Positions 1-49,703 of a stretch of 49,703 nucleotides of DNA are shown here, piece after piece. The position numbers were made by a program, and so were the translations under genes. Below the pieces are notes generated by a model. The model saw nothing but the letters and a program-made list of their open reading frames with translations, ran no database searches and was not told the DNA's origin. The stretch is from a virus: positions 1 through 49,703 of the IMG/VR virus record IMGVR_UViG_3300046515_000021; one strand, 5' to 3'. Each line of letters opens with the position of its first letter. The first letter of the stretch is position 1.

Positions 1-127
1 CCGCCTGGCGGCGGCCACCAGGAAGTGAGGCGACGGCGAGGTAGTAGTCAGGGGCGAAGCGGCAAGGGCGCCCTGCCGGGCGCCACGAAGCAGTGCACCT
101 TACGGCCTGGGGGCGCTGTCGCGCCCC
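1..127. repeat. Terminal direct repeat, left copy (127 bp)
   Basis: These 127 bases are identical to 49577-49703. They contain no gene. Inside are two perfect hairpins with 7-bp stems and 4-base loops (67-84 and 110-127). The repeat shows that the sequence is circular or terminally redundant. Its length equals a common maximum assembly k-mer, so an assembly overlap is the simplest explanation; a true short terminal repeat or a position near cos remains possible. Confidence 0.95.
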
Positions 128-173
128 GGTAAACCAGTGCCGGCTGTCAGTCCCACCCCCTACGCTGGCACAC

Positions 174-368
174 ATGGACAACGACACTGACCTCCGCTTC
201 GCCCTCCAGATCGCTGGTGCCGAGCTGGCCGAGACGCCCCCGCCCTCCGACTCCCCGCTCGGCATGCTGCGTCTCTTCGCCGATGCCAATCCGGGTGTGT
301 CGCTGACCGCTGGCCACGTCCGCCAGGCCCTGGCCGGCACCCTCGGCCTCCGCTCAGATCGACCCTGA
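174..368 (+). CDS. Small hypothetical protein, 64 aa
   Basis: The open frame from ATG 174 gives a 64-residue acidic protein (starts MDNDTDLRFA) with a proline-rich stretch and no recognised domain. No Shine-Dalgarno sequence precedes the ATG, but a -10-like TACGCT lies at 161-166, 8 bases upstream. Leaderless translation, common in Streptomyces, is therefore possible. It is the only plausible gene between the packaging junction and the long leader. An upstream in-frame ATG at 93 would lie inside the 127-bp repeat and gives a less convincing N-terminus. I do not recognise the family. Confidence 0.45.
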   Translation: MDNDTDLRFALQIAGAELAETPPPSDSPLGMLRLFADANPGVSLTAGHVRQALAGTLGLRSDRP

Positions 369-687
369 AACCGTGGCGCGATCTTGGCCGGTAAGACGTG
401 GCGGTCAGCGCTCCCGTCCACCGGGGGTCACCCCCCACCCCATCCCAGGCTGTGCTACCCTCGCGCGCCCCTCTGCGCTGCCCGCTCGCGGCTCATCTCC
501 CAGGGCATGCGGGAACGGGCCAGCGCGCCCCGGAAAGCCCTTGAGAACGGCTCTCAGAGCCACGGGAAACGTGCTCTGACCTGCAAGGCTTGACAGGATC
601 TGTGCAAGTGGTGCAGTCTTTGGCTCGTCGCCACAACGGGACGCACCGCAAGCCGCAAGGCAGGCGGGACGGACAAGACAGCGACAC

Positions 688-716
688 TTGCACAATCGAG
701 CGAAAGCCTGTAAGGT
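688..716 (+). promoter_or_regulatory. Candidate promoter in the leader
   Basis: TTGCAC at 688-693 and TAAGGT at 711-716 are separated by 17 bases, a good sigma-70-type arrangement. The -35 element overlaps a reverse-oriented copy of the dispersed motif (682-694), so control by a motif-binding repressor is possible. Confidence 0.4.
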
Positions 717-833
717 CGAGCTCAGCAAGGCAGCACAGCGGGTGAGTGAACCGGGATGTCGATGGTCCGGGGAACGGTTACCGAGTGGCGAACAGCGGCT
801 CACCTGCACAACGCACGCCGAGCAAAGCGCAAC

Positions 834-861
834 TTGCACAACCCGAAGCGAGTGTGATACT
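834..861 (+). promoter_or_regulatory. Candidate early promoter (GATACT family)
   Basis: TTGCAC at 834-839 and GATACT at 856-861 with a 16-base spacer. The -10 context GTGTGATACTGT is shared with the sites at 1360, 2497, 5287, 8102 and, on the reverse strand, 21204-21199. Confidence 0.5.
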
Positions 862-1338
862 GTCGCTTCAGCAACACAGCAAGACACGAACTTGGTACGA
901 CGCACCGCAAGCGGTGTAGACGGTGACTGAGAGCGTGGGGAAACGGAAGCACGAGGGTCGGGTATCCGGCGCAGTCCGAGTGTGAGTAGGGAACCCGCTC
1001 CTCCGGCGAACGTCAGGGTACAGCGAGCGCGAGTAAGCCTCTGAGGCGCTGTCCTGGTGAGTGGGATGCCACACAATCCAGGGTGTCGGAGGTGAACGGA
1101 CGTGACCCAGGGCCCAACTGTCCTCCCCGGACAGTCCGGAAACGGAACGCGCCGAACGGCGCGGGACACAGTCTGGAAGCAAGCGGGGAGGGCAGGAAGT
1201 ACCGGTCGCCAGTAAGGGACCGGGGGAGCGCCACTACGGGCTCCCGCAAAGCCCCCTTCGGGACCGCTCGCCTCTACGGGAGCGGGGCCCGTGCTGCAAA
1301 AGCCAAGGGGGGTGCCAGGTCCCGCCCGAACCGGGCGG

Positions 1339-1365
1339 TTGACCGACACCGCAAGGTGTGATACT
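1339..1365 (+). promoter_or_regulatory. Candidate promoter of the first early unit
   Basis: TTGACC at 1339-1344 and GATACT at 1360-1365 lie just upstream of the zinc-knuckle gene at 1389. The 15-base spacer contains a hairpin with a GCAA loop. The predicted RNA start is near 1372, leaving a 17-base leader. Confidence 0.5.
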
Positions 1366-1388
1366 GTAACAACAGAACGGAACGCGAA

Positions 1389-1775
1389 ATGCGCTGCACG
1401 ATCTGCTCCGAGAGCGCCACGCACTACTACCGGAACGGTAGGGGCGAGAACACGGGTCGCTGCTACGACCACGCTGCACAGTTCGGGTACCCCGAGTACC
1501 TGATCGAGCTCAACCCGCCGAAGCCCGCACTGAGGGTGCCCGGCTACCTGGTCCTCTTCAACGAGGGGAACGGCCAGGAGGACGAGGTCGCTGTGACCTG
1601 GCCCTTCGAGGAGGAACTCGCCGCATGGTGGGTGGGCAACATCTCCGGCGCCGACAAGTTCGACTCCGACTGGCTGGTCGCCGATGCGGCCTACGACCCC
1701 TACCGCCCGCAGTACCTGGAGAAGCAGGGGGTGACGGTGGAGATTACGAGGGTCACCACTCTGACCCTGGTGTGA
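1389..1775 (+). CDS. Putative zinc-knuckle protein, 128 aa
   Basis: The N-terminus has C3, C6, C25 and H28, a CxxC...CxxH arrangement that could bind zinc. The rest is acidic with an aromatic stretch (WPFEEELAAWW) near residues 77-87. No family is recognised. The ATG follows the purine-rich AACGGAACGCGAA and lies 23 bases after a GATACT -10 element, making it the first gene of its transcription unit. Ten bases after its stop begins the first hammerhead-like element, so the mature mRNA would end in that element's stem III hairpin. A small nucleic-acid- or protein-binding host-takeover factor is a guess from position. Confidence 0.75.
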   Translation: MRCTICSESATHYYRNGRGENTGRCYDHAAQFGYPEYLIELNPPKPALRVPGYLVLFNEGNGQEDEVAVTWPFEEELAAWWVGNISGADKFDSDWLVADAAYDPYRPQYLEKQGVTVEITRVTTLTLV

Positions 1776-1786
1776 AAGTGTGACAA

Positions 1787-1845
1787 GGCGAAACCGCCCG
1801 AAGGGCGGTCCGGCCAGGTGGTTCCTGGTCGCTGATGAGCCAGCC
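1787..1845 (+). ncRNA. Type II hammerhead ribozyme HHR1
   Basis: Order of parts: open stem II GGC 1787-1789, GAAA 1790-1793, stem III ACCGCCC/GGGCGGT closed by GAA (1793-1809), cleavage-site C1810, stem I of 8 bp (1811-1818 with 1824-1831, loop TGGTT), CTGATGA 1832-1838, stem II GCC 1839-1841. This is the hammerhead core with stem II open. The predicted cut is 1810/1811. Loop I GGT can pair with GCC 1843-1845. It sits between the genes at 1389 and 1868. Confidence 0.88.
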
Positions 1846-1867
1846 TGCTCGAATCGAGGGAGACATC

Positions 1868-2002
1868 ATGAGCATCCAGCTCCGCAAGGGTGAGTCCGTG
1901 AACCTGAACCAGCTCGCCCGCCAGACGCCCCAAGAGAGCGTCCTGAAGCGCCTCCTGCGCAACGACCTGAACGCCCTGGCCCTGCGCTTCGGAGGTAAGT
2001 GA
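1868..2002 (+). CDS. Small basic hypothetical protein, 44 aa
   Basis: A short frame from ATG 1868 encodes MSIQLRKGES and so on, ending FGGK. It is basic and probably helical, with no recognised family. A strong ribosome-binding site (GAGGGAG, 1855-1861) sits 6 bases before the ATG. The gene exactly fills the space between HHR1 and HHR2, which is why I believe it despite its size. After ribozyme cleavage it would lie alone on an RNA of about 225 bases. Function unknown. Confidence 0.72.
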   Translation: MSIQLRKGESVNLNQLARQTPQESVLKRLLRNDLNALALRFGGK

Positions 2003-2012
2003 CTCGGATGAA

Positions 2013-2072
2013 GGCGAAACGCCCTGCGGGGCGTCCGGCCGGCTTGGGTAGCCGACCGCTGATGAGCCAGCC
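2013..2072 (+). ncRNA. Type II hammerhead ribozyme HHR2
   Basis: Stem II GGC 2013-2015, GAAA 2016-2019, stem III ACGCCC/GGGCGT with a UGCG (UNCG-type) loop 2025-2028, C2035 at the predicted cut (2035/2036), stem I 2036-2044 with 2050-2058 containing one C-A mismatch (loop TGGGT), CTGATGA 2059-2065, GCC 2066-2068. Loop GGT can pair with GCC 2070-2072. Stem III and stem I differ from HHR1 in sequence but keep pairing, which is covariation. Confidence 0.88.
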
Positions 2073-2096
2073 TGCTCACTGTCCGAGGGGACGAGT

Positions 2097-2474
2097 GTGA
2101 CCACGTACGTACACCCCGCAGCATGGGACGAGTACACCGCCGCCCTTGACTGGGCGAGGACGGGTAACCAGCGCATCGCCGATGCGACCAGCGAGCCCCG
2201 CGAGATGCCTCGCGGTGCGAGGTACTACCTCACGAACGACTTCCAGTCCGGGTTCGGAGTGGCGAGCGACGGCACGCTGATCGGTCTGTTCTCGACGGTC
2301 AAGGGCCGCGGTACGGACCTGGTGTGGGACGCGGTGACGCACAAGGGTGCGAGCAAGCTGGACTGCTTCGACGGGTTCCTGCCCGACTACTACAAGCAGT
2401 TCGGGTTCGTCGAGACGGAGCGCGTCGCGAACTGGACGGCAGGTGAGCCGGACGTAGTGTTCATGGCGCTGTGA
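2097..2474 (+). CDS. Putative GNAT-fold acetyltransferase, 125 aa
   Basis: The length and the C-terminal pattern (YYKQFGFVETERVANW, then a final strand DVVFMAL) suggest the GNAT fold, in which a tyrosine followed by a GF turn precedes the last strands. The acetyl-CoA-binding loop (R/Q-x-x-G-x-G/A) is not clear, so activity is uncertain. The GTG start follows GAGGGGAC at 2085-2092. It lies between HHR2 and the promoter near 2497 and closes the first early unit. Phage GNAT proteins can modify host factors, but the target here is unknown; the family call itself is tentative. Confidence 0.55.
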   Translation: MTTYVHPAAWDEYTAALDWARTGNQRIADATSEPREMPRGARYYLTNDFQSGFGVASDGTLIGLFSTVKGRGTDLVWDAVTHKGASKLDCFDGFLPDYYKQFGFVETERVANWTAGEPDVVFMAL

Positions 2475-2475
2475 G

Positions 2476-2508
2476 TGTGCAACCTGCGCAAGCTGTGATA
2501 CTGTCACA
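2476..2508 (+). promoter_or_regulatory. Early promoter with overlapping operator-like palindrome
   Basis: The motif TGTGCAAC begins at 2476 and GATACT lies at 2497-2502. A perfect inverted repeat, TGTGA-TACTG-TCACA (2494-2508), covers the -10 element. The stretch from TGTGCAAC to GATACTGT is nearly repeated at 5267-5294. It should drive the unit starting at 2529 and looks repressible. Confidence 0.6.
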
Positions 2509-2528
2509 ACATCGAAAGGGGAGAGCGA

Positions 2529-2723
2529 GTGAGCAAGATCCAGGAACTGCTTCGGGCGGCAGCCGGGGGAGCGGTCATCGAGTGCAAGGTGCGGCCCGCG
2601 GAAGGGACGCGGGTGGTGTTCAGCCCCCGTGAGGATCTGGGCCGAGACCCGCTGCCCTGGCTCCTGGAGGGCGAGCAGCACGACTGGGCCCGCTACCGGA
2701 GTCGGGAGGTGGGGGCGCGGTGA
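2529..2723 (+). CDS. Small hypothetical protein, 64 aa
   Basis: GTG 2529 is preceded by AAAGGGGAGAGCGA, a strong ribosome-binding site, and by the promoter at 2476-2508. The product (MSKIQELLRAAAG...) has a short amphipathic N-terminal helix and an Arg-rich C-terminus; no domain is recognised. Its TGA stop (2721-2723) is immediately followed by HHR3, so cleavage would leave this message with a stem III hairpin about 24 bases past the stop. Confidence 0.7.
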   Translation: MSKIQELLRAAAGGAVIECKVRPAEGTRVVFSPREDLGRDPLPWLLEGEQHDWARYRSREVGAR

Positions 2724-2724
2724 A

Positions 2725-2782
2725 GGCGAAACACCCGTGAGGGTGTCTGGCCGGGTGGTGCCCGGTCACTGATGAGCCAACC
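2725..2782 (+). ncRNA. Type II hammerhead ribozyme HHR3
   Basis: Stem II GGC 2725-2727, GAAA 2728-2731, stem III ACACCC/GGGTGT with a GUGA (GNRA) loop 2737-2740, C2747 at the predicted cut (2747/2748), stem I 2748-2755 with 2761-2768 (loop TGGTG), CTGATGA 2769-2775, GCC 2776-2778. Loop GGT pairs with ACC 2780-2782. It starts directly at the upstream stop codon. Confidence 0.88.
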
Positions 2783-2794
2783 CGAGGAGCGCAC

Positions 2795-2926
2795 ATGGAC
2801 GGATACAGCATCACCCCCGAGTACAGCGTCGAGGAGCTGGCTGAGCTCCTGGCCGACCTGGAGCACACAGATCGGAGAAGGGTCCTGGAGCTGGCCGACA
2901 AGATCGCGGCATCGCACTACGAGTAG
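2795..2926 (+). CDS. Small acidic hypothetical protein, 43 aa
   Basis: ATG 2795 follows CGAGGAGCG (2783-2791). The product is acidic and Leu-rich (VEELAELLADLEH, then VLELADKIAAS) and should form two short helices. No family is recognised. It fills the space between HHR3 and HHR4. An ATG inside the HHR3 core (2772) opens an overlapping frame, but that frame has no ribosome-binding site and lies in the ribozyme. Confidence 0.7.
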   Translation: MDGYSITPEYSVEELAELLADLEHTDRRRVLELADKIAASHYE

Positions 2927-2929
2927 CAA

Positions 2930-2985
2930 GGCGAAACGCCCTCGGGCGTCTGGCCGGTTGGTTACCGGTCACTGATGAGCCAACC
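2930..2985 (+). ncRNA. Type II hammerhead ribozyme HHR4
   Basis: Stem II GGC 2930-2932, GAAA 2933-2936, stem III ACGCC/GGCGT (2936-2949, loop CTCG), C2950 at the predicted cut (2950/2951), stem I 2951-2958 with 2964-2971 (loop TGGTT), CTGATGA 2972-2978, GCC 2979-2981. Loop GGTT is fully complementary to AACC 2982-2985. It begins 3 bases after the upstream stop. Confidence 0.88.
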
Positions 2986-3026
2986 AAGCACGGCATCCAC
3001 CAGACACCGAGGCTGAAAGGCCCCAC

Positions 3027-3116
3027 ATGCAGATCACCATGCACAACACAGTCACACGTGACCACCGTGGCCACCGTGACGGGAGCAACTGGGAGGTCGC
3101 TTTCTTCAGGCGGTAA
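3027..3116 (+). CDS. Possible 29-aa peptide
   Basis: ATG 3027 follows GAAAGG (3016-3020) and opens a 29-residue His/Arg-rich frame (MQITMHNTVT..., ending AFFRR). It occupies the only coding-like position between HHR4 and HHR5. The remaining 75 bases up to HHR5 hold nothing I recognise. Support rests on position and ribosome-binding site only, so this may be untranslated spacer. Confidence 0.45.
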   Translation: MQITMHNTVTRDHRGHRDGSNWEVAFFRR

Positions 3117-3192
3117 CGCCTGGATGTGCACTGCAACACCTCACATGAGATTCCGACCAGGCGGCGAGGCTGGTCGGGGCTCGGTGACTCCA

Positions 3193-3268
3193 TGCGAAAC
3201 GCCCGGTCAACTGCCCTCAGAGGGCCGGGTGTCGGCCCAGGGCGGTGCCTGGGTCCTGATGAGCAGCC
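3193..3268 (+). ncRNA. Type II hammerhead ribozyme HHR5, extended stem III
   Basis: Stem II is TGC 3193-3195 with GCA 3263-3265, a compensatory change from GGC/GCC elsewhere. GAAA 3196-3199 is followed by a long stem III (3199-3206 with 3225-3232, then a further hairpin 3214-3224). C3233 marks the predicted cut (3233/3234). Stem I is 3234-3241 with 3248-3255 (loop GCGGTG), CTGATGA 3256-3262. Loop GGT can pair with GCC 3266-3268. Confidence 0.88.
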
Positions 3269-3293
3269 ACTCATACCCGAGAGACGAGAGACC

Positions 3294-3911
3294 ATGATCC
3301 CCATCAAGCCCGACGCCAAGACCCGCGAGCAGTACGTCCGGAACATCATCGACACGTGGCTGGACGCGTCCGCCGAGCAGGAGTTGCAGGGGCGGGACTG
3401 GTACCCGAGTGCGAACCGCCTGGCCGAGCAGATGGCGGAGGGCGATGCCCGGATCGGCGCCGGCCTGCTGGCAGCGCTGTCTCCGCAGACGGCATGGTGG
3501 TTGAACGTCGAGCTGGCTACGGAGGCGTACGAGACGGGCACCCCGGCCAGGCACCTGGGAGACGCGCTGGCCAAGGCGTCGAAGATCCTGGCGGGTGCCG
3601 ACCCGGCCGAGGTGCTGCCCATGGACCGCAAGACCGGCCACTTCTACCGCTGCATCTTCGACCCGACCGACGCGGACGCTGTCTGCATCGACAGGCACGC
3701 ACACGACATCGCGGTCGGCGAGGAGTTCGGCGCCCGTGACCGGGGCCTGGGTGCCAAGGGTCGGTACGCCCTGATCGCGCACTGCTACCGGGAGGCTGCC
3801 CAGCGCCTGGGTGAACTCCCCTCGGTGGTCCAGGCGGTGACCTGGGTGGTGTGGAGAGACAAGCTGGTCGGGACGTCTACGAGGGGAACCATGTTCGCTA
3901 CTGCGGCATGA
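3294..3911 (+). CDS. Hypothetical protein, DUF7178-like, 205 aa
   Basis: ATG 3294 follows CGAGAGACGAGAG. The protein has a helical region GAGLLAALSPQTAWW near residues 55-70 and the motif VCIDRHAHD near residue 137, with FY upstream. That layout matches my memory of a phage and plasmid family (DUF7178) that resembles helix-hairpin-helix DNA glycosylases, where the aspartate of the xDRHA motif sits in the position of a catalytic residue. No biochemical function is established to my knowledge. It is the largest of the ribozyme-separated genes, lying between HHR5 and HHR6. A DNA repair or DNA-binding role is only inferred. Confidence 0.7.
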   Translation: MIPIKPDAKTREQYVRNIIDTWLDASAEQELQGRDWYPSANRLAEQMAEGDARIGAGLLAALSPQTAWWLNVELATEAYETGTPARHLGDALAKASKILAGADPAEVLPMDRKTGHFYRCIFDPTDADAVCIDRHAHDIAVGEEFGARDRGLGAKGRYALIAHCYREAAQRLGELPSVVQAVTWVVWRDKLVGTSTRGTMFATAA

Positions 3912-3928
3912 GTGTGCAAGTGACGCAA

Positions 3929-3988
3929 GCCGAAACCGCCGAGAGGCGGTCGGGGTGGGGTGGCTCCCGCCTCCTGATGATGGCAGCC
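3929..3988 (+). ncRNA. Type II hammerhead ribozyme HHR6, variant junction
   Basis: Stem II is GCC 3929-3931 with GGC 3982-3984, reversed relative to other copies, and one extra base (T3981) stands between CTGATGA (3974-3980) and the stem. GAAA 3932-3935, stem III ACCGCC/GGCGGT with a GAGA (GNRA) loop, C3951 at the predicted cut (3951/3952), stem I 3952-3959 with 3966-3973. Loop GGC pairs with GCC 3986-3988. A copy of the TGTGCAAGTG motif (3913-3922) lies just upstream. Confidence 0.8.
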
Positions 3989-4011
3989 ATGACTGTGAAG
4001 GTGTGACAGCG

Positions 4012-4590
4012 ATGATCCCGAGCAACGTAGTGCGGTGCCTGGCCGACAACGGCCCGATCCTCTACCCGTTCGAAGGCGGCGCGTACAAGTGCAAGACCTG
4101 CGGTGGTGGGCTGAAGCCCGGACAGTCCTCGGCGTCCGGCCTGTACTGGTCCGAGAGCTACGGCTACCTCGTCGAGGGAGACCTGGTCGAGGACGAGCGC
4201 GACACCGAAGAGGAGGTCTCGGACCTGTACTCCGCGATCGGAGTGTTCGCCGAGATCCTCGGTGACCAGATGACGGCGTCGGGAGTGGGCGGTCACTTCA
4301 CCTGCTCCGAGGCGAACGAGCTGGTTCGGGCGCTGATGGTCGGAGGCAACAAGCAGGCGGCCATGACCTTCCTGGAGGGCCATGCGCAGGGTGACTACGA
4401 CGTGGACGACGAGCACGGAGACCTCCTCGACTACGAGGCGTACGTCCTGGAGCTCGCCGGACAGCCGGTACCCGAGCTGATCGAGGGGCCCAAGGGCAAG
4501 GCCGAGGTGGTGACCGAGGGCACGGTCGTGAGACACGAGCTGGAGGTGGTGACGACCGAGGAGCTGATCGTCCTGCTGAACCTGCACTGA
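4012..4590 (+). CDS. Hypothetical acidic protein with CxxC motif, 192 aa
   Basis: ATG 4012 follows GAAGGTG (3997-4003). The N-terminus has C9 and a CKTCGGG turn (C27, C30); most of the protein is strongly acidic. No family is recognised. The same ribosome-binding context (TGTGAAGGTGTGACnG, then ATG) precedes the gene at 5385, so the two leaders are related. It lies between HHR6 and HHR7, and HHR7 starts 4 bases after its stop. Confidence 0.72.
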   Translation: MIPSNVVRCLADNGPILYPFEGGAYKCKTCGGGLKPGQSSASGLYWSESYGYLVEGDLVEDERDTEEEVSDLYSAIGVFAEILGDQMTASGVGGHFTCSEANELVRALMVGGNKQAAMTFLEGHAQGDYDVDDEHGDLLDYEAYVLELAGQPVPELIEGPKGKAEVVTEGTVVRHELEVVTTEELIVLLNLH

Positions 4591-4593
4591 CAA

Positions 4594-4650
4594 GGCGAAA
4601 CCCCTTCGGGGGTCCGGGGTGGGTGGCATCCCCCCGCTGATGAGCCTGCC
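4594..4650 (+). ncRNA. Type II hammerhead ribozyme HHR7
   Basis: Stem II GGC 4594-4596, GAAA 4597-4600, stem III ACCCC/GGGGT with a UUCG tetraloop (4605-4608), C4614 at the predicted cut (4614/4615), stem I CGGGG 4615-4619 with 4632-4636 plus weaker inner pairing, CTGATGA 4637-4643, GCC 4644-4646. GGC 4625-4627 in loop I can pair with GCC 4648-4650. Confidence 0.85.
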
Positions 4651-4671
4651 GCACGTGATCGGAGAACCACA

Positions 4672-4815
4672 GTGACCCCCAAGTTCCGCACCCACGACGT
4701 GAACCACCGCGACTCGAAGCGTAAGGACAAGGCCACCACCCTGACCCGCAAGCACGTCCGGCAGAACAAGTACGAGGGCAACGAGGCCGTCGTCCGCATC
4801 GCCGTCAGCGCCTGA
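4672..4815 (+). CDS. Small basic protein, 47 aa
   Basis: GTG 4672 follows GATCGGAGAACCACA (GGAG at 4661-4664). The product is highly basic (HRDSKRKDK, then LTRKHVRQNKYEG) and may bind nucleic acid or ribosomes; no family is recognised. It lies just after HHR7 and 28 bases before the next gene, with no ribozyme between the two, so they would share one message. Confidence 0.68.
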   Translation: MTPKFRTHDVNHRDSKRKDKATTLTRKHVRQNKYEGNEAVVRIAVSA

Positions 4816-4843
4816 GACCTACACCAACCCGAGAGGCAAGCCA

Positions 4844-5263
4844 GTGATCACCGAGAAGATCCTCGCAGCACTGACCGACGAGAACGTCCAGGACATCATC
4901 GACATTGGCGCCGGGGGTGGCATCAACTACTGGGCCATCGAGCCGAGCGGCGAGGAGTTCGCCGGCCTGCCCGCGGGGAAGGCGTACACCATCGTCGAGG
5001 GTGAGCACGACACCTGGCTGGGGCTGGAGGGTGACCGCGAGGTCGAGGCGGTCCACTACCTGAGCAAGGACCAGGTGCGGGTGGCATACGGCAGACTCCT
5101 CGACCTCGACCAGGAGTTCGTGAACCAGGAGTACCACGGCTACATCGTCCAGTCCTGGATCGACCGGACCGAGAAGGACGGCATCGACGCCTCGCACATC
5201 GACGCCGGTACGGCCGACGTCATCATCCAGCTCGCGGCACTGGGAGAGATCCGATACGGCTGA
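4844..5263 (+). CDS. Hypothetical protein, 139 aa
   Basis: GTG 4844 follows GAGAGGCAAGCCA. The acidic product starts MITEKILAAL and contains a central YTIVEGEHDTW region followed by a helical half. Late in the protein, FVNQEYHGYIVQSW is aromatic-rich. I recognise no catalytic motif or family. It closes the second early unit, since a GATACT promoter follows at 5287. Confidence 0.7.
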   Translation: MITEKILAALTDENVQDIIDIGAGGGINYWAIEPSGEEFAGLPAGKAYTIVEGEHDTWLGLEGDREVEAVHYLSKDQVRVAYGRLLDLDQEFVNQEYHGYIVQSWIDRTEKDGIDASHIDAGTADVIIQLAALGEIRYG

Positions 5264-5265
5264 CA

Positions 5266-5293
5266 TTGTGCAACCTGCGCAGCAGTGATACTG
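5266..5293 (+). promoter_or_regulatory. Early promoter with TGTGCAAC motif
   Basis: TTGTGC at 5266-5271 and GATACT at 5287-5292 with a 15-base spacer. Sequence between the motif and the -10 is nearly identical to the site at 2476-2503. The predicted transcript would start about 10 bases before HHR8, so its 5' leader would be removed by that ribozyme. Confidence 0.55.
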
Positions 5294-5305
5294 TGACCAC
5301 ATCAA

Positions 5306-5366
5306 GGCGAAACCACCCGGAGGGGTGGTCGGGTGGAGCGGACCTCCATTCCCTGAAGAGCCAACC
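5306..5366 (+). ncRNA. Type II hammerhead ribozyme HHR8 (CTGAAGA core)
   Basis: Stem II GGC 5306-5308, GAAA 5309-5312, stem III ACCACC/GGTGGT-type pairing (5312-5329), C5330 at the predicted cut (5330/5331), stem I 5331-5338 with 5344-5352 (one bulged T), core CTGAAGA 5353-5359, GCC 5360-5362. The core differs only at position 7, which is free to vary in hammerheads. The loop-to-flank pairing is the weakest of the nine (GG with CC only). Confidence 0.83.
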
Positions 5367-5384
5367 ATTGTGAAGGTGTGACCG

Positions 5385-5798
5385 ATGGACATCATCGAGC
5401 GGATCAACCACTACAACCCCCCGACCCTGGCCCGACTCGCCGAGTGCGCCGAGCCTGCCTCGCACGTGAGTGACGGTGCCGACTTCCTCGCCCACGTACG
5501 GGACAAGGTGGTCGAGCTGGTCGAGCAGTACGTGAAGGAGGAGGGGGGCCAGCACGCTGACGCGGTCACCCACTACCGGGAACCCATCCAGGACACCGCC
5601 GCCGTGGCTGGCATGAGTGCCGACCCCGTCGAGAAGTGGCGCCAGTTCGTGGACCTCCGCACCTACGAGGAGGACACCGCCGAGTTCGGTACGCCCACCA
5701 ACAACACGCTCGAAGGGCACGCCGACCTGGCGCTCTTCTTCATCGGCTTCCGCCTGGCGAGCAAGCTGCTTACCGAGATCGAGGAGGGCTCCAAGTGA
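5385..5798 (+). CDS. Hypothetical protein, 137 aa
   Basis: ATG 5385 follows GAAGGTGTGACCG, the same ribosome-binding context as the gene at 4012. The product (MDIIERINHYNPPTL...) is acidic and probably all-helical, with no recognised domain. Its stop overlaps the next start by 4 bases (GTGA), so the two are translationally coupled. It is the first gene of the unit driven from 5266-5293, directly behind HHR8. Confidence 0.72.
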   Translation: MDIIERINHYNPPTLARLAECAEPASHVSDGADFLAHVRDKVVELVEQYVKEEGGQHADAVTHYREPIQDTAAVAGMSADPVEKWRQFVDLRTYEEDTAEFGTPTNNTLEGHADLALFFIGFRLASKLLTEIEEGSK

Positions 5799-6007
5799 GC
5801 CGCATGGGAGACCTGGTCATCGACCTGATGAGCCACGAGGCAGGCGAGCTCGACGACACCGAGACGCTGGAGCTGTTCGCCCTGCTGATCAAGAGCGGGA
5901 TGTGCTGGAAGCTCGGCCGCCACTACTGGGACACGGGCAGCAGGCTGATCGACGCTCGCCTGATCACCGAGGAGGGGGACATTCTCCAGGAGGTGGTCCT
6001 GACGTGA
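5795..6007 (+). CDS. Hypothetical protein, 70 aa
   Basis: GTG 5795 overlaps the previous stop (GTGA) and its own stop overlaps the next start (GTGA), so three genes form a coupled string. The product is small and helical (GDLVIDLMSHEAG, then ELFALLIKSGMCWKLGRHYW). An ATG three codons in is the alternative start. The sequence CTGATGAGCC occurs inside it (5825-5834) but without other hammerhead parts. Confidence 0.7.
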   Translation: MSRMGDLVIDLMSHEAGELDDTETLELFALLIKSGMCWKLGRHYWDTGSRLIDARLITEEGDILQEVVLT

Positions 6008-6429
6008 GCGACATGCCTCGCCAGTTGAGTGCGCGGGTCGACGAGGAGCTGGCCCGCCACATCAAGACCCTCGCCCCGACCGGCCTGAGTTACAGCGAGA
6101 TCATCAAACGGGCGGTCGCCCAGTTCGCCGAGGTGTACGCCGTGGCCGTAGAGAACGGCGTCGCCGAGCCGCGTGAGATTCCCAAGCTGACCGCCTACCG
6201 GTACCAGCTTCCCCCCAAGCCGCAGCCTCCCCGCACTGGAGAGGTCACCATGAAGGAGACACCTGATGAAGACCGCAGCCCGCTACGTCCTGACGTTCCT
6301 CGCCCTCGCCCTGCTGGGCTCGCTGACCTGGAACTCGCCGGCCTCCGCCTCGGACGCCAAGCCCGTGACCCTGCCCGCCAAGGTGAAGTACGTGCCCGTG
6401 TTCCACATCCCGAGCAAGCCGTGCGCTGA
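6004..6429 (+). CDS. Ribbon-helix-helix regulator with overprinted tail, 141 aa
   Basis: GTG 6004 follows AGGAGGTGG. Residues 4-45 (MPRQLSARVDEELARHIK, then LSYSEIIKRAVAQFAEVY) have the Arc/MetJ-type ribbon-helix-helix pattern: a short strand followed by two helices. Such proteins dimerise and bind operators. The frame stays open past the ATG of the next gene and overlaps it by 164 bases; in the overlap the other frame has the GC-rich third positions, so the last 55 residues (Arg/Pro-rich) look like overprinted sequence. Either the gene truly overlaps or a stop near 6260 has been lost. Confidence 0.72.
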   Translation: MSDMPRQLSARVDEELARHIKTLAPTGLSYSEIIKRAVAQFAEVYAVAVENGVAEPREIPKLTAYRYQLPPKPQPPRTGEVTMKETPDEDRSPLRPDVPRPRPAGLADLELAGLRLGRQARDPARQGEVRARVPHPEQAVR

Positions 6430-6694
6430 AGATGGAGACGACACGAACTGCCACTGGGACGCGGCCAAGCGGGGCAACGGCAAGGGGTACTCGTACTACG
6501 TCGACCGCGCTGGCAACGTGACGTACCTGAACCCGAAGCTGAACGACCCGGCCAAGCGCCAGGCGTGGGCCAAGAAGAACAAGGCCGCGCACCGTGAGTA
6601 CTGGGGCACCGTGTTCGGACACCGCCTGTGCTGGGCCCGCGTAGGCAACACGTCCTACGTCTACTGCTTCGACGGGTACCGCGAGACTTCCTGA
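6266..6694 (+). CDS. Putative secreted cysteine-containing protein, 142 aa
   Basis: ATG 6266 follows AAGGAG with ideal spacing. The N-terminus is a clear signal peptide: basic KTAAR, a hydrophobic core around residues 7-20 (VLTFLALALLG), then a cleavage region ending SPASA at about residue 28. The mature part has four cysteines (CAEDGDDTNC, then CWARVGNTSYVYC), enough for two disulfides, plus a lysine-rich centre. No family is recognised. An early secreted phage protein could act in superinfection exclusion or on the cell envelope, but that is inference. It is followed by HHR9. Confidence 0.78.
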   Translation: MKTAARYVLTFLALALLGSLTWNSPASASDAKPVTLPAKVKYVPVFHIPSKPCAEDGDDTNCHWDAAKRGNGKGYSYYVDRAGNVTYLNPKLNDPAKRQAWAKKNKAAHREYWGTVFGHRLCWARVGNTSYVYCFDGYRETS

Positions 6695-6696
6695 TC

Positions 6697-6706
6697 TGTG
6701 CAAGTG
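6697..6706 (+). promoter_or_regulatory. TGTGCAAGTG motif
   Basis: An exact copy of the dispersed motif, 2 bases after the stop of the secreted-protein gene and directly before HHR9. There is no GATACT element downstream, so this copy is not obviously part of a promoter. Confidence 0.5.
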
Positions 6707-6765
6707 TGCCGAAACCCCTTCGGGGGTCGGGGTGGGGTGGTGCCCACCTCCTGACGAAGGCAGCC
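6707..6765 (+). ncRNA. Type II hammerhead ribozyme HHR9, variant junction
   Basis: Stem II TGCC 6707-6710 with GGCA 6759-6762 and one extra base (A6758), as in HHR6. GAAA 6711-6714, stem III ACCCC/GGGGT with a UUCG loop, C6728 at the predicted cut (6728/6729), stem I 6729-6736 with 6743-6750, core CTGACGA 6751-6757 (C at free position 7). Loop GGT pairs with GCC 6763-6765. Confidence 0.82.
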
Positions 6766-6785
6766 ACGGTGAGAGGAGCACGACA

Positions 6786-7109
6786 GTGCAGAAGCGCAGC
6801 CGCATCGGTAAGAACGAGGTCTCGGGTCTCGGCAAGCTGTACCTCCAGGGTGGCGACGCCCTGAAGCGTGACGAGATGGACCTCACCAACGCGGAGTACG
6901 CGGTGTTCGCCAAGCTGGCCTGGTTCGGGCTGGCCAAGCGCGAGCAGGAGCAGAGGTGGTCGATCACTGACCTGGGCATCGCGTTCATCGAAGGCCGGGC
7001 CCGAGTCCACTCGGTCGCCATCACCGAGGACCGTGAGTTCCTGAGCCTGGATGGTGAGCTCGTCAAGGCGGGCGACCTGAACGAGTCCTTCTACTTCGAG
7101 ACGGTCTGA
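6786..7109 (+). CDS. Putative winged-helix-like protein, 107 aa
   Basis: GTG 6786 follows GAGAGGAGC. The centre (LTNAEYAVFAKLAWFGLAK, then WSITDLGIAFIEG) has the spacing of a small winged-helix domain in which a second helix is followed by a strand. No DNA contact residues can be assigned, so the fold is a suggestion. It begins the last ribozyme-delimited message. From here to 8095 the genes overlap or abut and no further ribozyme is seen. Confidence 0.65.
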   Translation: MQKRSRIGKNEVSGLGKLYLQGGDALKRDEMDLTNAEYAVFAKLAWFGLAKREQEQRWSITDLGIAFIEGRARVHSVAITEDREFLSLDGELVKAGDLNESFYFETV

Positions 7110-7110
7110 C

Positions 7111-7356
7111 TTGAGCAGGCAGAGCACCGGCTGGGAGTACATCCATGGTGTTCCGCGGTGGGCACCGACAGTAGAGAGCGCCATCTCCGAGCTGACGTAC
7201 GACAAGTACGGCCAGGAGTACGAGGAGTCGGTGGCCAAGCTGATGGACATCGCACGTGCGGCACAGCGTGACTGCGCCGACCGACTGACTGACGCCGGGC
7301 ACGCCGAGGCGGCGGCCCTGATCTTCCCCATCTACCCCGAGGAGAACGAGCAGTGA
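7111..7356 (+). CDS. Hypothetical protein, 81 aa
   Basis: A TTG start at 7111, one base after the previous stop, gives MSRQSTGWEY and so on. It is acidic, with a helical middle (YEESVAKLMDIARAAQRD). Its stop overlaps the next GTG. No family is recognised. The absence of a later start with a ribosome-binding site favours TTG and coupled translation. Confidence 0.62.
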   Translation: MSRQSTGWEYIHGVPRWAPTVESAISELTYDKYGQEYEESVAKLMDIARAAQRDCADRLTDAGHAEAAALIFPIYPEENEQ

Positions 7357-7526
7357 AGGTTGCCATCACCATCACGGTGGACATCGAGGACCCGGCCGAG
7401 TGGACGCGATCGTTCGGCATGGAGGGTGCAGCGCAGATCCGGCAGGACGTGAAGGACTACGTCGGCACCAACGTGCAGGGCCTGCGTGTGTGGGAGGAAG
7501 TCGAAGCGAAGGTGGGCTGGAAGTGA
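7353..7526 (+). CDS. Small hypothetical protein, 57 aa
   Basis: GTG 7353 overlaps the previous stop (GTGA), and its TGA overlaps the next GTG in the same way. The 57-residue product (MKVAITITVDIEDPAEW..., ending VEAKVGWK) begins with a hydrophobic strand and resembles a small alpha-beta protein. No family is recognised. The double overlap makes it convincing. Confidence 0.75.
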   Translation: MKVAITITVDIEDPAEWTRSFGMEGAAQIRQDVKDYVGTNVQGLRVWEEVEAKVGWK

Positions 7527-8095
7527 CCGACCTGATCGTCGGACTGAGCGGCTACGCGAGGTCCGGTAAGAACGAAGCAGCGAACGCCCTGGTCGAACGA
7601 GGCTGGAGGCAGGCGGCCTACGCCGACAAGCTGCGAGAGTTCCTGTACGCGGTGAACCCGTTGATCCCTGGACACTACGGTGCCGGGAGCCTGCGCCTGC
7701 GAAGGCTGGTCGACCAGACCGGGTGGGACTACGCCAAGACGACGTACCCCGAGGTTCGCTCCCTGCTCCAGCGCACGGGCACAGAGGCTGGCCGGCGCGT
7801 GCTCGGCGAGGACGTGTGGGTGGAGGCCCTGTTCGCCTCGCACCATGATGCGCCGGGCCTGGTGGTGACCGACGTGCGCTTCCCGAACGAGGCGCAAGCC
7901 GTCGTCGACCGAGGTGGCGTGATGATCCGGGTAGAGAGGCCGAACGTCGGCCCAACCAAGGACAAGTACGGACGAGCGCACATCAGCGAGACCGCACTCG
8001 ACGACTGGCCCTTCGATCACGTCCTGATCAACGACGGGTCGGTGGATGACCTGCACGCCAAGCTGCACGGCGTTGCCGAACTTGTGCAAGTGTGA
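7523..8095 (+). CDS. Deoxynucleoside monophosphate kinase, 190 aa
   Basis: The protein starts MTDLIVGLSGYARSGKNEAA, a P-loop of the phage dNMP kinase type, and contains VVTDVRFPNEAQAV near residue 117, typical of this family (T4 gene 1 product-like). It should phosphorylate dNMPs with ATP, working with ThyX downstream and with the reductase and dCMP deaminase on the other strand to supply dNTPs. GTG 7523 overlaps the previous gene by 4 bases. The last codons read GTG CAA GTG TGA, which create a copy of the TGTGCAAGTG motif inside the gene end. Confidence 0.88.
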   Translation: MTDLIVGLSGYARSGKNEAANALVERGWRQAAYADKLREFLYAVNPLIPGHYGAGSLRLRRLVDQTGWDYAKTTYPEVRSLLQRTGTEAGRRVLGEDVWVEALFASHHDAPGLVVTDVRFPNEAQAVVDRGGVMIRVERPNVGPTKDKYGRAHISETALDDWPFDHVLINDGSVDDLHAKLHGVAELVQV

Positions 8096-8107
8096 GCGTG
8101 TGATACT
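8082..8107 (+). promoter_or_regulatory. GATACT-type promoter or operator at end of dNMP kinase
   Basis: The motif TGTGCAAGTG (8083-8092) and GATACT (8102-8107) match the other early sites. The GTG proposed for the next gene begins at 8108, directly after the -10, so an RNA started here could not use that start codon. Either the next gene starts further in, or this copy acts as an operator rather than a promoter. Confidence 0.45.
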
Positions 8108-8308
8108 GTGACCATCAGAACGATCCGAGAGCTCGACGAACTGCCTGATGGCACCGAGATCGTGATCCAGGACAAGCGGGACACGCCCCTCTTCAAGCGA
8201 GGCGGCCACTGGTACAGCCCAAGCAAGACGGCGACACAGAACATGATCGCCTACGTCAACACCCGGCGCTGGGGAGTGCGGGTCATCGAGAGAGGAGGTC
8301 GGGAGTGA
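8108..8308 (+). CDS. Hypothetical protein, 66 aa
   Basis: The frame from GTG 8108 encodes MTIRTIRELDELPDGTEIVI and so on, a small beta-rich protein (strand, turn, strand, then GGHWYS) common in appearance among actinophage early proteins. Its stop overlaps the next GTG. The start is uncertain: GTG 8108 has no clear ribosome-binding site and abuts the GATACT element, but no internal start is better. Confidence 0.62.
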   Translation: MTIRTIRELDELPDGTEIVIQDKRDTPLFKRGGHWYSPSKTATQNMIAYVNTRRWGVRVIERGGRE

Positions 8309-8808
8309 GGATCACCCCCCGAGCCCATGAGATCAAGAAGGTGGTCGACATACTCGAAGACCCCACCTTCGACAGCCCTGAGCAACTGGCCAAGGCTGTG
8401 ATCAAGGAGGTCGGGGACATGCTTCAGATGCGGGACATGTTCGCGATGGTGCACACCTGGGCGGACGGCAGCAAGGGCCTGAACTTCGGCCCCTTCGGCG
8501 CCGTCGCTGAGGCGGAGAGCTTCGCCAAGAAGATGAGCTTCGGTGGCACCGGCAAGGTAGTACCCCTGACGTCGTCGGGCGTCATGCTCGCCAACCACGA
8601 CGGCAAGAAGGACGGGTGGCCCGGCTACTGCTGGAACCCCGAGTGTGGACACGCCCCCTGGACCCATGCGGTCGACGGTGCAAGCCGTGGCAAGTGCCAC
8701 CTGGATACGTGCAACTGTGACAAGTTCAAGAAGGACGACCCGAGCCTCAAGGCCAAGAAGAAGGCGCCCGCCAAGGTCGGCGCCGGGAAGGGAGTAAACG
8801 AGCTGTGA
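8305..8808 (+). CDS. Hypothetical protein with zinc-binding C-terminus, 167 aa
   Basis: GTG 8305 follows AGAGGAGGTCGGGA. The first 95 residues are helical with no recognised family. Near residues 108-143 a cysteine/histidine cluster (YCWNPECGH, then KCHLDTCNC) suggests a zinc site, and the last 25 residues are Lys/Ala-rich. A nucleic-acid-binding role fits this layout but is not proven. Its stop overlaps the next GTG. Confidence 0.7.
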   Translation: MRITPRAHEIKKVVDILEDPTFDSPEQLAKAVIKEVGDMLQMRDMFAMVHTWADGSKGLNFGPFGAVAEAESFAKKMSFGGTGKVVPLTSSGVMLANHDGKKDGWPGYCWNPECGHAPWTHAVDGASRGKCHLDTCNCDKFKKDDPSLKAKKKAPAKVGAGKGVNEL

Positions 8809-9056
8809 CCTGCGAGTGGAGGCCGTGCGAGTGCGGCAACAAGCGAGACTTCATGACCCGACACAACGCCGAGAAGGCACTCGGCAAGGCCCAGGCCAAG
8901 CGAACCCGACGGGCTGACGCTCACGGTACGCGGCGGGGCCTGAAGGTGGAGAACCGTGCGTACCTCTGCGAGCAGGGGGGCTGGCACCTGACCTCGGAGA
9001 GCCGCCGCAAGTTCGAGGACCGCAACGCCGACACCATGCCCCTGATCTACCGGTGA
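8805..9056 (+). CDS. Hypothetical basic zinc-ribbon-like protein, 83 aa
   Basis: GTG 8805 overlaps the previous stop. The protein starts MTCEWRPCECGNKRDF and has a later YLCEQGGWHLTS; the CxxxxCxC and C...H spacing could form a zinc ribbon. The middle is Arg/Lys-rich. No family is recognised; a nucleic-acid-binding partner of the preceding gene is plausible. Confidence 0.68.
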   Translation: MTCEWRPCECGNKRDFMTRHNAEKALGKAQAKRTRRADAHGTRRGLKVENRAYLCEQGGWHLTSESRRKFEDRNADTMPLIYR

Positions 9057-9093
9057 AGAAGCACGTCAAGACGCAACGAGAGGAGTCGAGCAA

Positions 9094-9615
9094 GTGACGA
9101 ACGGATGGGACTGGGTCGCCGAGGGTCAGCGCATCGCGGAGGATGCGCGGAACGCGGGCGAGGTGGACATCGAGGCCATCAAGGCTGAGTCGATGGTGTT
9201 CGAGGGTCCGATGGACTACATGAAGGCGGCTGAGATCGAGCACCTGGAGGCCGAGCCGGCACCCAAGGTGGGCGGGCTGGCTGGTGACCTGGCTGACGTC
9301 GTCCGAGAGGTCGAGCTGTGCCGCGCTGGCCACTGCGAGGCCGCCTACAAGCAGAACTCGCAGGGCGGGGAGGCCCGAGAGATCGTGGCCCAGATCGCGA
9401 AGGTGATCGGAGTGCAGCTCAGCTCCGCCTTCATCCGCCCGCTGGACGGCAACGTCTGGAGCCCCAGGAACATGGCTCGGGTGCTGACTGGGGTGCAGGA
9501 GCTCGTCTCCGAGAACCAGGTGCTGCGCCAGGAGCACGCCAGTCGGGACAGCAAGGAAACCATCACCGTCAAGGCTCTGCATGAGGCCCTGGCCCACCTC
9601 GGGGAGGCTGTGTAA
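9094..9615 (+). CDS. Hypothetical protein, 173 aa
   Basis: GTG 9094 follows CGAGAGGAGTCGAGCAA. The protein is acidic and helical with a short coiled-coil-like segment near residues 130-150 (GVQELVSENQVLRQEHAS). I recognise no domain. It abuts the next gene with no gap, so the two are probably co-translated. Confidence 0.7.
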   Translation: MTNGWDWVAEGQRIAEDARNAGEVDIEAIKAESMVFEGPMDYMKAAEIEHLEAEPAPKVGGLAGDLADVVREVELCRAGHCEAAYKQNSQGGEAREIVAQIAKVIGVQLSSAFIRPLDGNVWSPRNMARVLTGVQELVSENQVLRQEHASRDSKETITVKALHEALAHLGEAV

Positions 9616-9921
9616 GTGTCGCTTCACATTGGACCGCTTGAGCCGGTCACTGATGAGGACATCCTGATCGTCTACGGCTTCCACCAGGCCCGCATCTACC
9701 CCGAGTTCAACCGGGACAACGTCTACACCCTGAACGGAGTCGCCGCCTTCGGCCGCCTGAACGGACGCCAGCCCAAGCGGGTGTTCCACACCGGCCTCGG
9801 CCTGAGTCGGGAGGCTGACCGACTGAGGCGCACGCTCTCCGATCTGGAGGGCAAGTACGGCACCAAGATCCACCACGTCAACGAGCTTTACATGTACGAC
9901 GAGGAGACCCCCGCAGCATGA
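9616..9921 (+). CDS. Hypothetical protein, 101 aa
   Basis: GTG 9616 immediately follows the previous stop. The product is a small alpha-beta protein (MSLHIGPLEPVTDED..., YGFHQARIYPEF). No family is recognised. Its stop overlaps the ThyX start (ATGA). The string GGTCACTGATGAGG near its start resembles the 3' end of a ribozyme but has no upstream GAAA or stem III. Confidence 0.68.
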   Translation: MSLHIGPLEPVTDEDILIVYGFHQARIYPEFNRDNVYTLNGVAAFGRLNGRQPKRVFHTGLGLSREADRLRRTLSDLEGKYGTKIHHVNELYMYDEETPAA

Positions 9922-10631
9922 CCACCATCCAGACCCGCAGTGACGTGACCGTCGAGCTCGTCAAGCACAGCGCCACCGACTCCGACGTAGCCACCGCGGC
10001 CCGAGTCAGCACCGTGGGCGCCAGCCACGACCGCGTCGTCGACCTGACCCGAGACCAGGGCCTGATCAACTACCTGATGCGGGACCGGCACGGCAGCCCC
10101 TTCGAGCACACCTCGTTCACCTTCTACGTCGAGGCCCCGCTGTTCGTGGCCCGCGAGCACATGCGTCACCGCGCCGGCCACTCGTACAACGAGGAGTCGG
10201 GACGCTACAAGGAACTGAAGCCCGTCTTCTACGTCCCTGACTCCAACCGCAACCTCGTCCAGGTCGGCAAGCCCGGCGCCTACATCTTCGAGCCCGGAAA
10301 CGCCGGCCAGCACGACTGCATGACCGCCTACATGACCAGCGCCTACACCGAGGCGTACGACGCCTACCAAGGCATGCTCGACGCAGGCATCGCCCGCGAG
10401 GTAGCCCGCATGGTCCTGCCGGTGGGCATCTTCACCTCCTACTACGTGACATGCAACGCCCGCAGCCTGATGCACTTCCTCGGACTGCGCACCCAGAGCG
10501 CGGACGCCATCCAGCCCAGCTTCCCGCAGCGGGAGATCGAGATGGTGGCCGAGGAGATGGAAGACCACTTCGCCGAGCTGATGCCGCTCACGTACGTCGC
10601 GTTCAGCGAGAACGGACGCGTCGCCCCGTAG
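9918..10631 (+). CDS. thyX: Flavin-dependent thymidylate synthase ThyX, 237 aa
   Basis: The signature RHRAGHSYNEESGRY (near residues 77-91) is the ThyX motif RHRxxSxNxxSxRY with minor variation; SPFEHTSFTFYVEAP precedes it as in the family. ThyX uses FAD, NADPH and methylene-tetrahydrofolate to make dTMP from dUMP. The first H of the classic motif pattern is kept. ATG 9918 overlaps the previous stop. It ends the rightward early arm and is followed by a strong bidirectional terminator shared with the convergent integrase gene. Confidence 0.95.
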   Translation: MTTIQTRSDVTVELVKHSATDSDVATAARVSTVGASHDRVVDLTRDQGLINYLMRDRHGSPFEHTSFTFYVEAPLFVAREHMRHRAGHSYNEESGRYKELKPVFYVPDSNRNLVQVGKPGAYIFEPGNAGQHDCMTAYMTSAYTEAYDAYQGMLDAGIAREVARMVLPVGIFTSYYVTCNARSLMHFLGLRTQSADAIQPSFPQREIEMVAEEMEDHFAELMPLTYVAFSENGRVAP

Positions 10632-10647
10632 CTGACGACAAGACAAG

Positions 10648-10680
10648 GCCCCGGTACCCCCGAAAGGGGGTAGCCGGGGC
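10648..10680. terminator. Bidirectional terminator between thyX and int
   Basis: GCCCCGG and TACCCCC (10648-10661) pair with GGGGGTA and CCGGGGC (10666-10680) around a GAAA tetraloop, with one bulged base, followed by TTCGTCGT. It lies between convergent genes. Confidence 0.85.
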
Positions 10681-10693
10681 TTCGTCGTATCTG

Positions 10694-12103
10694 CTACTCG
10701 GCTACGTCACGCCACTCGACGGTCACATGATCGTCCGTGGTCATGTTCCGCGTGTGCTTGCCCTGCTGAGGGTTCAGCGTGACCACCAAGCAGAAGTCCA
10801 CCCACGCTCGCTGCGTCGGGAGTGGACTGCCAGGCCACCCCTTGATCAGACCAGCCACTCCAGTCACCGGATCGAGCGGCGGGATGCCAGCCGACCCGAC
10901 CAGCTCAGCCTCGACGGCTTCGAGCTTCTTGTTGATCGCCGCCGAGCCGGCCGTCATCTGCGACAGGCTGATCGCACCCTCCGCGTAAGCCGTAGCCAGC
11001 CCGTCAAGGCGCTCGCGCAGCGTCTGGGCCTCCGAGTGCAGGGACGCTGCCGACTCGCCCTCCTCCGCCTGCCCAGAGCCCAGGATCTGCCCCAGGAAGT
11101 CGGGGAACATGAGCCGGGCGAGGGTTGCAGTGCCCGCACGGTTGTCAGCGATGCTCCGAGGGGTCCGGGTGTGCGTGTCCTTGCATCCGTAGACCAACAC
11201 GCCCCGGTAACCACGACCGTTGACCGTCTGGCCGCACTCCCCGCACAGCGCGATGCCTGCGAGCAGAGTTCCCGGCGTCCGGCCCGTCCGCTTGCCACCC
11301 GAGAACCGCTCCGGGTTGTTGAGGATGGCGACGGCACCGTAGAAGGTCTCCTCGTCGAGGATCGCGGGCCACTGAGCCTTGCCCATGACCTCGCCGTGGT
11401 ACGTCGACTGCCCCACGTAGCGCGGGGACGTCAGCACCTTCTTCACTCCGCGCAGAGTCCATGCGTCGGCACCCCGAACGAGGCTGCGAGGAGACTGGAG
11501 CTTGAGCTCCGTCCAGTAGCGAGCCACGGCCGACAGAGACCAGCCCTGGAGCACCATCTTGGCGCCCTCGCGGATGGCCGCAGCCTCGTCCTCGATGACC
11601 GTCAGGTGGTCGTCGCCATACCCGAAGGGGCGGATGCCCGCGGTGTACGGCTTGCCCGCTCGGGCTGCCTGGATGTTGGCCAGCTTCTGTCGCTCAGCCT
11701 TCTGCTCACCCTCGTACGTGGCCCAGGCCGTCACCGTGCGGGCGACTGCTCGACCGGCAGGAGTGGAGAGGTCCAGGTGTCCAGCCATCACGGCGTGGAC
11801 GTTGACCTTGAGGTCGATCACCCGCTCCAGGTCCCGCGTCACGCGGATGAGCCGGTCGGTGTGCCAGCAGATGATCGCCTCGGGCTTGCTGACAAGCAGC
11901 GCCTCGAAGTCCGGGCGGGTGACGTTCTTCTTGGTGGCGCTCAGGTCGTTGTCGACGAAGACGTAGCGCACCTCCATGCCGAGGCTGGCAGCCAGCTCCC
12001 GGCACGCCTCCTCCTGGCGCTGGACGCCCAGTTCCTCCCCCGTGAGATCCTTACTGATACGCACGTAAATGTCGGCCCGTACGGTGGGCCCCCCTCGATT
12101 CAT
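10694..12103 (-). CDS. int: Large serine integrase, R4 Sre-like, 469 aa
   Basis: The frame contains the serine recombinase N-terminus (MNRGGPTVRADIYVRIS, catalytic Ser17), the RPDFE and CWHTDRLIRV motifs, a recombinase domain and a zinc motif (CGECG, then YGCKDTH). Length and the start at ATG 12103 match the 469-residue R4 phage integrase as I remember it. A longer frame from 12166 or 12283 would run across attP and is unlikely. It should integrate phage DNA at attB by a Ser-linked mechanism and needs a directionality factor for excision, which I cannot identify. It is transcribed toward thyX. Confidence 0.95.
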   Translation of the reverse strand: MNRGGPTVRADIYVRISKDLTGEELGVQRQEEACRELAASLGMEVRYVFVDNDLSATKKNVTRPDFEALLVSKPEAIICWHTDRLIRVTRDLERVIDLKVNVHAVMAGHLDLSTPAGRAVARTVTAWATYEGEQKAERQKLANIQAARAGKPYTAGIRPFGYGDDHLTVIEDEAAAIREGAKMVLQGWSLSAVARYWTELKLQSPRSLVRGADAWTLRGVKKVLTSPRYVGQSTYHGEVMGKAQWPAILDEETFYGAVAILNNPERFSGGKRTGRTPGTLLAGIALCGECGQTVNGRGYRGVLVYGCKDTHTRTPRSIADNRAGTATLARLMFPDFLGQILGSGQAEEGESAASLHSEAQTLRERLDGLATAYAEGAISLSQMTAGSAAINKKLEAVEAELVGSAGIPPLDPVTGVAGLIKGWPGSPLPTQRAWVDFCLVVTLNPQQGKHTRNMTTDDHVTVEWRDVAE

Positions 12104-12115
12104 CACGTCCCAGAG

Positions 12116-12165
12116 GTTACCCCAAAGCTGGATCGCTCGTTCGAGTGTTACTGATTTTGGGTACA
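12116..12165. other. attP: Probable phage attachment site attP
   Basis: A 50-bp imperfect inverted repeat: two 23-base arms match at 15 positions around the centre GTTC (12139-12142). Arms begin GTTACCCCAAAG and, on the other strand, TGTACCCAAAAT. The site lies 12 bases upstream of the integrase start and has the size expected for serine-integrase attP. Its arms resemble the R4 attP as I recall it, while the core differs. Crossover is probably near TT 12140-12141. Confidence 0.75.
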
Positions 12166-12222
12166 TGATCCCCGCTGGTCGCGCGGTTCTGTCATGCCTA
12201 CTCACACTCAGTGCGCACACCG

Positions 12223-12234
12223 TACCCTCGAAGC
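12223..12234 (+). promoter_or_regulatory. Candidate -10 for a leaderless regulator transcript
   Basis: TACCCT at 12223-12228 stands 7 bases before ATG 12235 and there is no Shine-Dalgarno sequence. RNA would start at or next to the ATG, as in many Streptomyces leaderless messages. The -35 region is weak. Confidence 0.4.
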
Positions 12235-13446
12235 ATGGCAGAGCACTTGGGGGACCGCCTCGCACGGCTCCGACGAATGGCAAGCCTGACCCAAGAGGGC
12301 CTGGCGGAGCGTTCCAGTCTGTCCGTGGACCTGATCAAGAAGCTGGAGCAGAAGCGGAAGCACTCCGCTCGGCTCCCCACCCTTCACTCCCTCGCCAAGG
12401 GCCTCGGCGTCGAGCTGACCGCCCTCCTCGGTGACCCGCCCGGCGTCCCCTCCACCGGAGAGGTCGACCCGCCCGAGCTCGTCGCCCTGCGCCGCGCCGT
12501 GAGCCCTCCACTGTTCGCCCCGCCTGCCGAACCGAGCGACACCGAGCGCCTGACGGCACCCCTCCTGCGCCGGGAGATCTCGGACGCCTGGACGCTGTAC
12601 CACGACGCCCACTTCGGCCGCCTGATGACCCTGCTGCCCGGCATCATCACCGACGCCCGCTTCCTCGCCTCGGTAGGCAAGGTGGACGACCGGGCAGCCG
12701 GACAGGCGGCCCTCGGCAAGGCACTCCAGCTCGCCGGCCACCTCGCGATCCGCCTGGGCAAGGTCGACCTCGCCCTGTCTGCACTGGAGCGCGCGATGAA
12801 CGCGGCCGACCAGTCCTCGGACCCCCTCCTCGCGTCCATGGTCAGCAACTCGGTGGCCTGGAACTACCAGCGACAGAACCGGCTCGACGACGCCACGCAC
12901 CTGGCTGTCTACGCCGCCGACAAGGTGGAGCGGGAGCAGGAGGACACCGCAGAGAAGGTGCGGGTGTGGGGTGGCCTGGTCATGTCGGCTGCGACCAGCG
13001 CGGCACGCTCGGGGGACTACGACACGGCCAGCGACATGATGACGACCGCAGAGGATGCCACCAAGCGGCTCTCCAAGCTGCCCCCGCCTGTCGACGGCAA
13101 GCTGGTGTCTGTCTTCAGCCGCTCCTCGGTCAGGATCGAGCGGGTACGCCTCGCCGTGCAGCACGCACGCCCCGAGGAGGCCCTGCATCTCGCCAAGGGG
13201 ATGCGACTGAGCGCCGACACACCCCCGTCGTGGCGTACGTGGCTGCTCCTGGATCTGGCGCGGGCGCACACCGACCTGGGCGATGCCGAGGGGGCCGTGA
13301 AGGCCCTCACAAAGCTCCGCGAGGTCGCCCCTGGGTGGATGTCCCACCACACCCTTGCCGTCGCGATCGTGAGCGATCTATGGGCTGGACCGGCGCGTCC
13401 TCCGGGACTGCGGAAGCTCGCCGAGTTCCTCGGAGTGGCTGCGTAA
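12235..13446 (+). CDS. XRE-family helix-turn-helix regulator, 403 aa
   Basis: Residues 5-62 form an XRE/Cro-type helix-turn-helix (GDRLARLRRMASLTQEGLAERSS..., then IKKLEQ and LPTLHSLAKGLGVELTALL). The remaining 300 residues are helical with a TPR-like look (LALSALERAMNAADQ, VAWNYQRQNRLDDATHLAV). This architecture is common among Streptomyces chromosomal regulators. Its position divergent from int, next to attP, fits a lysogeny control gene, but the size and partner genes point to capture from a host. ATG 12235 lies near a -10 element, suggesting leaderless translation. Confidence 0.85.
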   Translation: MAEHLGDRLARLRRMASLTQEGLAERSSLSVDLIKKLEQKRKHSARLPTLHSLAKGLGVELTALLGDPPGVPSTGEVDPPELVALRRAVSPPLFAPPAEPSDTERLTAPLLRREISDAWTLYHDAHFGRLMTLLPGIITDARFLASVGKVDDRAAGQAALGKALQLAGHLAIRLGKVDLALSALERAMNAADQSSDPLLASMVSNSVAWNYQRQNRLDDATHLAVYAADKVEREQEDTAEKVRVWGGLVMSAATSAARSGDYDTASDMMTTAEDATKRLSKLPPPVDGKLVSVFSRSSVRIERVRLAVQHARPEEALHLAKGMRLSADTPPSWRTWLLLDLARAHTDLGDAEGAVKALTKLREVAPGWMSHHTLAVAIVSDLWAGPARPPGLRKLAEFLGVAA

Positions 13447-13532
13447 GGCGGCAAAAGGGGGACGTTCCGTCCCTGTGATCTACCCCGCCCTCGCAAGAGG
13501 CTGTCGTGTGACGGACGACATGAGGGGCTGGC

Positions 13533-13745
13533 ATGGCGAACACCGCGAGAGAGGCACTGTCCGAGGCGATCGACCAGTTCGGCCACGAAGGCAGGCTGCT
13601 CGTCTTCCATGATCCAGGCGACCCGTTGGGCACGACTGCGGAGGGGGCCGACCTTGCCCCGCACAGCGGGTTAGAGGCACCGCGCTCCAAGTTGAGAGAG
13701 CAGGTCGCGAAGGCCAACGCTCGGAGTCGAGGGGAGATCCTGTGA
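13533..13745 (+). CDS. Small hypothetical protein, 70 aa
   Basis: ATG 13533 follows GAGGGGCTGGC. The product (MANTAREALSEAIDQFG...) has a helical N-terminus and a basic C-terminus. No family is recognised. Its TGA overlaps the next GTG (GTGA). It sits 86 bases after the XRE regulator and probably shares its transcript. Confidence 0.65.
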   Translation: MANTAREALSEAIDQFGHEGRLLVFHDPGDPLGTTAEGADLAPHSGLEAPRSKLREQVAKANARSRGEIL

Positions 13746-13984
13746 GCGGTCCGGACACGATCGTCAGCCACGAGACGTGGACGCTCACGCCTGACCGCGA
13801 ACCCGACTCGGAGCCACTGACGCACGCGATGCAGTGCGCCGTGTGCTCGGAGAAGTCCGACGAGAGCGGCGAGTGGGAGGGGCCCCAGTCGTGGGCGCTG
13901 GAACACTCCGGGCGTAACCCGATGCACCTGACCTTCCGCGAGATCATCACGCGACCGTGGCGGACGTTCATGCACAACCCCTGA
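13742..13984 (+). CDS. DUF7848-like protein, 80 aa
   Basis: The pattern HETWTLTPD near residue 10, MQCAVCSEKS near residue 30, then WALEHSGRNPMHLTFRE matches a small family I know from Streptomyces chromosomes (DUF7848), where it lies next to XRE regulators. C33 and C36 with the downstream histidines could bind zinc. Together with 12235 and 13533 this looks like a host-derived cassette. GTG 13742 overlaps the preceding stop. Function unknown. Confidence 0.72.
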   Translation: MSGPDTIVSHETWTLTPDREPDSEPLTHAMQCAVCSEKSDESGEWEGPQSWALEHSGRNPMHLTFREIITRPWRTFMHNP

Positions 13985-14043
13985 GACTGGCCCTGTCCGA
14001 GCGTTGCTCCCCCGTGCCGCTTGGGCAGGGCCTCGAACGACAA

Positions 14044-14075
14044 AAGACCCCCCAGCCGTGAGGCCAGGGGGTCTT
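14044..14075. terminator. Bidirectional terminator
   Basis: AAGACCCCC (14044-14052) pairs with GGGGGTCTT (14067-14075), with an A-run before and T-rich TTCGTC after. It separates convergent genes ending at 13984 (+) and 14086 (-). Confidence 0.85.
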
Positions 14076-14085
14076 CGTCATGCCA

Positions 14086-16185
14086 TCAGCGCACCGGGCA
14101 GGCGCCGGTCGCGCAGTCCTCGTCCGTGCTGTCCTCGATCGAGGTCACGGCGTAGGTGTTGAACTCTTCCTCGGTGATCCGCTCGTACGGAGCCTGGGCC
14201 CGCGTCCCGTCCGGCATCAGGGTCGTGCCCTTCAGCTCCGGCAGGAACGCCTTGATGATGCCGGCCGCCTCCTCGGTGGAGTACTTGCCCTCGGGGAAGT
14301 TCACCGTGAAGGAGACCGCGTTGTCGGCGTACTCGGTCTGGTACATGGCCTGGAAGTTGAGCATGTCGTAGAGGCTGATCTCGTCAGCCGACTCGACGAT
14401 CTTCGGGTCGTAGCCCAGCCCCTCGACCTCGGCGACCAGCTTCTCCTTGGTCGGGAAGGCGACGACCATCGTGTTGCCGCTCTGGTCGTACACGCACTTC
14501 TCGACGAGGAAGCCCTGGTTCAGGTACTCCTGCACCGTCGCGGCCTGCGCCGGGTCGGGCATGGAGAACCGGACTCGACGCATGAAGTGCCGGGCGTAGA
14601 TCGGGTGGATACCCTCGCTCACTCCGGGGAGCTTCGCGATCGAGCCGGTCGGGGCGACGGTCGTCACCTTCACGGGCTCCGGTATGCGGAGCTGGAAGGA
14701 GTAGGCCCGAGCCTCCTCGCGCACCACGTCGTACAGGTCGTTCAGCAGGTTGCGGAACGCGTACGAGGTGGGCGCCTTCGAGTAGGCGATGCCCTGCTTC
14801 GCGAGGAAGCCCTGCACCCCCAGGTGGCCGACACCGATGCGTCGGTTCTGGGCGAGCTTGGCCGCCTGCTCGGCGTCCGTCACGTCACCTTCGGTGGCTC
14901 GGATCAGGAAGCGGGTCATCAGTTCGTGAGCGCGGAGCAGGCCCTTGCGGTCGAGCCTCGCGCCACTCGCCGACTGGGCGAAGTAGTCCAGGTTGATGTG
15001 CCCGAGGTTGCAGTTCTCGGCCGGCTCCAGCGCGATCTCTCCGCACGGGTTGGTCGCGATGACCTCGCCGACCTCGCCCTCGTTGGAGTACGAGCTGTTC
15101 CAGTAGCCAGGCTCCCCGTTCAGGAGCATCGCGCCGACCGCGCGGTGATGCACCTCGACCGCTTCCGCGTGCCGGGTGTCCGTCACCTCGTTGAGCGCCT
15201 GGATGAACCGCTGGTCGATCTCGACGCTGATGTTCGTGGTCCAGTGCTTCGAGCCGTCCGCCTTGCAGTCGAGGAAGTCCCCGATGAACGGGTCGTCCCA
15301 CTTGCAGATGGCCATGCGGGCAGAACGGCGGACGCCGCCCGACACCACGCACTCCGCGATGGCGTGGTCAATCTCCATGGCCTCGACGGGGTTGAGGTGA
15401 CCACCCTTGCAGGCGCAGTCCGTGGAGTCGCAGCCGAGCGCGGCGCCGGACAGGATGCGGCCGACCTCCTGGAGCATCCGAGCGAACGGGCCAGGACCAC
15501 TGGCCGTACCGCCGAACGTCTTCAGGCGCGAGCCCTTGCAGCGCACCCGGCTCACGTCGTAGACGCGGGCCTTGTGCTTCACCTCGCCGTCGCTCATGAA
15601 CGTGTCGATCAGGTCGACGAGGGCGTCAGCCCATCCCTCGCGGGAGTCCTCGACCTCGAAGGCCCCGGCCCAGTCGGAGTCGTACTCCGTCGACAGCAGG
15701 CCAGCCGCCTTCATCTCCTCGTAGTCCTGGTGCATCGGGTCGCACACCACGTGGACGTCGAGCTCGCGCCGCGGGGCGCCGTACGGGCGGAGGTACTTCG
15801 AGCTGTAGTTGCCGCCGACCCCGCCGCCTTCCATCAGGCGCATGAACGTGAACTCGAAGTGCCGGCTCAGCTTGTCGCCCCACGGTGCGACGTGGCAGTT
15901 GAACAGATACTGCCGACCCTTCACGCCGGTCGCCCACAGGTGGCGGCCTGCGGGGATGATGGCGAACCGGTCCATGTAGGAGACCAGCTCGTCGTGTTCG
16001 GCCCGTACGTCGTCGCTCCAGGCCGTCTCGTCGGTGCCGTGGACGAGGGCGAGGTTGCCGCGCGCTACGCGGCGGACCGTGTCCGGCCAGGTCTCCTTCG
16101 AGCCATCGGCCAGCGTGCGGCTGTATGTGCGGTTGTAGACCAGCTCGCCCGTGGGGCCAAACGGAACCTGGATGTCGGTCGTCAC
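14086..16185 (-). CDS. nrdJ: Class II (adenosylcobalamin-dependent) ribonucleotide reductase, 699 aa
   Basis: Residues 14-45 (ELVYNRTYSRTLADGSKETW, then VRRVARGN) resemble monomeric ribonucleoside-triphosphate reductases. The catalytic region has NPCGEIAL and NCNLGHINL, and PTGSIAKLPGVSEGIHP provides substrate contacts. The C-terminus ends CATGACPVR, a CxxxxC redox pair like that of the Lactobacillus enzyme. It reduces ribonucleotides using B12 chemistry. GTG 16185 is preceded by AAGGAGGACTTC. It is the distal gene of the reverse-strand early operon, and a glutaredoxin-like protein (47930-48190) could reduce its C-terminal pair. Confidence 0.92.
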   Translation of the reverse strand: MTTDIQVPFGPTGELVYNRTYSRTLADGSKETWPDTVRRVARGNLALVHGTDETAWSDDVRAEHDELVSYMDRFAIIPAGRHLWATGVKGRQYLFNCHVAPWGDKLSRHFEFTFMRLMEGGGVGGNYSSKYLRPYGAPRRELDVHVVCDPMHQDYEEMKAAGLLSTEYDSDWAGAFEVEDSREGWADALVDLIDTFMSDGEVKHKARVYDVSRVRCKGSRLKTFGGTASGPGPFARMLQEVGRILSGAALGCDSTDCACKGGHLNPVEAMEIDHAIAECVVSGGVRRSARMAICKWDDPFIGDFLDCKADGSKHWTTNISVEIDQRFIQALNEVTDTRHAEAVEVHHRAVGAMLLNGEPGYWNSSYSNEGEVGEVIATNPCGEIALEPAENCNLGHINLDYFAQSASGARLDRKGLLRAHELMTRFLIRATEGDVTDAEQAAKLAQNRRIGVGHLGVQGFLAKQGIAYSKAPTSYAFRNLLNDLYDVVREEARAYSFQLRIPEPVKVTTVAPTGSIAKLPGVSEGIHPIYARHFMRRVRFSMPDPAQAATVQEYLNQGFLVEKCVYDQSGNTMVVAFPTKEKLVAEVEGLGYDPKIVESADEISLYDMLNFQAMYQTEYADNAVSFTVNFPEGKYSTEEAAGIIKAFLPELKGTTLMPDGTRAQAPYERITEEEFNTYAVTSIEDSTDEDCATGACPVR

Positions 16186-16227
16186 TACTGAAGTCCTCCT
16201 TGAAGTCTGATGTCTCTCACTGCCTCA

Positions 16228-16255
16228 AGGCGGCAGCCCCGAAGGGCTACCGCCT
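16228..16255 (-). terminator. Hairpin upstream of the reductase gene
   Basis: AGGCGG and AGCCC (16228-16239) pair with GGGCT and CCGCCT (16244-16255). It lies between the gene at 16279 and the reductase start, so it could attenuate transcription. No T-run follows, so the call is tentative. Confidence 0.45.
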
Positions 16256-16259
16256 GCGT

Positions 16260-16269
16260 CACTTGCACA
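16260..16269 (-). promoter_or_regulatory. TGTGCAAGTG motif
   Basis: An exact copy of the dispersed motif on the reverse, transcribed, strand. It lies in the gap between the genes at 16279 and 16185, directly before the hairpin at 16228-16255. Confidence 0.5.
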
Positions 16270-16278
16270 CTCGGGCCG

Positions 16279-16665
16279 TTACAGCGGCCGACCAGTCAGC
16301 TCACCGAGCACCACGATCAGGCGCTTCAGTGTGCCCGCGCTGTACGCGGCCAGGTCGGAGAGCACCTTGATCTGTGCCGCCGTCTCCTCTGCGGTCGGCG
16401 CCGGGTTGGCGAAGTACGCCAGGCTCAGGTCGATCCGCGCGTCGAGGTAGGGGATCGCCTGCTCGGCCTGGAGGCGCAGTCCGTCGAGCGCCATGCGCTT
16501 GTCCCGGCTGGCTACCTCTCCCTCGTTGTACGGGCGGGAGAAGACGGGCCCGTTACGCCAGTAGTAGGTCGACGTGGCGTCGTCCCAGAACTCCTTGTGG
16601 AACTCGGTCATCCCTGCCGGGGGCTCGACGCCCTCGATCGGCTGCTCCGGTGCGGTCTCACTCAC
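16279..16665 (-). CDS. Hypothetical protein, 128 aa
   Basis: GTG 16665 begins MSETAPEQPIEGVEPPAG. An acidic, proline-rich N-terminus is followed by a conserved-looking TEFHKEFWDDATSTYYW and a helical second half. No family is recognised. It overlaps the upstream gene by 8 bases and lies directly downstream of the two sigma-like genes, so it is probably co-expressed with them. Confidence 0.7.
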   Translation of the reverse strand: MSETAPEQPIEGVEPPAGMTEFHKEFWDDATSTYYWRNGPVFSRPYNEGEVASRDKRMALDGLRLQAEQAIPYLDARIDLSLAYFANPAPTAEETAAQIKVLSDLAAYSAGTLKRLIVVLGELTGRPL

Positions 16666-17047
16666 CTTGCTCGTCCTCCAGTCCGTCGTATCCGTCGATG
16701 TACTTCTCGCCGTTGAGCCAGGCAGTCACCTTGCCGACCGCCCGGTCCGTGGCTTCCTGTGCTGCGGACTTCTTCACGCCGCGGTGGGAGCCGATCTCGT
16801 CGTACCCGTAGTCCAGGCCGTACCGCAGGACGAGCGACTGCCGCTCGACCGTGGTCAGCTCCGTCCTCTTCCATGCCTGCTTGATGTCGGCGATGTGGAC
16901 GAAGAGCGGGCTGCCCTTCTTCGGGTCCTTGTGGCCGCGCGGCATGTCGGCGTCGGGGGTCTGTTCAGCCTTGATGCCGTAGGCCGCCGCGCTGTCCCAG
17001 GCGGCCGGGAGGATGTGCTCGACGAGGGCTCGGTTGTAGCAGGTCAT
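16658..17047 (-). CDS. Sigma-region-4-like protein, 129 aa
   Basis: Residues 64-112 (LTTVERQSLVLRYGLDYGYDEIGSHRG, then KSAAQEATDRAVGKVTAWL) have the spacing of sigma factor region 4: a helix ending LRY, then Y-x-EIG as the helix-turn-helix. There is no region 2 in this protein. The upstream gene, overlapping by 4 bases, has a region-2-like segment, so the pair may form a split sigma factor that redirects host RNA polymerase. The assignment is from pattern only. Confidence 0.6.
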   Translation of the reverse strand: MTCYNRALVEHILPAAWDSAAAYGIKAEQTPDADMPRGHKDPKKGSPLFVHIADIKQAWKRTELTTVERQSLVLRYGLDYGYDEIGSHRGVKKSAAQEATDRAVGKVTAWLNGEKYIDGYDGLEDEQGE

Positions 17048-17406
17048 CCGGCCTCACCGAGGGCTTCGGCGTTGGCCTCGTAGGACACCTGCTTGCGGGC
17101 GTGGGTGGCCTTCGTCCTGAACTTGTCGCGCAGGATGCGATACCCCCGGAAGTTCAGCACGCCTGCCGGGTTGTCCGCCTGGGCGATGACCTCGCGAACC
17201 ATGCGGGGCCGCTCTGCGAAGGCGATCAGGAGCTCCTGCTCCATGTCTTCGCGCTCGACCACTCCGTCGTAGTCGCGGGCGAAGCTGTACGACGCGCTGC
17301 GTGCAGCTCCCGCCACGTCGGGGATCTCGATTACGGACCAGTCGACTGTCGCCTGCTCTGCCGTCTCGTAGTCGTCGACCTCCAGGTCGATCAGGGTGAT
17401 GCTCAC
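17044..17406 (-). CDS. Sigma-region-2-like protein, 120 aa
   Basis: GTG 17406 gives MSITLIDLEVDDYETA and so on. Residues 51-100 (REDMEQELLIAFAERP, then GVLNFRGYRILRDKFRTKATHARKQ) resemble region 2 of sigma factors: D-x-x-Q-E, a hydrophobic helix, then a basic helix. The longer open frame to 17940 overlaps the phosphoesterase and is not credible. Its stop overlaps the start of the region-4-like gene (ATGA), which supports a two-protein sigma. A simple DNA-binding protein is the alternative. Confidence 0.58.
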   Translation of the reverse strand: MSITLIDLEVDDYETAEQATVDWSVIEIPDVAGAARSASYSFARDYDGVVEREDMEQELLIAFAERPRMVREVIAQADNPAGVLNFRGYRILRDKFRTKATHARKQVSYEANAEALGEAG

Positions 17407-17432
17407 TTCTGCGTTCTCCTCTCCGTGTGCGC

Positions 17433-18635
17433 TCAGCGCACAACTTCCTTGGTGTTCGTCTCGCCGTCCTTGGTGACCAGGACCATCAGGCCCGGCGCCC
17501 CGCTCGATCCCTTCGCGTGCCGGAACCACGTGGACTCGGACTCCATCGACGGCACCTGGATGAAGGTGCGCGTTCCGTCCGACTCGACGTGCTCGTGGTG
17601 CAGATGGCCGGCGAGCAGAAGGTCTGCCTGGTGCATGGCCGAGGAGCGCGAGAAGGCTTGCCCCTTCCACCACTCCAGCGCCTTGCCCGGCCTCCACTGG
17701 TGGCCGTGGGCGTGGGCAACCACCGTGCCCGAGCACTCGACTACGACCGTCAGCTCGTCCGTGTCCGGGACGAAGAACTCGACGTGACCGAACCGCTCGG
17801 GGTTCAGGTCGACCGCGTCCTTCACGGCGATCAGCGACTCCGTGTCGTGCGAGTCGTCGTACCGCGTCACGCCCTTGCCCATGAACCGGACGGCCTCGCC
17901 GTGATTGCCCGGCACTGCCGCCATCGTCAGTCGTTCGCACAACGGCGCGAAGACGAGGAGCGCATGGAGCATCACTCGGCGGGTCAGGCGGATCTGCTCG
18001 TTCAGCGTGAGCTGCGTCCGCCAGGTGTTGGCGCCACCCTGCGACACGAAGCCTTCGATGTGGTCACCGAGCCAGGCGACGTGAACGTGGGTGATGTTGA
18101 AGCGGAGCCGGTACTCGGCCAGCCGCTCGGCCGCCTTGTTCAGGCAGTCGATCGTGCGCTGGAGCGTGCCCTCCACGCCGTCGCCGTCGATCTTGCCGAA
18201 CTGCATGTCGCCGATCGCGACGATGAAGGTGTAGCCCTCGCCGTCCTTCACGGCCAGCGTGACCGGTTCGATCGGAGGGGTCGAGTCGATCGCCGCAAGC
18301 AGCTCATCCAGAGCCGGCCGATCGCTTGTCACAGTAGCACACTTGGTGCGGGCGAAGGAGAAGCGGGTGCTCACGCCCGTGTCCCCGTTGGCCATCGTCC
18401 ACTCCGAGGAGCGGAAGCCGGTGACCGTCCACTCCGCAGGGTCCAGGCCCTGGCCCTTGAGCACGTCGGTCGCGGCGGTCTCGGTCTGCTCGAACGTCTC
18501 GGCCCGGACGGTGACGTCGGCCGCGTCGCCCTTGACCTCGATCTGCCGGGTGAAGTCCTTCTCGGGGTCCGTGGTCCTGGCCGCGACCGTGGGGCCGATC
18601 GGCTTGGCGAGGAGTCCGTCAAGCAGCTCGCTCAC
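17433..18635 (-). CDS. Calcineurin-like metallophosphoesterase, 400 aa
   Basis: The motifs appear in order: IGDMQFGK (near residue 140), LGDHIEG (near 190), PGNHGE (near 243), HAHGH (near 308) and AGHLHHEH (near 340), the metal-binding set of the calcineurin/Mre11 superfamily. The first 130 residues are a separate region without a recognised family. Such enzymes in phage replication operons may be nucleases or nucleotide phosphatases; the substrate cannot be read from sequence. It is a single uninterrupted frame in the reverse-strand operon. Confidence 0.85.
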   Translation of the reverse strand: MSELLDGLLAKPIGPTVAARTTDPEKDFTRQIEVKGDAADVTVRAETFEQTETAATDVLKGQGLDPAEWTVTGFRSSEWTMANGDTGVSTRFSFARTKCATVTSDRPALDELLAAIDSTPPIEPVTLAVKDGEGYTFIVAIGDMQFGKIDGDGVEGTLQRTIDCLNKAAERLAEYRLRFNITHVHVAWLGDHIEGFVSQGGANTWRTQLTLNEQIRLTRRVMLHALLVFAPLCERLTMAAVPGNHGEAVRFMGKGVTRYDDSHDTESLIAVKDAVDLNPERFGHVEFFVPDTDELTVVVECSGTVVAHAHGHQWRPGKALEWWKGQAFSRSSAMHQADLLLAGHLHHEHVESDGTRTFIQVPSMESESTWFRHAKGSSGAPGLMVLVTKDGETNTKEVVR

Positions 18636-18852
18636 TGGAGCCTCCTTCCTGCCGAAGAGATCGGCGGTACGTGCGGATGGTGGTAGCGGACACGTCGTGT
18701 CCGTGGATGCGCAGGATGGATGCGAGCCAGTCGGCCGACGTCTGGCCCAGGAGGTGGGGCGCGAACGCCTCCTGCTCCTCCTCGGTCATCGCGGCGTAGA
18801 TGTCGAACAGGGTGGGGCCCGGCTCACCGGGCAGCTCCTTCAGTCGGATCAC
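18619..18852 (-). CDS. Small DNA-binding-like protein, 77 aa
   Basis: GTG 18852 encodes MIRLKELPGEPGPTLFDIYA. The C-terminal half (LASILRIHGHDVSATTIRTYRRSLR) reads as a helix-turn-helix, with the second helix in the VSATTIRTYRR segment. Its end overlaps the phosphoesterase start by 17 bases. No family is recognised beyond the fold; a small regulator is plausible. Confidence 0.68.
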   Translation of the reverse strand: MIRLKELPGEPGPTLFDIYAAMTEEEQEAFAPHLLGQTSADWLASILRIHGHDVSATTIRTYRRSLRQEGGSSERAA

Positions 18853-18853
18853 T

Positions 18854-19042
18854 TCACACCGACCTTGCGACCGCGATCTCGACGATCTCGACGTCTTCCG
18901 GCCAGTCCGTGTGCTCGGTCCCGAAGTAGGCGAAGTATCCAGGGGAGTCGGAGTCGTACTGGCAGAACTTCGCCAGGACCACCTCGTGCCCCCCTCGCGC
19001 TACAACGTAGGCAAGTCGGCCATGCTTCAGTGCGACAGGCAC
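18854..19042 (-). CDS. Small hypothetical protein, 62 aa
   Basis: GTG 19042 immediately follows the stop of the upstream gene. The product (MPVALKHGRLAYVVARGG...) looks beta-rich, with aromatic residues at its centre (YFAYFGTEHTDW). No family is recognised. Tight packing on both sides supports it as a real operon member. Confidence 0.62.
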   Translation of the reverse strand: MPVALKHGRLAYVVARGGHEVVLAKFCQYDSDSPGYFAYFGTEHTDWPEDVEIVEIAVARSV

Positions 19043-19231
19043 TCAGTCGAACACCCCCAACTCCGAGGCCCAGTACATCTGGACCAGCTCGAACGTCTCT
19101 TCCTTGGTGAAGCCCTCCTTGCGGAGGGACAGGCGCAGATCGCCCACGATGGAGGCGGCCCGCTTCGCGGCGGAGAAGTGATCGACGACCGGCTCGACGT
19201 CGGTGGCCTCCCACTCCTCTTCGGCACTCAC
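19043..19231 (-). CDS. Small acidic hypothetical protein, 62 aa
   Basis: It starts at GTG 19231, overlapping the preceding stop by 4 bases, and encodes MSAEEEWEATDVEPVV, a helical acidic protein (FTKEETFELVQMYWASEL). No family is recognised. Overlap at one end and no gap at the other indicate an operon gene. Confidence 0.66.
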   Translation of the reverse strand: MSAEEEWEATDVEPVVDHFSAAKRAASIVGDLRLSLRKEGFTKEETFELVQMYWASELGVFD

Positions 19232-19563
19232 TGCCTACCGTCCAGGGCGGCGGCCTGGTTGAGGGCGACGGCGGAGAGCTGAAGCAGCGCGTACCGCTGC
19301 TCGTGCTCGTAGCTGCCCAGCGCCTCGAAGGCGAGCGACAGGAGCAGGGCGTCGAACGTGCCCTTCTCGCCGTACTCCTTGCCCCATGCGGCTGCCCGCT
19401 GGTCATGCAGGTTGATGCGCCCCTCGGGGGCCGGCTTCACGTCGTACTCGCCGAGGTGCTTCGCGGCCTGCTTCATGTCGGTGATGGCCCGCGTCATCGG
19501 GTCCGGCTTCCGGCCACCCTTCTTCGGTGCCTGCTCGGTGTCGACCGTCTCGGTCTCTGCCAC
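19228..19563 (-). CDS. Hypothetical protein, 111 aa
   Basis: GTG 19563 starts two bases after the primase gene stop. The first 25 residues are charged and flexible (MAETETVDTEQAPKKGGRKP), the rest helical with the ending LQLSAVALNQAAALD. No domain is recognised. Position next to the primase gene suggests a replication accessory role. Confidence 0.68.
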   Translation of the reverse strand: MAETETVDTEQAPKKGGRKPDPMTRAITDMKQAAKHLGEYDVKPAPEGRINLHDQRAAAWGKEYGEKGTFDALLLSLAFEALGSYEHEQRYALLQLSAVALNQAAALDGRQ

Positions 19564-19565
19564 TG

Positions 19566-20228
19566 TCAGTCCTCCTTCTTCTGCACCAGGGAGAGGATGT
19601 GCTCGGCCCCGTGTGCCATGTAGGTGTCGGTCACGTCAGCCTTCAGCCGTACCGCCTTGGCGGAGCGAAGCTGCCGTGTGATCTTGCCGGTGAGCTCGGC
19701 TCCCGCGTCGTCCGGATCGGCCCACGTCCATACGCGGTTGAAGCCAGCGAGCATCCTTCGGTGCCTGCCGAACCACATGTTGGCGCCGGGGATGGCGACA
19801 GCGTGAAGGCCGAGCTTGTTCAGGATGATGGCGTCGAGCTCGCCCTCGGTGACGTGGATCTCGTCGCCTGCACGGTGGACGGCCCCGACATGGAACATGC
19901 GGGGGATGTCGTCCTTGATGGTGTTGTACTTGCCGTGGAAGTAGTCGCGGTGGTTGTGCTCCTGGAGGCAGCGGAACCGTACGGTGAGCGGCTGGCCGTC
20001 TCGTCCGAGGTAGGGGATGGCGAGCATCCCGCGGTACTTCTCGTGTCCGGGTGCCGGGTCAGCGACGATGCCGAGCCGGAAGGCCAGGGCCTCGTCCCGC
20101 CCGATGCCTCGCTCCATCAGGTAGGTGGCCGTCTCTGCGGTGACGTGCGCCTGGTAGGTGCTCACCGCCTCCTCCAGCATCTCCTTCTGGGACGTCGAGA
20201 GCGGCGTGAGCGGTTCGTGCTCGGCCAA
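19566..20228 (-). CDS. DNA primase, TOPRIM subunit, 220 aa
   Basis: The TOPRIM core is visible: IHVTEGELDAIILNKLGLHAV (catalytic Glu near residue 127) and, 40 residues later, WTWADPDDAG (the DxD pair). The preceding region (LAFRLGIVADP, MLAIPYLGRDGQPLTVRFR) matches the RNA-polymerase part of DnaG-type primases. The zinc-binding domain is absent here but is encoded by the next gene upstream, so the primase is split in two. It makes RNA primers at the replication fork with the ATPase/helicase encoded at 21209. Confidence 0.88.
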   Translation of the reverse strand: MAEHEPLTPLSTSQKEMLEEAVSTYQAHVTAETATYLMERGIGRDEALAFRLGIVADPAPGHEKYRGMLAIPYLGRDGQPLTVRFRCLQEHNHRDYFHGKYNTIKDDIPRMFHVGAVHRAGDEIHVTEGELDAIILNKLGLHAVAIPGANMWFGRHRRMLAGFNRVWTWADPDDAGAELTGKITRQLRSAKAVRLKADVTDTYMAHGAEHILSLVQKKED

Positions 20229-20241
20229 GCTGTTCTCCTCC

Positions 20242-20673
20242 TTACTTCCTCTTCCAGGCCGGCACGTAGCCTCCGCCTGGCTTCTGTCCGGGCTTCTTGC
20301 CCGCTGCCTTCCGGCCGCCTCCGTAGCGGCTGGTGTAGCTGTCCTGCTTGGCGACCGCGCCCTCTTCCAGGCCGTGCTCCTTGGCGTACGCCTTGGCCTG
20401 CTTGAAGTCGATCGCCTTGTTGAGCTGCATGTCGTGGTACTTCTCGATGAGGGTGAAGCTGTCCCCGCCGTTCGAGCAGGAGTGGCAGTTCCACAGGCCC
20501 TCGTCGAGCCGGTAGCTGAACGACGGTGTGTTGTCGTCGTGCAGGGGGCACTTCGCCATGCCCGAGTTGCGCTGGTCGTTGAAGTCCACGTCGAAGTGGT
20601 GCATCACCGAGTCGAGCAGGGGCTTGCTGTCCGAGCCTCCGCCCTGATCGGAGTCGATGCGATGGAACCTCAC
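20242..20673 (-). CDS. DNA primase zinc-binding subunit, 143 aa
   Basis: Residues 40-75 contain KCPLHDDNTPSFSY and NCHSCSNGGDSFTLIEK, the CHC2-type zinc finger (C-x2-H...C-x2-C) that recognises template in DnaG primases. The tail is Gly/Lys-rich and flexible. GTG 20673 overlaps the stop of a 33-residue gene. With the TOPRIM protein encoded just downstream this forms a two-gene primase. Confidence 0.88.
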   Translation of the reverse strand: MRFHRIDSDQGGGSDSKPLLDSVMHHFDVDFNDQRNSGMAKCPLHDDNTPSFSYRLDEGLWNCHSCSNGGDSFTLIEKYHDMQLNKAIDFKQAKAYAKEHGLEEGAVAKQDSYTSRYGGGRKAAGKKPGQKPGGGYVPAWKRK

Positions 20674-20771
20674 GGCCTCACCCCCAGCCAGTCCTCAACG
20701 ATCGCGACCATCGCCGGATCGGAGTCGGGGTCGAGCACCCAGTCGAGCCAGGCCAGCATCTCGTCGGTCAT
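20670..20771 (-). CDS. Tiny acidic protein, 33 aa
   Basis: A 33-residue frame (MTDEMLAWLDWVLDP, ending WLGVRP). Its ATG overlaps the stop of the nuclease gene (ATGA) and its TGA overlaps the GTG of the primase zinc subunit (GTGA). This double coupling in a compact operon is strong support despite the size. It is acidic, Trp-rich and probably helical; function unknown, perhaps a primase or nuclease partner. Confidence 0.7.
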   Translation of the reverse strand: MTDEMLAWLDWVLDPDSDPAMVAIVEDWLGVRP

Positions 20772-21157
20772 TCCTGCTCCAGCCCGAGGTAGTCCTCGAC
20801 GGTGGTGAGCACGAACGCCTTGCGCCAGTTCTTGCCGCGCCGCTTGACGACGACGATCGACTCGACGCTCTCCAGGTCCAGGCCCCGGTGCTTGGCGAAG
20901 TGCTCGCGCTCGACCTGGGCTTCACCGAGGAAGACCCCCGGCTCGAACTTCGCGTTCTTCGCCTCGATCACCAGGAACTTGCCGTCAGCTTCCCGGATGA
21001 CCATGTCGCCTTCATCCTCCGCGCCGGCCAACCGAAGGGACTCGACGTCGAACCCTTGCGATCGAAGACCGTCCCGCAGGTCGGTCTCCCAGTCAGCGCC
21101 CTTGCGCTTGTTCCGTCGGTTCCTCGCCGCCACGCTGTTGCTCAACTTGCACACCAC
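20768..21157 (-). CDS. Holliday-junction-resolvase-like nuclease, 129 aa
   Basis: An N-terminal basic segment (RNRRNKRKGADWETDL) leads into LRLAGAEDEGDMVI and FLVIEAKNAK: E, then D, then E-x-K, the PD-(D/E)xK set arranged as in Hjc/Hjr resolvases. It should cut branched DNA or recombination intermediates. GTG 21157 follows GGGAGGTGGT; its first codons are part of a TGTGCAAGTT motif (21144-21153). A later TTG start at 21148 is possible. A GATACT promoter lies just upstream. Confidence 0.82.
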   Translation of the reverse strand: MVCKLSNSVAARNRRNKRKGADWETDLRDGLRSQGFDVESLRLAGAEDEGDMVIREADGKFLVIEAKNAKFEPGVFLGEAQVEREHFAKHRGLDLESVESIVVVKRRGKNWRKAFVLTTVEDYLGLEQE

Positions 21158-21198
21158 CTCCCAGTAATGCCGAGCTGACGCCCGGCGATGTCTGCGAC

Positions 21199-21226
21199 AG
21201 TATCACACTTACGAACCAAGATTCAA
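21199..21226 (-). promoter_or_regulatory. Internal promoter of the replication operon
   Basis: On the reverse strand TTGAAT (21226-21221), a 16-base spacer and GATACT (21204-21199) match the early promoter family, including GTGTGATACTGTCGC. It overlaps the 3' end of the ATPase gene and would transcribe the nuclease, primase and downstream genes. Confidence 0.6.
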
Positions 21227-22093
21227 TGCGACCTTGGTCGGTGACCACTCCTCCGCGGGCTTGGCCTGTGCAGCCTGGATGATGGCCCGCTTCTCCGCCT
21301 TCGCGAAGCGCGTGTACTCCGGCTGGCAGATCATCGTCGCGTAGCGGCCAGCGGTCGGGTCACAGGGGCCCATGCGCTGCTTGATGCACGCCACGTTGTA
21401 GGCCAGCGAGGTCGGGTCCAGAGCCACGGAGAGCGAAAGCTCGGGCTTCTCGGACAGGCCGCCCTTGACCTGGTCGCGGGACGGGGGAGCCCAAGGGTTC
21501 GTCTTGGCTTCCCAGTTCTTGTCGCTCGCGTGGTGAAGGATGATGACCGTTGCGCCCGTGTGGCGGGCGATCTCGGTGCAGCCCTGCATCACGGCCATCT
21601 GCTCGGTGTAGTCCGACTCGGCGCCCTCGAAGTCCATGAGGTTGTCGAAGACCAGGACTTCCGGGTACCGGTCCCAGAGCTCGACGTACGCCTCCAGCTC
21701 CTCGTCGACCGAGCGCCAGGAGATCGGCGAGCCGAAGGAGAAGGTGATGTTCGAGTCGGCCAGCGCGTCGATGTACGCCTGCCTGTACTTGCCGCCCTCA
21801 GCCATGCCGGCCTCGACCATCTCGGTCGTGTCCTTCGTCGCCATGGAGGCGAGCCGGGACGAGGCGGTGAAGGCGCTCATGTCAGCGGAGAAGTACAGCG
21901 TCGGCAGGTTCATCTGGGCAACCCAGAAGAGGGCGAAGCCCGACTTCTGCGTGCCGGAACGTCCGGCGACCATGATGACCTCGCCGTGCCGGGGGCGAAC
22001 GCCCATGGCGTAGAGGTCGTCGAACGCCTCTACGCGCGGGAGTTCACGGCCGCTTGCAGCATGGAGCGCAAGGGACCTTCCAGGGGTGAGCAC
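21209..22093 (-). CDS. RecA/DnaB-like replicative ATPase, 294 aa
   Basis: The core is HGEVIMVAGRSGTQKSG (Walker A, near residue 45) with VLVFDNLMD (Walker B, near 145) and VIILHHASD (a motif with the sensor-type His pair), as in DnaB- and RepA-like hexameric ATPases. The Walker A has GTQKS where GxGKS/T is usual. It lacks the N-terminal primase-interaction domain of full DnaB. GTG 22093 follows GAGGAGACCGAAGA and makes a 64-base overlap with the deaminase gene; ATG 22008 is the shorter option but lacks a ribosome-binding site. Confidence 0.83.
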   Translation of the reverse strand: MLTPGRSLALHAASGRELPRVEAFDDLYAMGVRPRHGEVIMVAGRSGTQKSGFALFWVAQMNLPTLYFSADMSAFTASSRLASMATKDTTEMVEAGMAEGGKYRQAYIDALADSNITFSFGSPISWRSVDEELEAYVELWDRYPEVLVFDNLMDFEGAESDYTEQMAVMQGCTEIARHTGATVIILHHASDKNWEAKTNPWAPPSRDQVKGGLSEKPELSLSVALDPTSLAYNVACIKQRMGPCDPTAGRYATMICQPEYTRFAKAEKRAIIQAAQAKPAEEWSPTKVALNLGS

Positions 22094-22515
22094 TCTTCGG
22101 TCTCCTCTCCTCGGACGACGACGCGTCCGATACCTACGGAAGTGATCAGGGTGGTGCAAGCAGGGCACGGCTTGCGCGTGACGTACAGCGTCGAGTCCCG
22201 CAGCTCGTCAGGATGGATGCCCTTCACGTCGAGCGCGTCTCGAATCGCATTGCGCTCCGCATGGTCGGCCGCGCAGTTGGAGTAGTCACTGTCTCGGGCG
22301 CACTCCTCAGTGGAGAGCTGCCCCCGCGGGCAGTTGCCCGCAGTCCCACAGCCGGGGACTCCTCGGGGTAGGCCGTTGTAGCCGAGCCCCAGAACCGAGT
22401 GGCCTCGCTTGGCCACGATGATGGCGCCCACCTGGGCGCGTGAACAGTCCGCGATGGTGGCAACAGCCTCGGCAATCCCAAGGCCCCACTCGTCGCGGGT
22501 CGGTCGAACGAACAC
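22030..22515 (-). CDS. dCMP deaminase, 161 aa
   Basis: The zinc and catalytic motifs are clear: HAERNAI (near residue 85, His ligand and catalytic Glu) and PCPACTTLI (near residue 117, two Cys ligands). Extra cysteines at 57-74 (GCGTAGNCPRG, EECARDSDYSNC) are typical of phage-type dCMP deaminases with a second zinc site. It converts dCMP to dUMP, the substrate of ThyX. GTG 22515 is the start; its 3' end overlaps the ATPase gene. Confidence 0.9.
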   Translation of the reverse strand: MFVRPTRDEWGLGIAEAVATIADCSRAQVGAIIVAKRGHSVLGLGYNGLPRGVPGCGTAGNCPRGQLSTEECARDSDYSNCAADHAERNAIRDALDVKGIHPDELRDSTLYVTRKPCPACTTLITSVGIGRVVVRGEETEECSPLEGPLRSMLQAAVNSRA

Positions 22516-22573
22516 CGGCCCTCCCTTCCGCCCGCAGGTGCGGGCTCATGCGCCTCCCTTCTTCTCGCAGCGA

Positions 22574-22583
22574 CACTTACACA
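22574..22583 (-). promoter_or_regulatory. TGTGTAAGTG motif
   Basis: A copy of the dispersed motif in the sense orientation, in the 74-base gap between the genes at 22590 and 22515. Confidence 0.5.
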
Positions 22584-22589
22584 GTCAGA

Positions 22590-23027
22590 TCAGTCGAAGT
22601 CGGGAGCGTCAGCGACAGCCTCCTCGGCCGCCTTCTCCCGCTTCTCGGCGTACGAGACGACCGCGTTGCGGACACCCGCGTCGGTCACCGGACGCCACAC
22701 CCACGCCGGGTGCGCGCCGGGCTTCTTCGGGGGCACCTGCTCCAGGCGCACGATCGTGGCGCCACCGACGATGGTCTCCAGGTCGCGGGCGAGGATGGTC
22801 TGCTCGATCCTCTGGCCCTTGGTCACCTGCGGGGTGCCGGCCTGGAGAGCGCCACCGTCCATGAAGACGGTCACGTCAGCGAGGACGGAGTCCTTCGGAC
22901 CGTTCGGGGTCGGGCGCTGACGCTCGAAGTGGTGGACCTCCAGCAGGATGGCCGGCGCGTCGATGTTGTCCTTCGGCTTGAACCAGCCGCCGCCCTGGAC
23001 CGGGATGTCGATGAGGTTGAGAGCCAC
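22590..23027 (-). CDS. Hypothetical protein, 145 aa
   Basis: GTG 23027 starts MALNLIDIPVQGGGWFKPKD. The beta-rich body (PAILLEVHHFE, DSVLADVTVFMDGG, TIVRLEQVPP) and acidic tail (EEAVADAPDFD) would suit a single-stranded-DNA-binding or other OB-like protein, but I cannot confirm a family. The opening MALNLxDxP is shared with the exonuclease encoded at 24676. Position in the replication operon supports a DNA-related role. Confidence 0.68.
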   Translation of the reverse strand: MALNLIDIPVQGGGWFKPKDNIDAPAILLEVHHFERQRPTPNGPKDSVLADVTVFMDGGALQAGTPQVTKGQRIEQTILARDLETIVGGATIVRLEQVPPKKPGAHPAWVWRPVTDAGVRNAVVSYAEKREKAAEEAVADAPDFD

Positions 23028-23100
23028 TGTGTTGATCTCCTTCGTTCGTTGCCCACGCGGGCAGTTACGGTGCGATGTGTTGGTTGGTACTGCGGTTGGA

Positions 23101-23586
23101 TCAGGCGGCGCTGAGCGCCTTGCCCTTCGCCTTCCAAGCGGCCATGACAGCCGCGTCGGAGAAGAAGGACTGGTTCGCGGCCCAGAGCTTCTTCAGCTCG
23201 TCGACCGTGGTCTTCTTCTCGATCTCCCCGAGAATGTAAGCGTTGGGGTCTTCCTTCTTCGGCTCTGCGACACTTGCACTGCCGGGCCAAGGAGCGGACT
23301 GGGTGGCAGACGCAGCCGCCCACGGGTCATCAGTCGGAGGCTTGGCCGGCTCGGCGATCTCCTCGACCACCGTGGCTCCGAGCGCCGTAGCGATCAGGCC
23401 CTTGCCGTGTGCGATCTGGGTCGCGTTCGTAACGACGCTGCTCAGGCTCAGCCCCACCTGCGTCGCCGGGTCCATCCCGAAGAAGTCCAGGATGTCCGCC
23501 CTGATCTCCATGGTCGTCCCTCGGAAGACCGCCCAGGTGGCGTCGTGCCCCTTGTCGTACTTGATCGTGACGCTCAGTTCACTCAC
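23101..23586 (-). CDS. Hypothetical replication-operon protein, 161 aa
   Basis: GTG 23586 begins MSELSVTIKYDKGHDATWAVFRG. Residues 1-70 look like a compact alpha-beta domain, then a Pro/Ala-rich linker (AKPPTDDPWAAASATQSAP) leads to a helical C-terminal part (VDELKKLWAANQSFFSDAAVMAAWKAKG). No family is recognised. The linker contains a TGTGCAAGTG-type motif copy (23271-23280) within codons. It lies in a row with SSB-like and exonuclease genes. Confidence 0.68.
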   Translation of the reverse strand: MSELSVTIKYDKGHDATWAVFRGTTMEIRADILDFFGMDPATQVGLSLSSVVTNATQIAHGKGLIATALGATVVEEIAEPAKPPTDDPWAAASATQSAPWPGSASVAEPKKEDPNAYILGEIEKKTTVDELKKLWAANQSFFSDAAVMAAWKAKGKALSAA

Positions 23587-23734
23587 TGTGTTTCGTTCCC
23601 CTCTCTCTCGCTGTCGCTGTCCACCGTACCGACTTCCGGGCCGGTGTGCAACCTTCGCTTACCTCGTCGTCTTCGGGGCTTCCCTCGTGACGTTGTCCAA
23701 CTTACACACTCTGGGAGTTGAAATCAACTCCGGT
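23587..23734 (-). other. Control region before the 23586 gene
   Basis: A 148-base non-coding gap. It has a perfect palindrome GGAGTTGA-AA-TCAACTCC (23714-23731) right after the exonuclease stop, a TGTGTAAGTT motif copy (23699-23708) and an opposite TGTGCAAC copy (23644-23651). The palindrome could end transcription or bind a dimeric regulator. Confidence 0.5.
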
Positions 23735-24676
23735 TCATGTGGCCTGCGTCACGAAGGGCTTCATCGCGCCCTTCGTCGAGCGTGCCTTGCGGATCGTGAG
23801 TGCAAGGTTCGCCAGCGCCCACCCGATGTTCAGGTCGACCCAGTACAAGTTACACACTCCGGTGCCTGCTGGCAAGTGCACGATGATGCCCCAGTCCTGG
23901 TTCACAGGAGGCAGCGGCGAGTAAGCGGTAGCCGCCTGCTCAGCCGAGAACTCCTGCTTCTTCCACGCCTTGAACGTCTTCTCGTCGTCCACGTTCACGG
24001 GGAACTTCGTGTGGTCGTACAGCTTGCCGCGCGAGTACACCGCGAGCTGCGATGCCATCTTCAGCTTGCCGTACTCGATCGTGCCGGTCTTCGTGTCCGT
24101 GATGAAGTTGCCCGCGATCGGCTTGCCGTCCGGGCCAGGCCCCTCGTAGTACGCGAGGCGGTCGAACGTGCCGCCCACGGACAGCTCGGGCACCGCGACG
24201 AACTGCTCGATCGCGATGACCTTCAGCACGGACGTGGCCATCATGTACGCGGCCATGTCGTCGAGATCCGCTCCCGAGATGGTGCTGGGGAGCGGGTCTC
24301 CACGGTCTACGTACTCCGACAGGTCATGCAGATACGTGCCCTTACGCGACTTCTCATTCGCTCCGGCTGAGTCCTTGGCCTGCTCGGTCAAGGAGTTGAG
24401 TCGCTTCTTGTCGGAGGAGTCGTCGGGGTCCAGACCTCGAACTTTCTCCAACAAGTCGGGTCGCTTCGCGGAGCCGAGCAAGACCATCCGACCCTGCCAG
24501 TCGATCAAGTTCGACTTGTCCTCGATGCAGTCGATGAACGTCGTGGTGCGGGTATGCCCCTTCGGCTTGCCGCCGCTCTCGGGAACGATCAGCGGCCTGC
24601 CCCACCCGTCCCTGGGGACGGAGTGATTCGGGTGGACGGGTCGGGCTTGGGGTAGATCCATGAGATTCAGGGCCAC
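23735..24676 (-). CDS. RecB/Cas4-like PD-(D/E)xK exonuclease, 313 aa
   Basis: The C-terminal half has GGTFDRLAYY (near residue 170), NFITDTKTG (near 195) and KMASQLAVYSRG (near 210), the D...D-x-K...Q-x-x-x-Y pattern of the Cas4/RecB nuclease family. The N-terminal half (TTTFIDCIED..., KGTYLHDLSEYVDRG) carries the usual upstream His. It should degrade linear DNA for recombination or host DNA processing. GTG 24676 is the start. The upstream membrane-protein frame continues across its first 323 bases. Confidence 0.85.
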   Translation of the reverse strand: MALNLMDLPQARPVHPNHSVPRDGWGRPLIVPESGGKPKGHTRTTTFIDCIEDKSNLIDWQGRMVLLGSAKRPDLLEKVRGLDPDDSSDKKRLNSLTEQAKDSAGANEKSRKGTYLHDLSEYVDRGDPLPSTISGADLDDMAAYMMATSVLKVIAIEQFVAVPELSVGGTFDRLAYYEGPGPDGKPIAGNFITDTKTGTIEYGKLKMASQLAVYSRGKLYDHTKFPVNVDDEKTFKAWKKQEFSAEQAATAYSPLPPVNQDWGIIVHLPAGTGVCNLYWVDLNIGWALANLALTIRKARSTKGAMKPFVTQAT

Positions 24677-25169
24677 TCAGTACTCCTCTGTTCGGCGATG
24701 CGGGGGTGGGGTTGGGCCTCTCGGCTCCGTGGTCATCGGTGCGGTTGAAGACGTCGGTGACGGCCTGCGGGTAGTGGTGGTGCATCGGGCTCGGAAGTAT
24801 CAGGGCGCCTGCAACGCAGGCTGCCAGGGCGAAGGTGGTGGCCGCGCGCTTGGCGATCGAGCGGGCCGGCCTCTCCTGGACGACAGGCTGTACGGCGTAC
24901 TCGGTCAGGGGGGCCAGGTAGATGCGGACGGTGCCGTCCTCCATCAGCTCAGGCTCGCACTCGTCCTCGTCCAGGGGCTCCAGGCCGCGACTCCTGGCCG
25001 CCTTCAGGACGGCCGTCATGGCGCTGGCTTTGTAGCCCGGCCTCGCGTCGATGTGGAAGTCGTACTCGTCCTCGTCGACCACCAGCAGAATCAACCCATC
25101 CGGGGAGCTGAACTCTCCGTACCATCCTCCAGGCGTAGTAGAAGTGTCCGCCCCCTGGTGGAGTTCCAC
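24354..25169 (-). CDS. Putative membrane protein with long overlapping tail, 271 aa
   Basis: GTG 25169 follows AAGGAGG with good spacing. Residues 1-100 are an acidic soluble domain (WYGEFSSPDGLILLVVDEDEYDF), and residues about 117-137 (AATTFALAACVAGALILPSP) form one membrane segment. After that the frame runs 323 bases into the exonuclease gene, where its translation is Arg-rich and looks like shadow sequence. The true protein may end near residue 165 if a stop has been lost or the sequence carries an indel. It is the first gene of the reverse-strand replication operon. Confidence 0.62.
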   Translation of the reverse strand: MELHQGADTSTTPGGWYGEFSSPDGLILLVVDEDEYDFHIDARPGYKASAMTAVLKAARSRGLEPLDEDECEPELMEDGTVRIYLAPLTEYAVQPVVQERPARSIAKRAATTFALAACVAGALILPSPMHHHYPQAVTDVFNRTDDHGAERPNPTPASPNRGVLSGPESHGSTPSPTRPPESLRPQGRVGQAADRSRERRQAEGAYPHHDVHRLHRGQVELDRLAGSDGLARLREATRLVGESSRSGPRRLLRQEATQLLDRAGQGLSRSE

Positions 25170-25205
25170 TCGAAACCTCCTTCTGTGCAAGTGTCGCTGA
25201 GGTGA

Positions 25206-25237
25206 TCAATACTGCATGAGCATTGCGTCACTGTCAA
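25206..25237 (-). promoter_or_regulatory. Main promoter of the replication operon
   Basis: On the reverse strand a perfect TTGACA (25237-25232) is followed 18 bases later by AGTATT (25213-25208), within CAGTATTGAT. A motif copy in the opposite orientation (25184-25193) lies between this promoter and the first gene, GTG 25169. The surrounding 25200-25350 is the most AT-rich part of the window and could also hold an origin, though no iterons are seen. Confidence 0.6.
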
Positions 25238-25369
25238 GTCAACTTTTGTAAGCTGTTCTTACCAAACCTTCACTTCCGGAAGGTATGACTCCCCAGGTGT
25301 GCAGATGGTTGCACGTAATGAACGCAAACTTTGAAGTTTCAACCTACTCCCCCTACCGTGGGCAGACGA

Positions 25370-25400
25370 GAGCCCCCCGCAGTTCGGATGCGGGGGGCTC
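25370..25400 (-). terminator. Terminator-like hairpin after the 25874 gene
   Basis: A perfect 12-bp stem, GAGCCCCCCGCA (25370-25381) with TGCGGGGGGCTC (25389-25400), and a 7-base loop. It follows the stop of the gene at 25419, isolating that gene from the replication operon. Confidence 0.8.
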
Positions 25401-25418
25401 TACTTAGACTGCGCCGGC

Positions 25419-25874
25419 CTACCGGTCGGCATTGGGCCGGGGGGTCGTCTTCTGCTTCGGGGCGTGGATGAGGTCATCGTCGCCCTCCTGCCGTGGCACG
25501 TAGAAGAAGCCTTCCTCGGTGTCCGGGTCGTAGTGCACGACCGCGTTCTCCTCCTTCAGCATCTCCAACCAGTTGGCCAGCCGGGACGTGTCCTGCTCGG
25601 TCAGCTCCTTGCCTGCACGGCGCCGAGCCTCTGCCCGGAGCATGGCCAGGGGGTAGGCCCAGCGGTGCTCCTCCTTCACGAACCAGGGGATGAGCTCGTC
25701 ATCCCGCACGATCCGCCGATCGAGACCCCGGCGTCGCCGGAAGTTCCCCCACATGGAAGGAACGGTATCGATGTTGTATTTGCGTTTGTACTCGTCGATC
25801 ATCCAGGCGTAGGTCCGACCTTCCTCGAACCAGCGGATGACCTCCTGCTCATCCTGGATCTTGCGCTTGCCCAT
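25419..25874 (-). CDS. Candidate phage repressor or DNA-binding protein, 151 aa
   Basis: ATG 25874 encodes MGKRKIQDEQEVIRWFEEGRTYAWMIDEYKRK; two similar helical units follow one another (EVIRWFEEGR... and ELIPWFVKEEH...), each with a possible helix-turn-helix and an Arg-rich stretch (NFRRRRGLDRR, EARRRAGKE). It is monocistronic, with its own promoter region and terminator, divergent from 26016. Its upstream region contains TGTGGAAGTG (25928-25937), a one-base variant of the dispersed motif. It is thus my best candidate for the protein that binds that motif. The function is inferred. Confidence 0.6.
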   Translation of the reverse strand: MGKRKIQDEQEVIRWFEEGRTYAWMIDEYKRKYNIDTVPSMWGNFRRRRGLDRRIVRDDELIPWFVKEEHRWAYPLAMLRAEARRRAGKELTEQDTSRLANWLEMLKEENAVVHYDPDTEEGFFYVPRQEGDDDLIHAPKQKTTPRPNADR

Positions 25875-26015
25875 GTGCCTCCTGACTCCGTTGTCATCAT
25901 GCTCGCTTCGCAGCGATCATGGTCAGTAACACTTCCACAGTAACCCAGCACAGTCAACAATGCACAGGTATCGTGGTGGTCACACCAACATTCACAGCGG
26001 GAGGGATGAGAGAGC
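25875..26015. promoter_or_regulatory. Divergent control region
   Basis: 141 bases between the divergent genes 25419-25874 and 26016. On the reverse strand a TTGACT element (25957-25952) precedes a TGTGGAAGTG variant of the dispersed motif (25937-25928) at the position of a -10 region, which would allow self-repression. The rightward promoter is not clear. A GGGAGGGATGAGAGAGC ribosome-binding site precedes GTG 26016. Confidence 0.5.
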
Positions 26016-26321
26016 GTGAAGCTGCAAGTGACCGCGTGCGACATTGACAAGAAGTTCCCCGCCAAGACTTACACCATCACAGCGAGCGATGGTCGCAGTA
26101 TCACAAAGGATCTGTGCGAGGAGCACGCCGAGCCCTTCGAGGAGTGGCTGGAAGAGGCGGAGGTCGTCGAGGAGGCCGAGCCCGTGTGCGAGCCGGAGCC
26201 GGAACCGAAGCCCGAGCCGGAGCCGAAGGTCGCCAAGCAGGCGCCGGCCAAGAAGACGACGGCTCGACGGCGACCGAAGGTCGTCAGCCTGGAAGAGATC
26301 GAGAAGGCCAAGCAGAACTGA
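26016..26321 (+). CDS. Small charged protein, 101 aa
   Basis: GTG 26016 follows GGGAGGGATGAGAGAGC. The N-terminal 45 residues (MKLQVTACDIDKKFPAKTYTI..., DGRSITKDLCEEH) form a small domain with two cysteines. Then come an acidic Glu/Pro repeat (about 50-72) and a basic Lys/Arg tail (VAKQAPAKKTTARRRPK). It is the only rightward gene in the right half of the genome and is closed by a bidirectional terminator. A partner or antagonist of the divergent regulator, or a nucleoid-associated protein, is possible; no family is certain. Confidence 0.7.
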   Translation: MKLQVTACDIDKKFPAKTYTITASDGRSITKDLCEEHAEPFEEWLEEAEVVEEAEPVCEPEPEPKPEPEPKVAKQAPAKKTTARRRPKVVSLEEIEKAKQN

Positions 26322-26331
26322 GACAAGAAGA

Positions 26332-26366
26332 AAGCCCCCGCCAGCCACATGGGCCAGCGGGGGCTT
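26332..26366. terminator. Bidirectional terminator
   Basis: AAGCCCCCGC (26332-26341) pairs with GCGGGGGCTT (26357-26366), flanked by A-rich and T-containing sequence. It separates the rightward gene at 26016 from the leftward lysis and structural genes. Confidence 0.85.
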
Positions 26367-26369
26367 CTC

Positions 26370-26582
26370 TCATTCCGAGTCGGACTGCTCGACGAAACCG
26401 AACGCGGTCAGCGCCTGTATGACGAGCGCGACCTGCGGGTAGTCGGTGCCGAAGTAGGTGGCCAGGGACAGGGCCACGCCAACGACAGCCGCGACCAGCC
26501 CAGCCTTGGACTTGTACTTGGTGGGCAGGGCCCCGGCGATACGAGCCAGGCCCCTACTCGTCAGCTTCGCGTGCTTGCTCAC
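26370..26582 (-). CDS. Putative holin, 70 aa
   Basis: GTG 26582 overlaps the endolysin stop (GTGA) and follows GGAGGCTGGCGTCAA. The protein has a basic N-terminus (MSKHAKLTSRGLAR) and one long or two short membrane segments (AGLVAAVVGVALSLATYFG, then VALVIQALTAFGF), ending in acidic residues. Size, topology and position right after the endolysin gene fit a small holin that forms membrane holes at the end of infection. Confidence 0.72.
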   Translation of the reverse strand: MSKHAKLTSRGLARIAGALPTKYKSKAGLVAAVVGVALSLATYFGTDYPQVALVIQALTAFGFVEQSDSE

Positions 26583-27475
26583 TTGACGCCAGCCTCCTTC
26601 TGGAGCTCCTTGAAGCCGGACTTCCCGATGACCGGGTCGTACGACTTCCCCGCGGTGCGCAGGTGGGGGTTCTTGTTGTGGAACCGGGCGACCGCCTTCT
26701 GGGTCTCCGGGCCGTAGTAGGTGCTGTACGCGCCGGGGATCGGGCCGTAGCCCGCCTTGACCAGGAACTTCTGGAGATCCTTGACCTGCGCGTGCCGGGC
26801 ACCAGGCTTGACCGCCGCGTTCAGGGCGACGATCTTCGAGACCGGCTTGGGAGCAGGCTTCGCGGGGGCCGGCGCGGGAGTGGCCGGCTTGCCCTTCTTC
26901 GCCTTGACCAGCTCGATCAGCCGCTTGATCGGGAAGTTGCCGGGGTCGCCGTGGTCGTTCTCCGGGACGTGCTGGTGACCGCAGATCCCCTTGAAGGCGT
27001 TCCACTCGGCGAAGGACATGCGCTGCCCGCTCTTCGAGCCGTAGCTCGACGGGTAGCTCAGCCACGACTTCGAGGTGGAGACGAGCGGCACGTCGTAGGT
27101 GTCGGTCAGCCAGTCGACCAGGTCGACCAGGCCCGCGAGGTCAGCGTCGGACGCGCCCGGCCAGAAGAGGCCCGGCCCACCCTTGGCGCAGGTGCCGACG
27201 AGCTCGATCTGGATGACGTTGAGCGTGTTGGTGTCGACGCCCCCCGCCGCGTTGACCAGGGCCCGAGCGGAGTGGTTGGCGTAGAAGTGCTGGTGCACCT
27301 CCTTGCCCTTGACGGTGAAGGTCGGCGCCGAGCCGCCCCCTCCGTAAGAGGGGAACGAGCCGCCCTCGGTGGTGTGGATGACGATGACGTTCGGGTGCGG
27401 CATGGTGTCGCCGGAGTACGCCTTGCCGAACCACTGGACGGTGGAGTTGCCTCCGGGGTAGATGTGCGCGGTCAC
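26579..27475 (-). CDS. Endolysin: amidase plus peptidoglycan-binding domain, 298 aa
   Basis: Residues 1-180 are an Amidase_2-type N-acetylmuramoyl-L-alanine amidase: VIVIHTTEGG (zinc His34), HQHFYANHSARA, and CGHQHVPENDHGDPGNFP near the C-terminal zinc site. An Ala/Pro/Lys linker (ATPAPAPAKPAPKPV) joins a C-terminal peptidoglycan-binding domain (HAQVKDLQKFLVKAGYG, then YYGPETQKAVARFH). It cuts the bond between muramic acid and the stem peptide. GTG 27475 follows AAGGAGAAC. Confidence 0.93.
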   Translation of the reverse strand: MTAHIYPGGNSTVQWFGKAYSGDTMPHPNVIVIHTTEGGSFPSYGGGGSAPTFTVKGKEVHQHFYANHSARALVNAAGGVDTNTLNVIQIELVGTCAKGGPGLFWPGASDADLAGLVDLVDWLTDTYDVPLVSTSKSWLSYPSSYGSKSGQRMSFAEWNAFKGICGHQHVPENDHGDPGNFPIKRLIELVKAKKGKPATPAPAPAKPAPKPVSKIVALNAAVKPGARHAQVKDLQKFLVKAGYGPIPGAYSTYYGPETQKAVARFHNKNPHLRTAGKSYDPVIGKSGFKELQKEAGVK

Positions 27476-27494
27476 GCTGTTCGTTCTCCTTCCA

Positions 27495-27878
27495 TCAGCC
27501 CGAGAGCCGCCGCATGGCGGCCACTACGGGGCGGGTGTCTTCGATGTGGTCGTCGAGGCGTTCGGCGACAGACAGTCGCTCGCGCCGTTCGTGGCTGATC
27601 TCGCTACGCAGGGCGCCCAGCTCCTCGCTGTGCCGCTCCTGGCCGTCGATGACCCGGTCGATCCGGAACATCACGGCGTCGAGGTCGTCTCGTAGGTTCG
27701 TGCTGTGCGTGTTGGCAACGTGGTCTCGCGCCACTTGCACGTTCTCTCGCACTTCGCTCATCGCGTTCGCCTGGCGCCGCATCATCTCGATGAGGACGCC
27801 GACGAGGGCGGCACACACGGTGCCGCCCGTCGTGACGAGCGCAACTTGCACACTGGGTTCCATGGCCATCGCGGTCAC
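27495..27878 (-). CDS. Membrane-anchored coiled-coil protein, DUF2746-like, 127 aa
   Basis: Residues 8-32 (SVQVALVTTGGTVCAALVGVLIEMM) form one membrane segment; the rest is charged and coiled-coil-like (RDDLDAVMFRIDRVIDGQERHSEEL). This layout is common next to actinophage lysis genes and has been described as DUF2746. It may be a second lysis membrane protein such as a holin or spanin-like partner. GTG 27878 overlaps the fibre gene stop (GTGA). Confidence 0.7.
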   Translation of the reverse strand: MTAMAMEPSVQVALVTTGGTVCAALVGVLIEMMRRQANAMSEVRENVQVARDHVANTHSTNLRDDLDAVMFRIDRVIDGQERHSEELGALRSEISHERRERLSVAERLDDHIEDTRPVVAAMRRLSG

Positions 27879-29134
27879 GACAGCTTGGCCTCCAGGCGGG
27901 CCAGGCGCGCTTCGAGATCTTCGATCTGCTTGGCCTGGTTCTGGACGACGGGGACCAGGGCGATCCCGAGGAGGTCGTAGCGAAGCCCGTCCACCTTGCC
28001 GTCGAGGTAGTTGATCAGCCAGGGGAACTGCTCCTCGACCTCTTCCGCGATCAGGCCGACCTCGTCCTTGCGGGGCTCGCCCTTACCCTCAACCGGCTTG
28101 CGGTCGTAGATGACCGGGCGCAGCTTGGCGAACGCCTCGGGGTCGATCTCGAAGTCGCGGACGTTCTCCTTGAACTTGATCGAGGAGGTGTTCCGGGCGA
28201 AGGTGCCGTCACCCTCGACCCACACCGCGTAGTACGTGCCCGAGCCGGACACCGAGTTGGCGTGAGGCTTCTTCGAGCCGTTGGCCCAGGAGATCGTGTC
28301 GCCGGACTCCAGGTAGCTGGAGTGGGAGTGCGAACTCGGTGCGAACGTGGTCGGCTTCGAGGTGATCGAGGACCAGGAGTGCGAGTGGGTGGAGGGCGGG
28401 AAGGTGGCCGGCTCGCCCGTGATCTGCGACCAGTCGTGCGTGTGACTCGACGGCGAGAAGGTCGTGGGCTTGTCGGTCAGGTCGGCCCACAGGTGAGTGT
28501 GTGCGGCCGGGGAGAAGGTGGTCGGCTTGCCGGTCAGCGAGGACCAGGAGACGGTCGGGGCCATGTCGGACCAGGCCGTACCGTTCCAGAACTCCCAGGT
28601 GTTGGTCGACTGGTTGAAGCCCAGGCGTCCGACGCGGGGAGTGTCCGGGCGGGTGTCGGTGGTCCAGCCGCCGACCGTGTTGCCGATGAACTTGCGCTCA
28701 CCCTGAACGGACGCGGCGGAGATCGAGGTGACGTTGGCTCCGACCGTGACGCGGGCGAGGGTCATCTCCCAGATGCCCGTGTCCGTCTGGGTCAGGGCGG
28801 GCGGAGTCGACGAGCCGGCCGTTCCGGTCTTCACCGCGAGGGTGATCGAGTTGGCCGTAGGGTCCAGCTTCAGGACCACGCGGTCCACGCGGCTGGTGGT
28901 GTTGGATGCCGGGATCGTCAGCACTTCGGTCGCCGTCGAGTAGATGGCGTGGCCGCGCACGATCGCGAAGCCGGAGTTGACCTTGACGGTCATGCCGGTG
29001 CCGTCCGCGAAGGTGTAGAGCGAGGTGCCGCCTACGCCATCCGCCACGCCAGTGGACTGGAACTCTCGGAAGAGACGGGAGTAGTCGGTCTCGGTGACAG
29101 CCTGGCTGTCGAAGGGATACGAAGTGATCGCCAC
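27875..29134 (-). CDS. Tail fibre with S74 self-cleaving chaperone domain, 419 aa
   Basis: The N-terminal half is beta-rich and probably attaches to the tail. Residues 195-285 hold tandem repeats (SLTGKPTTFSPAAHTH, DLTDKPTTFSPSSHTH and so on) with HxH motifs that in other fibres bind metal along the trimer axis. The C-terminal 110 residues are a Peptidase_S74 intramolecular chaperone: SSIKFKENVRD carries the catalytic Ser/Lys region, then EVGLIAEEVEEQFPWLI and a coiled coil. It should trimerise, fold and cleave itself, leaving the receptor-binding fibre. Confidence 0.9.
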   Translation of the reverse strand: MAITSYPFDSQAVTETDYSRLFREFQSTGVADGVGGTSLYTFADGTGMTVKVNSGFAIVRGHAIYSTATEVLTIPASNTTSRVDRVVLKLDPTANSITLAVKTGTAGSSTPPALTQTDTGIWEMTLARVTVGANVTSISAASVQGERKFIGNTVGGWTTDTRPDTPRVGRLGFNQSTNTWEFWNGTAWSDMAPTVSWSSLTGKPTTFSPAAHTHLWADLTDKPTTFSPSSHTHDWSQITGEPATFPPSTHSHSWSSITSKPTTFAPSSHSHSSYLESGDTISWANGSKKPHANSVSGSGTYYAVWVEGDGTFARNTSSIKFKENVRDFEIDPEAFAKLRPVIYDRKPVEGKGEPRKDEVGLIAEEVEEQFPWLINYLDGKVDGLRYDLLGIALVPVVQNQAKQIEDLEARLARLEAKLS

Positions 29135-29152
29135 TTGCGGGGTCTCCTTGGG

Positions 29153-29530
29153 TTACAGGACGAATGCGCCAGAGCAGCGGATCGTCTCGCCTACGTTCAG
29201 GCTGTACGTGTTCGTGGTTCGGACGGTGACATCGCCGGTCGCCTCGACGTCGCACTCGCCGTCCGCGTAGCCGGTGGAGTAGATCGCCGTCACCGTGCGG
29301 GCCGGGCGGTACCCGGCCGGGAGGTTGGCGATGACGGTGTCGGCGAGGTTGTACGGGGCGGTTGTGCCCGCGTCGAACTTGGTGGTGATGGCCAGGTCGA
29401 AGGCGAACGAGCAGACCCCGTTGATCTTCCTGGCCTGGAAGTTGTTGACCGTGACGCCCGAGCCTGCGGTCAGGCCGGTCGTGACGACCGTGGGCGCCTC
29501 GACCGGGGGCGGGTAGAGCGACGCTCCCAC
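29153..29530 (-). CDS. Tail-associated protein, 125 aa
   Basis: GTG 29530 follows AAGGAG by 7 bases; the longer open frame upstream overlaps the fibre gene at 29542 and is not credible. The product is beta-rich (TVVTTGLTAGSGVTVNNFQARKING..., YSLNVGETIRCSGAFVL), resembling the small fibre or tip proteins found beside S74 fibres. The start codon is the last three bases of a TGTGCAAGTG motif (29537-29528). Confidence 0.72.
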   Translation of the reverse strand: MGASLYPPPVEAPTVVTTGLTAGSGVTVNNFQARKINGVCSFAFDLAITTKFDAGTTAPYNLADTVIANLPAGYRPARTVTAIYSTGYADGECDVEATGDVTVRTTNTYSLNVGETIRCSGAFVL

Positions 29531-29541
29531 TTGCACACTCC

Positions 29542-31608
29542 TTACGCGATGGCCATGATCATCTGGTCGTGGTTGAGCTGGAAGTCGGCCTTCGTGACCG
29601 TGCTCGGCATCCCGGACAGCCCGTTGAGGTAGGCGTTCCGGACGAACGCGGTGGACAGGTTGTGGAAGATCGACGTGTTGGTCGACGCCTCGTTCTGCGC
29701 GTAGAAGTAGTAGAAGTCGGTGGTCGTACCGGCGCTCATCTGGAAGGCGCCCCAGTACCGGCCGGGCTGCAAGGTGACCGACCCGGTGAAGGGGAAGGGC
29801 ACAGCGCCAGCGTGCGAGCTCTGCTGCACGGTCGGCGAGCCTGTCGTCTGGCCAGCGGCTGCGACGCTCGACAGGGCCGTGGTGCCGGTAGTGGCCAGTC
29901 TGGCGCCGCTCTCGTCGTAGAGGCCGGCGAAGAAGCGGGCTGCCGGGACGGCCGTCGAGCCGGCCCAACCCGCGGCGAACACGAAGAGCTTGCTGACCGT
30001 GGTCGGCTCGGTGATGTTGAAGCCCGCAAGGAAGGTGCGCCCGATCGTGATCGTGCGACCAACGGTAGGGGTAGCCAGCGTGGCCGGGTCGACAGACCAA
30101 GCCTGGAAGCCGAGCGACTGCGGGGTCCACTCGTTCTTCGCCACCACCGCGGGTATCTGCGCGATCGGCAGGCGAGTCGTCGAGTCCAGCGAGGCCACGC
30201 CCGAGGCCGCAGCCTTCTGGCTCGTCGGGATGGCGCTGACGTCGGCAGCCGTCAGGGAGACAGCGCCCGTCTTGGTGTTCACCGAAGTGACGGGGATCGT
30301 CGGGTTGTTGGCGACAGTGACGATCGTGCCGTCCGACTGGCGCACCTTCAGCACGCCGCCCTCGGAGTAGGCGACCAGACCAGCGGTCGGGTTCGAGGAC
30401 GGGAGCGTGGTCGCGTCGTTCAGGCCGAGCATCGCGCCAGAGCCGCCACCCCAGTTGGTGGACGAGGCGCCGACCTGGAGGCCGCCAGCCATGTACGCGG
30501 CACCCTGGCCCACGAAGTTACCGTTCGCCCCGATGCGGGCAGCGAGGCCGCCCGTAGGGTTGCGCCACTCCATGATGTTGTTCGTGCCGTCGCCCTGGAA
30601 GATTCCCCGGACGTTCGCCTGGTAGGCCGCGTCGTTCGCCTTCAGGGCCCCGACGTCCGACGCAGCCAGGGCGACCGCGCCCGTGTATCCGTTGACCGAG
30701 GAGACGGCGCCTGTGCCACCACCGGCAGCGAGCTGGAAGACGGTGCCGTCTGCCTGCTTGACGTAGGCCAGGCCGCCCTTCGAGTAGAGGAAGACGCCGC
30801 CCGTGGTCGTGGCAGGGTCGGCCGCCTGGTCGCGGATGCCGACAGCCCCAGCGGAGGTGAGGTTCGCCGTGCCGTGCAGGGTGGTCGAGTTGAAGACGAT
30901 CTGGCCGGTGTCGCGCCGGGCGTAGATGACGGTCTTGTTGAAGGTGCCGTCGTCGTTGCGGGCGGAGAGGCGGAAGTTCGAACCGGCCGCGCTGCCAGTC
31001 TCGGCGAGGTCGTCGACCTGGAAGAGCCAGCGGTCAACGCTGTCCGTCCGGAAGCCGAGAGCTCGGTAGGTGCCAGCCGCCGTGTTCAGCCAGAGGTACT
31101 GGCCGTTGATCTGCGAGTTGCCGGCCTTCCAGACGGAGTCGTTGATCTGGAACTTCTCGGCACCGTTGGAGGTCTGCGCCCACAGCTTGCCGGCCTTCGA
31201 GTAGAGCTGGGCACCCATGCCCGTAGTGAGCGGGTCGGTCATGTCTCGCATACCGATGGCCCCGTTGACGCTGAGCTTCACGCCACCCTGCGAGCTGTTG
31301 GCGATGCCGACCGTGACCTGGCCGGTGGTGCGCGAGATCCAGAGCGGGTCGTTGATCTTCGTGGTGCCGTCGTCAGCGAAGGCTTCCACCCACAGGTCGG
31401 AGCCGTTGTTCGAGCCGGACTCCGTACCGGCCGAGCGGATCTTCCACCGCATCGACCCGTTCTTCTTGATGTCGATGTTCGGATCGCCGGAGGTGTCGTC
31501 CACGGCAACCGAACCCGAGAAGACCGGGTCGGACGGGATCGTGCCAGCCGGACCCTGCGGGCCCGTGAAGCCGGAGATGGCAGGCTCCGGGATTACGGAG
31601 AAGCCCAT
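29542..31608 (-). CDS. Large minor tail or fibre protein, 688 aa
   Basis: ATG 31608 overlaps the upstream stop (ATGA). The N-terminus has a short collagen-like stretch (FTGPQGPAG). Repeating beta segments follow, including pairs such as VNGYTGAVALAASDVGAL and VNTKTGAVSLTAADVSAI, typical of fibres. The last 150 residues (TITIGRTFLAGFNITEPTTVSK...) resemble a distal adhesin domain. It probably forms part of the tail tip or side fibre and may bind the host surface. Confidence 0.82.
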   Translation of the reverse strand: MGFSVIPEPAISGFTGPQGPAGTIPSDPVFSGSVAVDDTSGDPNIDIKKNGSMRWKIRSAGTESGSNNGSDLWVEAFADDGTTKINDPLWISRTTGQVTVGIANSSQGGVKLSVNGAIGMRDMTDPLTTGMGAQLYSKAGKLWAQTSNGAEKFQINDSVWKAGNSQINGQYLWLNTAAGTYRALGFRTDSVDRWLFQVDDLAETGSAAGSNFRLSARNDDGTFNKTVIYARRDTGQIVFNSTTLHGTANLTSAGAVGIRDQAADPATTTGGVFLYSKGGLAYVKQADGTVFQLAAGGGTGAVSSVNGYTGAVALAASDVGALKANDAAYQANVRGIFQGDGTNNIMEWRNPTGGLAARIGANGNFVGQGAAYMAGGLQVGASSTNWGGGSGAMLGLNDATTLPSSNPTAGLVAYSEGGVLKVRQSDGTIVTVANNPTIPVTSVNTKTGAVSLTAADVSAIPTSQKAAASGVASLDSTTRLPIAQIPAVVAKNEWTPQSLGFQAWSVDPATLATPTVGRTITIGRTFLAGFNITEPTTVSKLFVFAAGWAGSTAVPAARFFAGLYDESGARLATTGTTALSSVAAAGQTTGSPTVQQSSHAGAVPFPFTGSVTLQPGRYWGAFQMSAGTTTDFYYFYAQNEASTNTSIFHNLSTAFVRNAYLNGLSGMPSTVTKADFQLNHDQMIMAIA

Positions 31609-31913
31609 CAGGCTGTCACCTCCACTCCGCTGATGAAGTACGAGCAGGTCGTCGTGTTGCCCTGGATCTTGACCGTGTCGCCCGCGTCCATCACCTGAGA
31701 GATGTCGAGCGTGAAGATGCCGTTACCGGGGAGCGAGGTGTTCGGGATGATCGCCAGCCCGTTGAGCTGGAGCAGGATCGTCGCCGCGCTGGTGCCCGAG
31801 TTGGCCACCACGATGTTCGTCACGATCGTCGTCGTGCTGGCCGGCACCGTGTAGACGCTTGTCAGCGTCGTCGAAGTGTTGCCTCTGGACAGGCGCTTCG
31901 GCGTGTTCGCCAT
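31608..31913 (-). CDS. Small tail protein, 101 aa
   Basis: ATG 31913 encodes MANTPKRLSRGNTSTTLTSVYTV and a beta-sandwich-like sequence (TIVTNIVVANSGTSAATILLQLNG). It lies between the hub-like protein and the large fibre gene. Its 3' end overlaps the fibre start. No enzymatic motif is present; a tail-tip or fibre-linking protein is likely. Confidence 0.75.
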   Translation of the reverse strand: MANTPKRLSRGNTSTTLTSVYTVPASTTTIVTNIVVANSGTSAATILLQLNGLAIIPNTSLPGNGIFTLDISQVMDAGDTVKIQGNTTTCSYFISGVEVTA

Positions 31914-31916
31914 CGC

Positions 31917-33131
31917 TTACCACACCCCCATGATTTGCATGATCTGATCGGACGGAGAGGAGCCGCCGCCTCCGGAGTTGGCCTCCAGGTTGGACAGGCG
32001 GGTCTCGGTGTTGGCCACGCGCTTGTTCAGCGCGGCAGATGCGTCGAAGCCAGTGGCGTCACCGAGCAGGGCGCCGAGCCGGAAACCGTCTCGGTCGGCC
32101 TTGATGATGTAGCCGGTGACGGTGGACTTCAGCTCCTGGTCATCGACGATGACGACGAGGCTGTCACCGAGTCCCCACTCCTTGCCGAAGCGGGCCTGGC
32201 TGTCCTCCATCGGTACGACCTGGACGTTGATCGCGGTGAAGCCCGCGCCTTCCAGCGCCTCGTCTCCGGCCTGCTGGAGCTCGGTCCAGTCGTCGGTGTT
32301 GCGCTGGTCGATGAACTGCTCGATGCGCCGGCCCCAGTCAGCCTCTGCGGCGATGGACTCGGCGTTGTCGACCTGGAGGAACTGGCGCTCGGTGAGGTCG
32401 CCCTGCCCCGCCACGATGGCGCGTGTGACGCCGGGCGGGGAGATGCCGACCTTCTGCCCGGAGAGCGTCCCGTTGCGGACGTCGAGCCGGACGAACGCCG
32501 TGCGGTCGGTGATGGCGTAGGTCTCGAAGACCAGGTTCGCCCCACGCTGCACGACACGGAAACCGAGCTGGCCCAACAGGGCGATCTCAGTGAGCAGGTT
32601 GCCCAGCACCGGGAAGCGCGCGGACTGGTTGATGATCGGCCCGCGCGCTCCGTCCGTGCCCATGATGAGCCCCGTCTTACGACGAGCAGCCGGAGCTGAC
32701 GGACCGATGTTGGCGTTGACATACGCGTGCATGACAGTCTCGACCTTGCCGGAGCGGACGTCATGCGCCTCTGTCTGACTGGCGCCGTCCGCGTTGGACG
32801 GCTGCGGGAAGGCCAGCGAATCCGCAAGACAGACAGTGTCTGACACGCCTTCGAAGGAGACCGTCCCGTCCGGGTCGGTGGGGGTCGAAGAGAACTCCGA
32901 CTTCACCATCGGCCCGGACAGCAAGACGTCGTCTGGCCCGGTGATGATGACCCCGGAGCCGGGCGTCCGCAGCGTGTCACACAGCGGATGCTCCGACGCC
33001 AGGGTCAGCGACCATGAGCCGAGGTTGTTGAAGTTGTCCGTGAGTTCGAGGTCCAGCTCCTCGGGGCGGATGATGCCCCTTCGAACCAGGTTCTTGTCAC
33101 GCACCTCAACGGTGATGTCTTCCAGGCGCAC
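31917..33131 (-). CDS. Tail hub protein, ReqiPepy6 Gp37-like, 404 aa
   Basis: The start MRLEDITVEVRDKNLVRRGII, then LGSWSLTLASEHPLCDTLRTPGSGVIITG, matches the Gp37-like tail protein family of actinophage siphoviruses, which forms part of the tail tip hub below the distal tail ring. The C-terminal third has DSLVVIVDDQELKSTVTGYIIKAD and a short coiled coil. It lies directly after the distal tail protein gene, as usual. Confidence 0.85.
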   Translation of the reverse strand: MRLEDITVEVRDKNLVRRGIIRPEELDLELTDNFNNLGSWSLTLASEHPLCDTLRTPGSGVIITGPDDVLLSGPMVKSEFSSTPTDPDGTVSFEGVSDTVCLADSLAFPQPSNADGASQTEAHDVRSGKVETVMHAYVNANIGPSAPAARRKTGLIMGTDGARGPIINQSARFPVLGNLLTEIALLGQLGFRVVQRGANLVFETYAITDRTAFVRLDVRNGTLSGQKVGISPPGVTRAIVAGQGDLTERQFLQVDNAESIAAEADWGRRIEQFIDQRNTDDWTELQQAGDEALEGAGFTAINVQVVPMEDSQARFGKEWGLGDSLVVIVDDQELKSTVTGYIIKADRDGFRLGALLGDATGFDASAALNKRVANTETRLSNLEANSGGGGSSPSDQIMQIMGVW

Positions 33132-33989
33132 TCAGATCACCATCCACTTCCGGGGGTACCAGGAGCAGGTGATCTGCGAGGCGCTGGTGGTGTTCAACAG
33201 AGAGGCGGTCGCGGTGGACTCGCCGGGCTCAACGGTCCAGAAGCGTGGAGCAGTGTCCAACAGGTCGTACCGGTTGGCGCCGGTCTCGTCCACCACCGTC
33301 CCCTTGCGGGTGTCGACGATGAGCTTCTGTGAGGCGGTGAGAGTGCCGTTCCACTTCAGCGTCTCGCCAGTGGGTGACGTGGCGACGAAGTGGTCACCCG
33401 GACCGCGGACCTCCCACACCGGGTACGCCGCAGCGTCACCCGAGTTGGAAAGGTCGATGGAGCCGATCGCCTGCGAAGGGGCGACCTTCATCGTGACGAG
33501 GTTCGTGAGGAACGCGCTCGCCCCCGTGGCACCGGAGATCGTACGCACCTGCTGCTGAGAGCTGGTGAAGTACGGGTCGCCGGCCCGCAGGGTGAGAACC
33601 GTCTGGAACTCGTTCTCACCGATCGTGTCCTCGCCGTAGGTGTACTCGCCACCTCCGACGCGCCACACGTCCGTGCGCCACTCGCTACCGTCCCCGTTCT
33701 GGAGGACCAGGGTGGACCCCCCGGCCAGCACAAGGGCCAGCCGGGAGAGCCTGTCCTGAAGGTCCGCTCGGTCGAGCGCCAGGATGTCGATGGGGATGTC
33801 GATGTCTCTGGTCTGTACGCGGGTCCTGCGGAAGATGGCGCCGTCTCCGGCGCCTTCCAGCCACTGGACCGAGACCGGGGGCAGGCCCAGGCCAGTCACA
33901 CCGGACTTGGCCTGGAACCCCACCCCCTGCTCGTCGATCTCGTTGAGGTCGATCGTGTCCGCACCGCTCACAAGCAGGAGCTTTGGCAC
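33132..33989 (-). CDS. Distal tail protein (Dit-like), 285 aa
   Basis: Residues 20-120 (KSGVTGLGLPPVSVQWLEGAGDG, RTRVQTRDIDIPIDILA, LLSRLALVLAGGSTLVLQNG-like region) show the N-terminal ring domain of siphovirus distal tail proteins, including RRTRVQTRDIDI. The second half forms a jelly-roll-like domain ending near WYPRKWMVI. It forms the ring joining tail tube to tip. GTG 33989 follows the tape-measure stop by 5 bases. Confidence 0.85.
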   Translation of the reverse strand: MPKLLLVSGADTIDLNEIDEQGVGFQAKSGVTGLGLPPVSVQWLEGAGDGAIFRRTRVQTRDIDIPIDILALDRADLQDRLSRLALVLAGGSTLVLQNGDGSEWRTDVWRVGGGEYTYGEDTIGENEFQTVLTLRAGDPYFTSSQQQVRTISGATGASAFLTNLVTMKVAPSQAIGSIDLSNSGDAAAYPVWEVRGPGDHFVATSPTGETLKWNGTLTASQKLIVDTRKGTVVDETGANRYDLLDTAPRFWTVEPGESTATASLLNTTSASQITCSWYPRKWMVI

Positions 33990-33994
33990 TTACT

Positions 33995-36900
33995 TCACCA
34001 TCCCATCCTGGCTCGGTTGGCGGCGGCGAACAGATCTTCCTCGGAGCTGAGCGAGGAGCCGGGTGCCGCGTAGTAGTTGAGAGTCTTCGAGCTGCCCCCG
34101 GTCGAGGAGCCGTTGCCCAGGGCGCTTCCCACCGCCGAAGCGATGTTCCGTGCCGTGGAGTTGGAGGTCGTCCCGATCAACAGGCTGTCTTCGACGGCCC
34201 GCATGATCCCGGACTGCTCGCTGAGCAAGCCCTTCCGGAACCCCTGACCGACGTAGGCGCCGATCTTCGCCAGCACCCGCGAGGGCGAGTGGATGCCGAG
34301 CGCCTTCTTGATGGCCTTGACCATCGAGTCAGCGATCTTCAGCATCTGCTTCTCGATCTTGTCGGCCTGCGATTCCAGACCCTTGACCAGACCCTCAGCC
34401 ATGTGGATGCCGTTGTCGTACATCACCTGGCTTGCGGTCGCTCCGACCTTCCCGGCCGCGCTGGCAATCTCCTTCTCCAGCTTGTTGACCTGGTCGACGC
34501 CAGCCTTGCCCGCACCGAGGATCGCCTCAGCCGCAGCCATGCCAGCCTGGGGGCCGGCCTGCGCGAGCTGATCGAACATCTCCGAGTTCAGGCCCAGCTT
34601 CTTCAGCTTGGCCAGCACGTCAGCGAAGTGCTTCGCCTGATCCCGAGCCTGCGTAAGCTGCTCGATGATCCCGGTGAAGCCACCTTCCATGTTGGTGACG
34701 TTGGCGTCGTTGATGATCTTCTGTGCGATGTTCGCCGCGTAGTCGGCCTTCGCCGCCTTCAGGTCCGCGAGGGACTTCTTGGCGTCGTCGACCTTCTTGG
34801 TCAGCGCCTCGTACGAGGAGAGCAGCTTGTTCAGCGAAGCCTGGTCAGCCTTGACCTTGGCGGTCAGCGACTTGCTCAGCTTCGCCTTGCCGATCAGTCC
34901 GGTCAGGTCGGTCAGGCTCTTCTTCACGTTGCTGAACTGCGACTCAAGGCCCTTGATCAGACCCTTGATGATCACAACACCGGCGTTGTAGAGAAGGACC
35001 TTGTCCTTGGGGAGCGGACCCTTCCAGTCGGTCAGCTTGCTGGTGAGGTCACCGAGCTTGTTCTTGACCGAGCTGAACATCGACGTGATACCGGAGATGA
35101 AGCCCTTGATGAGCTCGATACCGGCGTTCTTCAGCGTCGAACCGAGCGAGCTCAGTCCGGCCTTCGCCTTGCCGGGCAGCTCCTTGACCTTGGCTACGGC
35201 CTTGCCGATCCACTCGGAGATCGTCGAGACCAGTGCGTTGAACTTGGTCACGGCGGTCGTGCGGATCGTGGTCCAGCCGTCTGAGAAGAACTTCCCCATC
35301 GCCCTGATGCCGTCCATCACCAGCGCCTTGGCGCCAGTGAAGAACAGGCGGAGGCCGCCCGTGATGGACTTCCAGCCGTCCGAGAAGAACTTCCCGATGG
35401 CCTTGATGCCGTCCATGAACAGGCCCTTGGCGCCCGTCATGAACACGCCGATGTAGCCACGGATCGCCGCGAAGGCTCCCGTGAAGACCTCGGCAATGGC
35501 CTTCCACGCCGACTTGAACAGGGCGCCGATGGCCTTGAAAGCCTTGCCTGCCGTGCCCAGGATGCCGACGTTGAAGAAGACTTCCAGCGCACCGAGGATG
35601 ATGTCCCAGACGCCCTTCAGCATTCCGAGGATGGCGTCCCAGATCGCCTTGGCGTCCTCGCCGAGCTTGCTCCAGTTCCCGGTGAAGAGGTCGAGGAAGA
35701 GCTGGAACCACGCCTTGACGTAATCCCAGACCGCGACGAAGTACTCCTTGAGTCCTTCGAGGACCAGGCCCACGCCGTTGATCGCGGCGACGAGAGCGCC
35801 GGCCAGGATCTCGATGATGAACTGGAGCACCGGCACGAGGATCGGCATCAGGAAGTTGACGACCGCGAGCAGTGCCTGAAGGAACGGCTGAAGCGCCTCG
35901 ACCACGCGAGAGATCGCGTCAGCCAGCGGAGGCAGGACAGCCTGGACAACCTCGGACAGCATCGGAAGCAGAGGCTGGATGACTGCCGAGATGATCTGAA
36001 GCGCGATGGCGATCACCGGCTGGAGGGCCGTGAAGATCGTCTGGAGCGCCTGAGCCAGCACGGGCAGGATCGGAGCCAACGCGTCCATCAGGGCGGACGC
36101 CAGAGGCATCACGGCCTGGAGGATCTGACCGAAGATCGCAGCGATCGGGGGCAGGATCGTGGCGAGGAACTGGAACGCAGTACCGAGCAGGTCGCCGACG
36201 ATCGGGACCATCTGCTGGATGATCGGAGCCAGCGTCTGGAACGCCTGCGTCAGCGCGCCGCCGAGGAGCTGGACGATCGGGATGAGCTGCGGAGCCAGCG
36301 TCGAGAAGGCGCCCGCGAGCGGGATGATCGCCGCCGAGACGAGCTGACCGAAGACCGGGAGCATCGCGGCAACGACCTGCATGATCGCGCCGAGCGCCTG
36401 GCCGAGCGGAGCCATCGCGGGAGCGAGGGCCTGCACCGCGCCGAGCAGTCCGTCGAACATGGCCGAGATGCCATCGGTGACAGCAGGCTGAGCGAGGGCC
36501 GAAGCCACCGCGGCCAGCGCCGTACCGATGATCTCGCCGGCCTTCGGGAGGACCGTCGTGAGCAGCGAGCCGAGCTCGATGAACAGGTTCTTGACTGCCG
36601 GCCCGGAGGTCGTGGCGATGTTGTTCATCGCCTCGTGCGCAGCCTTGAAGACGTCGGTCATGCCGGACTGGAAGCCCTTGGAGTCGACCGTCTTGTGGAT
36701 GCTGGCCAGTGCGTCGTTCAGCGTGCCGAGCGACGTACCGCCCGCCTCAGTCGCCGCGCGAGCGACGCCGGACAGGATGCCGTAGACGTTGTAGAGGACG
36801 CCGCCCAGATCCTTCAGGGCCTGGATGCCCTGGTCGACCTCGGCCTTGATCCCGTTCTCGCCCTTGGCCTTCAGGAAGTCGGCGAACTGCTTGGAGATGT

Positions 36901-38077
36901 TGACGAACCACGTCGAGAGCTGCGGCAGGTAGGAGGTACCGACCTTGCCCAGCGTCGCGATGATGTCGGCGAACGCCTTGGTTCCACCGGTCGCGATGGT
37001 GATGGACGACGACAGGTCGGTGAACATCTGCCCCAGCGCGGGGGAGAGGGAGGAGCCGAGGTTCGTAGCGAAGGAGCCGAAGAACCCGCCGAGCTCGGTG
37101 GCCGTGTCGGCAACACCCTTACGGAAGGCGGGGAGCAGGGAGTCGACCATCTCCTTGATCGGAGCGCGGGCCTTGTCCCAGAAGTTCGAGCTGATCGTGT
37201 TCTGGAGATCCGACAGGGTCTTCTTGACCTCGGGGATCTGCTTGTTGAAGTCCTTCAGCGCGGCGATCGTGACGCCGATGCCGACCGCGAAGCCACCCAG
37301 AAGTCCGGGCAGCAGGGCGACAGTTGGTCCGATCTGGGCCAGCGATGCCGACAGCGCGAAGAGGTTGCTCGCACCGGCAAGGCCAGCCGAAGCCAGGCCG
37401 GCCACGGCAGACGCAAGCGAGCCGATGATCGGGACGCTCTTGTCGAGGTTCTTCAGGATGTTGCCGAACTTCTCGAAGAGGTTGTTCAGCACGCGGATGC
37501 CGGAGAGCGCAGCCAGCGCGGTAGCCACCTTGGCGACAGCCGCGTTGTTGAGCTGCGGGACGATCGACACCGTGCGGGGCCGGGTCAGGACCGCGAGGCG
37601 AGCGGAGGTAGCAGCACCGCTGAGGCCGCTCATGTCCGGCTCGATCTTGATCTTCAGCGGAGAGTTGTTGTCGCGCCAGTCCTGGATCTGATGCGTCATG
37701 TCGCGCAGAGACTGATCGCTGATCTTCAGGTGGATGTCACCCGCGTCGAGCTCGGACTGGAGCTTGACCTTCTCGCCGTTCTTGGCGCGGTTGGTGTAGG
37801 CGCGGACCGCCCTGGACAGCTCGCCCGTCATGGTCGAGGTGTCGATGCGGGTGTAGATCTTCACCTTGCGCGCGTCCGACTGACGGTTGCGCTGACTGAT
37901 CTTGGAGATCTCGGTGAGGAGCTGACGCTCGAACCCGGCCATGTTCGGCATGACCTGGACTTCGACCTTGAGCTTCTTCTCGTCCTTGGCGAGCTGATTC
38001 TCAGCCTTGCGTCGGAACTCACTGGTGTCCGGCAGGACGCGGACACTGACGCGTCCGATGACCTGACCCTGGGGCAT
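33995..38077 (-). CDS. Tape measure protein, 1360 aa
   Basis: The longest gene. It is helical throughout, with a coiled-coil N-terminus, hydrophobic segments from about residue 200 to 340 and again near 540-760 (ALAQALQTIFTALQPVIAIALQ), and repeats related to FMTGAKGLFMDGIKAIGKFFSDGWKSI near 920-980. Such proteins set tail length and travel ahead of the DNA into the host. At roughly 0.15 nm per residue the tail would be about 200 nm. ATG 38077 is 3 bases after the preceding stop. Confidence 0.95.
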   Translation of the reverse strand: MPQGQVIGRVSVRVLPDTSEFRRKAENQLAKDEKKLKVEVQVMPNMAGFERQLLTEISKISQRNRQSDARKVKIYTRIDTSTMTGELSRAVRAYTNRAKNGEKVKLQSELDAGDIHLKISDQSLRDMTHQIQDWRDNNSPLKIKIEPDMSGLSGAATSARLAVLTRPRTVSIVPQLNNAAVAKVATALAALSGIRVLNNLFEKFGNILKNLDKSVPIIGSLASAVAGLASAGLAGASNLFALSASLAQIGPTVALLPGLLGGFAVGIGVTIAALKDFNKQIPEVKKTLSDLQNTISSNFWDKARAPIKEMVDSLLPAFRKGVADTATELGGFFGSFATNLGSSLSPALGQMFTDLSSSITIATGGTKAFADIIATLGKVGTSYLPQLSTWFVNISKQFADFLKAKGENGIKAEVDQGIQALKDLGGVLYNVYGILSGVARAATEAGGTSLGTLNDALASIHKTVDSKGFQSGMTDVFKAAHEAMNNIATTSGPAVKNLFIELGSLLTTVLPKAGEIIGTALAAVASALAQPAVTDGISAMFDGLLGAVQALAPAMAPLGQALGAIMQVVAAMLPVFGQLVSAAIIPLAGAFSTLAPQLIPIVQLLGGALTQAFQTLAPIIQQMVPIVGDLLGTAFQFLATILPPIAAIFGQILQAVMPLASALMDALAPILPVLAQALQTIFTALQPVIAIALQIISAVIQPLLPMLSEVVQAVLPPLADAISRVVEALQPFLQALLAVVNFLMPILVPVLQFIIEILAGALVAAINGVGLVLEGLKEYFVAVWDYVKAWFQLFLDLFTGNWSKLGEDAKAIWDAILGMLKGVWDIILGALEVFFNVGILGTAGKAFKAIGALFKSAWKAIAEVFTGAFAAIRGYIGVFMTGAKGLFMDGIKAIGKFFSDGWKSITGGLRLFFTGAKALVMDGIRAMGKFFSDGWTTIRTTAVTKFNALVSTISEWIGKAVAKVKELPGKAKAGLSSLGSTLKNAGIELIKGFISGITSMFSSVKNKLGDLTSKLTDWKGPLPKDKVLLYNAGVVIIKGLIKGLESQFSNVKKSLTDLTGLIGKAKLSKSLTAKVKADQASLNKLLSSYEALTKKVDDAKKSLADLKAAKADYAANIAQKIINDANVTNMEGGFTGIIEQLTQARDQAKHFADVLAKLKKLGLNSEMFDQLAQAGPQAGMAAAEAILGAGKAGVDQVNKLEKEIASAAGKVGATASQVMYDNGIHMAEGLVKGLESQADKIEKQMLKIADSMVKAIKKALGIHSPSRVLAKIGAYVGQGFRKGLLSEQSGIMRAVEDSLLIGTTSNSTARNIASAVGSALGNGSSTGGSSKTLNYYAAPGSSLSSEEDLFAAANRARMGW

Positions 38078-38080
38078 CGC

Positions 38081-38811
38081 TTACCTCCGCTTGGCGTTGA
38101 ACTTGTTGTAGAGGTCGGCCACGGAGACGCGGCGACCCTTCTTGCCCGTGCCGCCGTCGGTCTTCTTCTGGGGCTTGGGGCGTGGCCAGAGCGGGATCTT
38201 GGGCGCCTTGCCCTTGCCCCACTGGCCGGTGGCTCTGGTGTTCTGGTTGATCGCGTCGAAGATGTCGGCCTGCATGTGGCGGTCAAGCCCCCAGCCGAAG
38301 TGGTCACGACCGCCCGACGCGAGGGCCATCGTGAGCGAGGTATCAGGAAGCCTCTGGACAAGAGCAAGGACAAGGGCCGGCGCGGGCCCCCGACCTGCGA
38401 TCACCTCAGTGAGATCCACTCCGAAGTGGAAGAGCAGGTCGGGGTAAAGCCCTTCGCCGTACTTGTCGATCAGCTCTCCGAGGCCGAGGCTTCCCCCACC
38501 TGGGTGCCCTCGCTGTACGTCGCGAAGATCTGCGCCAGGACCGCGAGGTCGGAGCCGATCTCCGAGAGCAGCTTCTCGGCCGCCTTCTCGTTGTCGGCGA
38601 CCAGGCGGATCGCGTCAGCGAGCACCTGCTCCTGGTCGACGTCGTCGCCGTCCAGCTTCTCCTGGATCTTCAGGAGCTCGGCGCGCTTCTCCTTCGGGAG
38701 GCGCAGGGGGTTGAGCAGCCGGACGACGAAGCCGTCGCCGAGCTCGATGTCAGTGGACCCGTACTTCGCTTCCGCGGCGGCACGGATGGAGTCGAGGGAG
38801 AAGTTGGCCAT
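38081..38811 (-). CDS. Tail assembly chaperone, -1 frameshift product (GT)
   Basis: The second chaperone frame (about 38500-38081, ending KFNAKRR) has no good start of its own and overlaps the end of the first chaperone. Reading the first gene to the run GTGGGGGAAGCC (slip bases 38497-38491) and shifting back one base continues as SLGLGELIDKYGEGLYPDLLF, giving one fused protein of about 243 residues. This is the usual gpG/gpGT arrangement in long-tailed phages; the two proteins chaperone tape measure and tube assembly. A GTG at 38419 could instead start a separate 112-residue protein. Confidence 0.8.
38470..38811 (-). CDS. Tail assembly chaperone (G), 113 aa
   Basis: ATG 38811 encodes MANFSLDSIRAAAEAKYGSTDIEL, with LNPLRLPKEKRAELLKIQEKLDG and a helical second half, typical of actinophage first tail chaperones. 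It lies between the major tail protein and tape-measure genes. The end of its frame contains the slippery GTGGGGGAA; most ribosomes should stop at 38470 and a fraction shift to the second frame. Confidence 0.85.
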   Translation of the reverse strand: MANFSLDSIRAAAEAKYGSTDIELGDGFVVRLLNPLRLPKEKRAELLKIQEKLDGDDVDQEQVLADAIRLVADNEKAAEKLLSEIGSDLAVLAQIFATYSEGTQVGEASASES

Positions 38812-38880
38812 GGGGTTGCGGACCTCCAAGTTTGAGGGGTGAACAGATCGCGGACCGTCGAACGAAGAGCCCCGAAGGGC

Positions 38881-38921
38881 CCCCGGTGTGCAAGGAGGTC
38901 CGCACCACTTGCACACCGGGG
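38881..38921 (-). promoter_or_regulatory. Long hairpin made of two opposed motif copies
   Basis: CCCCGGTGTGCAAG (38881-38894) and CTTGCACACCGGGG (38908-38921) form a perfect 14-bp inverted repeat around 13 bases. Each arm contains the dispersed motif core. It lies between the major tail gene and the chaperone gene, so it may act as an attenuator lowering chaperone expression, or as a paired protein-binding site. Confidence 0.65.
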
Positions 38922-38940
38922 AGGATCAGATGGGCTCTGA

Positions 38941-39678
38941 TCAGGCAGCGCCGGAGACCCAGGCAGTGCCGTCCCAGTGCGCCGTGGAGGCGTCGCCGAG
39001 AACGACGTTCTGGCCCGTGGTCCAGGCGGAGGTCGGCGTCGCGATGACAGAGGCCATCGCAGCCAGGTTGGCCGGAGCGACCGAGCCGTCCGGGGTGAAG
39101 GAGCCAGGCGTACCAGCAGAGGCGCCGGTTGCGACACTTCCACCAAGCGGGGTGATCGCGTAGGTGTAGGTGTTGGAGCCGAAGGCCATCGGCTTCACGC
39201 CGATCGGCAGGCCGGCCAGCGACTCGGTGTCACCGAAGGACACGTCGTCGGCACGGTAGATCTCGGCCTTGGGGGCGTAGAACGCGAAGTGGTTCTCGCC
39301 GTCCACGAAGACCGCGAGGAACGCGGCGCTCGTCGGGGTCGGCTCGGTCGGAACACCGACAGTGCCGTTCGGCAGGACCGGGGCGTTGGAGCCGTAGTAC
39401 AGCTTCAGGCCGGGGACGTCGAACTGCTGGAGGGTGAAGGTCATCGTCTCGGTACGGGCCGAGTACTTGGTGCGCAGGCTCTTGTTCTGGAGCGTGCCGA
39501 TGGTGGTGGCCTCGCCACCCTCGGAGGCGATCGAGAGGATGTCCTCCAGCGAGGTGTGACCCACGGTCGACCAGGGGGAGGTCGGGACGAGCAGGTCTTC
39601 GGGGAGGTCGGTTCCGACCGGCGCCGTCAGGTAGTTGCCGGAGCCGATGACGAGGGTGGCGTTGTCGTTCAGTGCCAC
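38941..39678 (-). CDS. Major tail tube protein, 245 aa
   Basis: GTG 39678 follows AAGGAGAACTCTTC and encodes MALNDNATLVIGSGNYLTAPVGTDLP. The first 165 residues are the beta-rich tube domain (TIGTLQNKSLRTKYSARTET...). The last 60 (Gly/Ser/Thr/Ala-rich, ending TAHWDGTAWVSGAA) look like a small surface domain. Position before the tail chaperones and after the tail terminator is standard. Confidence 0.9.
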   Translation of the reverse strand: MALNDNATLVIGSGNYLTAPVGTDLPEDLLVPTSPWSTVGHTSLEDILSIASEGGEATTIGTLQNKSLRTKYSARTETMTFTLQQFDVPGLKLYYGSNAPVLPNGTVGVPTEPTPTSAAFLAVFVDGENHFAFYAPKAEIYRADDVSFGDTESLAGLPIGVKPMAFGSNTYTYAITPLGGSVATGASAGTPGSFTPDGSVAPANLAAMASVIATPTSAWTTGQNVVLGDASTAHWDGTAWVSGAA

Positions 39679-39690
39679 GAAGAGTTCTCC

Positions 39691-40188
39691 TTACGGGATG
39701 GGGTACGGGCGGGTGCGCGGCTTGCGGATCTCGATGTCGTAGGTCGCTTCGTAGCGCCAGACACCAGTGGGAAGGTCCGCGTACTGGACCGGGCCGGTCG
39801 ACGTCGCCCAGTCGGTAACCCGACGAGGGGCGGACGCGAGGTCGACCCGTGTGATGTGGCCGCGCGAGGGCACGACCTTCTGCGAGAGCCAGGCGTCTCG
39901 GATCACGACGCGCACGGCCTCGGAGAGGATCGCGGCGTCTTCGTCGCCATCGGGGTCTTGGCAGAAGGCGTGCACCGCGACGCGAGCTGCGTCGAGGAAT
40001 CGGGTGTCGCCCTGCCAGTTCCCGAAGGACGGGTCACGGCGAACGAGTACGAGGGGGAACGTCTGATCCTTGGCGATCAGGGAGTTGACCTGGATGCCAG
40101 GCAGTCCATCGCGCAGGATCGCGAGCATCAGGTCTTCGACCGGGGAGAGCTCGGCGAGCGCCTTGATCTCCGGGGGGAGACCGGCCAT
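39691..40188 (-). CDS. Tail terminator protein, 165 aa
   Basis: ATG 40188 overlaps the preceding stop by a base. Sequence features (EDLMLAILRDGLPGIQVNSLIAKDQTFPLVLVRRDP, then VAVHAFCQDPDGDEDAAILSEAVRVVI) match actinophage tail terminators, which cap the growing tube and join it to the head. The gene lies directly upstream of the tail tube gene. Confidence 0.82.
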   Translation of the reverse strand: MAGLPPEIKALAELSPVEDLMLAILRDGLPGIQVNSLIAKDQTFPLVLVRRDPSFGNWQGDTRFLDAARVAVHAFCQDPDGDEDAAILSEAVRVVIRDAWLSQKVVPSRGHITRVDLASAPRRVTDWATSTGPVQYADLPTGVWRYEATYDIEIRKPRTRPYPIP

Positions 40189-40643
40189 CAGCCTCTACCT
40201 CCCCCACGCTTCTTACGCGCCTTGATCTTGACCTTGCGCTTCTTGGGTTTGGCCTTGGGGCCCTGCTTCTTCGGGAGGTGCGAAGCCTCTTCGAGGATGT
40301 GCAGGCCCTGCATCGCGCCGACCGTGTACTGGTCGATGACCTTTCCTTGGTCGTCGACTACTTCCACGTCGTACGCCTGGCGGCCGAACTCGATCGACAG
40401 GGCCGAGTTCGAGTTGGACTTGGCGTTGGTTCCGTTGGCGTCGGAGAGAACGACGTAGGCGTCGATGTCGCCCTTGGCGATCTCGATCTGTGCGACGCCC
40501 TCGACCTTGTGCTGGATCAGGAGCTCTTCAGCCCTGACGCCGATCTCGAAGGCGCGCTGGTCGACCTCGTCCTGCACCTCGGAGAGGGAGGCGATGAACT
40601 CCGCCATGTTCTTGCCGTTGAGGCCCTTGTAGATGTAGGCCAT
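40188..40643 (-). CDS. Head-tail connector, DUF5403-like, 151 aa
   Basis: ATG 40643 encodes MAYIYKGLNGKNMAEFIASLSEVQDEVDQRAFEIGVRAEELL, a helical opening like the HK97 gp10/DUF5403 group of neck proteins. The strongly basic tail (KKQGPKAKPKKRKVKIKARKK) may contact DNA or capsid. Start and stop each overlap a neighbour by one base, so the neck genes are translationally linked. Confidence 0.8.
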   Translation of the reverse strand: MAYIYKGLNGKNMAEFIASLSEVQDEVDQRAFEIGVRAEELLIQHKVEGVAQIEIAKGDIDAYVVLSDANGTNAKSNSNSALSIEFGRQAYDVEVVDDQGKVIDQYTVGAMQGLHILEEASHLPKKQGPKAKPKKRKVKIKARKKRGGGRG

Positions 40644-40984
40644 CAGCTCGGCCTCTCGCGGACATCGATCGACCAGTGCCGAGTCCTGCGCTCGCCGTGG
40701 TGGTAAGCGGGCGGGGTCACGATGTCCCAGACCTTGCCCAGCATCTCGACCCGCGACCAGAGCTCAACCCCTTCGAGGTTGGCGTCCACGATCATGCGGG
40801 TGATGTTGATCTGCTGCTGGCCGGGAACCTCGGCTCGGGCCGAACGCTGCGGGATCAGCGCGCACCGAACATGGTGTGGTCCGCTCGCGTCGGCGACAAG
40901 GATCTCGTTGCCGCGGTTGTCGGTGTGGTAGCGGCTCTTCCAGACGGTCGCCGAAACTCCCCGCCTACGCTGCATCGAGCTCAC
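40643..40984 (-). CDS. Head-tail stopper protein, 113 aa
   Basis: The product (MSSMQRRRGVSATVWKSRYHTDNRG..., then EGVELWSRVEMLGKVWDIVTPPAYHHG) has the length and closing pattern of siphovirus head-closure proteins (stoppers), where a beta-barrel plugs the portal exit. The gene overlaps both neighbours and follows the adaptor gene. Confidence 0.75.
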   Translation of the reverse strand: MSSMQRRRGVSATVWKSRYHTDNRGNEILVADASGPHHVRCALIPQRSARAEVPGQQQINITRMIVDANLEGVELWSRVEMLGKVWDIVTPPAYHHGERRTRHWSIDVRERPS

Positions 40985-41451
40985 CAGGGCTCACCGTCCG
41001 GACGGAACATCGGGAACGGCTTGTGCCCGTCGATGTCGACCGGGACGAGGCCGGCACTTACGGGCCGGTACGTCGAGTTCCAGGCCGAGACCTGAACGGA
41101 GACCAGGCCGGGCTTGCGGCCACCGATCTCCGCGAGGAGCTTCTGCTCGTCAGCGGTGAAGTAGACCGTGCCAGCGTTCTCGCCCTGGCTGTCGTTCCAG
41201 CCCAGGGTCTCGTCTCCCGCGCGGGACTGGGTGTAGCCCTGGGGGTTGTCCATGAACCGCTTGCACGCCTTCAGAACCAAGGTCCGTACGAGGCGGGGGG
41301 CGGAGGCTGCGTCCGGCCAGTCGCGACCTGTGTGGTAGCTCGCGAGGTCGGAGGCGTCCTCCAGGGCTGAGGTCGCGATGCGCTCCTCGTCAGCGTCGAG
41401 CGTCCAGTCGAGGCGAGCCTTCAGCTCATCGAGTGTGGCGAAGTTCGCCAT
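40981..41451 (-). CDS. Head-tail adaptor, 156 aa
   Basis: ATG 41451 encodes MANFATLDELKARLDWTLDADEERIATSALEDASDLASYHTGRDW, the helical opening of HK97 gp6/SPP1 gp15-type adaptors, which bind the portal. The middle helix (RLVRTLVLKACKRFMDNP) is typical. It follows the capsid gene and terminator and begins the neck gene group. Confidence 0.82.
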   Translation of the reverse strand: MANFATLDELKARLDWTLDADEERIATSALEDASDLASYHTGRDWPDAASAPRLVRTLVLKACKRFMDNPQGYTQSRAGDETLGWNDSQGENAGTVYFTADEQKLLAEIGGRKPGLVSVQVSAWNSTYRPVSAGLVPVDIDGHKPFPMFRPDGEPW

Positions 41452-41476
41452 GATGGTTCTCCTTCACTCACGGGGA

Positions 41477-41502
41477 GGGGCGGAGCCCGAAGGCCCCGCC
41501 CC
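41477..41502 (-). terminator. Terminator-like hairpin after the capsid gene
   Basis: GGGGCGG plus GCC (41477-41487) pairs with GGC plus CCGCCCC (41492-41502), with one mismatch and a CGAA loop. It should partly stop transcription after the highly expressed capsid gene. Confidence 0.7.
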
Positions 41503-41516
41503 ACTCAGCCGGTTGA

Positions 41517-42596
41517 TCAGACGCCAGCGCCGTCAGCCGCACCCGAGACACCGGTGATCGCGGCCAGCTCCTGCTGGGCAGCGTCCGGGCCGTCCGGGTC
41601 GGGCAGCACGTCAGCGGTCGCGTCGAGGTCGAGCTTGATCGCGCGAACGAAGTGCTCGAACTGCGAGACGTACGCCTGGTCGGTGCCCTCGTTGATGCCG
41701 ATGAGCTGGTCCTTGATGGACCGGAAGCCCTTGTACGTGTTGACCACGTTGCGGTCGGTCAGGTAGTTCGCGTCGTAGTCCTGGATGTAGCGGATCGCCA
41801 CACCGTTGTGAGCGGCGGTGCCGCCGTACACGGACTGCGGGACGGTCGGGGCGCCGGTCGCGAAGATGAACGCGGAGCGGTGCATCGCGAACGCGGCGTC
41901 AGCCGGGACCTCCTGCGAGACCACGATGTCGAAGCCGTAGCGCCGACCGATGCTGGCCTCGCGCAGGGCGGAGACAGCCTCGGCCTCGCCGACGTTGCCG
42001 GCCAGGTTCAGCTTCTCGTCAGAGAGCAGCGAGGTCTCCCAGTCGGAACCGACCAGGAGGACGCGGCCCTCGGTGGGGACGCGGAACTTGTTGAGGACGT
42101 CGCGCGCCTTGATCAGCGTGCGGCGCAGGTCGGTGTTACCGCCACGCCCAGACACGTTGCCGCCGAGAGTGACGGCGTACGGCTGGTCGAGGAGGGTGTT
42201 GACGGCCTCGCGCTCCAGGCCGCGGCCGATGGCCTCGGTCTGCTTGGTCATGAGCTTCGCCCAGCCGTCGAGGTCGAACTCGCGCTGCTCGTCGGTCAGC
42301 TTGACGGCCGAGTAGATGTTGCCACCGAAGGAGACGGCGACCGTCTTCTCGGTGTACTCGTCGAACTGGATCTGCTGACGAGTGCCGGGAGTGGGCGAGC
42401 CGGCCTCGCCGGAGCGCCAGTCGTACGTGCGGAAGGGGAGGACGCCCTCAACCTTGACGTTGATGGTGTCGTTCTCGGCGCCCTTGTACTGGTCGATGCC
42501 CTCGCGCTGGAAAAGCGCGGGGACGACGAGGGCCTGCTCCAGAGCGACGGCCGCGGTCGCGGCGATCTTCTCGGGCTTGACAACGCTGTGTGCCAC
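41517..42596 (-). CDS. Major capsid protein, 359 aa
   Basis: The sequence has the HK97-fold layout: an N-terminal arm (MAHSVVKPEKIAATAAVALEQ), the E-loop region (LPFRTYDWRSGEAGSPTPGTRQQIQFDEYTEKTV), the spine helix (LDGWAKLMTKQTEAIGRGLEREAVNTLLD) and the P/A domain. The final 35 residues (DPDGPDAAQQELAAITGVSG...) form a disordered acidic tail. It follows the scaffold gene. GTG 42596 is the start. A TGTGCAAGTG motif (42642-42651) lies 46 bases upstream. Confidence 0.93.
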   Translation of the reverse strand: MAHSVVKPEKIAATAAVALEQALVVPALFQREGIDQYKGAENDTINVKVEGVLPFRTYDWRSGEAGSPTPGTRQQIQFDEYTEKTVAVSFGGNIYSAVKLTDEQREFDLDGWAKLMTKQTEAIGRGLEREAVNTLLDQPYAVTLGGNVSGRGGNTDLRRTLIKARDVLNKFRVPTEGRVLLVGSDWETSLLSDEKLNLAGNVGEAEAVSALREASIGRRYGFDIVVSQEVPADAAFAMHRSAFIFATGAPTVPQSVYGGTAAHNGVAIRYIQDYDANYLTDRNVVNTYKGFRSIKDQLIGINEGTDQAYVSQFEHFVRAIKLDLDATADVLPDPDGPDAAQQELAAITGVSGAADGAGV

Positions 42597-42641
42597 GGGT
42601 GATTACTCCTGTCGGTAGGGGAGATGAGGCTGGGCGTGCGA

Positions 42642-42651
42642 CACTTGCACA
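42642..42651 (-). promoter_or_regulatory. TGTGCAAGTG motif upstream of the capsid gene
   Basis: An exact sense-strand copy within TGTGCAAGTGTCG in the 73-base gap between scaffold and capsid genes. No promoter-like -10 is clear after it. Confidence 0.5.
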
Positions 42652-42669
42652 CGCGGCCAGAAGGGTTGG

Positions 42670-43215
42670 TCAGTAGCGACGGCTACGGCGAGCAGCCTGT
42701 GCCGCCTTGACCGGGTCGAAGTCGTCGGTGTCGTCCTCGGGGTTGAGGCCACCGCCAAGCGACTCAGGTGCGGCCGGAGCGATGAGCTTCTGGAGCTCCT
42801 TCGCGTCGGCTTCCAGCTCCTCGGGCGTGGCGCCGTTCAGGCGCTTGGCGAGGGCTTCGGGAAGCTCGTACTTCGCGGCCACGTTGTTGAGCAGGATCGT
42901 CCGCTCCAGCGCCTCGATCTGCCCCTTCAGTTCGGCGGTCGCCGCCTCGAACTCCTCGACGGTCTTGGCCGAGCTGAGCTTGGCCTCCGTCTCACGGAGC
43001 TTCGTGCGGTAGTTGGCCGCCTCGGCGTTGGCGTCGGTCAGCTTCTTGCGAAGCACGTCAGCCGGAACGCTCTCCTCGGTGGGCTTCTCCTCGGTCGACT
43101 CCGTCTCGTCGCCTTCAGGCTTGTCGCCCTCCGGGGGCGTCTCGACGGTCTCTTCCGTGGTGGACTCAATGGTCTCGGTGCTGGTCTCGGTGGTTTCCTG
43201 CTCGGGCACTGTCAC
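42670..43215 (-). CDS. Capsid scaffolding protein, 181 aa
   Basis: The first 50 residues are Glu/Thr/Pro-rich (TETSTETIESTTEETVET), the middle 51-110 is a coiled coil (LRKKLTDANAEAANYRTKLRETEAKL), and the C-terminus is basic (AAQAARRSRRY), which would bind the capsid. This is the standard make-up of siphovirus scaffolds. Its gene is immediately before the capsid gene. GTG 43215 overlaps the upstream stop. Confidence 0.88.
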   Translation of the reverse strand: MTVPEQETTETSTETIESTTEETVETPPEGDKPEGDETESTEEKPTEESVPADVLRKKLTDANAEAANYRTKLRETEAKLSSAKTVEEFEAATAELKGQIEALERTILLNNVAAKYELPEALAKRLNGATPEELEADAKELQKLIAPAAPESLGGGLNPEDDTDDFDPVKAAQAARRSRRY

Positions 43216-44315
43216 GCCTCCTGGACGTTCGTGGATGATCGCCGAGCCTCCTGGGCTGCGGCCTGTTCTTGCCGGATGAACCGGCGCCAGGCGGACACAG
43301 CCGCCTTACCGGAGAGGCCGCGCGTGACCTTGGGCCACAGCTCCTCGTACCGGCGATTCAGCTCGTACGTAGCCGAGCTGCTGTACTGCTCACGCGTGAA
43401 CACAGGCTCCGCGTAGCAGTGGCAGTTGTCGTGGTACTTGTCGCCGTCCGCGAACTCAGCCGAGCTCTGCGAGCGGTAGACAGGACCACGAGAGATGAGC
43501 ATCGCGCACCACCCACAAGGGGTTCCGGTACGCGAGAGTCTGATGTAGCCGATGGCTCGCTTGTCGCGCTGCATGTGGTTCCAGACCGTCGAACGTCCGC
43601 CGTTCATGGCGACGCGCTCTGCGGCTGCGGCCTGCTGTGCGCCGGCCTGCCTGCGGGCTTCCTCGCGAAGGCCGTCGACCTCGTCAGCGCTCCTGGCGCC
43701 GTCGATCTTGTCGACCTTCTTCTGGAGGTTGTTGGGCCCGAGGGCTTCCAGCACAGTGCGGAGCTCCTGCTCCGCCTCGCGCTCGATCCTCTCCTCCGCA
43801 TCGCGAAGGCCCTCGATCTCCTCGACCAGGATGCGGTCGAGTTCCGCCTCGTGCTCGGCGTCAGGATCAGTGAGGGCCGCCTCGTCAGCTTCCCCAGCTT
43901 GGCCGGTCGCGGCCGACGAGGCGGAGTCCGAAGTCTCGGTGGGGGAGTCACTTGCACGCCCCTCCTGGGGGCGCTCAGTGCCTTGCACCAAGGCGTTGAA
44001 CTCCTCGCGCAGGGTCGTGACAGTCACGTACCTGGGCTCGGGGTGGTAAGGATCGGCCACCGTGCTCCCCGTCCGCAGAGCGCGAACGAGGCGGTAGTAA
44101 GCGCGGGCAAGATCCCGCGACTGGCGCCTGCGTCCCATCACCAGCGTGATGGCTCTCCTCAGCCAAGAGGAGGCGGTGGACGCCCTGGCTGTAGCCGGGA
44201 CGTCCTCCCACAACGTAAGCGCCTCCTGGACGGTGCCTGCCCCGATCTGGGTCAGTGCCGTCTGGAACGCGATCGCAGCGCGATCAGCCTCAGCCTGTCG
44301 GGCTGGACTGGTCAC
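43212..44315 (-). CDS. MuF-like minor head protein, 367 aa
   Basis: Residues 1-120 are a helical portal-associated region (YYRLVRALRTG, PRYVTVTTLREEFNALV), followed by a flexible acidic linker and coiled coil. Residues 265-305 (GTPCGWCAMLISRGPVYRS, DKYHDNCHCYAEPVF) form the Cys/His module of the VG15/MuF group. MuF proteins sit in the head near the portal and may enter with DNA. GTG 44315 overlaps the portal stop (GTGA). Confidence 0.87.
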   Translation of the reverse strand: MTSPARQAEADRAAIAFQTALTQIGAGTVQEALTLWEDVPATARASTASSWLRRAITLVMGRRRQSRDLARAYYRLVRALRTGSTVADPYHPEPRYVTVTTLREEFNALVQGTERPQEGRASDSPTETSDSASSAATGQAGEADEAALTDPDAEHEAELDRILVEEIEGLRDAEERIEREAEQELRTVLEALGPNNLQKKVDKIDGARSADEVDGLREEARRQAGAQQAAAAERVAMNGGRSTVWNHMQRDKRAIGYIRLSRTGTPCGWCAMLISRGPVYRSQSSAEFADGDKYHDNCHCYAEPVFTREQYSSSATYELNRRYEELWPKVTRGLSGKAAVSAWRRFIRQEQAAAQEARRSSTNVQEA

Positions 44316-45790
44316 GCGGCCACCACCTCACTGTCAGGCGAGGCGGTGATGCCCGTGTCGGGCGTCGCTCGGGTGAGGGCGGAAGCGAGCTGGCCAACGG
44401 AGTCATCCTCCTCGGCCATCTGCTCCCAGTCCTCGTACTCGGTCTGGGTTACGCCGGGCACTCGCTTCCACAGGCCGCGCTTCGGGATACCGAGCTGGTC
44501 GGCCAGCTTGCCGAGAGCGTCGGCAGCCTGAGCGAGCGAGCGGGACTCCATGTCGCGCCACTGAACCTCGCCAGCGAAGTCGTCCTGCGCAGCGGTGTCG
44601 CCTTCCATCTCGGCGGCCAGGCGGAAGACGCGCTCCCAGGCTTCTCCGAAGATGGACTGGAACTCCGTAATCTTCCGGCTCAGCGCAGTCTCCGCGGCGA
44701 GTAGGGCTTCGGCGGACAGGTTGGCGATCTGCCCGAGCAGGTGATGCGGCGGGGTCTGCGAGATCGCGGCCAGGTGCCGGATGCTCATGTCCACCGAGTC
44801 GATCAGCGAACCGATCGGACCGGCAGGCAGCGAACCGAATTTGACGTCGGGGTCCTCGGCGAAGAGGAAGCGCCGGGCGTTGTGGTTGATGTTCGCCGGG
44901 ATCGGGTTGCCAGCCGCGTCGAGTCGGGGCCGGCTGTCTACGGCCAGCGCCGGATCGGTGGTGACCTGACCGTTCTCGTCCACCATCTCCATCTGGAGAG
45001 GCGGCGCCATGCCGGTCACGTACCGCACCTCATGCGAGGTGTAGGTCTGCGCGACGAGCAGGTCGAAGATGGTCTGGTTGATGCGGTTCTGGAGCGGGAT
45101 CATCGGCTCGACGACGCCGATCGTGCGACCTTCGAGGTCGACCGAAGCAGCGAAGCGGGTGACCGGGCATTCGTTCGCGCCGTGGCGCTTACCGGCACCA
45201 ACCCTGATGGAGTCAGCGTCGGTGTACGACTTGAACTGGACCGCGTACTCGCTCTTGCCGTCGAAGAGCCGGGCCTTGCCCAGCGTCTCGCCTCGCGGCT
45301 TGGAGACGACGGTGAGCGCGGCGTACGGAGTCTCGTCGTTCGCGGGGTCCTCGAACAGGGCGGCCGTCCGCTTGGCCGACAGGCCCTTGGAGATGACGCC
45401 CTTCTTGGTCTTCTCCGTCAGGACGAAGGAGTGACCGTAGCCGAGCGCGCCCCGGTAGACCGCGGCCTGGCGGGCGTCCATGCGAGAACGCTGCCAGTGG
45501 GTCCACTGCGTGGACGAGGAGGATGAGGCGGTCGGAAGGCCCGAGGTCGACGTGCTCGGCCGGTAGCCGTCCACGTAGAGCGCCTGGGCCGGCGTCCCGA
45601 TCAGGAGCGGAGTCCAGTTGGAGATCGCCCGCTTGGCCAGCAGCTTGTACTCGTCGTCCGCCTGGGGCGGCATGTACGGGTCGTCGTGCTTGCCGTGGAT
45701 GTAGTTGTCGATCCGCTGAATGCGGGCCTCGTCACGATCGAGGATGGCGAGGAGTTCCTTCGCCAGGGATGCTGGGCTGGTGTCGGCCAT
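44312..45790 (-). CDS. Portal protein, SPP1 Gp6-like, 492 aa
   Basis: The start MADTSPASLAKELLAILDRDEARIQRIDNYIHGKHD and the central VVEPMIPLQNRINQTIFDLLVAQTYTSHEVRYV are hallmarks of actinophage portals of the SPP1 gp6 type. The C-terminal helical region (LLAAETALSRKITEFQSIFGEAW, RLAAEMEGD) forms the channel crown. It forms the 12-fold DNA channel and docks the terminase. A TGTGTAAGTG motif (45811-45820) lies 20 bases before ATG 45790. Confidence 0.93.
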   Translation of the reverse strand: MADTSPASLAKELLAILDRDEARIQRIDNYIHGKHDDPYMPPQADDEYKLLAKRAISNWTPLLIGTPAQALYVDGYRPSTSTSGLPTASSSSSTQWTHWQRSRMDARQAAVYRGALGYGHSFVLTEKTKKGVISKGLSAKRTAALFEDPANDETPYAALTVVSKPRGETLGKARLFDGKSEYAVQFKSYTDADSIRVGAGKRHGANECPVTRFAASVDLEGRTIGVVEPMIPLQNRINQTIFDLLVAQTYTSHEVRYVTGMAPPLQMEMVDENGQVTTDPALAVDSRPRLDAAGNPIPANINHNARRFLFAEDPDVKFGSLPAGPIGSLIDSVDMSIRHLAAISQTPPHHLLGQIANLSAEALLAAETALSRKITEFQSIFGEAWERVFRLAAEMEGDTAAQDDFAGEVQWRDMESRSLAQAADALGKLADQLGIPKRGLWKRVPGVTQTEYEDWEQMAEEDDSVGQLASALTRATPDTGITASPDSEVVAA

Positions 45791-45810
45791 GCCTCACCAC
45801 CTTTCGGTCA

Positions 45811-45820
45811 CACTTACACA
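45811..45820 (-). promoter_or_regulatory. TGTGTAAGTG motif before the portal gene
   Basis: A sense-strand copy of the dispersed motif in the 33-base gap between the terminase stop and the portal start, next to the GAAAGGTGGTGAGGC ribosome-binding site. Confidence 0.5.
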
Positions 45821-45823
45821 GGG

Positions 45824-47470
45824 TCAGATGAAGTAGCCGCGGCCCGTGCGCTTGCGGACCTTCTTGCCGCGAGCACGGAGCTCGTACAGCGCTTCGTGCG
45901 CCAGCATCAGAGCGGCGTAGGCGTCGATCTTGCGGGGGGAGTCCTTGGACTCCTTGCCGAAGGAGATGCCGTAATTGTTCGTCCGGCGCCGAGCGTTCAT
46001 GACGTGGCGGCGGAGAGTGAGGTCGCCATCGTGGGCCAGCTTGGCGTCGAAGATGGAACGCATCAGGCGCTCATGCGCCAGCGTCACCGTCTTCTGCGAA
46101 CCACGCATGTCCCACCCGATCGCGTCCTTACCCGTAGGCGAAGCCACGCTCAGGCGCTCACCGTAGGTCTCCGACCAGTCGGCGATGTACGACTCCCACA
46201 GGGCGACGTCGGCGAAGAACGCCTTCACGTCGAAGAGGCGGAACGCCTCATGCACCTCGGAGTCGACCTCCGAGCGAGGCACTGTCCAGTCCTCGCCCTG
46301 CGGGCCGTCCGGCTTCTCCCAGACGCCGAGCACGAAGGCGCACATGTCCCGAACGCGCAGCGCGATCAGCGCAGTTGCATCCGAACTCTTGCCGCCATCG
46401 AAGCCCAGGACGATCTCGTCGTTCGGCTTCAGCGTCTTGTTCTCGTCGAGCAGCGTGTCCCACTCGGCCGGCCCGTAGATCGCGTCTTCCTCGGCGACGA
46501 TCTGGTTCAGCCACATACGACGCGAGCGCGAAGGCGCGATCGTCGCGTCCATCACGGACTGGATGATCGAGTCGACGTTCAGCCAGACCGCGTCGCCCCG
46601 AATTTTCGGGATGACGATGCGCAGCGCAAGCGCCGTCAGCGGGGTCTTGGCGTGAGCCTCGATCGAGTCGTACATGAACCCGATGTCCGCCATGCGGCCT
46701 TCGAGGATCTTGTTGAACGACTCGCGCATCCGCTCGGCGACAGAGTCTTCGCCGGGGAGGTAAGCGTTGGTGATCGCCAGGTAACGGCTGTCCTGCTTGG
46801 TCGCGTTACCGTCGATCGTCTCGTACATCTTGTGGCCGTTGTTCCCGCTCACCCAGTGATGGGTCTCGTTGAGCAGGGTGAAGGTCGTTCGCTTACCTTC
46901 GAGCGCACGGTACGAGGAAGTCACTGCTTCAAGGCGAGCCTTGCCGCCGTTGGCGCGGATGAGCACCGCGCCGTCCTTGACGTTGTACTTCGCCTTGAAG
47001 TGATCCGTCATGAGCGACGGGATCAGGGCCATCGTGTTCGTCGTCTGCGACTGGTTCACCGCGGTTACCTGCACCCACGCACGCGGGTGAGGAATGCCTA
47101 CCGGCTCGCCGGCCTCCCAATGGGAGAAGCGCGACGGCCCAACCAGCTCGACCATGCAGAGCACCGCGAGGAGCGGGTCCTTGCCCCAGCCCTTCATGCG
47201 CTGAAGGACACCCTTGCGGTTGATGAACCGCCCGTGCTCGTCAACGGCGTACCAGTGCAGAACGAAGCGAAGCTGCTCCATGGTGAATTTCCATGGGCCG
47301 CCGTTCTCCGCTTGCAGGTACTCCGCACACCACCCGACGATCTGCCAACCCAGGGTGCGCTTCGGAAGAAGCCATGCGCCCAGGCTGTCCTTCTGCCAGG
47401 TGGGACCGAGGAACGTAGGAGGGAGCTGTTCGATCTCTTCGGCTGTGAGCTCAGCCTGCTTCGGAGCCAA
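45824..47470 (-). CDS. terL: Terminase large subunit, 548 aa
   Basis: The ATPase half has RKGVLQRMKGWGKDPLLAVL (an altered P-loop near residue 90, as is usual in this actinophage group), a Walker B-like FTLLNETHHW, and LAITNAYLPGEDS as a coupling motif. The nuclease half has IVLGFDGGKSSDATALIALR (first catalytic Asp), FFADVALWESYIADW and KDSPRKIDAYAALMLAHEAL (last catalytic Asp). It cuts concatemers and pumps DNA into the head. TTG 47470 is the start, after CCTCCTTAC-type complement (GGTAAGCC). Confidence 0.93.
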   Translation of the reverse strand: MAPKQAELTAEEIEQLPPTFLGPTWQKDSLGAWLLPKRTLGWQIVGWCAEYLQAENGGPWKFTMEQLRFVLHWYAVDEHGRFINRKGVLQRMKGWGKDPLLAVLCMVELVGPSRFSHWEAGEPVGIPHPRAWVQVTAVNQSQTTNTMALIPSLMTDHFKAKYNVKDGAVLIRANGGKARLEAVTSSYRALEGKRTTFTLLNETHHWVSGNNGHKMYETIDGNATKQDSRYLAITNAYLPGEDSVAERMRESFNKILEGRMADIGFMYDSIEAHAKTPLTALALRIVIPKIRGDAVWLNVDSIIQSVMDATIAPSRSRRMWLNQIVAEEDAIYGPAEWDTLLDENKTLKPNDEIVLGFDGGKSSDATALIALRVRDMCAFVLGVWEKPDGPQGEDWTVPRSEVDSEVHEAFRLFDVKAFFADVALWESYIADWSETYGERLSVASPTGKDAIGWDMRGSQKTVTLAHERLMRSIFDAKLAHDGDLTLRRHVMNARRRTNNYGISFGKESKDSPRKIDAYAALMLAHEALYELRARGKKVRKRTGRGYFI

Positions 47471-47481
47471 GGCTTACCTCC

Positions 47482-47916
47482 TCAGTCGGAGAGCCCGAGC
47501 TCCTGTCGGTAGTCCGCGATGGCGAGGACGGAGGCCGGAGTGGTCTCCTCCTCGGGCTCTTGCAGTTCGATGCGCACACGGCGCCGATCGCCCTCGGTCA
47601 CCAGGAGGTTGCCGAAGGCGGAGTACAGGGTCTGCGCCATCTGTGCCGACCGCTTGCCCGACTTCTTGTAGTGGGACAGGTCATCGCACAGGGCGTACGC
47701 CAGAGCCCAGTCGCTGTTCTGGTAGAAGTCGGCTTGGCCGGACGTCTTCAGCGAGTTGTAGAGCTTCGTGGCGATGGGGTGCCAGTCGGGGTCAGGTCGA
47801 GGGACCGTGACCTTCCGCATCTGGCCCTTCTTGGTCTCTTGCTCCTCAGACCCTTTTCGCGACCGGGGGCGCGCGAGGTCTGATTCACGATTCGGTACGG
47901 GGCCGCGAGCGCCCAC
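47482..47916 (-). CDS. Terminase small subunit, P27-like, 144 aa
   Basis: GTG 47916 follows AAGGGAGGTGACCG. The opening MGARGPVPNRESDLARPRSRKG and WHPIATKLYNSLKTSGQADFYQNSDWALAYALCDDL match the P27 family of small terminases, with the DNA-recognition helices in the first half. It binds the packaging site and hands DNA to the large subunit, encoded 11 bases downstream. Confidence 0.85.
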   Translation of the reverse strand: MGARGPVPNRESDLARPRSRKGSEEQETKKGQMRKVTVPRPDPDWHPIATKLYNSLKTSGQADFYQNSDWALAYALCDDLSHYKKSGKRSAQMAQTLYSAFGNLLVTEGDRRRVRIELQEPEEETTPASVLAIADYRQELGLSD

Positions 47917-47929
47917 CGGTCACCTCCCT

Positions 47930-48190
47930 TCATCGGAGGACGCTGAGCGCGTCCTTCAGTGAATCTCCGAGGAGTGCGCCAGTGAAGCGGCTGATCTCCT
48001 CGCCGTACCGTTTGATGACGACGGTCGGTGTACTCGACACGTCGTGGGAGCCGGCCTTCTCCAGGCCGTCAGGGATGCTGATGTCGACCACCTCCGCCTC
48101 GACCCCGAGCTCAGCCAGCTCGCCCTTCAGGAGCGGGCCGAACGAGCGACAGGGCCGACAGTGCGGGGAGGTGAAGTAGAGGACGTTCAC
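47930..48190 (-). CDS. Glutaredoxin/thioredoxin-like protein, 86 aa
   Basis: The active site CRPC is at residues 11-14 (LYFTSPHCRPCRSFGPLL), with the cis-proline in SSTPTVVIK near residue 55, both standard for the thioredoxin fold. The length fits a phage glutaredoxin-like redoxin such as NrdH. It may reduce the class II reductase encoded at 14086, although it lies among the packaging genes. Its start overlaps the next gene upstream. Confidence 0.88.
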   Translation of the reverse strand: MNVLYFTSPHCRPCRSFGPLLKGELAELGVEAEVVDISIPDGLEKAGSHDVSSTPTVVIKRYGEEISRFTGALLGDSLKDALSVLR

Positions 48191-48432
48191 ACCAGGCCGC
48201 CCGTCATGAAGTGGACGACGAGCCAGGCGAGGAATGCCAGGAGGGCGAAGCGTCGAAGTCGGAGCAGGCCGTTCGGCTGGCCCTTCGGATACTCGATGTC
48301 ACGTCGAGTGCCGAAGATCCGCCAGACCTGCTCGGAGAGCGTGTCGCCCGGCTGCTTGCGCTTCAGGGCGATGCCCTCGATTACGACAAAGGCGCCAGCC
48401 CATGCGGCCCAGGCGATCTCGAACCCGGTCAC
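48187..48432 (-). CDS. Small two-pass membrane protein, 81 aa
   Basis: Two hydrophobic segments (residues 2-22, TGFEIAWAAWAGAFVVIEGIA, and 60-79, RFALLAFLAWLVVHFMTGG) flank a basic soluble loop. GTG 48432 follows AAGGAGGTGCCGG. Such proteins near actinophage terminase genes are common; holin, antiholin or superinfection-exclusion roles are all possible. Its stop overlaps the redoxin start (GTGA). Confidence 0.7.
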   Translation of the reverse strand: MTGFEIAWAAWAGAFVVIEGIALKRKQPGDTLSEQVWRIFGTRRDIEYPKGQPNGLLRLRRFALLAFLAWLVVHFMTGGLV

Positions 48433-48447
48433 CCGGCACCTCCTTGG

Positions 48448-48738
48448 TCAGTCCTGGATGAGCAGGTTCGTCGAGAAGTCGCCGAGGTAGTACAGGCCCT
48501 CACCAGCTCCGAGCTCGACCTCGATCGGCTGAGGCATTCCGCTCGCCACGACAAGCTGCCAGAAGTCGGTCCGCGTGTTGTCGCCAGGGCCGATGGCCAC
48601 CTTGACCGGACCGTATCCACCGGGCCCCGGATCGGCCGAGACGGTCACCGTGACCGGCTTCTTGCCGGTGTTCGTGAACGCCTCCGCGTACTGGGTCGCG
48701 CCAGAGGAGGTCTTGTTGACATGCTTGAACTGAGGCAC
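48448..48738 (-). CDS. Beta-rich hypothetical protein, 96 aa
   Basis: GTG 48738 encodes MPQFKHVNKTSSGATQYAEAFTNTGKKPVTVTVSADPGPGG, a beta-sandwich-like protein with many Thr/Val/Gly residues. It could be a capsid decoration or tail protein, but it lies at the start of the packaging operon, away from other structural genes. No family is certain. Confidence 0.65.
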   Translation of the reverse strand: MPQFKHVNKTSSGATQYAEAFTNTGKKPVTVTVSADPGPGGYGPVKVAIGPGDNTRTDFWQLVVASGMPQPIEVELGAGEGLYYLGDFSTNLLIQD

Positions 48739-48994
48739 TGAGAGCGTGATCCCTTCGTCGACTGCCGAGCGTTGTAGCGTGCGGCTCGGTAAGCACGGGC
48801 GGGCGAGTTGGTTGTGTCAGTGCTGCCGCCATCACTGCCATCTGGCCTCCGGTTCGCGTGACGTTGTCATCACCTTCGAGCCGAAGAAGTCTCGGGCCCC
48901 TGGTGGTGAGCCAGGGGCCGGCGCCTCACCCGAGGAGAGGAGGGCTCGGGGGCGCACACGCTCTACAGGTTGGGAGGAACCTGGAGCGCGGGTC
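48739..48994 (-). other. Non-coding gap with terminator hairpin
   Basis: 256 bases between the HNH gene and the gene at 48448. It holds a strong hairpin, GGCCCCTGG (48895-48903) with CCAGGGGCC (48911-48919), followed on the reverse strand by a T-containing run, so HNH transcription probably ends here. A promoter for the packaging operon is expected, but only a weak TACAAC -10 (48776-48771) is visible. Confidence 0.6.
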
Positions 48995-49327
48995 TTACAG
49001 GAGGCCGGGGTGCTGCTCGGTGCGTCGGAACTTCTTCTCGATCGCACGTCGCTTGGCGCGTTGCGCCGCAGCACCCTCAGCTCCACTCTTCTTCCGGTGA
49101 TGCCACGAACACAGGGAGCGTAGGTTCCCCATGCTGTGGTCGTCGCCCGGCTTGATGTGGTCCACATCGGTCGCAACCTCGACGCAGCGTGCACCCGCTT
49201 CATCCAGCGCGGTACACCGCCCTGCGTCTCGGCGCAGAACCCGGAGCCGAATCTTGGACCAGTCAGCCGGAAGGCGCGAGCGCCTGTCCGACCCTTCCCA
49301 GTTCGGCAACGTGATCACCTCCGACAT
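48995..49327 (-). CDS. HNH endonuclease, 110 aa
   Basis: The core is GRCTALDEAGARCVEVATDVDHIKPG (zinc Cys and the DH of the HNH motif), then NLRSLCSWHHRKKSG (the Asn and final His with a Cys ligand). HNH proteins next to terminase genes in cos-type phages support DNA cleavage during packaging. ATG 49327 is the start. The adjacent repeats at 49339-49500 could be its target region together with the terminase. Confidence 0.9.
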   Translation of the reverse strand: MSEVITLPNWEGSDRRSRLPADWSKIRLRVLRRDAGRCTALDEAGARCVEVATDVDHIKPGDDHSMGNLRSLCSWHHRKKSGAEGAAAQRAKRRAIEKKFRRTEQHPGLL

Positions 49328-49576
49328 GGAACGTTGAACCCTCGGTGACGTCCTACCTGAAGAGGTAGCTGTCCGAAGCTGTCAACCCGAGGGAGTCTTC
49401 GGTAAGACGTAAGTAGTAAGGAGCTTCGGTAAGCGAGGCCCGACAGGGCCTCAAGCCTTCTACTTCTCACTTACGAACTTCGCCTTCTACTTACTGGTAG
49501 GAGTTGATCTTGGTTTTGTCCGGATGCTTTTGCAGTGACGGTGGTCACACTTACACAGAGAGGCTTCGAGGCTGGG
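49328..49576. other. Repeat-rich non-coding region, probable packaging site
   Basis: The region contains CTACCT-GAAG-AGGTAG (49353-49368) inside an outer pair CCCTCGG (49339-49345)/CCGAGGG (49387-49393). Two direct repeats CTTCGGTAAG (49397-49406, 49424-49433) and two CCTTCTACTT (49456-49465, 49483-49492) are each spaced 27 bases apart, on the two sides of a hairpin GAGGCCC-GACA-GGGCCTC (49435-49452). A TGTGTAAGTG motif copy (49548-49557, complement) follows. Symmetric repeats beside HNH and terminase suggest cos or pac. Confidence 0.55.
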
Positions 49577-49703
49577 CCGCCTGGCGGCGGCCACCAGGAA
49601 GTGAGGCGACGGCGAGGTAGTAGTCAGGGGCGAAGCGGCAAGGGCGCCCTGCCGGGCGCCACGAAGCAGTGCACCTTACGGCCTGGGGGCGCTGTCGCGC
49701 CCC
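49577..49703. repeat. Terminal direct repeat, right copy (127 bp)
   Basis: Identical to 1-127. A further perfect hairpin (49575-49581 with 49586-49592) starts two bases before this copy, so the repeat boundary cuts through a structural element. That argues for an arbitrary break rather than a biological terminus. Confidence 0.95.

Follow-up and report, generated by a model that had tools for sequence, protein, structure and literature searches.

The early region of an R4-like Streptomyces phage holds nine type II hammerhead ribozymes which, judged from sequence, probably cut its long early transcript between genes. Clustered phage hammerheads are already known, and a splitting role has been proposed for them; the most novel result is a swap found in Camvirus and Likavirus phages, where the gaps between genes hold an apparently undescribed 43-nt tRNA-like element. 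We slightly favour the view that, within one phage subfamily, these two unrelated RNA elements serve one function at shared gene boundaries, the hammerhead in R4-like phages and the tRNA-like element, probably a target of host RNase P or RNase Z or else a new self-cleaver, in Camvirus/Likavirus. If this is true, phage early operons are punctuated by interchangeable RNA-cleavage signals.

The phage and its early genes

The window, which is the whole 49,703-nucleotide stretch analysed (IMG/VR record IMGVR_UViG_3300046515_000021), was placed by comparing its first 12 kb with phage records. All 129 records matched were Streptomyces phages, among which Spernnie, a Sentinelvirus of the Arquatrovirinae, comes closest with 85% identity over 81%. 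The window is therefore taken to be an R4-like siphophage of Streptomyces (Arquatrovirinae), with the early end coming first. Genes for dNMP kinase and ThyX lie downstream of the early region, and the genes of the early block have PHROG matches of unknown function. The gene caller recovered 28 of 31 stops in R4, so some error is expected in all counts that involve gene context. A sigma-70 scan returned no promoters, the model being unsuited to the host of this phage.

Nine type II hammerhead ribozymes

The Rfam model RF02276 (Hammerhead_II) matches nine places on the plus strand and nowhere else in the window, where the best of the other places reaches 12.5 bits (Table 1). Eight copies score above the gathering threshold (38.8-54.2 bits, with E-values between 1.7e-8 and 1.9e-4 in a search of all Rfam). 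The doubtful one is copy 8 (match 5305-5370), which has a complete core and reaches 28.9 bits against a gathering score of 37, with an E-value of 0.072 against all Rfam and of 1.7e-5 when only RF02276 is searched on the record; it reads CUGAAGA (N7 = A) and has an imperfect stem I and a poor pseudoknot. A second descriptor, defined separately from Rfam as open stem II, GAAA, hairpin III, UH, hairpin I and CUGANGA, recovers the same nine elements, all on the plus strand; it has no match on the minus strand, nor in the window when reversed. An earlier note on this DNA, written from the letters alone, had proposed nine intergenic type II hammerheads with a cut site for each and had suggested a covariance-model search. 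That search, together with core conservation and covariation, bears the nine elements out with the reservation given for copy 8, and all nine cut sites are reproduced.

Table 1. Coordinates of the ribozymes and associated features in the window
Feature	Position	Strand	Basis or remark
HHR-II copy 1, stem II to pseudoknot tail, cut after C1810	1787..1845	+	RF02276 45.6 bits; descriptor
HHR-II copy 2, cut after C2035	2013..2072	+	RF02276 41.7 bits; descriptor
HHR-II copy 3, cut after C2747; 1 nt past stop codon of gene 2529-2723	2725..2782	+	RF02276 46.1 bits; descriptor
HHR-II copy 4, cut after C2950; pseudoknot UGGUU/AACCA	2930..2986	+	RF02276 43.7 bits; descriptor
HHR-II copy 5, long stem III, stem II UGC/GCA, cut after C3233	3193..3268	+	RF02276 53.8 bits; descriptor
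HHR-II copy 6, stem II GCC/GGC with one inserted nt, cut after C3951	3929..3989	+	RF02276 54.2 bits; descriptor
HHR-II copy 7, cut after C4614; 5' of conserved gene pair 4672/4844	4594..4650	+	RF02276 38.8 bits; descriptor
HHR-II copy 8, cut after C5330; begins about 12 nt past TGATACTGT site	5306..5366	+	RF02276 28.9 bits, below gathering; descriptor
HHR-II copy 9, CUGACGA, stem II UGCC/GGCA with one inserted nt, cut after C6728	6707..6766	+	RF02276 46.0 bits; descriptor
TGATACTGT, promoter- or operator-like site just 5' of copy 8	5286..5294	+	exact matches also at 855, 1359, 2496, 8101 (+)
Early gene block with ribozymes	1389..7109	+	gene model
Genes of block, part 1	1389-1775, 1868-2002, 2097-2474, 2529-2723, 2795-2926, 3294-3911, 4012-4590	+	gene model
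Genes of block, part 2	4672-4815, 4844-5263, 5385-5798, 5795-6007, 6266-6694, 6786-7109	+	gene model
Gene pair A-B for junction test	4672..5263 (A at 4672, B at 4844)	+	no element between A and B

Stems I and III end in closed hairpins and stem II is open in all nine copies. The CUGANGA ... GAAA core with its NUH cleavage site is likewise present in 9/9, as the descriptor itself requires. Independently of the descriptor, GAAA and CUGANGA are kept in 35 of 35 Rfam matches checked in relatives. Across 176 copies N7 is U, C or A, and the cleaved nucleotide is C in 163, U in 11 and A in 2.

Pairing was assessed on copies collected by the anchors GAAAC, GUH and CUGANGA at allowed spacings, with no pairing asked for. 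The anchors pick out 152 distinct copies in the window and 18 relatives, whereas reversed sequence yields none. Of the 152, 122-144 form stem III pairs 3-5 and stem I pairs 1-8, every shuffle being lower, and 151 have a completely paired stem II. In an alignment of 18 equal-length copies, 97.1% of cells are paired and two-sided changes occur at 10 of 21 pairs, while slid versions of the alignment drop to 28-51% pairing. Kinship among the sequences inflates such covariation counts; the slides and shuffles nonetheless stay far below.

The pseudoknot between loop I and the 3' tail, which has been described for type II hammerheads (PMC3088659) and was absent from the earlier description, is present here as well. 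Its Watson-Crick run is longer than in all 300 tail shuffles, and 86% of its cells are paired in the aligned copies. Clear instances in the window, given as loop/tail, are UGGUU/AACCA in copy 4, UGGCU/AGCCA in copy 6 and GGCA/UGCC in copy 7. That stem III loops are mostly UNCG or GNRA is true of about five of the nine window copies in the strict sense; the remainder do not fit strictly. Energy z-scores of single copies, ranging from +0.19 to -3.07, are uninformative in this GC-rich sequence, and for copy 4 the prediction ranks another structure above the hammerhead. GC-rich hairpins between genes could also be expected of transcription terminators or attenuators; with no U tract after the hairpins and no site from a terminator scan at any of the nine copies, we give this reading next to no credence.

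Arrays in related phages

Among 20 relatives, 18 carry 8-13 copies each (RF02276, E up to 0.001). Nine copies are thus normal for the R4-like group, and the earlier impression that nine in one operon region is unusual does not hold. Ribozyme annotation is missing from the three annotated records examined, those of Spernnie, Caelum and R4. Other viruses have arrays too: IMG/VR record 3300017605_000570 has 24 matches within about 7.6 kb, most of which begin at or beside the upstream stop codon, with a ribosome-binding site and start coming next. A first loose pattern scan of IMG/VR gave mostly lone matches, possibly chance hits, and was set aside.

Placement between genes and proposed role

The window copies start 1-42 nt past the upstream stop and ahead of the next ribosome-binding site. 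The distance from cut to next start is 47-61 nt except for copies 4 and 5, between which the gene model left a short ORF (3027-3116) uncalled. Over the 176 copies this distance is 47-62 nt (5-75% range), and five cuts fall inside predicted genes. Within arrays, a ribozyme occupies 135 of 148 gaps of 60-150 nt (91%), whereas all 109 gaps of at most 10 nt lack one. The genes of what would be one transcription unit are flanked by several ribozymes on a single strand, and orientation and spacing point to a single transcript.

We propose that the early region is transcribed as long RNAs in which each ribozyme would cleave itself, an activity known for the family. The upstream piece would then end in the stem III hairpin with a 2',3'-cyclic phosphate, and the downstream piece would begin with a 5'-OH directly on the stem I hairpin, some 47-62 nt ahead of the start codon. 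Such cuts would unlink neighbours and equip the downstream gene or small block with a uniform 5' leader of its own, independent of the upstream sequence, an arrangement that would suit an early region whose genes are often swapped. Decay of the RppH, RNase J/E and PNPase types acts poorly on RNA that starts with a 5'-OH on a hairpin or ends in a hairpin carrying a cyclic phosphate, and the cleavage products may resist host RNases.

The predicted pieces measure 203-1398 nt and hold one to about four genes each. The earlier suggestion that the array splits polycistronic early RNA fits the intergenic placement and the swap in sister phages; its further claim of single-gene messages is an overstatement, since some pieces hold several genes. 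That several pieces keep 2-4 genes also counts against a splitting role.

The promoter-like site ahead of copy 8 recurs in most relatives. A cut there would mainly trim the leader rather than part two genes. This arrangement, the almost constant distance from cut to start and the way in which the right half of the ribozyme tracks the downstream gene would all suit ribozymes that act mainly as 5'-leader insulators, removing variable RNA from upstream and so giving each ribosome-binding site the same leader, with operon splitting as a by-product. The right half is indeed more similar between copies that share a downstream gene than between those that share an upstream one (0.838 vs 0.777, p 4e-4), so the downstream leader travels with its gene. 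Every copy, however, also has a stable stem III near the upstream stop codon, and most lack a promoter-like site nearby (23 of 176 have one), so that we hold the insulator account to be possible though doubtful. It overlaps with our main explanation, that of cleavage between genes, and differs from it in which RNA end matters. In the RiboJ insulators of synthetic biology a hammerhead in the 5' leader standardises the mRNA start; those are engineered, whereas the hammerheads here are natural and repeated along the operon.

Gene neighbours change more often across ribozyme junctions, where the next gene belongs to the same family in 0.375 of comparisons, than across other, tight junctions (about 0.665). 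Five phages contain back-to-back ribozyme doublets, 10-11 nt apart, an arrangement that would result if the gene separating two copies were lost. Both observations would be expected if the elements were short DNA homologies for recombination between gene cassettes, with ribozyme activity incidental. Yet the stems covary as RNA, core and pseudoknot are kept, the copies differ in sequence and would serve homology poorly, and sister phages use an element of different sequence. Nor does the left half follow the upstream gene: single pairs look chimeric, but there is no bias (p = 0.69). We regard a role in recombination as unlikely.

Relation to known systems

In architecture, core, NUH site, loop I-3' tail pseudoknot and phage or prophage setting, the elements agree with the type II hammerhead (RF02276; Perreault et al. 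2011, PMC3088659). No single element differs from that family, one of nine copies lying below the curated threshold. That clustered phage hammerheads cut transcripts into operon- or gene-length mRNAs was proposed in 2011 (Perreault et al., PMC3088659), with a triple array around ardA in Agrobacterium tumefaciens as one such cluster; tandem prophage hammerheads were active in vitro and in E. coli, where cleavage was shown for a triple array (PMC3088659). As in those prophage clusters, several ribozymes here flank single genes or short blocks; unlike them, the present array has nine copies, with 8-13 across 18 phages, and is accompanied by positional, mosaic and replacement evidence. The text of PMC3088659 does not mention Streptomyces, and a search of the open-access literature found no report of hammerheads in Streptomyces phages, though one may exist elsewhere. 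Culturable Streptomyces phage isolates, R4 among them, carry 8-13 conserved copies each.

The HDV-like theta ribozymes of gut phages (PMC10879173) are likewise self-cleaving, occur in dsDNA phages and have an RNA-processing role. They belong to another ribozyme class and are tied to tRNAs, whereas the array described here is tied to gene boundaries. A link to phage inhibition by aminoglycosides through hammerheads was considered and dropped, as PMC9239200 cites hammerhead binding only in general terms and no inhibition was seen for S. coelicolor phages.

A tRNA-like element at the same boundaries in sister phages

An RF02276 search of nine Camvirus, Likavirus and allied phages finds no hammerheads. 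Their gaps hold instead a 43-nt mini-tRNA-like element, which consists of a 5-bp acceptor-like stem, GGCA, a 6-bp T-stem with a TTCGA T-loop, and RC(U/G); a hairpin usually comes next on the 3' side, and then a ribosome-binding site and a start. The GGCA is invariant and resembles G18-G19 of the D-loop; G1-C40 never varies in the Streptomyces set, and A predominates at N-1. In 32 distinct copies 100% of cells are paired, with two-sided changes at 9 of 13 pairs, the search descriptor having included the stem pairs. Two of these nine are tertiary pairs (7-13, 14-29), which were not part of the descriptor.

A covariance model of the element finds 7-10 copies in each of the nine sister phages and none in the 18 hammerhead phages; three more IMG/VR records contain 15, 8 and 6 copies. 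Compared with Rfam, it shows a weak, below-threshold resemblance to mascRNA. ARAGORN, which is blind to a mini-tRNA-like element, recognises no cloverleaf and reports no tRNA genes in the two sister phages searched. The element has the architecture of a tRNA-like RNase P or RNase Z substrate, with an acceptor stem stacked on a T-arm (5+6 bp), a T-loop and a GG partner. The host's RNase P or RNase Z would probably cut it, or it may itself be a new self-cleaving class.

The gene pair A-B allows the two elements to be compared at matching junctions. In 19/19 hammerhead phages a hammerhead lies before A and after B with none between them. The tRNA-like element has the same distribution in 9/9 sister phages, where A has no significant match in seven and its place there is deduced from B. 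The element after B lies within 50 nt in 17/19 hammerhead phages and 7/9 sister phages. This swap of unrelated elements at matching junctions supports RNA cleavage between genes as their common function, and the replacement suggests that conservation applies to the cut between genes rather than to the hammerhead.

The swap also bears on whether the hammerheads are decayed or selfish copies with no role for the phage, for which it can be said that hammerheads are common in selfish elements (PMC3088659). Since the cores are intact in all checked copies, since 8-13 copies occur in each of 18 phages, and since the elements are strictly intergenic and give way to another structured RNA in sister phages, this is highly improbable.

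The natural swap makes the operon-splitting idea directly testable, and the sister-phage data point to a tRNA-like RNA class, maybe as a host-enzyme-dependent alternative. Mitochondrial transcripts offer a parallel in tRNA punctuation, where tRNA-shaped elements lie between genes. The sister-phage element shares the shape and the position, but is only 43 nt long and has no anticodon arm.

An alternative element at the hammerhead positions

Where the window carries type II hammerheads between its early genes, nine sister phages (phiScoe15, Pavo, Danzina, Zemlya, phiCAM, Amela, Verabelle, Sitrop and phiScoe10) carry a mini-tRNA-like element of 43 nt, present in 7-10 copies per phage at the early-gene junctions. 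The element displays strong covariation; an Rfam search with it returned only below-threshold scores, and ARAGORN did not detect it in two of the sister phages. Arrays of this element also occur in three IMG/VR contigs (see table), where a hairpin and a start codon also mostly lie 3' of the copies.

Hammerhead doublets and large arrays

Back-to-back hammerheads spaced by 10-11 nt are found in five relatives, namely Spernnie, Alvy, Marav, Sentinel and phiScoe1. In each, the first copy is predicted to be cut after U and could form a 6-bp pseudoknot. The predicted cuts would set free an RNA of 64-70 nt. The array of the 57-kb virus IMGVR 3300017605_000570 is the largest hammerhead array found in the present analysis, and most of its matches start at the stop codon of the preceding gene.

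Genes and repeats of the window

The product of gene 3294-3911 matches Pfam DUF7178 (PF23802). For the remaining genes of the array that were tested, the matches are to PHROGs without an assigned function. A candidate 29-aa ORF (3027-3116) that the gene model does not predict lies between the fourth and fifth hammerheads. The exact TGATACTGT repeats, several of which are preceded by a TGTGCAA-like sequence about 20 nt upstream, are perhaps early promoters or repressor stoperators; the latter have reportedly been described for R4-like phages.

Arrays and repeat sites in the window and other viral records
Feature	Copies	Position	Strand	Record
Mini-tRNA-like array	15			IMGVR 3300025875_000028
Mini-tRNA-like array	8			IMGVR 3300035115_000001
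Mini-tRNA-like array	6			IMGVR 3300012984_000026
Type II hammerhead array	24 matches	about 9.9-17.5 kb		IMGVR 3300017605_000570
Exact TGATACTGT repeats		855, 1359, 2496, 5286, 8101	+	window
Exact TGATACTGT repeat		21197-21205	-	window
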